NCBI GenBank assembly: GCA_001788835.1
Contig: MFXK01000034.1
Span: 1 to 33,556, forward strand
Length of the DNA stretch: 33,556 nucleotides
Reading direction: 5' to 3'
Origin: Candidatus Peregrinibacteria bacterium RIFOXYB2_FULL_33_20
Lineage (GTDB): Bacteria > Patescibacteriota > Gracilibacteria > UBA1369 > GWF2-33-10
Shown: one piece after another, positions 1 to 33,556 of the stretch
Numbering within the stretch: the stretch's first letter is position 1
How the letters are laid out: each line of letters begins with the position of its first letter
Notes under the pieces: generated by a model
Told to the model about the DNA's origin: nothing
Seen by the model: only the letters and a program-made list of their open reading frames with translations
Databases searched by the model: none
Position numbers and translations under genes: made by a program

Positions 1-66
1 TTTGATACTGCAATATCAGGAATTGAAAAAGAGAAACAAATTAAACATTTATATTATTTGTTTTAA
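1..66 (+). CDS. C-terminal end of a CDS cut by the window start, unknown product
   Basis: Frame 1 is open from the first base to a TAA at 64-66 and gives 21 residues ending in HLYYLF. The stretch is polar and lysine/glutamate rich, as a protein tail could be, but 21 open codons in AT-rich DNA is weak evidence. No function can be assigned. The palindrome about 50 bases downstream is compatible with this being the end of a transcription unit. Confidence 0.35.
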   Translation, partial: FDTAISGIEKEKQIKHLYYLF

Positions 67-117
67 CTAATCCTCCATATAAAATACAAAAAACACTATC
101 GATGTTAGTCCTCTACT

Positions 118-144
118 AGATTCCAGACTAAATCTGGAATGACA
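118..144. repeat. Short dispersed palindrome, copy 1 (ATTCC...GGAAT followed by GACA)
   Basis: An 8-bp inverted repeat, ATTCCAGA (120-127) and TCTGGAAT (133-140), flanks a 5-base loop and is followed by GACA. The same plan (ATTCC arm, 4-5 base loop, GGAAT arm, then G[AG]CA) recurs at 26355-26378 and 29900-29924 with different arm bases. It therefore looks like a dispersed element family. It has no T-run like a standard terminator, although it could form a hairpin in RNA. Confidence 0.6.
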
Positions 145-314
145 TCTGACGATAAATTAATTTTTTTTCAAACCATTTTCCGTTTGCTCCTATATCACTT
201 CTTCAAACTAAAAATCAGATGATCCAGTAAATGTTTAGTGGGTAGTTTTAAATCGATTTGACAGAGAGAGGTGAAAATGTTATTTTGTGTCATTAGTCTT
301 TAAAAATTATTTTT

Positions 315-698
315 ATGGAAGATTTACCACAAAATATAGATAATGAATCGATAGTTCTTAGAGAGAGATTAGACGGTGTACTTATAATTAAAGGACCTTC
401 TCAAAAAAAGTTAGATGAAATTCTAAAGTTTGGTTCCGCTATTGACAAACAATTTATAGAAATTGCCTTTAGAAGGCGGGATCAAACAAACTCAATAGCT
501 CTTAAATCTGCAGCCGAAAGTACAGGAATTAATTTAGAAGAAGCCTTAAAAACTTTATATCCAGGAATATCTGATGACATTATAAGCAAAATAATTTTTG
601 TTAGTAGCGAAGAATCTGATGTAATTGAATTAATGAGAGGAGCAGTAAGAGGAATAACTGGCATATATGATGTTGGACAAGGTAAGTGTAAAAAATGA
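315..698 (+). CDS. Hypothetical protein, 127 aa
   Basis: This is a complete open frame from ATG to TGA. I do not recognise the family. The protein is mixed alpha/beta in character and charged, with no signal peptide, membrane segment or cysteine motif; its only cysteine is near the end (KCKK). The middle (residues 50-90, with RRRDQTNSIALKSAAE) looks helical. Overlapping open frames on the other strand are weaker. The start has no Shine-Dalgarno sequence (TTATTTTTATG), which is common in this window. It stands alone: a palindrome lies upstream and the next gene, rfbD, converges from the other strand 47 bases away. It is probably a real small gene, on length and residue composition. Confidence 0.55.
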   Translation: MEDLPQNIDNESIVLRERLDGVLIIKGPSQKKLDEILKFGSAIDKQFIEIAFRRRDQTNSIALKSAAESTGINLEEALKTLYPGISDDIISKIIFVSSEESDVIELMRGAVRGITGIYDVGQGKCKK

Positions 699-745
699 TT
701 TTTATCAATCATTCATTAATGAAGTTAATGGCAATGAAAGATAAA

Positions 746-1594
746 TTATTTTTTCATAATTTCAAGCATTTCTTTAACATTTAAGAGTTTTATTCCAGAA
801 TTTTTTTGAATTTTTGAAGTATTTAATCCTCCATGCCTTGGCCTTTTTGCTGTGCTTGGGAAATCGCTGGATTTTGCTTTTAAAACTAAATTTTTATCAA
901 AACCAAAAATATTTGCTATTTTTTGAGTATAAGTAAATCTATCAATAGTTGCAGTCCCACATAAATGGTAAAGGCCAGAAATATTTTTTTCTAAAAGAGT
1001 TTCCATATTTTTAACTAAATTTCTTGTTAAAGTTGGATTGCCAAATTGATCATCAACAGCTTTGACTGTTTCATTGTTTTTTAATTTTTTCAAAACCTGT
1101 GCTACATAGTTTTTGTCATCGTATTTAGTGTCTGCAAGCCAAGCTGTTCTTAATATTAAATAGTTTTTTAAGTTGTTTTTAATATAAATTTCAGAATCTA
1201 ATTTATGCTGGCCATAAACATTTAATGGATTTGTTTTGTCATCTTCATTGTATGGCCCATTTTCGCCATCAAAAACATAATCTGTTGATAAAAATATCAG
1301 TTTTGTATCAAATTTTTTGCAATAATCTGCAACATTTACAGTCCCTTTATAATTAATTGAATAAGAAAGCTCTGGATTTTGTTCACAGCCATCAACATGA
1401 GTATAAGCCGCAGCTAATAAAATAATATCTGGCTTGTATTCACCAAGTGTTTTTTCTAAATTGTCATTGGTAAGATCATATTTGAAATCAGATGGAATAT
1501 CGATGGCGCTTGTTTTTATCTCATGTTTTTTGGATAAAATTTCAGTTGCACATTTGCCAAGTTGTCCGCTAGAGCCGATGATTAGGATTTTCAT
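746..1594 (-). CDS. rfbD: dTDP-4-dehydrorhamnose reductase
   Basis: This enzyme makes dTDP-L-rhamnose from dTDP-4-keto-rhamnose with NAD(P)H, the last step of activated rhamnose supply for surface polysaccharide. The 282 residues match the usual RmlD length. An N-terminal Rossmann motif GSSGQLGK (residues 7-14) binds the cofactor. The extended-SDR active site follows: STDYVFDG (about 103-110), then YGQHK, which carries the catalytic Tyr-x-x-x-Lys. The family-typical PxxRPxxxxL region is present near the C terminus as the variant AKRPRHGGLNTSK. No other rhamnose genes (rfbA, B, C) are in the window. The start ATG lies in an AT-rich leader without a Shine-Dalgarno sequence. Confidence 0.93.
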   Translation of the reverse strand: MKILIIGSSGQLGKCATEILSKKHEIKTSAIDIPSDFKYDLTNDNLEKTLGEYKPDIILLAAAYTHVDGCEQNPELSYSINYKGTVNVADYCKKFDTKLIFLSTDYVFDGENGPYNEDDKTNPLNVYGQHKLDSEIYIKNNLKNYLILRTAWLADTKYDDKNYVAQVLKKLKNNETVKAVDDQFGNPTLTRNLVKNMETLLEKNISGLYHLCGTATIDRFTYTQKIANIFGFDKNLVLKAKSSDFPSTAKRPRHGGLNTSKIQKNSGIKLLNVKEMLEIMKK

Positions 1595-1644
1595 ATTTTA
1601 GATTTAAATGTCTCATGTCAATTTAAGCAAAACTTTATAAAGTT

Positions 1645-2439
1645 TCATTTCTTTTTCTTGTCATAAAATTCAGCTCGTTCCCATGCTAAATCAAAAAGAC
1701 TTTTGAGTGCCTGTGCCATATCAGGACTATACATTTTCATACCCATGGCATCGCGTTGCTGATTTGTAGTAAACATCGCAATCATATTGCCAATAACATT
1801 TATTTCACAATTTCCTGGAAACTTATCTTTTGGTACCAAGCGGGTATTACGAAGTTCTTTTGCGTCTCGAGATTTATAATCAATAGCGGCATCAGTATCT
1901 GGCTGAATACTTCTAACAAACATACCTTTGTTAATACGTTTTTTGGTATAAACAGACCAGTCATCACCAGCAAGTTCAGTATGATAAGTATTTAAACCAA
2001 AGCAAAGTTGTTCTTTATGATTTTCTCCTATGGTTTCCTGAATTAAATCAGTGACCGCTTCCAATCCTTCATAATATTTAATTTTTCCACGGATTTCTAA
2101 TTTTGGCATTTTCCCACGCTGTCTCATTTTATGAAATTCACTTCTTAGCTCAGTAGCTTTTTTTTGTAATCGTTGCATCTCCAATACTTTTTGTTGGCAT
2201 AATTCTTCAATGTCATCTGGCTCCACCGCATCAAAATGCGCAACATTATTTTTTGAAAAACTTGCTATAACCTCTTTTTTCTCAAGTGATTCAAGGGTTG
2301 AATAAACAGTTACTCGTTTCATTTCCAGACGTTTGGAAATAACACTGGCAATAGATTCACCATGTGTTAATAAATAAAGATAAACATTTATTTCATTTTC
2401 ATTAAGTCCAAGAGTGCGAAGAAAATTTTCAATAATCAT
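1645..2439 (-). CDS. TrmB-family transcriptional regulator
   Basis: The protein has an N-terminal winged helix typical of TrmB/sugar-responsive regulators (LGLNENEINVYLYLL, then a recognition region with KRVTVYSTLESLEKKEVI). A helical stretch with KVLEMQRLQKKATELR follows as a probable dimerising coiled coil, and then a C-terminal effector-like domain of about 150 residues. I start it at the ATG at 2439 (MIIENFL). The frame extends to a GTG at 2466, but the added residues MFLLFIIII are low-complexity and unlike the family. The length is then 264 residues. It is transcribed divergently from the asparaginase-family gene, so it may control that gene or itself through the 280-bp region between them. 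The ligand is unknown. Confidence 0.82.
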   Translation of the reverse strand: MIIENFLRTLGLNENEINVYLYLLTHGESIASVISKRLEMKRVTVYSTLESLEKKEVIASFSKNNVAHFDAVEPDDIEELCQQKVLEMQRLQKKATELRSEFHKMRQRGKMPKLEIRGKIKYYEGLEAVTDLIQETIGENHKEQLCFGLNTYHTELAGDDWSVYTKKRINKGMFVRSIQPDTDAAIDYKSRDAKELRNTRLVPKDKFPGNCEINVIGNMIAMFTTNQQRDAMGMKMYSPDMAQALKSLFDLAWERAEFYDKKKK

Positions 2440-2676
2440 TATAATAATGATAAAAAGTAAAAACACTATTTGTAGAATACAAAAAAAAATTGATTTTTAC
2501 AATGAAAGCTGTTTGTAATAAAGAAAGACTGTTGGCGGTTTTCTGACAACAGTTAAATGTCGGCAAAAGCAAATCAAATCGTTGTCATTAAGGCTACGAC
2601 ATATTTTAGATACAACTTTAAACGCTAACATACAGGCAAATCTTTAAAACACTCAAAACCCTTTATTTGATGTTTT

Positions 2677-2705
2677 TTGATAAGTGTTTGATCATGAAAT
2701 CTAAT
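2677..2705 (+). promoter_or_regulatory. Candidate sigma70-type promoter of the asparaginase-family gene
   Basis: TTGATA (2677-2682) and TCTAAT (2700-2705) are 17 bases apart and end 16 bases before the ATG at 2722, which would give a leader of about 10 bases. The rest of 2440-2721 shows no gene. It includes AAAACACTATTTGTAG at about 2460-2475 near the TrmB-like gene, similar to bases near 88 and 7126. Confidence 0.4.
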
Positions 2706-2721
2706 TTTTAATTTTGATAAT

Positions 2722-3948
2722 ATGAATGAAATAAAAACTGAACCATTTGATATTCAAGAATTTGCTTCACAAGTCAAAGATCCATCAATTCTTGATTATG
2801 CAGGCTTAAAAGCATCTTTTAACAAAGAGAATTTTGAAGCTTTGAAAGAACGGCTAAAGGCAAACTATGATCCTAAAAAAACCAATATTTTGGTAATAGG
2901 AACAGGTGGAACTTTTCAAAGCAAAGAAACAGATCATGGTAGGGCGCCAGAAGGCAGCCTAGAAGAAAGCTTCAAAGCCATGAACCTCCCTTATAGTCCG
3001 GATAATATTAAAATTAATTTATTTGAACTTTTTAATTATGATTCATCACTTTTGAATCATGATCATAGACGGTTTTTAGCGGAAGTTTTAGTTGAATTAC
3101 TAGATGACTGTGAAGACTTTGTTGATGGCTTTATTATTACTCATGGTACAGATACGATGACTATAACAGCTGATTATTTATCCTTAATACTTGGTAGAGG
3201 ACTTAAAAAACCAGTAATTCTCACTGGGTCTCAGGATCCAGCCAGACAAGCCAAAACAGATGCAGTTTACCATATGGATAATTGTCTCAAGGTGCATGAA
3301 TTTCTCAAAGAACATGGAGTAGCTGAAGTAATGGTATTGTGTGGCAATGAACTGGTTAGAGGGGCTTGGGCTAAAAAAATTAGCGATAAAGATTCAGATG
3401 CTTTTAGCTCTTTTAATGATAAGCCTTTACTCATGGTAGGAAATAAATTAGTAAAAGAATGGAGATTGGCAAATTTTGTTTTAAAAGCTGATCCTACTAT
3501 ACCATTCTTGCCTTTTACTGAAATTGGTCAAGATGCTGATATCCCTGTAACTGAATTGTCTGACATATCTGCTAAAGAGTTAGCACGTATAGTGAAGGAT
3601 AATAGAATATCTATTTGGCAACTTCTTGGTAGTGCTACCTGTCCTAATACTCATGCTAGAATTCTAAAAGAAGCTTCTAGGAGAGGTAAATTGATATTGC
3701 TTATGTCACCATTCCATGATTCACAGTTAGTACCTGGTACCTATGCTGCCGGATCTGTATTGAAGGGCAGTAAAATTCCTCAGCTAAAAGGAACAGCATC
3801 TTTTGTTCGAGCGAAAGCTAATTTTGTAATACATGAAATAAATGGTAAATTTATAAATGAAGAAGGTTTAGGGGAGGTTGCTGAAAGCAGTTCTAAAAGG
3901 AGATTTTATAATGCTATGGCTCAGGATTTAGTAGGCGAAAGGTTTTAA
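2722..3948 (+). CDS. Asparaginase-family amidohydrolase
   Basis: The family hydrolyses L-asparagine to aspartate and ammonia; GatD-type members instead act in glutamine-tRNA synthesis. Visible motifs are GTGGTF (about residues 60-65) with the nucleophile threonine, THGTDTM (about 140-146) with the second Thr-Asp pair, and a lysine-containing segment AKKISDKDSDAF that can supply the catalytic lysine. The usual loop MRPSxSxSADGP after the second motif is replaced by SQDPARQAKTDA, so the substrate pocket is atypical. The protein is long (408 residues against about 330) because of an N-terminal extension of roughly 55 residues. There is no signal peptide, so it is probably cytoplasmic. GatD is the main alternative, but no gatE is seen. 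The gene converges on nrdJ with a 6-base gap. Confidence 0.85.
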   Translation: MNEIKTEPFDIQEFASQVKDPSILDYAGLKASFNKENFEALKERLKANYDPKKTNILVIGTGGTFQSKETDHGRAPEGSLEESFKAMNLPYSPDNIKINLFELFNYDSSLLNHDHRRFLAEVLVELLDDCEDFVDGFIITHGTDTMTITADYLSLILGRGLKKPVILTGSQDPARQAKTDAVYHMDNCLKVHEFLKEHGVAEVMVLCGNELVRGAWAKKISDKDSDAFSSFNDKPLLMVGNKLVKEWRLANFVLKADPTIPFLPFTEIGQDADIPVTELSDISAKELARIVKDNRISIWQLLGSATCPNTHARILKEASRRGKLILLMSPFHDSQLVPGTYAAGSVLKGSKIPQLKGTASFVRAKANFVIHEINGKFINEEGLGEVAESSSKRRFYNAMAQDLVGERF

Positions 3949-3954
3949 CAGTAT

Positions 3955-6900
3955 TTACGAACACCCCATGGAATTGCCGCAGTTGGTGCATTTGTAGCAG
4001 GCGCCATTTCGTACTGTGATGTGTCCGCATTGATCGCAGGCCGGAGCATCACCCATCATGTTGGCAAAGAAAGTGTCAGCAGTATTTGGAATGTGGCTGG
4101 CTTCAGCTGTGACGGTTTGTTCAGTGATCATCGCTTGCTGGACTGCTTCTTTGAGTTTGTGTTCTTCTTTGAGCTGTGCCTCGGTTTTTTCTGGTTTTAC
4201 ATGCACGAAATCAGTACGATTGAGATATTCCATGCCGATTACCCTGAAGACATAATCAATGATTGAAGTGCAGGTTTTCACATTAGGGTGATTGGTCATG
4301 CCACTTGGTTCGAATCTGGTAAAAGTGAAAGCGTCAACATAATCTTTTAAAGGTACGCCATGCTGTAAACCAATAGATACCGCTACCGCAAAACAATTAA
4401 GCAGTCCTCTATATGAAGCCCCTTCCTTGAAGGTATCAATAAACACTTCGCCTAAAGCTCCGTCTTCATATTCGCCAGTTCGTAAATGAACTTTGGTAGG
4501 TCCGACCTTGGCTGAAATAGTGATTCCATGTCGTTTTTGTGGTAATTTTTTTGCAGTGCCCCATAGAATTTCGGTTTTGGAGTCTTTGCTTTTGACTGAT
4601 TCAGTGGTATAGGTGTTAGTATCATCTTTGGAGGAATCACTGACGTTTAATGGCTGGGAAAGTTTACAGCCATCTCGATAGAGAGCCACCGCTTTGAGTC
4701 CTAGTTTCCAGCCTTGCAGATAAATATCTTTGATTTCCTCTACTGTTGCCGAGTGAGGTAAATTAACAGTTTTGGAAATTGCGCCAGAAATAAAAGGTTG
4801 AACAGCGGCCATCATCCGTACATGTCCCATGGGAGCGATAAATTTCACGCCAGAGCCACATTTATTGGCGCAGTCAAATACGGGAATATGGTTATTGTTG
4901 ATATGAGGAGAGCCTTCAATGGTTTGAGCCCCTTCGACATATTTAGCAATTTCTTGAGTTTGTTCTTTGTTTAAACCTCTGCCGATCAATTCTTTGGAAT
5001 TAATATGAGGAGTCCAGTCATTCCAGACTTTGTTTTGAGCCACATGTTGAAAAGCTTCTTCGATTTCTTCAGTGCTATAGCCAAGTTTTTTTAGACGTTC
5101 CAAATCCATATATGGCGCGCCTTCCAAAGTTTCATGACCAAGCATATAAGTAATAATGTCTTTAATTTGTGATTCATTGTATTGGAGTTTGCTAAGCGCC
5201 TTGGTAACAGATTTATTAATAATTTTGAAATAGCCGCCGCCAGCTAGTTTTTTCCATTTAACTAAAGCAAAATCAGGCTCTACACCGGTCGTATCGCAGT
5301 CCATTAAAAGCCCGATTGTTCCTGTAGGAGCTAGGACAGTTACTTGAGCATTTCTAAAACCGTATTTTGTTCCCAACTCTATCGCTCTATCCCAAACTTC
5401 TTGTGCAGCATAAAGCAAAGATTGCGGACATTTAGCGCTGTCAATTTTGTGAGCATGATAACGATGTTTTTCTATGACTTTCATCATTGGTAGAGCGTTG
5501 TTGGCATAGCCTGGGAAAGGGCCTTTAATACCAGCTATTTCGGCGGAAGTTGCATAGGCTTCGCCGCACATAATGGAAGTAATTGTAGCCGCAATTGCCC
5601 GTCCTTGATCGCTGTCATATGGAATGCCATTGACCATTAGCAGGGTGCCAAGATTAGCATAACCAAGTCCCAAAGTGCGGTAATCAATGCTATTTTTGGC
5701 GATTTCTGCTGTTGGATAGGAAGCAAAACCGACAATAATTTCTTTGGCAATGGTGAAAATACGGCAGGCATGTCGATATTCTTCAATTAAAAAATTTCCT
5801 TCGTTATCAATAAATTTCATCAAGTTACATGATGATAAATTGCAAGCGGTATTATTGAGAAACATGTATTCGCTACATGGATTTGAAGCATAGATTCGGT
5901 CTGTATTTGGACAAGTATGCCAGTTGTTGATGGTGCTGTCGTATTGTAAGCCAGGATCAGCGCAAGCCCAGGCTGCATAAGAAATTTGATTCATAAGATC
6001 ACGGCCTTGGTAAGTGTCACAGATTTTTCCAGAAGTTCGTAAAGTTGTGTGCCAAACTTTGTCTTCGATAACTGCGGTCATAAATTCATCTGATACCCTG
6101 ACAGAATTATTGGAATTTTGGCCGCTGACGGTTTTGTAAGCTTCGCCGTTAAAATCAGAAGCATATCCTGACACAATCAATGCTTGTACTTTTTTTTCTT
6201 CTTTTACCTTCCAATTAATAAAATCAATAATTTCCGGATGATCAATATCCAAACAAACCATTTTGGCCGCTCTTCTGGTGGTGCCGCCTGATTTGGTAGC
6301 TCCAGCCGCTCGGTCAAACACTTCCAAGAAAGACATTAAACCGGAAGAAGTACCTCCGCCTGATAGTTTTTCTTGCCGACCCCTGATTTTTGAAAAATTT
6401 GTTCCAGTTCCTGAGCCATATTTAAAAAGTCTGGCTTCAGTTTTGAGTACGTCAAACATTTTCATTAAATCATCCTCTACAGACTGGATAAAACAAGCTG
6501 AACATTGTGGGTGTTCATAAGAATTTTTGGTTTCTTGGATAGTTTGAGTGTTTTCATCAAAATAGAAATTACCGCCACCATTGGTAATGCCATATTGATG
6601 AAACAACCCAACATTAAACCATACTGGAGAATTAAAAGCCCCTCTTTGCGTGATCATCATGTAACCTAATTCAGCTTCAAAAGCATCAGCATCTTCTTTA
6701 CTTCCGAAGTAGCCAGCTTTTTCTCCTTCAGCGCGGATAGTATTGGCAATACGGTGAACGACCTGTTTGGCGCTTACTTCATGTCCAGTTCCTGGTACGC
6801 CGGCTTTACGGAAATATTTGGAAGCAATGATGTCGGTAGCAAGTTGCGACCAATCTTTTGGCACTTCTACCTGGTCAAATTCAAACACCACCGTGCCGTC

Positions 6901-7101
6901 AGGTTCGGTAATGCAAGATTTTCTTTTTTCGTATTCAATAGCGTCAAGTGGGTTAAAATTGGATTTTGTAAACAGCCTGTTGATTTTTAAGCCTGTCGCC
7001 TGTTTTTCTTTAAATTCACCCTTGTCAACATGAGAGATTTTTTTATTGGTAATGTTTGCTTTAACTTTGCTGTTTTTTACAGCAATAACAGAGCTGTCCA
7101 T
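3955..7101 (-). CDS. nrdJ: Adenosylcobalamin-dependent (class II) ribonucleoside-diphosphate reductase
   Basis: It reduces ribonucleotides to deoxyribonucleotides using an adenosylcobalamin radical. The 1048 residues contain NSPVWFNVG (157-165), CSACF (200-204), a GSGTGTNFSKIRG loop (229-241) and the catalytic segment NPCSE, with Asn407, Cys409 and Glu411. Cys203 and Cys420 are the probable redox pair. LAPTGTIG is the other family signature. The C-terminal tail is cysteine rich (CDQCG, then CYKCTNCG and a final Cys), as in NrdJ proteins whose tail relays electrons from thioredoxin. It needs no NrdB. No cobalamin synthesis gene or cobalamin riboswitch is visible, so the cofactor is probably imported. 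Candidate operators lie just upstream. Confidence 0.95.
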   Translation of the reverse strand: MDSSVIAVKNSKVKANITNKKISHVDKGEFKEKQATGLKINRLFTKSNFNPLDAIEYEKRKSCITEPDGTVVFEFDQVEVPKDWSQLATDIIASKYFRKAGVPGTGHEVSAKQVVHRIANTIRAEGEKAGYFGSKEDADAFEAELGYMMITQRGAFNSPVWFNVGLFHQYGITNGGGNFYFDENTQTIQETKNSYEHPQCSACFIQSVEDDLMKMFDVLKTEARLFKYGSGTGTNFSKIRGRQEKLSGGGTSSGLMSFLEVFDRAAGATKSGGTTRRAAKMVCLDIDHPEIIDFINWKVKEEKKVQALIVSGYASDFNGEAYKTVSGQNSNNSVRVSDEFMTAVIEDKVWHTTLRTSGKICDTYQGRDLMNQISYAAWACADPGLQYDSTINNWHTCPNTDRIYASNPCSEYMFLNNTACNLSSCNLMKFIDNEGNFLIEEYRHACRIFTIAKEIIVGFASYPTAEIAKNSIDYRTLGLGYANLGTLLMVNGIPYDSDQGRAIAATITSIMCGEAYATSAEIAGIKGPFPGYANNALPMMKVIEKHRYHAHKIDSAKCPQSLLYAAQEVWDRAIELGTKYGFRNAQVTVLAPTGTIGLLMDCDTTGVEPDFALVKWKKLAGGGYFKIINKSVTKALSKLQYNESQIKDIITYMLGHETLEGAPYMDLERLKKLGYSTEEIEEAFQHVAQNKVWNDWTPHINSKELIGRGLNKEQTQEIAKYVEGAQTIEGSPHINNNHIPVFDCANKCGSGVKFIAPMGHVRMMAAVQPFISGAISKTVNLPHSATVEEIKDIYLQGWKLGLKAVALYRDGCKLSQPLNVSDSSKDDTNTYTTESVKSKDSKTEILWGTAKKLPQKRHGITISAKVGPTKVHLRTGEYEDGALGEVFIDTFKEGASYRGLLNCFAVAVSIGLQHGVPLKDYVDAFTFTRFEPSGMTNHPNVKTCTSIIDYVFRVIGMEYLNRTDFVHVKPEKTEAQLKEEHKLKEAVQQAMITEQTVTAEASHIPNTADTFFANMMGDAPACDQCGHITVRNGACYKCTNCGNSMGCS

Positions 7102-7126
7102 AATTAGAAGGCATTAAAAAATAAAA

Positions 7127-7171
7127 ACACTAGATGTTGTAGTGTGACTCGTTAGTGTATACAAGATATAC
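7127..7171. promoter_or_regulatory. Two inverted repeats upstream of nrdJ, candidate repressor sites
   Basis: ACACTA-N7-TAGTGT (7127-7145) and GTATA-N5-TATAC (7157-7171) are perfect inverted repeats with centres about 28 bases apart, 26-70 bases before the nrdJ start. Tandem boxes with ACAC/GTGT ends spaced near three helical turns recall NrdR boxes. The spacer of the first is 3 bases longer than the NrdR consensus, however, so this assignment is tentative. Confidence 0.4.
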
Positions 7172-7313
7172 GCTTTACTTTTTATCTAAGCAACACCAAT
7201 TTTTAAGAAAAAGTTGCCAAGTAGGGGATTTTAAATTCTAAATTTTTATTTTTAAATTATTTGATTGAATTTTGCTTTTGTTTTTGATTTTCGTCGTCGG
7301 TTATGGTAAAAAG

Positions 7314-7319
7314 TATAAT
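7314..7319 (+). promoter_or_regulatory. -10 box (TATAAT) before the 706-aa gene
   Basis: A consensus TATAAT lies 22 bases before the ATG at 7342. No convincing -35 box is seen at the right distance. The 7102-7341 region thus seems to hold two divergent promoters, this one and that of nrdJ. Confidence 0.4.
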
Positions 7320-7341
7320 ACTTTAGTTTTATAATTAAAAG

Positions 7342-9462
7342 ATGATTTTTGGCTTTGAACGAAAAATGGTTTATTTCCAGACTGGTAGTCGATCGGCGGC
7401 TGTTTTGGGAAAGATGCCCAAATTAAATGAAAGGTCAGCGGAATTAGATGAACTTTTGCCTGGACTGATTGACCCGCAAGATGAGCAATTTGGAGAGAGT
7501 TTAAAGTTTATGAAAAGTGATTTGCAAAAAAGAATTCAAAGTTTACAGATTATTCCTGAAGAAAGCCGAAAAAAATTAGAACCAATGGTGAGTTCAGTGA
7601 AAGACGCTCAGCAGTTTTTAGCTTTAGAGGAACAGATCCAGGAAGCTATTAAATATGCTAAAACTTTGGAAGATGCCAAGGAATTATTTGACGAAAATGA
7701 TATTCGGGAGGGGATTAAGTTTATTCTTGATCCAAATAATTTAAAGCAAGCCAGTCAGTATCGAGAAAAATTAGAAAAAGAATTTATTCCTGAAGAGAAG
7801 AAACGATTAAGTAAAGTTTTGGACTGGGATTCTTTTGATAAAGATATTACCAATAAATATCAGGCTAGAGGCAGAAAAGAACGTGATAAAGATAAACAAC
7901 AAATATTATGCGAAGAGGTTGAGAAAAATTTAAGCGCCAAGTATCAAATTATTTTGCAGGCTTCAATTGATACAACCACTGTTAAAGGGAAAAATAAATA
8001 TGAAGCGTTGATGTTTAAATTCAAAAGGGAATTAGAAGGTCCTAACGCTGATTTTGACGCTAGACAGCAAGCTTTGATTAAGGCTAAGGATAAAATTTTA
8101 GCGCTTCAGGAAAAATCACCAGCTTATCAGGCCTGGCATAAGAAAATCAGAGCCAGATGGGGAAAAATTGATAAGGGGAGACTAATGGGAATTTTTGAAA
8201 GTTTACAGGAAGACCATGAATGGGATTTAGCTGTTAATGAAAGTAAATTTGAACAAGCGAAAAAACTTTATGAAAGTGAATTACGATCAAAATATCGACA
8301 GTTAATTCCAAGTATTTTTTATGATAAACAAACCCAGGATGATTGGATCAAAAATTTCGAAGAAGCTGATTTGGAAGTCAAAGTGGATATGTATCAACAA
8401 TTACTGAAAAATCGAGGGAAATTTTCCGCGGAGGATAAGAAATGGTTTGCCAAAATTGATAAAATTAGGAGTGAAAATCCAGCTTTGCATCAAGCCTTTA
8501 ATAAAAAATACCTTCAATTTTATAAAACGAGAGATCGGAATTTAATTTTGTCGGAAACTGAGCAAGAATATCAGGATTTGTTAAAAAAATATGAAGCTTT
8601 AGTCCAAAAAATTGCGCCAAATGAGCAGGAGAAACAAAAATTGAGGTTGGAATTTAAAGCTTTGCCTGATTTTGAGAGCATGAGGGGAAAAATTGATTTA
8701 ATCTTATCAGAAACGACTGAGAAAAAAGCCTGTCCTCGACAACGATCGGGAGAAAAAAGAAAAAAGAAAAATGCGAAAGAAGAATTACCAAAAGGCTTAG
8801 AAGAGCGGGTTCACGAAAAATTACAAAGTTTTTTTGCGTCAGAGCAGGGACAAATTTCTTTTTTGCTGGGTAATGCTGTTTCGATGGTCAAGAGGAGTCA
8901 GCAGTTCCATCAAAATGCTAACGCTGAGGATAATATCAGCAAAGAAGCGGCGGAATTTTCTGATATTGGCGATAATGTTTTAAAAAAAACTTTAGATAGC
9001 TGTGAAACTGTTGAGGAGAAAAAACGAGTGATTAAGGCTCATATGAATAATCCTTCTAAATTTAGGACATTCTCTGTCAAAATCTTGAATGAGCATCAGG
9101 AAAGTCTACTGCGAGACCCAAATGATCGGCGCCGATTAGCCACTATGCAGGCTAATCAAATTATCCCCGACACCCAATCCAGGTTAGACAACAGAGGCTG
9201 GGCTTGCGGTTTTAGGTTTACGGATGATAATGGTAATGATAAGGATTTTACCAAAGACAGAGAGGCTTATAATCTTGTTTATGGCGATAGGGAACTAGAG
9301 GAAAATGAGCGAATGGCCGAAACTTTACTTAAAGAAATGGGACTTGAAGCTCCCAGTGATGATATTTTGGATGAAATCATTGCTATGGTGGGAAAAATGC
9401 GCGTCAATTATTTGGGACGCAATAGGAAAGATATGTTGAAAAATTTAGCGAATAGAGAGTGA
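7342..9462 (+). CDS. Large charged, helical protein of unknown function, 706 aa
   Basis: I do not recognise a family. The protein is almost wholly predicted helical and very rich in Lys, Glu and Gln, with long heptad-like stretches (for example around residues 90-130 and 370-440). There is a basic patch near residue 470 (RQRSGEKRKKKNAKEE). It has no signal peptide, no membrane segment and only 4 cysteines. The last 150 residues are less repetitive, with RRRLATMQANQIIPDTQ and a Trp/Phe-containing segment (GWACGFRF), and may fold as a domain. A second ATG at residue 9 (MVYFQ) could be the true start. It lies between nrdJ and trxB and shares the trxB strand with a 65-base gap. A structural or scaffold role is possible but is only a guess. 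Confidence 0.75.
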   Translation: MIFGFERKMVYFQTGSRSAAVLGKMPKLNERSAELDELLPGLIDPQDEQFGESLKFMKSDLQKRIQSLQIIPEESRKKLEPMVSSVKDAQQFLALEEQIQEAIKYAKTLEDAKELFDENDIREGIKFILDPNNLKQASQYREKLEKEFIPEEKKRLSKVLDWDSFDKDITNKYQARGRKERDKDKQQILCEEVEKNLSAKYQIILQASIDTTTVKGKNKYEALMFKFKRELEGPNADFDARQQALIKAKDKILALQEKSPAYQAWHKKIRARWGKIDKGRLMGIFESLQEDHEWDLAVNESKFEQAKKLYESELRSKYRQLIPSIFYDKQTQDDWIKNFEEADLEVKVDMYQQLLKNRGKFSAEDKKWFAKIDKIRSENPALHQAFNKKYLQFYKTRDRNLILSETEQEYQDLLKKYEALVQKIAPNEQEKQKLRLEFKALPDFESMRGKIDLILSETTEKKACPRQRSGEKRKKKNAKEELPKGLEERVHEKLQSFFASEQGQISFLLGNAVSMVKRSQQFHQNANAEDNISKEAAEFSDIGDNVLKKTLDSCETVEEKKRVIKAHMNNPSKFRTFSVKILNEHQESLLRDPNDRRRLATMQANQIIPDTQSRLDNRGWACGFRFTDDNGNDKDFTKDREAYNLVYGDRELEENERMAETLLKEMGLEAPSDDILDEIIAMVGKMRVNYLGRNRKDMLKNLANRE

Positions 9463-9527
9463 GGTGGACTTGAATTATGACATTTTATTTGCTATCTAAA
9501 GTTTAGAGAATATATAATTTTTTATTT

Positions 9528-10463
9528 ATGAATGATTTAGAACTCAAAATTAACGGTAAAATTTATGATATCGCTATTATTGGCAGTGGCATGGCGGGGT
9601 GCGGCGCCGCTGTTTATGCCTCCAGATTTGGACTTAGCACTATTATTTTTGGTGATTTACCAGGAGGCACTATTACTTCGACTCATTTGGTAGAGAATTA
9701 CCCGGGTTTTAAAAAAATTTCCGGTTTGGAATTGGGACAAAAATTATTAGAGCATGCGACAGCTTTTGGAGCGGAGCTTAATATGAGCACTATACATGAT
9801 GTTCAAAAAGAAGGTGACTTCTTTAAAATTTATGGGAAAAAAGAAATTTGGCAAAGCAGAACAATTATTATAGCTACTGGTACTGGTCATAAATATTTAA
9901 ATGTCCCTGGAGAAAAAGAATTTGCTAATAAAGGAGTTTCATATTGTGCTACTTGCGATGGCGCTTTTTTTAAAAATAAAATAGTGTGTATTGTGGGGGC
10001 AGGTGATAGCGCGGTCAAAGAATCTTTGTTTCTGGCTCAACACGTCAAGCATGTCTATATTTTGTGTAGAAAAGAAGACGTTCATCCCGAGCCGATTAAT
10101 AGAGAACGGATGTTAGCCACCGTTAATATAGAAGTTAAGCCGTTTAGTGAAATTGAGGAAATTTTTGGCGATGAACAGGGAGTAAAAGGTGTTAAATTAA
10201 AAAACGGCTCCATGATTGAAGTGGAAGGAGTGTTCGTGGAAGTTGGCAGAGTCGCCAGAACGGACGCTTTTCAATCTTTGGGATTAAAAACCGATAAAGA
10301 AGGACGAGTTTTGATTGATATTTTATCTCGCACTAATGTCAAAGGCATATTTGCCGCCGGTGATATCACGGCTTGGGATCAGGAAGCCAAGTGGGATCAA
10401 GGCATCGTTGGCGTGGCGGAGGGGGTGAAAGCAGCTTATAGCGCTTTTAATTATTTAGGCTAA
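9528..10463 (+). CDS. trxB: Thioredoxin-disulfide reductase-like flavoprotein
   Basis: The family passes electrons from NAD(P)H through FAD to thioredoxin. The 311 residues contain the FAD motif GSGMAGCGAA (19-28), the redox pair in CATC (Cys140, Cys143) followed by DG, a second nucleotide-binding motif GAGDSA (157-162) and the C-terminal FAD signature GIFAAGDI. The stretch that normally reads HRRxxxR and holds the NADPH 2'-phosphate is CRKEDVHPEP here. Two of the three basic residues are lost or changed, so cofactor choice may differ (NADH or another donor). It could support the thiol-dependent NrdJ. The 3' end overlaps the convergent GTPase gene by 9 bases. Confidence 0.92.
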   Translation: MNDLELKINGKIYDIAIIGSGMAGCGAAVYASRFGLSTIIFGDLPGGTITSTHLVENYPGFKKISGLELGQKLLEHATAFGAELNMSTIHDVQKEGDFFKIYGKKEIWQSRTIIIATGTGHKYLNVPGEKEFANKGVSYCATCDGAFFKNKIVCIVGAGDSAVKESLFLAQHVKHVYILCRKEDVHPEPINRERMLATVNIEVKPFSEIEEIFGDEQGVKGVKLKNGSMIEVEGVFVEVGRVARTDAFQSLGLKTDKEGRVLIDILSRTNVKGIFAAGDITAWDQEAKWDQGIVGVAEGVKAAYSAFNYLG

Positions 10464-11771
10464 AAGTTTTTTAATAACTTTTTTTAGTTCACTGTTAGCT
10501 TCAGCCGATAGATCATATTTAACTCTGGTATGTGGTTTTTTGATTTGAATAAAGCGTGCCAAATCAATAGGAGTACCTATTAATACAGTATCGCAATCAA
10601 TTTTGTTAATAGTCTTTTCTAGGTCTTTCATTTGTTGTTGGCCATAGCCCATAGCCGGGAGTAAAATACCAATGTCAGGATAATGCTCAAAGGTTTCTTT
10701 TATTTTACCAGTGGCAAATTTTCTTGGATTAACCAAAGCTTTGGCTTGATTTCTTTTTGCTGCTACGGTAGCGGCGCCGATTTTCATTTCGCCGTGAGTT
10801 AAGGTTGGGCCATCTTCTATACATAACACTCTTTTACCTTTAATTAAATTTACTTTGTCAACTGTAATGGTTGATTTCGCCTTAATAATTTGCGCCTGTG
10901 GATTAAATTTTTCAGCATTATCTTCAATAATTTTGATATGGGTTTTTTGAGCAGAATCAATTTTGTTAATAATGATAACATCAGCTAACCTGAAATTTGT
11001 TTCTCCAGGATGGTATTTCATTTCATGGCCTGGCCTTAAAGGATCAGCAACAACAATAGTCAAATCAGGCTTGTAAAACGAAGTATCATTATTACCTCCA
11101 TCCCAAACTATAACATCAGCTTCTTTTTCAGCTTCTTTTAAGATAGCTCCATAATCAACACCGCTATAAATCACATTTCCTGAGGCAATATGAGGCTCGT
11201 ATTCTTCCATTTCTTCAATCGTGCATTTGTGCTTTGTTAAATCTGATAATTTCGCGAATCTTTGGACCTTTTGTTTTTCTAAGTCTCCATATGGCATTGG
11301 ATGACGGATGGCTACCACTTTTTTACCAAAAGATTTTAAAATTTGGACTACGGCTCTGGTTGTTTGACTTTTACCGCAGCCTGTTCTTACGGCCAAAACC
11401 GCGATTACTGGTTTTTTACTTTTTATCATGGTTGTTTCTGCGCCTAAAAGTGAAAATTTACAACCGGTTGCTAATACCCTTGATCCTATATGCATCAGAT
11501 TTTCATGTGATATATCACTATAAGAAAAAACACATTCATCTGCTTTGTATTTTTTAATTAATTTTTCTAAGTCTTTTTCATCTTCAATGGCAATACCTTT
11601 GGGGTAAAACTTACCTGCTAAACTGCCAGGATACTTTCTTCCGGCAATATCTGGAATTTGAGCAGCCGTAAAAGCTACAACCTCTGTATTTGGGTCATTA
11701 CGATAGATAACATTAAAATTATGAAAATCACGGCCAGCCGCGCCAATGATAATTACCTTGGTTTTAGCCAT
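10455..11771 (-). CDS. COG2403-type GTPase, cyclic 2,3-diphosphoglycerate synthetase-like
   Basis: The 438 residues match, from memory, the predicted-GTPase family COG2403, which databases often name cyclic 2,3-diphosphoglycerate synthase. The N-terminal domain has GAAGRDFHNFN (10-20), YPGSLAGKFYP and SYSDISHE. The P-loop domain has RTGCGKSQTTR (129-139), with Lys134 in the phosphate-binding position, then HPMPYGDLEKQ, WDGGNND as a Walker B-like segment and NKID as a guanine-specificity motif. In methanogens a related enzyme makes the osmolyte cyclic 2,3-bisphosphoglycerate, but the bacterial members' reaction is uncertain and no partner gene is present. The gene is monocistronic as far as seen and converges on trxB with a 9-base overlap. 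Confidence 0.8.
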   Translation of the reverse strand: MAKTKVIIIGAAGRDFHNFNVIYRNDPNTEVVAFTAAQIPDIAGRKYPGSLAGKFYPKGIAIEDEKDLEKLIKKYKADECVFSYSDISHENLMHIGSRVLATGCKFSLLGAETTMIKSKKPVIAVLAVRTGCGKSQTTRAVVQILKSFGKKVVAIRHPMPYGDLEKQKVQRFAKLSDLTKHKCTIEEMEEYEPHIASGNVIYSGVDYGAILKEAEKEADVIVWDGGNNDTSFYKPDLTIVVADPLRPGHEMKYHPGETNFRLADVIIINKIDSAQKTHIKIIEDNAEKFNPQAQIIKAKSTITVDKVNLIKGKRVLCIEDGPTLTHGEMKIGAATVAAKRNQAKALVNPRKFATGKIKETFEHYPDIGILLPAMGYGQQQMKDLEKTINKIDCDTVLIGTPIDLARFIQIKKPHTRVKYDLSAEANSELKKVIKKLLA

Positions 11772-11847
11772 AAAATAGAAAATTTAAATTTTAAGATCCA
11801 GACAGAAAAAAGTATATGTTGAAAAGATTTTAAAAAGCAAGATGATG

Positions 11848-12435
11848 TTATTTTTGATGTATTTGTTGGTGCTCTTTTTTAAAAAACAAAGCGGTTTTGA
11901 GACATTGTTGAACCTTTTTGTTATCAGGTTCAATGGCAATTGCTTCGTTTAATAATTGGATAGTGCGGTCAAAGTTTTTTTCGTGCAGATAGCAAATGGC
12001 TAAATCACATAAGACCAGACAGTCATTTTGATTAAGATTTAAAGCTCTTTCCATTACAATTAATCCACGTTTACGGTTGCCGCAATGAAAGTAAGCCCAG
12101 CCTAAGCATCGTAAAATTTCCGGATGGTTGTGTTCTAGACTGTCAGCTTTTTCTAGATTTTCAATAGAAAGATGCCATTCTCCCAAACATGAATAAAGAA
12201 AGCCAAGCAAATAATAGCCATTAGGGCTGTCAGTTTTCAGTTTAAGGCCATATTTTAAGGCTTTTTCCGCCTTTTCATATTCTTTGAGCGATAAATAATT
12301 ATCTCCCAATTCTTCGTATGCTTCGGTATTGTCTAAGTCATTTATAATAATTTTTTCGCATAATTTAACTGCTTCTAGGTGTTTACCTTCCATTTTTAGC
12401 TTATCCGCTTCTTTGATTAAGAGGCTGTTTAACAT
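11848..12435 (-). CDS. Tetratricopeptide-repeat protein
   Basis: Four to five TPR units of about 34 residues follow one another, with the usual small/large pattern: A-Y-E-ELGDNYLSLKEYEKAEKALKYG, then YYLLGFLYSCLGEW, LRCLGWAYFHCGNRKRG and LCDLAICYLHEKNFDRTI. Such repeats form a helical solenoid that binds proteins. There is no signal peptide or membrane segment, so it is probably cytoplasmic. I start at the ATG at 12435. The frame continues to a TTG at 12492 that overlaps the gdhA stop by four bases, but the added residues are encoded by very AT-rich, intergenic-like DNA. It is probably co-transcribed with gdhA upstream. The partner is unknown. Confidence 0.85.
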   Translation of the reverse strand: MLNSLLIKEADKLKMEGKHLEAVKLCEKIIINDLDNTEAYEELGDNYLSLKEYEKAEKALKYGLKLKTDSPNGYYLLGFLYSCLGEWHLSIENLEKADSLEHNHPEILRCLGWAYFHCGNRKRGLIVMERALNLNQNDCLVLCDLAICYLHEKNFDRTIQLLNEAIAIEPDNKKVQQCLKTALFFKKEHQQIHQK

Positions 12436-12488
12436 TTTTATTTTTGTTTTTTTATATCTTTTAATTCTAGCAAATTTTTTTAATTCAA

Positions 12489-13736
12489 TCAATAGTTTTC
12501 CCCTTTAAATTTTATGGCGTCAACAATTCTTTGGATGCTGCTAATAAATGCCGCCATTCGATAATTGCATTTATATTTGTTGGCGGTAAGAATGGTGCTG
12601 TTCCAAGCTTTCTTCATGATCGGTTTTAATTTTGACTTGATTTCAAATTCGCTCCAGAAAAAATTTGATAAATTTTGTACCATTTCAAAATAACTCACAG
12701 TCACACCTCCAGCATTGGACAAAATATCGGGAATAAGAATGATTTTTTTTGTTTCTAAGATTTTATCAGCTTCAGGAGTGGTTGGGCCATTAGCAAGCTC
12801 TATAATAATCTTAGCTTTGATTTTGTCAGCATTTTTTTTGGTAATAACATTCTCAATTGCTGCTGGGATCAAAATGTCACATGGTAGTTCTAATAATTGT
12901 TCATTGCTTAGACTTTCCGTATTTTTGAAATTCTTTAAAGTTTTTTCTTTTTCATAATGTCGGATTAGAGCGTTAATATCTAAGCCATTTTTGCAATAGA
13001 TACCACCATGCACATCAGAAATGCCGATCACTTTATGATCATTTTCAAATAAAATTTTTGCCAAATACATACCAACATTGCCAAAACCCTGAATCACAAA
13101 ATTTGGCTCTTTATTTAGAGAGAAAGTTCTAATAACTTCTTCAATAATATACATGCCTCCTCGTGAAGTGGCATCTAGTCTTCCCAAAGATCCTCCAAAT
13201 TCCAATGGTTTGCCGGTAATGGCTGCTTTCCACCGATGGTCGCCATGATGGAATTTTATTAATTCATCAGCCATCCAGGCCATGGTTTGCGGATTAGTGT
13301 TCATGTCTGGGCCTGGAGCATCAATATCCGGTCCAATGAAAGGAGCGATAGCTCTAGTATAGCTTCTTAATAACTTTTCTTTCTCTCCTTGGGATAGTTT
13401 AGAAGCATCAACTTTGATGCCGCCTTTAGCTCCACCGAGAGGGATTTGAGCGATGCTACATTTCAGAGACATCCAGGTGGCCAGGGCTCTGACTTCGCTT
13501 TCATCTACTTGTGGAGCTAATCTAACGCCGCCCTTGTATGGACCGCAGGCGTTATTATGTTGAATCCTGTAAGCTTCAAAAATGTTGATTTTGCCATTGT
13601 CCATCCTGATTGGCAGGTGGAATTTTAAGATGCGAGCTGGCGATTCCAGAATTTTGGCGTAATTGTCATCTAGCTTCATGATTTGAAAAGCACTTCTAAG
13701 TTGTTGCAGGGTATTTTCGAATAGATCTACTGGCAT
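12489..13736 (-). CDS. gdhA: Glutamate dehydrogenase family (Glu/Leu/Phe/Val dehydrogenase)
   Basis: It interconverts glutamate with 2-oxoglutarate and ammonia using NAD(P). The dimerisation/substrate domain has GPYKGGVRL and PLGGAKGGIKVD, which includes the catalytic lysine, then APGPDMNT. The cofactor domain has the Rossmann motif GFGNVG, and a C-terminal segment with ILSNAGGVTVSYFE follows. I start at ATG 13736 (MPVDLFENTLQQL), which aligns with the usual family N terminus. A TTG at 13778 would add 14 residues. The TPR gene follows at once. NAD versus NADP preference cannot be told reliably from the sequence. Leucine or other amino-acid dehydrogenase activity is possible, though the overall length and motifs favour glutamate. 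Confidence 0.93.
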   Translation of the reverse strand: MPVDLFENTLQQLRSAFQIMKLDDNYAKILESPARILKFHLPIRMDNGKINIFEAYRIQHNNACGPYKGGVRLAPQVDESEVRALATWMSLKCSIAQIPLGGAKGGIKVDASKLSQGEKEKLLRSYTRAIAPFIGPDIDAPGPDMNTNPQTMAWMADELIKFHHGDHRWKAAITGKPLEFGGSLGRLDATSRGGMYIIEEVIRTFSLNKEPNFVIQGFGNVGMYLAKILFENDHKVIGISDVHGGIYCKNGLDINALIRHYEKEKTLKNFKNTESLSNEQLLELPCDILIPAAIENVITKKNADKIKAKIIIELANGPTTPEADKILETKKIILIPDILSNAGGVTVSYFEMVQNLSNFFWSEFEIKSKLKPIMKKAWNSTILTANKYKCNYRMAAFISSIQRIVDAIKFKGENY

Positions 13737-13837
13737 ATTGTGAGAAGTTAAATGAAATAAATTGGGGTTTTGCTCCAAATCTATTTTAAAAAATGCTATT
13801 AATCAATACCTTTTGTTCTAAAAATTTGGATTTAAGG

Positions 13838-13843
13838 TATAAT
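13838..13843 (+). promoter_or_regulatory. -10 box (TATAAT) for the LplB-like gene
   Basis: A consensus TATAAT ends 22 bases before the ATG at 13866. A weak -35 (TTGTTC) lies 19 bases upstream. It sits between divergent gdhA and the small gene. Confidence 0.4.
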
Positions 13844-13865
13844 TGAATTGTTTTAGATATAAATT

Positions 13866-14144
13866 ATGGAAATTATTTATAAGGTCCCGAACGGCAAGCT
13901 AATTAAGATGTTTTTGGAAATTAATGATCATCAGATTTCTAATATTAAAATTACCGGTGATTTTTTTATTTATCCGGAAGAAAAGATTGTGTGGATAGAA
14001 AAATTTTTAATAGGACAGTTTTTAGGAAAAAAAAATATTTTGGAGGAAAAATTACAAAAATTTATTGAGGATGCAAAAATGGATTTGTTTGGCATTAATG
14101 CGAAAAGCATTATAGAGGTAGTTTATATGGGTATAATTACCTAG
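13866..14144 (+). CDS. Stand-alone lipoate-protein ligase C-terminal (accessory) domain, LplB-like
   Basis: The 92 residues match the pattern I know for the accessory domain of lipoate-protein ligases: KVPNGKLIKMFLEIND, then ISNIKITGDFFIYPEE, a helix with IEKFLIGQ, and a C-terminal helix pair. In E. coli LplA this domain is fused to the ligase. In Thermoplasma it is a separate protein (LplB) that the catalytic LplA needs. No catalytic ligase, lipoylated E2 subunit or glycine-cleavage H protein is in the window, so the partner must lie elsewhere or the domain has another job. It converges on sufB with a 9-base gap. The family call is from recalled sequence patterns only. Confidence 0.7.
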   Translation: MEIIYKVPNGKLIKMFLEINDHQISNIKITGDFFIYPEEKIVWIEKFLIGQFLGKKNILEEKLQKFIEDAKMDLFGINAKSIIEVVYMGIIT

Positions 14145-14153
14145 TTTCGGTTC

Positions 14154-15578
14154 TCACCCTACCGCTCCTTCCATCTCCAATCCAATTAAAGTATTCATTT
14201 CCACGGCGTATTCCAGGGGCAATTCTCTCGTAATATCTGAAATAAAACCATTAACCAGAATTCCCATTGCCTGATCTTCCGTTAAACCTCGGGCTTGTAA
14301 ATAAAACAAATCATCTTCATTGATTTTACCAACCCGTGCTTCATGAGCAATTGATACATTTTCATTATTAACAATAATATCAGGAATCGTGTCAGAAAAT
14401 GAATTTTCATCCAAAATCAAGGCATCACAATTAACACTGCTCACGGCATTTTCAGCGTTTTTAGAAATTTTTACTAAACCGCGATAAATAGATTTTCCAC
14501 CTTTTTTACTCAAGCTCTTCATGATAATTTTGCTCTTAGTGTTACGGCCCAAATGAATTACTTTCGCTCCGGTATCTTGTTCCTGTCCTTGATTAGCAAA
14601 GGCTACACCCAAATGTTCAGAGGAACTAAAATCACCCTTCAAAATACTGCAGGGATAAAGCATAGTAATAGCACTACCCATATTGCCACCAACCCATTCA
14701 ATATGTCCGTTTTTTTCCACTATGGCTCTTTTGGTGTTCAAATTATAAGTATCTTTGCTCCAGTTCTCCACGCTGGAATAGCGAACTTTGGCATTTTGTC
14801 CGACAAAAATTTCCACACAACCAGCGTGGATGGATCTTTTACCATATTTAGGAGCACTGCATCCTTCGATATAATGGACTTCCGCTTCTTCTTCCACAAT
14901 AATCAAGGTATGCTCAAATTGTCCCATACTGGGAGCATTCATTCTAAAATATGCTTGTACTGGCTGAGTTAGTTTCACGCCTTTTGGCACATACAGAAAT
15001 GTTCCACTGCTCCAAACCGCTCCATGTAGGGCGGCAAATTTGTGATCAGTGATGGGGACGCACTTCATAAAATATTTTTGTACTAAATCAGGATATTTTT
15101 TAAGTGCTACATCCATATCTTCAAAGATTACCCCCTGTTCTGACCACTGTTTTTTTAAATGATGATAGACCATTTCAGACTCATATTGAGCGCCAGCGCC
15201 AGCCAGCATTTTACGCTCTGCCTCTGGAATTCCCAATCTTTCAAAAGTCTGCTTAATATCTTCAGGAACTTTTTCCCAATCATTGGTCTGAGTAGTGCCT
15301 GGACGGACATAATAAGTAATACTTGCGAAATCTAAACCAGATAAATCAGGTCCAAAGTTAGGCATTGTTTTTTCATGAAAAATACGCAAAGATTGTTTAC
15401 GTAACTCTCTCATCCACAACGGCTCATTTTTATCATCAGAAATTTTGGATATTAAAGTTAAGTTCAAACCTTTCATTGTATCCTTTAAATACGGACTATC
15501 ATTCTTTTGATCAAAAACATTTTTCGTTAAATGTTCAAAAATCAAATCAGCCGGTTTTGTCTTAGTTTTTTGCTTCAT
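14154..15578 (-). CDS. sufB: Fe-S cluster scaffold protein SufB
   Basis: SufB is the scaffold of the SUF system and builds Fe-S clusters with SufC and SufD in the cytoplasm. The 474 residues show the family landmarks: ITYYVRPG near residue 90, an SGTFLYVPKGVKL segment (about 190-205), the beta-helical core with YIEGCSAPKY and HAGCVEIFVGQNAKVRYSSVENW, SVNCDALILD carrying the probable cluster/sulfur-accepting cysteine, and EARVGKINEDDLFYLQARGL near the C terminus. No sufC, sufD, sufS or sufU is adjacent. On one side is the FtsL-like gene (72 bases away, same strand) and on the other the convergent LplB-like gene. Separation from sufC is unusual for the family, whose genes are commonly clustered. 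Confidence 0.95.
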   Translation of the reverse strand: MKQKTKTKPADLIFEHLTKNVFDQKNDSPYLKDTMKGLNLTLISKISDDKNEPLWMRELRKQSLRIFHEKTMPNFGPDLSGLDFASITYYVRPGTTQTNDWEKVPEDIKQTFERLGIPEAERKMLAGAGAQYESEMVYHHLKKQWSEQGVIFEDMDVALKKYPDLVQKYFMKCVPITDHKFAALHGAVWSSGTFLYVPKGVKLTQPVQAYFRMNAPSMGQFEHTLIIVEEEAEVHYIEGCSAPKYGKRSIHAGCVEIFVGQNAKVRYSSVENWSKDTYNLNTKRAIVEKNGHIEWVGGNMGSAITMLYPCSILKGDFSSSEHLGVAFANQGQEQDTGAKVIHLGRNTKSKIIMKSLSKKGGKSIYRGLVKISKNAENAVSSVNCDALILDENSFSDTIPDIIVNNENVSIAHEARVGKINEDDLFYLQARGLTEDQAMGILVNGFISDITRELPLEYAVEMNTLIGLEMEGAVG

Positions 15579-15650
15579 AAAAATCGCTTAAAAACTATTA
15601 CTAATCTAGTTAAAGAATAAGCGTTTTCATGAAACTAGTCAAATCCAGAT

Positions 15651-16007
15651 TTATTTTTTCGCTACCGATTTATCCGAATCAAGATAAGTAAGATACGATG
15701 GTTGACGCATGCCTTGCGCTATGGCTTGTTTCTCAATATTAACAATAGCCGTGGCTTCATCAACTTGTGTCACAATTTTATCTCCCTCTAGCATTAATTT
15801 GTTTTTTTGAATTTTAAGTTCATTAATCTTATATCCCTGTGTAACTTGTTTATTGGAAATGCTTAAATAAGAAAAACTAACTGCTACTAATATCAAAATT
15901 ACCATAAGAGACATGGTGATTTTTCCAATTTGCAAACGCAAATCAAGTCCTGGCATGAATTTTCCATGACGGTAAGAACGTCCCCGTGTTAAAATAAGGT
16001 GAGCCAA
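15651..16007 (-). CDS. FtsL/DivIC-like cell-division protein
   Basis: This small bitopic protein has a basic cytoplasmic N terminus of about 30 residues, one membrane helix (MSLMVILILVAVSFSYLSI, about residues 32-50) and a periplasmic/outer helical stretch (about 60-105) with coiled-coil character, ending in a short polar tail. This architecture, and its place 56 bases after rsmH on the same strand, match FtsL, which bridges FtsB and the septal wall synthase. FtsL sequences diverge strongly, so the call rests on layout. The start is TTG at 16007; ATG at 15956 (MPGLDLRL) is an alternative that keeps the helix. The next gene is sufB, not ftsI, so the cluster is broken here. Confidence 0.65.
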   Translation of the reverse strand: MAHLILTRGRSYRHGKFMPGLDLRLQIGKITMSLMVILILVAVSFSYLSISNKQVTQGYKINELKIQKNKLMLEGDKIVTQVDEATAIVNIEKQAIAQGMRQPSYLTYLDSDKSVAKK

Positions 16008-16013
16008 GAAATA

Positions 16014-16070
16014 AAATTTTAAATTCTAAATTTTAAATTCATTAAGAATTCAAAATTCAAAATTTATAAT
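16014..16070. repeat. AT-rich self-complementary intergenic repeat
   Basis: The rsmH to ftsL-like gap is filled with words such as AAATTCTAAATTTTAAATTC and AATTCAAAATTCAAAATTTA. The second (16047-16066) occurs identically at 27459-27478, before the AbiEii-like gene. A related word GAATTTAAAATTTT is at 18926-18939 before dnaK and at 27479-27492. These may be a dispersed family or merely low-complexity spacer. Confidence 0.45.
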
Positions 16071-16993
16071 TTCTCCCCCGCTCTCATCTTTGCGCTTCGG
16101 CTTCGTGGATTTCTTTGAATTTCAGCCTCTGAAGGAAGAATTGGATGAGGTGTTAAAACCTTAAACGCTGCTTCCTTCAAAATCTGAAACGGTGGGAATT
16201 TTTCATAGACATCTTTACTCATATCTCTCAATTTATGTTTTACAATTCTATCTTCCAATGAATGGTAACTAATACATACAAGCCTCCCTTTTTCTGAAAT
16301 TAAATTAGGCAAGCCATCCAAAACTTGTTTTAATACTTCTAATTCATCATTAACGGCAATTCTTAAGGCTTGAAAAGTTTTAGTAGCAACGCTTTTTCCC
16401 AAAATTTTTTCTTTTCCATAAACGGCCACTATTGCTTCCAGTAAATCATTTGTGCTTTTAAAAGATTTCTTTCTTCTTGTTTCAAAAATTTTAGTCGCAA
16501 TTTTCCAGGCTTTTGGTTCTTCTCCATAATTTTTCAAAATTTCAAATATTTCTTTCTGTGAATATCTATTCAATAAATCTGCAGCAGTAAAGTTTTTTGA
16601 AGTGTCAAATCTCATATCAAGGGGGCCTTCTCTTAGAAATGAAAATCCTCTGTCAGCAGTATCAACATGTGGGGAGGAAATTCCTAAATCCAGTAAAACC
16701 CCATTAACTTTTTTAATTTTTATTTTTTGTAAAAGGGCTTTTAAGTTTGAGAAATTATCATGTATGGGAATAAATTTTTTTCCGAATTTTTTTAATCTAT
16801 CTTTTGCAAAATTTAAATTTTCCTCATCTTGATCAATTCCAATTAATTTCCCTTTCCCTTCCAGCATTTCTAGAATTTTTTCACTATGCCCGCCAAGTCC
16901 TAACGTCCCATCAACATAAATTCCTTGCTTGTCTGTAATTAGATATTCAATGCTTTCTTTCAGCATTACTGGGACATGTATTTTTTTGTTCAA
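16064..16993 (-). CDS. rsmH: 16S rRNA m4C1402 methyltransferase RsmH (MraW)
   Basis: RsmH methylates N4 of C1402 in the ribosomal decoding centre with S-adenosylmethionine. The 309 residues match the family length. Diagnostic segments are HVPVMLKESI (6-15), the SAM-binding DGTLGLGGHSEKIL (28-41), IGIDQDEENL, LLDLGISSPHVD and DRGFSFLREGPLDMRFD, and near the C terminus ISYHSLEDRIVK and NPRSRSAKMRAGEK. It is the first gene of a short division-related unit with the FtsL-like gene. The usual mraZ upstream is absent: the 340 bases before it contain no gene. A DnaA-box-like 9-mer lies 16-24 bases before the start. Confidence 0.96.
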   Translation of the reverse strand: MNKKIHVPVMLKESIEYLITDKQGIYVDGTLGLGGHSEKILEMLEGKGKLIGIDQDEENLNFAKDRLKKFGKKFIPIHDNFSNLKALLQKIKIKKVNGVLLDLGISSPHVDTADRGFSFLREGPLDMRFDTSKNFTAADLLNRYSQKEIFEILKNYGEEPKAWKIATKIFETRRKKSFKSTNDLLEAIVAVYGKEKILGKSVATKTFQALRIAVNDELEVLKQVLDGLPNLISEKGRLVCISYHSLEDRIVKHKLRDMSKDVYEKFPPFQILKEAAFKVLTPHPILPSEAEIQRNPRSRSAKMRAGEKL

Positions 16994-17333
16994 AACTTGT
17001 GTGCAAAGTGTGTATAACTTTTTTGATCAATTTCTGTATAAAAGTTATCTTTATCTTCTATTATAGTCAATTCCATTTTTTCTAAAATTTCATAAAAGAA
17101 GCCTTAAGAATACTTTTTATGTTCATCTAAATTAGTAGCCAAGCGGATAATTTTAAAAGTGCTTACATTTAAAAATTTATTTGAATTTTTTTCAATTTAT
17201 TGTGCAATAATTTTATTCACAAATTTTCACAATAAAATTTCCTGTTTAAAAAAAATAATATATGATGTAAATATTAATTTAATATTATTTTTCACTTTTA
17301 CTTTCACACTTTTTTCTTTTTTCTATTTTTCTC
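16994..17333. other. 340-bp AT-rich divergent intergenic region with DnaA-box-like 9-mers
   Basis: No credible gene is present between rsmH (minus) and hrcA (plus). Two sites fit the DnaA box consensus TTATNCACA: TTATACACA on the minus strand (17009-17017) and TTATTCACA on the plus strand (17213-17221). Looser ones lie nearby, such as TTTTCACAA. The rest is T- and A-rich. No CIRCE operator is found before hrcA. It probably holds both divergent promoters. Confidence 0.4.
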
Positions 17334-18044
17334 ATGTTAGATCCTCGCAAAAAACAAGTCCTCAAAGCCATAATAGATCAATTCATTAGAACCGCCGAAC
17401 CAGTTGGTTCTCAACATATTGTTGTAAACTACTTTCTCAAAGTATCACCTGCAACAATCAGAAATGATATGTCTATACTTGAAAAAGAAGGCCTAATTTA
17501 TCAGCCGCATACTTCTGCAGGTAGAATACCAACTGAATTTGGATATAGAATATTTATTGAAAACTTTGATGAATTTGAAGATATTGAAAAACGTGCAAAA
17601 AATTATATAGAAAAATTAAAAACACGTTATTTCCTCGAAAAAGCTCAGGAAAAAATATATAATTGCGTGTCAATTCTGGCGGAAGCAACTTCTTGCATTA
17701 GCTTTGCAACAATACCTGGTAAAAATCGTGCCTTTTATTTAGGTATTTCAAATATTTTGAAACAGCCGGAATTTATTCATGAACCATTACAGGCAAGCCA
17801 GATAATTGAAATTTTGGAAGAAAATGATAAGTTTATAAGCATTTTAAATGAATTAGGAATAAATGAAAAAATTAGTGTATTTATTGGCAAAGAAAATTTG
17901 ATTCAAGAAATTGAATCATGCAGTGTTATTGCAACTACCTATAATTATGAAGGCTTTAACGGCAAAATCGGCATCTTAGGCCCAACAAGAATGAACTATC
18001 CTTTCAATGGTGCGGTTTTGAAAGAAGTGAAGAAGATGATTTGA
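17334..18044 (+). CDS. hrcA: Heat-inducible transcription repressor HrcA (short form)
   Basis: HrcA represses chaperone genes by binding the CIRCE operator and is kept folded by chaperones. The N-terminal winged helix is clear: RKKQVLKAIIDQFIRTAEPVGS, then SPATIRNDMSILEKEGLI and the wing HTSAGRIPTEFGYR. The C-terminal end keeps the family signature GKIGILGPTRMNYPF. At 236 residues it is about 100 shorter than the common form, with the loss in the middle domain rather than at the ends, so it is probably functional. It leads the hrcA-grpE-dnaK group, and a perfect CIRCE lies in front of dnaK. The start is an ATG without a Shine-Dalgarno sequence. Confidence 0.93.
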   Translation: MLDPRKKQVLKAIIDQFIRTAEPVGSQHIVVNYFLKVSPATIRNDMSILEKEGLIYQPHTSAGRIPTEFGYRIFIENFDEFEDIEKRAKNYIEKLKTRYFLEKAQEKIYNCVSILAEATSCISFATIPGKNRAFYLGISNILKQPEFIHEPLQASQIIEILEENDKFISILNELGINEKISVFIGKENLIQEIESCSVIATTYNYEGFNGKIGILGPTRMNYPFNGAVLKEVKKMI

Positions 18045-18082
18045 TAATCTTGAGCTTCTTTTACCAATTTAAATTTTTTTGC

Positions 18083-18132
18083 TTTTTATGTGTTTTTTTA
18101 CCTTTGACAAAAAAACATAAAAAATAAATAAT
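18083..18132 (+). promoter_or_regulatory. Candidate grpE promoter overlapping an A/T hairpin
   Basis: TTGACA (18104-18109) and AATAAT (18127-18132) are 17 bases apart and 41 bases before the grpE ATG, a good sigma70-type match. The same stretch can fold into a long A:T stem (TTTTTATG...TTTTTTT, 18083-18099, against A7-CATAAAAAA, 18109-18124). That stem has no G:C core, so termination by it is doubtful. Confidence 0.5.
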
Positions 18133-18172
18133 TTCTTCTGGCAACTTTCAATTTTTACCTTTTTTTTCTATT

Positions 18173-18868
18173 ATGTCCGATCAAACAAATTCACAAAATC
18201 AAGGTTCTCAACAAGGAGATCAATCACAATCAAATAATCAAAATCAAGATTTGGAAAATAAAATCAAGGCTATGCTGGACGCAGAAAATGCCAAGAAAGA
18301 AGATTTGCTTAAAGCTCAAGCAAATGAAGAACAATCAGTACAAAATCAAGACCAGCCTCCAGCTCAAGGCATGCAGGATCCAAAAGATGAATTAATTGCA
18401 AAACTTCAAAAAGAACTTGAAGAAATGAAAAGTATTGCCATACGTGCCACTGCTGATTATCAGAATCTCAAAAAAAGAACTGATGATGAAAAGATGGAAT
18501 ATGTTAAATATGCTAATGCCAAGCTACTTTTAGAAATTTTACCTTTTATAGATAATATGAAGAGAGCTGTTTCTCATTTACCTGAAAATCTTCAATCAAA
18601 TGAATGGGCGCAAGGGGTGATCCATATCGGAAATCAAATGTTAGATACCCTGATGAAACTTGGACTTGAGAAAATCAAAACAATTGGTCAAAAATTTGAT
18701 GCCAATTTACATGAAGCTTTAATGCAAATGCCTGGCGAAAAAGATTTTATTTTACAAGAAGTTGAAGAAGGATATTCTTTAAATGGACGTGTTATCAGAT
18801 ACGCCAAAGTTGTCGTTGGGAATGGAGAATCTGTAAACAATAATAAAGAACCAACTGATGTAAAATAA
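18173..18868 (+). CDS. grpE: Nucleotide exchange factor GrpE
   Basis: GrpE releases ADP from DnaK. The first 65 residues are a low-complexity Gln/Asn/Ser-rich tail (SQNQGSQQGDQSQSNNQNQ), typical of variable GrpE N termini. A long helix for dimerisation follows (about 70-110, ELIAKLQKELEEM), then the signature ADYQNLKKRTDDE. The C-terminal four-helix/beta domain has LLEILPFIDNMKRA, GQKFDANLHEALM and EEGYSLNGRVIRYAKVVV. The length is 231 residues. It lies between hrcA (128 bases upstream) and dnaK (83 bases downstream). It seems to have its own promoter and no CIRCE, so its control may differ from that of dnaK. Confidence 0.96.
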   Translation: MSDQTNSQNQGSQQGDQSQSNNQNQDLENKIKAMLDAENAKKEDLLKAQANEEQSVQNQDQPPAQGMQDPKDELIAKLQKELEEMKSIAIRATADYQNLKKRTDDEKMEYVKYANAKLLLEILPFIDNMKRAVSHLPENLQSNEWAQGVIHIGNQMLDTLMKLGLEKIKTIGQKFDANLHEALMQMPGEKDFILQEVEEGYSLNGRVIRYAKVVVGNGESVNNNKEPTDVK

Positions 18869-18881
18869 TTATTAAAAATAC

Positions 18882-18922
18882 TTGACTGCACAAAATTAGC
18901 ACTCTATAATAAGGAGTGCTAA
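18882..18922 (+). promoter_or_regulatory. dnaK promoter with embedded perfect CIRCE operator
   Basis: TTGACT (18882-18887) and TATAAT (18905-18910) are 17 bases apart, a near-consensus promoter. TTAGCACTC (18896-18904), a 9-base spacer and GAGTGCTAA (18914-18922) form a perfect CIRCE inverted repeat. The -10 box is inside the CIRCE spacer, so bound HrcA would block polymerase directly. The start of dnaK follows 29 bases later. Confidence 0.97.
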
Positions 18923-18951
18923 TAAGAATTTAAAATTTTAAATTTTTCTTT

Positions 18952-20895
18952 ATGTCTATAATCGGAATTGATCTTGGCACTACTAATTCGTGCGTTTCTG
19001 TAATGAAAGGCGGTGAAGCTGTGGTTATACCAAATTCTGAAGGTGGCAGGACCACTCCTTCAGTGGTTGCTATTAAAAACAATGAAACTTCGGTAGGAAC
19101 ACCCGCTAAACGCCAGGCGGTAACCAACGCCAAAAATACTATTTTTTCAGCCAAAAGATTTATTGGTAGAACTTTTGAAGAAGTGAAGACGGAAGGTTTA
19201 GTTGGCAAAATGCCGTTTGAAGTTGTCAAAGGCGATAAGGAAGAGGCTGAAATTGTCCTAGATGGCAAGAAAAGGCAGCCAGCAGAAATTTCTGCCATGG
19301 TTTTACAAAAATTAAAAACTGATGCGGAAAGTTATCTTGGCGAAAAAGTAACAGAAGCAGTCATCACTGTCCCTGCTTATTTTAATGATTCGCAAAGACA
19401 AGCGACTAAAGATGCCGGTCGCATTGCTGGTCTTGAAGTAAAAAGAATTATTAATGAACCAACTGCTGCAGCCTTGGCTTACGGTATGGATAAAAAAGGC
19501 AAAGATAAAAAAATTGCGGTTTACGATTTTGGTGGTGGTACTTTTGATATATCTATTTTGGAAATTGGCGACGAAGGAACAATTGAGGTTTTATCGACTA
19601 ATGGTAACACTCAACTTGGTGGGGACGATTTTGATGAAAAAATTATTGAATGGTTAATCGTTGAATTTAAAAAAGACCAAGGTATTGATTTATCCAAAGA
19701 TACAATGGCCTTACAAAGGCTTAGGGAAGCAGCAGAAAAAGCTAAATGCGAACTTTCTACCCTTCAAGAGAGCAATATTAACCTTCCCTTTATCACTGCT
19801 GATAGTTCCGGTCCAAAACACTTAAATATAAATTTAAACAGGGCAAAACTTGAAGAATTAATTATGCCTTTAATTGAAAAAGCTGAAGATCCTTGTCGGA
19901 AAGCTTTAAAAGATGCCAAAATTTTCGAAAGCGACCTTGATGAAGTAATTTTGGTAGGAGGTTCAACTAGAGTCCCTGCCATTCAAAGACAAGTAAAAGA
20001 AATTTTTGGCAAAGAACCTCATCGCGGAGTAAATCCTGACGAGGTAGTGGCAGTTGGTGCGGCTATCCAAGGTGGTATTTTACAAGGTGACGTGAAAGAC
20101 ATATTACTACTTGATGTTACACCTTTAAGTTTGGGTATTGAAACTCTAGGAGGTATTGCTACTAAATTAATTGAAAGAAATACCACGATTCCGACTGCTA
20201 AATCTCAAATTTTCTCTACGGCTGCTGACAATCAAACTTCAGTTGAAGTACATGTGGTTCAGGGAGAAAGAGAAATGGCCAGTGACAATAAATCTCTTGG
20301 GCGTTTTATTTTGGATGGAATTCCACCTGCTCCAAGAGGAGTGCCTCAAGTAGAAGTTACTTTTGATATCGATGCTAATGGTATTTTGCATGTAACCGCC
20401 AAAGATAAAGGCACGGGTAAAGAACAAAAGATTACCATTCAGGGATCTAGCGGTTTAAGCGAGGAAGAAATTGAAAAGATGAAAAAAGAAGCCACAGAAA
20501 AAGCCGAAGAAGACAAAACCAAGAAAAAATCAGCTGAAGCTCGAAATATAGCAGATAGTTTAGTGTTTCAATCTGAAAAGACTTTAAGAGAAAATAACGA
20601 GAAAATTCAGGAATCAACTAAAAAAAGCGTACAAATTAAAGTTGATGAACTCAAAAAAATCCTAGAAAATAAAGACAGCAAAACTGAGGATATTAAAAAA
20701 GTTAGTGATGAACTTTCTTTAGAATTACAAAAAATCGGTTCGGAAATCTATAAAGCTGCCGGTACTAAGTCAGACGATGGCGTTACCGTGAAAGATATGA
20801 ATAAAGATGAAGATAAAAAAGAGAAAGAAAACGTTGTTGATGCGGAAGTAGTGGATGAAAAGAAAGAAGATAATGAAGATAAAAAAGATAATTAG
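18952..20895 (+). CDS. dnaK: Molecular chaperone DnaK (Hsp70)
   Basis: This is the ATP-driven chaperone that binds exposed hydrophobic segments of cytoplasmic proteins. The 647 residues have all Hsp70 signatures: [14 protein letters not shown] (3-16), [13 protein letters not shown], the phosphate loop [18 protein letters not shown] and [19 protein letters not shown] in the ATPase domain. The interdomain linker is [15 protein letters not shown], followed by the substrate domain and lid and an acidic, lysine-rich C-terminal tail. GrpE and HrcA are encoded just upstream. A dnaJ gene, often next in line, is absent here: a strong terminator follows instead. Transcription is from its own CIRCE-controlled promoter. 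Confidence 0.98.
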
Positions 20896-20922
20896 TCACG
20901 ATCAACTGAATTTCATGTGTAT

Positions 20923-20952
20923 AAAAGGGCGAAGCAATTTCTTCGCCCTTTT
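20923..20952. terminator. Intrinsic terminator after dnaK, probably bidirectional
   Basis: A perfect 12-bp stem, AAAAGGGCGAAG (20923-20934) and CTTCGCCCTTTT (20941-20952), closes a 6-base loop. A-runs and T-runs flank a G:C core on both sides, so it could end dnaK (27 bases upstream) and the minus-strand lipoprotein gene that ends at 20979. Confidence 0.9.
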
Positions 20953-20978
20953 ATAAAATTCAAAAAAATATCTATAAA

Positions 20979-21581
20979 TTAGTTGTTGTCATCTGCCTTT
21001 GGTTCATTACTTTCGGCTTCGCTATTAATTGTTTGATATTGAGTCTTAAGTTCAGCAATTTTGGTTTTAGTTAAAATTGATTTATCATCTTCTTGTCCAT
21101 CCAATAGGCCCAAGTTAGTCATCGAAACTCCCTGTCCCCAAGTACCTTTGAATATCATCCCTGCTTCGCTTTTATTAAAAACCAAAACAGTTTTGCCATA
21201 ACTGCCATCAGCAGTTTTCCAAGTACCAGTTAATTGTCCGTCTTTAGTAACTTTCCCTTCAATTATACCCCCCTGTCCGTTGTTAACCCAAATGCCATAA
21301 ACAATATCAGTCAACGCATCAGTTTCTCCGGCGGCAAAAAACGCTATCTGTAAGGCTGTATCTCTATTTTTTACATTATAATAAGCGGTAATTTGATTAA
21401 GGTCATAGGCGGCATCAACAGCTTGCACATTGCTTTCAATTTCTTGTTTTTTCTCGTCAGACATGGTGGGACGACCAGAAACTTCTTTGGTTTGATCAGC
21501 AGATTTTGTGCATGAACTAGCTATTACTATCATAAGACCTGTTAGCGTTAAAACTAGCAACAAATAAAGCTTTTTATTCAT
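20979..21581 (-). CDS. Putative lipoprotein, unknown function
   Basis: From the ATG at 21581 the protein opens with a lipoprotein signal: MNKK, a hydrophobic stretch to residue 20, and ASSC with Cys24 as the likely lipidated residue. A longer frame starting at 21665 adds 28 residues that would bury the signal, so I reject it. The mature 177 residues are polar. A middle part (DIVYGIWVNNGQGGIIEG, then GQLTGTWKTADGSYGKTVL and FKGTWGQG) looks like a small beta-barrel or sheet domain with Gly-Thr-Trp repeats, and the tail is acidic. No family is recognised. It stands alone between the dnaK terminator and the divergent penicillin-binding protein gene and is presumably on the outer face of the membrane. 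Confidence 0.75.
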   Translation of the reverse strand: MNKKLYLLLVLTLTGLMIVIASSCTKSADQTKEVSGRPTMSDEKKQEIESNVQAVDAAYDLNQITAYYNVKNRDTALQIAFFAAGETDALTDIVYGIWVNNGQGGIIEGKVTKDGQLTGTWKTADGSYGKTVLVFNKSEAGMIFKGTWGQGVSMTNLGLLDGQEDDKSILTKTKIAELKTQYQTINSEAESNEPKADDNN

Positions 21582-21715
21582 AAAAGAGAAAGTTAAAAAA
21601 TAAAATTTACCAAAACTCTCAACAAAAAACGATTGGATTGTAGTGAAGTAAACAATGGTTGGCAAGCTAAACTTTTTTAAAGCTGACAGCTCTAACAGTC
21701 AACAGTGATTGATAT

Positions 21716-21744
21716 TTGCACCCTGGTTCTTAAAAGAGTAATAT
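21716..21744 (+). promoter_or_regulatory. Candidate promoter of the penicillin-binding protein gene
   Basis: TTGCAC (21716-21721) and TAATAT (21739-21744) are 17 bases apart and end 32 bases before the ATG at 21777. Both boxes are decent sigma70 matches. No further promoter is evident before the first cysteine-rich gene, so both may share this one. Confidence 0.45.
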
Positions 21745-21776
21745 TGGCAAGTCTTTAAAGATTTAACCTTAAATTA

Positions 21777-24563
21777 ATGAATCCGATTGATATTATTAAA
21801 TTACGCCATTTAAGGCGGATTATTGAAAAACATCAAAATAAACCTTTATATCAAAAATTTTTTATTTATACGTTCCTGTCCTTTATAACATTATTTCTAA
21901 TTGCCGGTCTGGTTTTTGTAATTTTTGTGGTCGTAGTGGCTATTCAATTGCCTAATGTCAATGATTTAGAGAAATACGCTGCCTCGCAATCAAGTCAAAT
22001 TTTCGCTAGAGATGGGACTGTTCTTTATAACATTCATGGTGAAGAAAAAAGAACTAGCATCCCTTTTAACGATATACCTCAGTCTTTGATTAATGCGACG
22101 ATCGCAATTGAAGATGATCAATTTTATCAACATCCAGGCATTGATATTCCGGCAATTTTCAAGGCCATTATCAGTGAGATTACTTTTCAGAATAACCGTG
22201 GTGGTTCAACTATTACGCAACAATATATTAAAAATACTTTTCTAAATTCAGAAAGAAAATATGCGCGCAAAATGGCGGAAATTTTAATGGCTTTAAAAAT
22301 TGAACGTGTTTTTAATAAAAATCAAATTTTGGAGCTTTATTTTAATAGAATTCCGTATGGACATAATGCTTATGGAGTAGAAGAGGCTGCTAAAACTTAT
22401 TTTGGTAAGCATGCCAAAGATTTAAATCTACCAGAAAGCGTAGTCTTAGCTTCTCTGCCTAAAGCTCCCAGTTATTATTCTCCTTATGGCGAACACAAAT
22501 ATCCGAAACTTGCTCGTTTACTCACTGAAGACGAAATTTTATCCAGAAACATTAAAGAACATAGTGATATTAATGATGATGAATTTGTTAATGGCTTAAT
22601 CGGCACAGAAGTATATCTAGACTCTTCTAATAAATATAAAATTTATCTTAACGGCAGAACTGATATCATTTTAGATCGTATGGAAAAACTAGGCTATATT
22701 AATGAAACTGAAAAAAGTCAAGCCACAACAGTTTTGCGTGAAGTTGAATTCAAAAAGTTATATGAAGACATGCATGCGCCTCACTTCGTTCTATGGATAA
22801 AACAACAATTAGAAGATAAATATGGAAAAGATTTAGTTCAACAAGGCGGATTGAAAATTTATACCACTTTAGATCCAAAACTACAGGAAATTGCCGAAAA
22901 TGCCATTAAAGATCGTTTTGATTTTAATGTCAAAAATTATGGAGTCTCAGATGCGGCTTTATTAAGTGTTAATCCTCAGACTGGCGAAATTTTGGCCATG
23001 GTGGGGTCAGCAGATTTTAACAATGATGATATTGATGGCAAGGTAAATATGACTTTAAGTTATATTCCGCCTGGCTCATCTTTCAAGCCTTTTGTTTATG
23101 GCAATGGATTTTTAAGTCATGGCCTAACTTCGGCTACAGTTATTTATGATGTAAAAACTGATTTTGGTGATGGCCGATATCCAAAAAACTTCGATGGAAC
23201 TTTTATGGGACCTTTATCAATTCGTAAAGCTCTTGGACAATCAAGAAATATTCCGGCTTTAAAAGCTTATTTTTTAAGTGGAGAACAAAAAGAAATTTTA
23301 CCATTTACGCAAAAATTAGGCATGATTTATCAAGAACCAAATGTAGAACATGGTTCTTCTTTGGCCTTAGGCGCAACCGGAATTCAATTTATGAGTTTTA
23401 TTCAAGCCTATAGCGTTTTGGCTAATCAAGGCGTCAAACAGCAAATCTACGCAATTTCCAAAATAGAAAATGTGGATGGACAGATCCTAGAAGAGAAAAA
23501 AGTGGATCAAGGCGAACAAGTCCTTGATCCCCAAGTTGCTTATCTTGTTACTGATATTCTTGCCGATTCTTCAGTTAAACTTGGATCTAATCTCATTTTA
23601 AGTGACAGGCCGGTAGCGACAAAAACTGGCACCAGTACTAAGGTTGATTCCAAAAATGAAGATATTATTCTTCCTAAAGATTTACTGGCTATCGGATATA
23701 CCCCAAGCCTTCTAACTGGAGTTTGGACCGGAAATGCTGATGGCTCAGCCGGTAAAGGTTTAGCTGATGGCTATAATACTTCTGCTCCAATTTGGAAAAA
23801 ATACATGACAGAAGCTTTGAGAGATGCTCCAGTTGAAAGTTTTTTTCGTCCTGTTGGTATTACGGAATTACAAATTAGTATAGCTAGCGGTTTATTGCCA
23901 AGCGAGAATACTCCGCCTGCCATGCTAAAAATTGAAAAATTTGCCAGTTTTGCTGTTCCTAATCAGACAGAAGATCCAAGTATTTTCAAAAAAGTTAAAT
24001 ATGATAAATTTAGCAACGCTATTGCTAATGAGTTTTGCCCTCCAGAACTGATTGAAGAACGAGTCGTTAGAAAATATTATGAATTATTTTTTCAATATCC
24101 CCGTTGGATAGTTGGCGTGCAAAATTGGGCTTCAATCCAAGAGGACGCCAGTGAAGGGAAAGAATGTCCATTGCATAATGAGTATACTTTCCAACATGCA
24201 CCAACTTTGTATATTACTTTTCCTCAAGCTTATTCTACTGTTCAGTTAGGGGAAAAACTACCAGTCAGCGTGGAAGTTAATGCTTCCTTCGGTGTACAAA
24301 AAGTAGAATTTTATTTGGATTCCATGCTTAGAGAGACGTTGACTGATAAACCATTCACGACAGATCTATTTATTAATCGCTCTTATAAACCAGGGGAAGA
24401 AATTGAATTAAAAGTAAAAATCACTGACAAACTTTATTACAGCAGTGAAGCGACTATTAAATTAAAAATTGAAAGTGAAGGGGATTCCTTTCCAAATCTT
24501 GAGCAGGAAGTCCAGCCTGCCGATCAAGTTACTGATGCGATGGAAACTCTCACCATTCAGTAA
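21777..24563 (+). CDS. Class A penicillin-binding protein (PBP1A type) with C-terminal Ig-like domain
   Basis: This is a bifunctional peptidoglycan synthase. An N-terminal cytoplasmic segment is followed by one membrane helix (about 28-57). The glycosyltransferase (GT51) domain has IEDDQFYQHPGID with catalytic Glu112, GGSTITQQYIKN (142-153) and KMAEILMALKIER. The transpeptidase domain has SSFK with nucleophile Ser434, SRN (489-491) and KTG (616-618), all intact. After the transpeptidase domain comes an extra region of about 200 residues. It ends in a beta-sandwich-like domain (PTLYITFPQAYSTVQLG, VQKVEFYLDSMLRET) similar to bacterial Ig-like/PKD folds, probably wall-facing. At 928 residues it is long for the class. 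The first cysteine-rich gene begins 10 bases after its stop, suggesting co-transcription. Confidence 0.95.
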   Translation: MNPIDIIKLRHLRRIIEKHQNKPLYQKFFIYTFLSFITLFLIAGLVFVIFVVVVAIQLPNVNDLEKYAASQSSQIFARDGTVLYNIHGEEKRTSIPFNDIPQSLINATIAIEDDQFYQHPGIDIPAIFKAIISEITFQNNRGGSTITQQYIKNTFLNSERKYARKMAEILMALKIERVFNKNQILELYFNRIPYGHNAYGVEEAAKTYFGKHAKDLNLPESVVLASLPKAPSYYSPYGEHKYPKLARLLTEDEILSRNIKEHSDINDDEFVNGLIGTEVYLDSSNKYKIYLNGRTDIILDRMEKLGYINETEKSQATTVLREVEFKKLYEDMHAPHFVLWIKQQLEDKYGKDLVQQGGLKIYTTLDPKLQEIAENAIKDRFDFNVKNYGVSDAALLSVNPQTGEILAMVGSADFNNDDIDGKVNMTLSYIPPGSSFKPFVYGNGFLSHGLTSATVIYDVKTDFGDGRYPKNFDGTFMGPLSIRKALGQSRNIPALKAYFLSGEQKEILPFTQKLGMIYQEPNVEHGSSLALGATGIQFMSFIQAYSVLANQGVKQQIYAISKIENVDGQILEEKKVDQGEQVLDPQVAYLVTDILADSSVKLGSNLILSDRPVATKTGTSTKVDSKNEDIILPKDLLAIGYTPSLLTGVWTGNADGSAGKGLADGYNTSAPIWKKYMTEALRDAPVESFFRPVGITELQISIASGLLPSENTPPAMLKIEKFASFAVPNQTEDPSIFKKVKYDKFSNAIANEFCPPELIEERVVRKYYELFFQYPRWIVGVQNWASIQEDASEGKECPLHNEYTFQHAPTLYITFPQAYSTVQLGEKLPVSVEVNASFGVQKVEFYLDSMLRETLTDKPFTTDLFINRSYKPGEEIELKVKITDKLYYSSEATIKLKIESEGDSFPNLEQEVQPADQVTDAMETLTIQ

Positions 24564-24572
24564 TTGTAATTT

Positions 24573-26318
24573 ATGATCAAAGTCTGTAAAAACTGCCAAC
24601 AAAATTTCGAAATCACTGATGATGATTTGAAATTTTATGAAAAAATATCACCAGTTTTTGGAGGGGAAAAATATTTAATACCAGCACCGAGTTTATGTCC
24701 TGATTGTAGACTACAAAGAAGAATGTCGTGGAGGAATGATCGTAATTTTTATAAAAGAAAATGTGATTTTTCAGGGAAGGAAATGATTTCAATGTATAAA
24801 CCAGGTAATTTAAAGGTTTATGATCATGAAATTTGGTGGGGTGATAAGTGGGATACAAGTGAATATGCTCAAGAATATGATTTTAATAAATCTTTTTTTG
24901 AACAACTTTCAGAACTTATTTATAATGTACCCCATCCAAATGTTGCTCAATTAAATAGTGAAAACTCACTTTATACAAATTTCACTGCCTGGAATAAAAA
25001 TTGTTATCTTTGTTCCGCTGGTAATAAACTTGAAGATAGTGCCTATTGTTATAATGTAGAAGAATCAAAAGATTGTTTTGATTGCTTGAATTTATTAAAT
25101 TGTGAACTTTGCTACCAAACTATACATTGCGAAAATTGTTATAAACTTTATTTTTCTATACATTCCAAAAACTCCCAAGAATCTTATTTTTTAGAAGATT
25201 GTATTGGTTGCAGTCACTGTTTGCTGTGTTTTAATTTACAACACAAAGAATATTGTATTTTAAATAAGCAATACACAAAAGAAGAATATTTAGAAAAGAT
25301 TCAAGAATATAAATTAAATACTTATAATGGAATATTTGATGCTTTCAAAATATGGCAGAAAGAAAGTATTAAATATCCAAAAAAAGCCAATCATAATATT
25401 TTTGCTGAAAATTGTAGTGGAGAATATATTTCTCATTCAAAAAATTGTGAAAACTGTTATTTAGTTCATAAAAATAATGAAGATTGTAAACATATTTTTG
25501 CGGGATTTCCTAATTTAAAAGATTCTTATGACTGCATTTATACCGGAGAAGGTGCGGAATTAACTTATGAAGGAATGTGTTCTGGAGATGGGACATTAAA
25601 ATGTGCTTTTGTGCAAGTAGTGATTAGTGGATGTGCAGATATTTATTATGGGGATTATTTAATTAATTGTCAAAATTGTTTTGGCTGTAGTGGGCTTAAA
25701 CATAAACAATATTGCATTCTGAACAAACAATACGCTAAAGAAGAATATGAAAAATTAGTGCCAAAAATTATTGAAGCGATGAAATCCCCTAAATCCCCTT
25801 TAACAAGGGGACTTGGACACCCCCTTGACAAAGGGGGCTTGGGGGATTGTGAGTGGGGTGAGTTTTTCCCATCTTCAATTTCTCCTTTTGGCTACAATGA
25901 AACAGTAGCACAAGAATATTTTCCATTAACCAAAGAACAAGCTTTGTCGAGAGGATTTAAATGGAGTGATTATGAACCAGAATTCCCAAAGGTTGAAAAA
26001 ATCATTTCAGCAAATTTATTACCAGATAGCATTTCAAAGATTCCTGATGATATTTTGAATTGGGCGATTGAATGTGAGGTTATGAAGAAACCTTTCAAAA
26101 TTATCGCACCAGAATTAGATTTTTATCGCCAAATGAATCTGCCAATTCCACGAAGACATCCAGATCAAAGACATAAAGATCGAATGGCTCTTCGAAATCC
26201 AAGGAAACTCTGGAAGAGAAATTGTATGAAATGTAATAGTGAAATTCAAACCACTTATTCGCCTGAAAGACCAGAAATCGTATACTGTGAGAAGTGCTAT
26301 TTGGAGAAAGTATATTAA
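24573..26318 (+). CDS. Cysteine-rich double zinc-ribbon protein, paralog 1 (581 aa)
   Basis: The function is unknown. There are 37 cysteines in 581 residues. Layout: N-terminal zinc-ribbon module (CKNC at 5-8, CPDCRLQRR about 30 later, then KRKCDFSG); cysteine-rich half A (about 140-235, for example DCFDC, NCELC, HCENC) ending at HKEYCILNKQYTKEEY; half B (about 280-395) ending at the same landmark, HKQYCILNKQYAKEEY; a conserved linker (GFKWSDYEPEFPKVEKII, then IPDDILNWAIECEV); and a C-terminal zinc ribbon (NCMKC and YCEKC). An in-frame 66-bp palindrome adds about 20 residues near 405-425. There is no signal peptide or membrane helix. It directly follows the penicillin-binding protein gene (10-base gap). 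Metal binding is inferred from the Cys pairs only. Confidence 0.85.
   Translation: MIKVCKNCQQNFEITDDDLKFYEKISPVFGGEKYLIPAPSLCPDCRLQRRMSWRNDRNFYKRKCDFSGKEMISMYKPGNLKVYDHEIWWGDKWDTSEYAQEYDFNKSFFEQLSELIYNVPHPNVAQLNSENSLYTNFTAWNKNCYLCSAGNKLEDSAYCYNVEESKDCFDCLNLLNCELCYQTIHCENCYKLYFSIHSKNSQESYFLEDCIGCSHCLLCFNLQHKEYCILNKQYTKEEYLEKIQEYKLNTYNGIFDAFKIWQKESIKYPKKANHNIFAENCSGEYISHSKNCENCYLVHKNNEDCKHIFAGFPNLKDSYDCIYTGEGAELTYEGMCSGDGTLKCAFVQVVISGCADIYYGDYLINCQNCFGCSGLKHKQYCILNKQYAKEEYEKLVPKIIEAMKSPKSPLTRGLGHPLDKGGLGDCEWGEFFPSSISPFGYNETVAQEYFPLTKEQALSRGFKWSDYEPEFPKVEKIISANLLPDSISKIPDDILNWAIECEVMKKPFKIIAPELDFYRQMNLPIPRRHPDQRHKDRMALRNPRKLWKRNCMKCNSEIQTTYSPERPEIVYCEKCYLEKVY
25783..25848. repeat. 66-bp in-frame palindromic insertion, copy A
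   Basis: A G/C-run palindrome lies inside paralog 1: the outer arms AATCCCCTAAATCCCC and GGGGGCTTGGGGGATT are nearly complementary, with two inner hairpins (CCCCTT-N4-AAGGGG and CCCCCTT-N3-AAAGGGGG). It is identical to 29338-29403. Paralog 3 lacks it at the aligned place, which marks it as an insertion that kept the frame. Confidence 0.9.
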
Positions 26319-26352
26319 ATAGCAGCTGTCATCTCGTTCCATATATAAATTA

Positions 26353-26378
26353 AGATTCCTGTTTTCACAGGAATGGCA
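26353..26378. repeat. Short dispersed palindrome, copy 2
   Basis: ATTCCTGT (26355-26362), a 4-base loop and ACAGGAAT (26367-26374) are followed by GGCA. The plan is the same as at 120-144 and 29900-29924. It lies just after the stop of paralog 1 and just before the truncated paralog stub, so it may sit at a rearrangement point. Confidence 0.6.
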
Positions 26379-26386
26379 TTCAAACT

Positions 26387-26452
26387 ATGCAAACAAATTG
26401 TAAAAATTGTGGCCAATCCTTTGAAATCACTAACCATAATAAATTTTATTAA
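26387..26452 (+). pseudogene. Stub of a cysteine-rich paralog (N-terminal zinc knuckle only)
   Basis: A 21-codon frame reads MQTNCKNCGQSFEIT and ends soon after at a TAA. It matches the start of the large paralogs (CKNCQQNFEIT) and even keeps the later N-x-x-KFY before stopping. No continuation of the family is seen in any frame before the next gene at 26534. It is most simply the remnant of a deleted copy, although a tiny peptide gene cannot be excluded. Confidence 0.65.
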
Positions 26453-26533
26453 ACTCAACTTCTAACTTCCAATTTATATTTTATTATAATATTCTACTGC
26501 GGAATTAATTAAAAAATAATTTTCAAAAAATTT

Positions 26534-26818
26534 ATGCCTCAGTGCCTTCAATGCCAACGAAATTTTGAAATTCCAGATTCAATAGAAGATGTTGATAATC
26601 AAATTACAAATAAAATTTTTGCATGCACTGACTGCAATAAAAATTATAAAATAATGCTAACTGAATTAAATTTCTATAAAAAAATGAATCTACGAAATCC
26701 AATTTATATACTTGATCGAAATTGTGGCAAATGCAATTCTCAAATTAAAACAACTTACACAGAAACTTCAGCCTCATTTGTATATTGCCAAAAATGCTAT
26801 AGCGAAACGGTAGATTGA
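26534..26818 (+). CDS. Miniature zinc-ribbon paralog, 94 aa
   Basis: It looks like the ends of the large cysteine-rich proteins joined without the middle. The N terminus has CLQCQRNFEI, matching CKNCQQNFEI, and a second pair CTDC about 30 residues on. Then comes LNFYKKMNL, matching LEFYRKMNL in the C-terminal module of the large proteins, and the complete C-terminal ribbon NCGKC with YCQKC about 19 residues later. Nine cysteines in all could hold two zinc ions. It arose either by internal deletion or as an ancestral minimal form. A TATAAT box lies at 26485-26490. The next gene starts 68 bases later. There is no signal peptide. Confidence 0.75.
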   Translation: MPQCLQCQRNFEIPDSIEDVDNQITNKIFACTDCNKNYKIMLTELNFYKKMNLRNPIYILDRNCGKCNSQIKTTYTETSASFVYCQKCYSETVD

Positions 26819-26851
26819 TAAGTATTGATTATTAACAAAAATGATAATAAT

Positions 26852-26880
26852 TTGTATTTATCGATTGTTTTTGATATAAT
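26852..26880 (+). promoter_or_regulatory. Promoter of the AbiE-like pair, probably leaderless
   Basis: TTGTAT (26852-26857) and TATAAT (26875-26880) are 17 bases apart. The ATG at 26887 is only 6 bases after the -10 box, where transcription should begin, so the mRNA may start at or next to the start codon. Confidence 0.55.
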
Positions 26881-26886
26881 AAAATT

Positions 26887-27486
26887 ATGAACATAATCAA
26901 ACTAGAAAATAACGGGAATTTATTTTTTACTACTGAAGATATTAGTAGAATTTTAAATATATCTGATGCAAGTAGCAGGGTATTTTGCAGTAGATATGTA
27001 AATAAGAAAATTTTAATACGACTTAAAAAAGATATTTATATTTTAAAAGAAAAAATCAATTTATTAGAAAGAGAAGATTTGTTTTTTCTAAGTAATTTAA
27101 TACAAACTCCATCTTATATATCTTTTATGACAGCTATGGCTTATTTTGAAGTCACAACTCAAATGACACGAAATATAATTGAAGCTGTTAGCGTAATAAG
27201 AACTAAAACTTTTGATTCAGAAAATTTCAATTTTATATATAAAAAATTAAAAAATAATTTATATTTTAGCTTTAACAGAATTGGAAAATTTTTTATAGCG
27301 ACAAAAGAAAAAGCTTTTTTAGATTGTCTTTATTTTCAATCTTTAGGGCGATATGATTTCGATATAGAAAGTATAGATTTTAATAAATTAGATTTAAAAA
27401 TATTAAAAAAACTTTCAAAAAAATTCCCCTTCAAAACACAAAAATTACTAAACCAATTAATTCAAAATTCAAAATTTAGAATTTAA
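26887..27486 (+). CDS. AbiEi-like antitoxin / winged-helix regulator
   Basis: The 199 residues begin with a winged-helix region (FTTEDISRILNISDASSRVFCSRYVNKKILIRLKK split over residues 15-50) and a short wing ending in DIYIL, as in AbiEi antitoxins. These bind their own promoter and counter the partner toxin. The second half contains GKFFIATKEKAFLDCLYF, close to the IATPEKALLDLLY-type motif of AbiEi proteins, and a lysine-rich helical end. The partner gene begins 10 bases downstream. Its last codons fall in the AT-rich repeat word shared with 16047-16066. The promoter is adjacent, so autoregulation is likely. It sits within the array of cysteine-rich paralogs. Confidence 0.75.
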   Translation: MNIIKLENNGNLFFTTEDISRILNISDASSRVFCSRYVNKKILIRLKKDIYILKEKINLLEREDLFFLSNLIQTPSYISFMTAMAYFEVTTQMTRNIIEAVSVIRTKTFDSENFNFIYKKLKNNLYFSFNRIGKFFIATKEKAFLDCLYFQSLGRYDFDIESIDFNKLDLKILKKLSKKFPFKTQKLLNQLIQNSKFRI

Positions 27487-27496
27487 AATTTTCCCC

Positions 27497-28153
27497 ATGC
27501 TTGATTTACAAAAACATGAACGATTCGAAATGGAAATTTTGAAATTAATGTCTGACAATAATTTTCTTAATCCAATAATATTTGGTGGAGGTACTTGTTT
27601 AAGGCTTTGTTTTGGATTAAATCGATATTCTGTTGATCTTGATTTTTTTCAAAAAAATAAATTCCCAAATAATTATTTCGAAAAATTTAAAAAGATATTA
27701 GCTGAAAATTATGAAATAACTGATTTTTGGGAAAAACATTTTGCCTTTTTAATCGAGATTAGATCTCCAAAATATCTTCGCAGATTAAAAATAGAAATGA
27801 GAAAGGAAATAGAAAATAATATAGAAACTGAATTAAATATAGCTTATTCACCGTTTTCTGACACACAAGTTAGGCTTACAACATTCACTCTTAAACAAAT
27901 GTGGCTCAATAAGATACATGCTTTTACAGATAGGAAAAAAATTCGTGACGCATATGATTTGGAATTTCTTTTAAAAAAAGATAGGAATTTTATAAATCTC
28001 ATTTCTAACGAACAAAAATTAAAAATGATAAAAAAACTAGATTCATTTAAAAAAATGGACTTCAAAATTACTTTAGGCTCAATATTAGAAAAATCAGAAA
28101 GGGATTTTTACAATGAAAATGGTTTTAAATTATTAAAAACCTCTTTAATATAA
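27497..28153 (+). CDS. AbiEii/AbiGii-family nucleotidyltransferase toxin
   Basis: The 218 residues carry the nucleotidyltransferase signature of the family: FGGGTCLRLCFGL (29-41), then RYSVDLDFF (43-51) with Asp47 and Asp49 as likely metal ligands. The expected follow-on segments are present, a beta strand pair (LRRLKIEMR) and the helix LKQMWLNKIHAFTDRKKIRDAYDLEFLL containing Lys and Asp residues typical of DUF1814. Characterised members stop growth by modifying RNA or nucleotides, and AbiE is a phage-abortive system. Together with the preceding gene it is a probable type IV toxin-antitoxin pair. It is followed within 8 bases by paralog 2. Confidence 0.82.
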   Translation: MLDLQKHERFEMEILKLMSDNNFLNPIIFGGGTCLRLCFGLNRYSVDLDFFQKNKFPNNYFEKFKKILAENYEITDFWEKHFAFLIEIRSPKYLRRLKIEMRKEIENNIETELNIAYSPFSDTQVRLTTFTLKQMWLNKIHAFTDRKKIRDAYDLEFLLKKDRNFINLISNEQKLKMIKKLDSFKKMDFKITLGSILEKSERDFYNENGFKLLKTSLI

Positions 28154-28160
28154 TTTTTTT

Positions 28161-29873
28161 ATGCGAAAAACCTGCAAAAATTGTTCTCAAAATTTTGAAA
28201 TAACTGATCAAGAAAAAATCTTTCATGAAAAATGGGATTTGCCAATGTCAGATACTTGTCCACAAGATCGCTTGATAGAAATAATGGCTTTTCGAAATGA
28301 AAACAGACTATATCCTCGCAAATGCAGCTTGAGTAATGAAAGTATTTTAAGCGCATATCAGCCAAATACAAGTTTCCCTGTATATAAAAATGAAATTTGG
28401 TGGGGAGATGGTTGGGATGGGCTTGAGTACGGAAGAGAGTTTAATTTAGACAAATCATTCTTTCAACAATTTCAAGAACTTCAAAAAGTTGTTCCAAGAG
28501 AAGGAACTTCAATTTTTAATTGCGAAAATTGTGATTTCAATAGCCATACCAGAACTTCCAAAAATTGTTATTTAAATTCTTTGGTGGCCGATTGCGAAGA
28601 TGTCTATTACTCACATTGGGTCGTTAAAAACAAAAATGTAATTGACTGTATATATTTTAATGATAGCCAGCTTTGTTATGAATGTATTGATTGTTATAAC
28701 CTATATAATTGTTTCGTATTGCAAGAATCAACTAATTGTAGTGATTCGTTTTTTTGTTATCAAATAAAAAATTGCAACAAATGTATTTTTTGCACTAATA
28801 TTACAAATAAAAGTTTTCATATTTTTAATAAATCAGCATCAGAAGATGAATATAACATTTTAAAATCTAAAATTTTGAGCGGATCGTATAAAACATGGAT
28901 GGATTTTTATAAAAAATTTCTGGACATGACCAAAAAAACAAAGCATAGATCCATACATGGTTTAAATTACGAAAATTCAACTGGAGACCATATATATAAT
29001 TCCAAAAATTGCCACACCTGTTTTGACATTCACGGCTCTGAAGATTGTTTCAATAATGCTTCAATTGGAGACAGCAAAGATGTTTATGATTCTTATTCTA
29101 TAGGATGGCCGAAATGTGAAATCGTATATAAATCTTGCGTGATAAGAGGTTCTACTGATATAGCTTTTTGTAATTATGTATGGTTTTCAAATAATTTAAA
29201 ATATTGCGACAGCTGTATTTCTTGTAAAAATTGTTTTGGCTGTGTTGGGCTAAAACATAAAGAATATTGCATTTTAAATAAACAATACAGCAAGGAAGAA
29301 TACGAAAAATTGGTGCCAAAAATAATTGAAGCGATGAAATCCCCTAAATCCCCTTTAACAAGGGGACTTGGACACCCCCTTGACAAAGGGGGCTTGGGGG
29401 ATTGTGAATGGAACAATTTTCCAGCCAAATATTTATCGGTTTTTACATATAATGAAACTGCGGCTCAAGATTATTTTCCATTAACTAAAGAAGAGGCAAT
29501 TACAAAAGGATTCAAATGGTCTGACTTTGAACCAGAATTTCCAAAGGTTGAAAAAATCATTTCAGCAAATTTATTACCAGATAGCATTTCAAAGATTCCT
29601 GATGATATTTTGAATTGGGCTGTCGAGTGTGAAATCACCAAAAAACCATTTAAAATCATCAAACCAGAATTAGAATTTTATCGCAAAATGAATTTACCAA
29701 TCCCACATTTACATCCAGATCAAAGACATAAAGATCGAATGGCTCTTCGAAATCCAAGGAAACTCTGGAAGAGAAATTGTATGAAATGTGGTAGTGAGAT
29801 TCAAACAACGTATAGTCCTGAAAGAAAGGAGATTGTTTATTGTGAGAAGTGTTATTTAAAAGAAGTATATTAG
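28161..29873 (+). CDS. Cysteine-rich double zinc-ribbon protein, paralog 2 (570 aa)
   Basis: It has the same layout as paralog 1. The N-terminal module is partly decayed: CKNC is present (4-7) but the second pair reads CPQDR instead of CPxCR, resembling the HPDQR of the C-terminal modules. Half A (about 120-225, NCENC, DCEDVYYSH, LCYECIDC, NCNKC) ends in a changed landmark (KSFHIFNKSASEDEY). Half B keeps HKEYCILNKQYSKEEY, followed by the in-frame 66-bp palindrome, the conserved linker and the C-terminal ribbon (NCMKC, YCEKC). In half A the repeated pattern of Asn-Cys and Cys-x-x-Cys about every 10 residues suggests a solenoid. Parts of its 3' third are base-identical to paralog 1. Function unknown. 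Confidence 0.85.
   Translation: MRKTCKNCSQNFEITDQEKIFHEKWDLPMSDTCPQDRLIEIMAFRNENRLYPRKCSLSNESILSAYQPNTSFPVYKNEIWWGDGWDGLEYGREFNLDKSFFQQFQELQKVVPREGTSIFNCENCDFNSHTRTSKNCYLNSLVADCEDVYYSHWVVKNKNVIDCIYFNDSQLCYECIDCYNLYNCFVLQESTNCSDSFFCYQIKNCNKCIFCTNITNKSFHIFNKSASEDEYNILKSKILSGSYKTWMDFYKKFLDMTKKTKHRSIHGLNYENSTGDHIYNSKNCHTCFDIHGSEDCFNNASIGDSKDVYDSYSIGWPKCEIVYKSCVIRGSTDIAFCNYVWFSNNLKYCDSCISCKNCFGCVGLKHKEYCILNKQYSKEEYEKLVPKIIEAMKSPKSPLTRGLGHPLDKGGLGDCEWNNFPAKYLSVFTYNETAAQDYFPLTKEEAITKGFKWSDFEPEFPKVEKIISANLLPDSISKIPDDILNWAVECEITKKPFKIIKPELEFYRKMNLPIPHLHPDQRHKDRMALRNPRKLWKRNCMKCGSEIQTTYSPERKEIVYCEKCYLKEVY
29338..29403. repeat. 66-bp in-frame palindromic insertion, copy B
   Basis: This copy is base-for-base identical to 25783-25848 although the codons just before it differ at synonymous positions between the two genes. 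Read on the minus strand in the matching frame it gives nearly the same peptide (PKPPLSRG and PLVKGDLGD against PKSPLTRG and PLDKGGLGD), so it can enter genes in either direction without a stop. Confidence 0.9.
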
Positions 29874-29897
29874 ACTAACATAAAAATGAACTGAACT

Positions 29898-29924
29898 GGA
29901 TTCCGCATCAAGTGCGGAATGACA
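29898..29924. repeat. Short dispersed palindrome, copy 3
   Basis: ATTCCGCA (29900-29907), a 5-base loop and TGCGGAAT (29913-29920) are followed by GACA, like the copy at 118-144. It lies between the stop of paralog 2 and the membrane protein gene. The open frame of the latter reaches into it only through a GTG inside the repeat. Confidence 0.65.
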
Positions 29925-29971
29925 GGCTTGCGAAAAATGTTATTTGGAGAGTATTTATTAATTTTCAATTT

Positions 29972-30625
29972 ATGTTAATGCGTTATCTCAAAGTAATTTT
30001 ATATATTTTTTTATTCATGATTGCTTGGTCTGGTATTTTTTTAGCTATAGCTTTATTGTCAGGATTAAATGCTGATATAATTCTTATTATGGCTATAAGT
30101 GGTGGAGTAATCTTGAGTGTTTCTTTTATCCCTTTTTTGAATTGGGCGATAAAACATTGTTTTTATTATAAAAGCGATGATAAGCCTGTATCTTATGAGG
30201 ATTTATATCAAGAATTATTAAATATCAATAAAATTGATGCTCCAATAATGACACAGGAAAAAGGGAATAAAATGATTATTACATGGAAATATATTGACGC
30301 AAAATGGTGGGAGATTTTAAAAAAAAATTCCTTGAAAGCAATTTACGAATTACAAATAAAATTTAATAAAAATAAACATTATGTAGTATTAATTGATATT
30401 TCAAAAAAAGTTGAATGGGGCGTAGGACCACAAGGAGTTAAACTTTCTGCCAATTATAATCGTGGTGTTTTTGCTTCAGCAGAAATTGGTAAACAATTTG
30501 GTATTAAAGAAAATTTCACTTTAGGAAAAATTTATGATTACAAATTCAAATCTTCTGAAATAAAAACTCCTGTAGTGAATATGATTTTGAAAAAAGGATG
30601 GGATGTGTATTTCGGAATATGGTAA
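29972..30625 (+). CDS. Small membrane protein of unknown function, 217 aa
   Basis: From the ATG at 29972 (MLMRYLKVILYIFLF) there are two closely spaced membrane helices (about 5-27 and 33-56), then a soluble domain of about 150 residues with alternating strands (KMIITWKYIDAKWWEIL, HYVVLIDISKKVEWGVGPQG). The domain ends in a Trp/Phe-rich tail (GWDVYFGIW). The open frame extends to a GTG at 29912, but that GTG lies in the dispersed palindrome, so I reject it. No family is recognised. It separates paralogs 2 and 3, with its stop only 14 bases before the probable start of paralog 3. Co-transcription with them is likely. It has only one cysteine, so it is not a member of the family. Confidence 0.7.
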   Translation: MLMRYLKVILYIFLFMIAWSGIFLAIALLSGLNADIILIMAISGGVILSVSFIPFLNWAIKHCFYYKSDDKPVSYEDLYQELLNINKIDAPIMTQEKGNKMIITWKYIDAKWWEILKKNSLKAIYELQIKFNKNKHYVVLIDISKKVEWGVGPQGVKLSANYNRGVFASAEIGKQFGIKENFTLGKIYDYKFKSSEIKTPVVNMILKKGWDVYFGIW

Positions 30626-30638
30626 AATTTAAATGTAT

Positions 30639-32333
30639 ATGTTCAAAACCTGCAAAAATTGCCAACAAAATTTTGAAATTACTGATGATGATTTGAAATT
30701 TTATGAAAAAGTTTCACCTGAGTTTAGTGGCCGAAAATATTTGATACCGCCACCTAGTTTGTGTCAGGAATGTAGACAACAAAGGAGGCTTGGATCATGT
30801 AATGAGTTTAATTTTTATAATGGAAAATGTGGGATTTGTGGCAAATTTGTTTTAACAGAATTTTCTCCTGATATTAAACAAATTATTTATTGTAGAGATT
30901 GTTGGCACAGTGATAAGTGGGATAGTCGTGATTATGGTCTTGAATTTGATTTTAGTCGTTCATTTTTTGAGCAATTTATGGAAGTAAAAATGAAGACGCC
31001 AGCTTTAAATTTAAATAGTCAGGGGACAAATATTAACTCTGAATATATACATTACGCTGGTTCATGTAAAAATTGTTATTTAGTAAGGCATGCTGATTTT
31101 TGTGAAGATTGTTATTATGGATATGGATTTAAAAATAATATATTTTGCGTTGATGGATTTTATAATCTTCATTGTGAATTTTGTTATGATTGCCTTGATT
31201 GTCATAAATGTTATGAATTAAAAGGATCTCAAGATTGTATTAATTGTTCATCAAGTGCTTTTCTTCGAGATTGTATTGGATCTAAAAATTGTTTTTTAAG
31301 TGTTGGACTTAGACAAAAAGAATACTGTTTCGAAAATGAACAATTAACAAAAGAACAATATCAATCAAAAATTGCATCAATTAATTTAAGTTCATATGTA
31401 ATTTATCAGGCTTGTAAAAATCGTTTAAAAGAGTTGAAGAAAAATCATACGTTTAAAGAATATCAGGGATATAATACAGAAAATTGCTTAGGAGATCATT
31501 TGATTAATTGTAAAGAAGCACAATATTGCTTTGACTGTGAGGATGTTGAAACTGCTAAATTTTGCTATCAGGTAGTACTTGGCGCAAAAAATATTTATGA
31601 TATTTATCAATATGGCACTAATTTATTAGAATCTTATGAAGGAGCTATTGTTGGAGAAAATAGTTATCACCTGCTTTTCTGCAATAATTGTCATGTTAAT
31701 TCTTCAGATTTGATTTATTGTTGGTATGCAGAAAGATCTAAAAATTGTTTTGCTTGTAGTAATATAAAAGGTCTTAATTATTGCCTACTCAATAAACAAT
31801 ATACAAAAGAAGAATATAACAAATTAGTACCGAAAATTATAGATCATATGATGAAAAGTGATGAATGGGGCGAATATTTTCCTTTATCTTTTTCTACAAT
31901 TTACGGATACAACAAAAGTTCCGCGCAATTATATTTTCCTTTCACTAAAGATCAAGCATTAGCGAAAGGATTTAAATGGTCTGATTACGAACCCGAATTT
32001 CCAAAGGTTGAAAAAATCATTCCTGCAAATTTATTACCAGAAACAATTTCAGAAATCCCTGATGACATTTTGAATTGGGCGATTGAATGTGAGGTTACGA
32101 AAAAGCCTTTCAAAATCATTAAACCCGAACTTGAATTTTATAGAAAAATGAATTTGCCAATTCCACGAAGACATCCTGATCAAAGGCATAAAGAAAGAAT
32201 GGCTCTTCGAAATCCACGCAAACTTTGGACAAGGAATTGCATGAAGTGTGGAATGGAAATCCAAACCACATATTCGCCTGAAAGGAAAGAGATTGTATAT
32301 TGTGAAAAGTGTTATTTTGGATCAATTTATTAA
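30639..32333 (+). CDS. Cysteine-rich double zinc-ribbon protein, paralog 3 (564 aa)
   Basis: This is the most complete member. The N-terminal module has both ribbons intact: CKNC with CQECRQQRR, then CGICGKFVLTEFSPD with YCRDCW. The second of these closely matches the C-terminal ribbon (NCMKCGMEIQTTYSPE with YCEKCY), which shows that the two ends are related. Half A ends at RQKEYCFENEQLTKEQY and half B at LNYCLLNKQYTKEEY. There is no palindrome: HMMKSDEWGEYF runs straight through where paralogs 1 and 2 carry the insert. I start at the second ATG (30639, MFKTCKNC) by analogy with the other members; an ATG at 30633 adds two residues. Paralog 4 begins 10 bases after its stop. Function unknown. 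Confidence 0.85.
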   Translation: MFKTCKNCQQNFEITDDDLKFYEKVSPEFSGRKYLIPPPSLCQECRQQRRLGSCNEFNFYNGKCGICGKFVLTEFSPDIKQIIYCRDCWHSDKWDSRDYGLEFDFSRSFFEQFMEVKMKTPALNLNSQGTNINSEYIHYAGSCKNCYLVRHADFCEDCYYGYGFKNNIFCVDGFYNLHCEFCYDCLDCHKCYELKGSQDCINCSSSAFLRDCIGSKNCFLSVGLRQKEYCFENEQLTKEQYQSKIASINLSSYVIYQACKNRLKELKKNHTFKEYQGYNTENCLGDHLINCKEAQYCFDCEDVETAKFCYQVVLGAKNIYDIYQYGTNLLESYEGAIVGENSYHLLFCNNCHVNSSDLIYCWYAERSKNCFACSNIKGLNYCLLNKQYTKEEYNKLVPKIIDHMMKSDEWGEYFPLSFSTIYGYNKSSAQLYFPFTKDQALAKGFKWSDYEPEFPKVEKIIPANLLPETISEIPDDILNWAIECEVTKKPFKIIKPELEFYRKMNLPIPRRHPDQRHKERMALRNPRKLWTRNCMKCGMEIQTTYSPERKEIVYCEKCYFGSIY

Positions 32334-32343
32334 AAAATAATTT

Positions 32344-33556
32344 ATGCAAAAAATCTGTAAAAATTGTCAACAAAACTTCGAAATTACCAATGAAGATTTG
32401 AAATTCTATGAAAAAGTATCGCCGGAATTTAATGGGAAGAAATATTTAATTCCAGTACCGCAATTTTGTCCAAGATGTAGAGAACAAAGGCGTTGGGCAA
32501 GAAGAAATCAGGCTAAACTCTATAAAAGAAAATGTGATTTTTCAGGTGAAGATATTATTTCGCTTTATTCGCCTGATAAATCTTATAAAGTTTATGCTGA
32601 GAAATATTTATGGAGTGATAAATTTGATCCAATGACATATGGTCGTGATTATGATTTCTCCAAAACTTTTTTTCAGCAATTTTATGAATTGCAAAAAGAT
32701 GTCCCACGCGGAGCAATGCAACAAGATGGAACTAATGAGAACTGTGAATATACTACTTTTGGTGGTAATAACAAAAATTGTTACCTTACTTATGCATGTT
32801 CTTATAATCAAGATATTTGTCATAGCACTTTTGTTATAACAACAAAAAATTCTTGCGACTGCCTTGTTGTTATTGGTTCAGAATTTTGTTATGAGTGTGT
32901 GGATTGCAGTAAGTGTTATAATTGTAAATTCTGTAAAGATTGCAATGAATGCCTTGACTCATATTTTTTGGATGATTGTAAAGGATGTGTGAATTGTATC
33001 TGTTGTAAAAATTTAAGAAATAAATCTTTTTATATTTATAATAAAAAAGTTTCCAAAGAAGAATTTGAAAAATTTAAAAAATATTTAGATGAAGGAGATT
33101 TATTAAAAGAAAAGGAAAAATTTGATCAATGGAAATTTCAATTTCCATATATTTGCCAGCACATTGTAAATTCAGAAAATTCTGATGGAGATTATTTAGA
33201 ACATGCTAAGAATTGTCATCAGTGTTTTGATATTGTTTTAAGCGCAGAAGATTGTAAATATTGTCAATATTCAGGCTGGAATGGGAAAGATATGATGGAT
33301 GTTTCCATGTGTGGAAAAAATTCTGAACTTGTATATGAAATGCAAGCGACAGTTGAATCTTATAATTGTGCTTTTACATTTTTTTGCAGAGATGACCAGA
33401 ATTCTTATTATTGTGATAATATAAATCATTGCAAACATTGTTTCGGATGCATAAATCTTAGACATAAAGAGTATTGTATTTTAAACAAACAATACACAAA
33501 AGAAGAATATGAAATTTTGGTCCCGAAAATAATAAATAAAATGAAAGAAGATTTGG
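32344..33556 (+). CDS. Cysteine-rich double zinc-ribbon protein, paralog 4 (cut by window end)
   Basis: The frame opens at ATG 32344 (MQKICKNCQQNFEIT) and is open for 404 codons to the last base. The N-terminal module has CKNC and CPRCREQRR and then KRKCDFSGEDIISLYSPD. Half A is the densest in cysteines (LCYECVDC-like FCYECVDCSKCYNC, KDCNEC, DCKGCVNC) and ends at KSFYIYNKKVSKEEF. Half B ends at HKEYCILNKQYTKEEY, followed by MKEDL at the window edge, so no palindrome starts at that place. The linker and C-terminal ribbon should follow outside the window. It is probably in one operon with paralog 3 (10-base gap). Confidence 0.85.
   Translation, partial: MQKICKNCQQNFEITNEDLKFYEKVSPEFNGKKYLIPVPQFCPRCREQRRWARRNQAKLYKRKCDFSGEDIISLYSPDKSYKVYAEKYLWSDKFDPMTYGRDYDFSKTFFQQFYELQKDVPRGAMQQDGTNENCEYTTFGGNNKNCYLTYACSYNQDICHSTFVITTKNSCDCLVVIGSEFCYECVDCSKCYNCKFCKDCNECLDSYFLDDCKGCVNCICCKNLRNKSFYIYNKKVSKEEFEKFKKYLDEGDLLKEKEKFDQWKFQFPYICQHIVNSENSDGDYLEHAKNCHQCFDIVLSAEDCKYCQYSGWNGKDMMDVSMCGKNSELVYEMQATVESYNCAFTFFCRDDQNSYYCDNINHCKHCFGCINLRHKEYCILNKQYTKEEYEILVPKIINKMKEDL

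Follow-up and report, generated by a model that had tools for sequence, protein, structure and literature searches.

A cysteine-rich protein family of Patescibacteria with the predicted architecture of a zinc-ended double beta-solenoid

The window analyzed here, the whole of contig C34 (33,556 nucleotides), is one of the 42 contigs of the 1.5 Mb genome of Candidatus Peregrinibacteria bacterium RIFOXYB2_FULL_33_20, and it carries four paralogs (P0001 to P0004), all in the same direction on the forward strand. Computational analysis shows that in both halves of their cysteine-rich middle the chain makes one turn per 12 residues and points every third residue inward, four per turn, nearly half of these being cysteine, and that the middle cysteines behave as interchangeable buried core residues and the end cysteines as zinc ligands. 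The architecture is very probably that of a zinc-ended double beta-solenoid. The explanation that best accounts for the whole, to which we assign a probability of roughly 0.55, is that this protein, with its thiol core, is a recognition adaptor.

Domain organization and coil geometry

The protein under study, P0004, is encoded at 32344-33556 by an ORF that is cut by the contig end; the 404 residues that can be read align to residues 1-405 of P0001, the first full-length paralog (24573-26318, 581 aa; assigned by homology and an AlphaFold2 model). Two further full-length paralogs were assigned by homology, P0002 (28161-29873, 570 aa; also by alignment) and P0003 (30633-32333, 566 aa). Profile comparison of alignment slices revealed two nested duplications, which give the layout Z-A-B-Z′. 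Half A of the middle (slice 129-274) is homologous to half B (275-405; hhalign 99.9%, E 1.8e-36), in agreement with the duplicated middle reported in a preliminary description of this DNA, and the N-terminal module (1-128) is homologous to the C-terminal one (485-581; hhalign 99.7%, E 3.9e-26), a pair which that description had missed.

In P0001, the N-terminal zinc module (24573-24956) is followed by solenoid half A (24957-25280, residues 129-236; delimited by the cysteine lattice, hhalign, the model, and volume covariation), half B (25395-25736, residues 275-388; lattice, hhalign, and model), and the C-terminal zinc module (26025-26315). In P0004, the N-terminal zinc module occupies 32344-32715, as judged from alignment and cysteine conservation, and the cysteine-rich middle spans 32716-33546, with half A at 32716-33066 (cysteine periodicity and AlphaFold2 model) and half B at 33175-33510 (periodicity, homology to A, and model). 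Both halves had been said to close with the same landmark. This is exact for the two halves of paralog 1 (KEYCILNKQYTKEEY and KQYCILNKQYAKEEY) and for half B of P0004 (HKEYCILNKQYTKEEY, 33463-33510), whereas half A of P0004 ends in an approximate version, KSFYIYNKKVSKEEF (33019-33066). The linker after half B holds, at the same place in many paralogs, a palindromic repeat of a C-run and a G-run (CCCCTTTAACAAGGGG...CCCCCTTGACAAAGGGG), located in the window at 25795-25836 and 29350-29391 and with 26 strand matches genome-wide; it is in frame, encodes the peptide SPLTRGLGHPLDKGGLGD, and has a predicted hairpin of -40 kcal/mol.

The end modules are treble-clef/ribbon zinc domains that match PF13451, PF23477, and TIGR04272, mostly under the curated cut-offs: zf_Tbcl (PF13451) matches the N-terminal module of P0001 weakly, PF23477 scores above its cut-off in P0003 and below it in the C-terminal module of P0001, and the scores of P0002 and P0003 against TIGR04272 fall short of its cut-off. 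The C-terminal module of P0001 combines a degenerate treble clef with a CxxC-x17-CxxC ribbon, all four cysteines of which (C551, C554, C572, and C575) are conserved at 96-99%. The N-terminal module of P0004 contains a treble clef of the C5, C8, C42, C45 type, and its second ribbon is down to one cysteine; in P0003, the second N-terminal ribbon is complete. The arginine-rich motifs CPxCRxQRR and RNPRKLW occur in the family. A short gene at 26534-26818 on the forward strand encodes a zinc module of the C-terminal kind alone (94 aa, no solenoid), which matches residues 483-580 of P0001 at 48%, and stand-alone zinc modules are widespread in the phylum.

Residues 129-400 of P0004 contain 32 cysteines, and 71% of the successive gaps between them are multiples of 3, compared with 29% after shuffling (0 of 20,000 shuffles reached as high a value). 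Across 109 homologues, 1397 of 1479 cysteine-to-cysteine gaps in half A (94%) are multiples of 3, and the cysteine autocorrelation peaks at lag 12, where it is enriched 3.8-fold. Half B of the same homologues is periodic yet less regular (795 of 1123 gaps), its lattice being broken in places. The preliminary description had cysteine-containing words recurring every 9-12 residues; the periodicity analysis that it proposed preserves the regular spacing and refines it to a strict 3-residue lattice with a 12-residue maximum. The inward phase of this lattice is occupied by cysteine (0.47), serine (0.16), and leucine (0.12), then by valine, glycine, isoleucine, and alanine. The other two phases hold mostly polar or aromatic letters; the one directly preceding the core residue is rich in aspartate and asparagine, and the third is mixed and the most variable.

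Side-chain volumes provide a separate view of the coil. Among 183 sequences, the volumes of core residues are anti-correlated when these lie 3, 9, or 12 positions apart (P ≤ 1e-4 in each case versus far pairs) and positively correlated at 6 or 15; no volume compensation appears in the surface phases. Compensation between corner neighbors (3 and 9) and between stacked residues (12) fits a coil of 12 residues with four core positions; a 9-residue coil would make separation 6 a neighbor, where no compensation is seen. Packing across opposite corners, considered as the origin of a negative cysteine correlation at separation 6, was dropped on the same grounds, since separation 6 is not among the distances at which the volumes compensate.

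AlphaFold2 modeling of full-length P0001 with 109 sequences produced a solenoid with a mean pLDDT of 89.8 and a pTM of 0.89, although confidence falls to ~70-77 pLDDT in the center of half A and in a stretch of half B. Its DSSP assignment reads 'E--E--E--' over residues 121-235 and 290-385, with a bridge residue at every third position. A second model, of the P0004 middle alone (pLDDT 82.1, pTM 0.81), is likewise a solenoid, and the two differ in DSSP detail. Such a regular coil with a periodic inward core places the middle in the beta-solenoid fold class. Together, the cysteine lattice, the inward phase, the models, and the volume compensation uphold the earlier proposal, for which structure prediction had been suggested as a check, of a solenoid with stacked cysteines. 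Foldseek searches against the PDB and viral models returned nothing at E ≤ 0.001 for either model; the weak matches were left-handed helices for the full model and right-handed helices for the solenoid model, and so are divided over the right-handed beta-helix to which the preliminary description had likened the spacing. The solenoid also had no consistent Pfam model and no PDB sequence match. One PDB sequence hit, to AM32 (E 0.0015), was judged to be due to chance, as it joins compositionally similar stretches and lacks the cysteine pattern. The solenoid appears to be a type of beta-helix whose core consists largely of free cysteines, with no solved relative in these searches.

Cysteines of the solenoid and of the zinc ends

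Each solenoid contains between 15 and 35 cysteines (mean 26), and the number is odd in 54 of 109 homologues. Over 1225 pairs of variable cysteine columns, phi averages 0.004 and reaches 0.42 at most. Where a solenoid cysteine is lost, the replacement is serine in 40%, leucine in 17%, and valine in 11% of cases, followed by glycine, isoleucine, threonine, and alanine. Pairs at separation 6 are anti-correlated (mean phi -0.12), and those at separation 12 have a phi of +0.10. The zinc sites of the same proteins serve as an internal control: a protein has either all or none of the optional ribbon ligands C67, C84, and C87 (phi 1.00), and C504 and C532 of the C-terminal module covary in the same all-or-none manner (phi 1.00). 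Solenoid cysteines that vary singly and give way to small or apolar residues, whereas zinc cysteines come and go as sets, therefore behave as buried core residues. In metallothionein-like or poly-Fe-S proteins, clustered cysteines would be conserved as ligand sets; the solenoid cysteines vary independently.

These observations speak against the cysteine ladders of metal ions, Fe-S units, or disulfides put forward in the preliminary description. Loose metal uptake, or a redox role for some of the most conserved cysteines (C144, C213, C216, C219, C372, and C381), may nonetheless occur. As a point of method, metal sites can be told from buried thiols by sequence alone, through whether their cysteines are lost together.

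Distribution, neighborhood, and divergence of the copies

The source genome contains ~18 full-length or near-full-length copies and several fragments. Genomes in this group of bacteria are tiny, and ~2% of this one is given to a single undescribed protein family. Of 40 near genomes, 29 carry the family, in as many as 21 matches each, and the best 77 loci of at least 549 relatives belong to Peregrinibacteria, Peribacteria, Gracilibacteria, Abawacabacteria, and unnamed Patescibacteria-type bins. Full-length copies are limited to some lineages within the phylum, the other matching genomes having mostly the zinc module only. Copies form tandem arrays of up to ~9 co-directional members. The end of contig C34, the start of C28, and the end of C42 fall inside or beside family copies, and because several contigs end in this way, the arrays appear to be where the assembly breaks. 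One copy in the source genome (C42:3707-4383) consists of N- and C-terminal parts with the solenoid missing.

Literature searches on these phyla yielded no description of the family. The earlier statement that no described family has this combination holds, given the lack of a consistent Pfam model, PDB sequence, or confident fold match over the solenoid, and the family is undescribed as far as the libraries searched reach. Phage and plasmid collections had no protein-level match, and one partial viral-contig locus matched in the viral collection; an origin as a phage gene was rejected on this basis. A PADLOC search for defense families gave no match.

Genes for TrmB-type regulators are concentrated around the family. 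In the source genome, 7 of 16 TrmB genes have a family gene within 1 kb (0.3 expected, P 3e-8), six of the seven being divergent. Of 31 TrmB genes at other loci, 26 adjoin family genes and 19 are divergent; the corresponding counts for non-TrmB genes are 63 and 12 of 179. Neighboring genes are otherwise mixed. Type IV toxin-antitoxin pairs occur among the copies, with a DUF6922-AbiEii pair beside a copy in contig C42 and, in the window, an AbiEi-like/AbiEii pair (26887-28153) between paralogs 1 and 2. A gene for a 237-aa protein with hydrophobic stretches and no Pfam match (29912-30625) separates paralogs 2 and 3. A SUF Fe-S assembly gene is also found in the window, ~9 kb away.

Solenoid-only and zinc-only genes are separate but adjacent in contig C38 of the source genome, where the solenoid-only protein has 329 aa, and in another genome (G218), an arrangement that supports joint action of the two parts. 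A relative that has one solenoid and the same end motif accompanies a HerA/TrwB-type ATPase in other Patescibacteria, as a neighbor or as a fusion: at one locus (L129:5199-7085), it forms the C-terminal domain of the ATPase, and at two others (L127 and L128), the two are separate neighboring genes.

In a tree of 182 proteins, 146 of 161 have their nearest relative in another genome. Compared region by region, the closest counterpart belongs to the same genome in 2 of 162 cases for the solenoid and in 41 of 161 for the C-terminal module (5.7 in shuffles, with a largest value of 17). A recent lineage-specific expansion is rejected by the tree and these nearest-neighbor tests; with nearest relatives mostly in other genomes, the copies represent old subtypes common to several genomes. 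Identities, which describe a sample of homologues drawn from the best-scoring loci, are 0.36 for the solenoid, 0.48 for the N-terminal module, and 0.57 for the C-terminal module among paralogs within a genome. Between genomes, the values are 0.70, 0.60, and 0.63, for pairs chosen by their alike solenoids and hence tilted toward solenoid identity; when pairs were binned by overall identity instead, those above 55% had the same order, with solenoids more similar than ends. By these sequence comparisons, the zinc ends appear to be partly homogenized, or to drift together, within each genome. Solenoids kept between genomes and divergent within them, and ends alike within a genome, suggest that each solenoid subtype recognizes its own conserved target and that the ends serve something common to a genome's copies.

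Proposed role and comparison with known systems

We propose that the protein is cytoplasmic, a placement drawn entirely from its having no visible signal peptide or membrane helix, and that its core cysteines are free thiols packing like small apolar residues. The solenoid surface of each paralog would recognize a target of its own, and docking of the solenoid onto a partner common to all paralogs of one genome would fall to the conserved zinc ends. A genome would thus hold a repertoire of about 5-25 adaptors, switched in groups by the neighboring TrmB-type regulators. This function as an adaptor repertoire is a serious candidate, at slightly short of even odds. More tentative is a broader proposal, which we regard as possible though rather unlikely, that the family forms a bacterial variable/constant recognition system, in which ~20 cytoplasmic proteins per 1.5 Mb genome combine a variable, thiol-cored solenoid of 12-residue coils with partly homogenized zinc modules that plug into one shared machine. 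The pattern of variable middle and constant ends offers a testable case for modular recognition in hard-to-culture organisms.

Other roles were weighed against the recognition adaptor. The acidic solenoids could imitate DNA, or the basic zinc ends could bind nucleic acid with the solenoid as a spacer. The net charge of about -4 per solenoid half and +3 for the C-terminal module, the arginine-rich motifs, the aspartate or asparagine directly before the core residue (as in pentapeptide repeats), and a pentapeptide-repeat gyrase inhibitor among the weak fold matches all point this way. However, the charge is modest, the gyrase-inhibitor match is at noise level (E 0.78), the Pfam pentapeptide match is absent, and a generic mimic leaves unexplained why distinct solenoids are each conserved between genomes; we consider this reading unlikely. 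Still less probable is a fast-evolving, antigen- or effector-like family for conflict or host interaction, in which diversity itself is selected. It would suit the tandem arrays, the 21 matches reached in a single genome, the type IV toxin-antitoxin genes interspersed with the copies, and the fusion of a relative to a secretion-type ATPase. Solenoid subtypes, however, are conserved from genome to genome no less than the ends are, contrary to what an arms race would produce; moreover, no signal peptide is seen, and the PADLOC search and the phage and plasmid collections came back empty.

A metal or redox store, in which cysteine ladders bind metal ions or Fe-S units, or disulfides open and close as a buffer or sensor, also seems improbable. 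It draws on the very high cysteine content, the stacking of cysteines at separation 12, and the SUF gene in the window, distant though that is. Against it stand cysteine columns that vary independently and accept serine, leucine, valine, glycine, isoleucine, threonine, or alanine while the zinc sites of the same proteins are all-or-none, the anti-correlation of pairs at separation 6, and cysteine numbers that are odd as often as even.

Pentapeptide-repeat proteins such as Qnr and MfpA are quadrilateral beta-helices of 20 residues per coil that imitate DNA, with aspartate or asparagine directly before the core residue. The present family resembles them in its four inward positions per coil, in the aspartate or asparagine before the core, and in its many paralogs per genome, but it has three rather than five residues per side and a core of cysteine rather than leucine or phenylalanine; its period of 3/12, not 5/20, departs from the A(D/N)LXX pattern. 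A second comparison is with the hyperactive antifreeze proteins of beetles, whose 12-residue coil points positions 2, 5, 8, and 11 inward, two of them cysteine (PMC8038014). The family shares with these proteins (TmAFP, 1EZG, and DhbAFP; TCTxSxNCxxAx) the 12-residue coil with every third residue inward. The beetle proteins, in contrast, are extracellular, measure ~10 kDa, and have a C2-C8 disulfide in each coil, whereas inward cysteines six apart are anti-correlated in the family, which also has zinc modules at both ends. No sequence match to beetle antifreeze proteins, whose coil is right-handed, was found, and TmAFP is absent among the fold matches listed.

The Knotted Solenoid proteins of Brevundimonas, described in 2026, are likewise beta-solenoids confined to one bacterial group, and their role is not known (PMC13123833). 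They concern another taxon, with zinc ends not mentioned and a relation not indicated, and were rejected as a match for the family. The end modules, for their part, score against the models of zf_Tbcl (PF13451), zf_Tbcl_2 (PF23477), and TIGR04272, most of them below the curated cut-offs; what sets the family apart from these zinc domains is that its module is duplicated and flanks a double solenoid.
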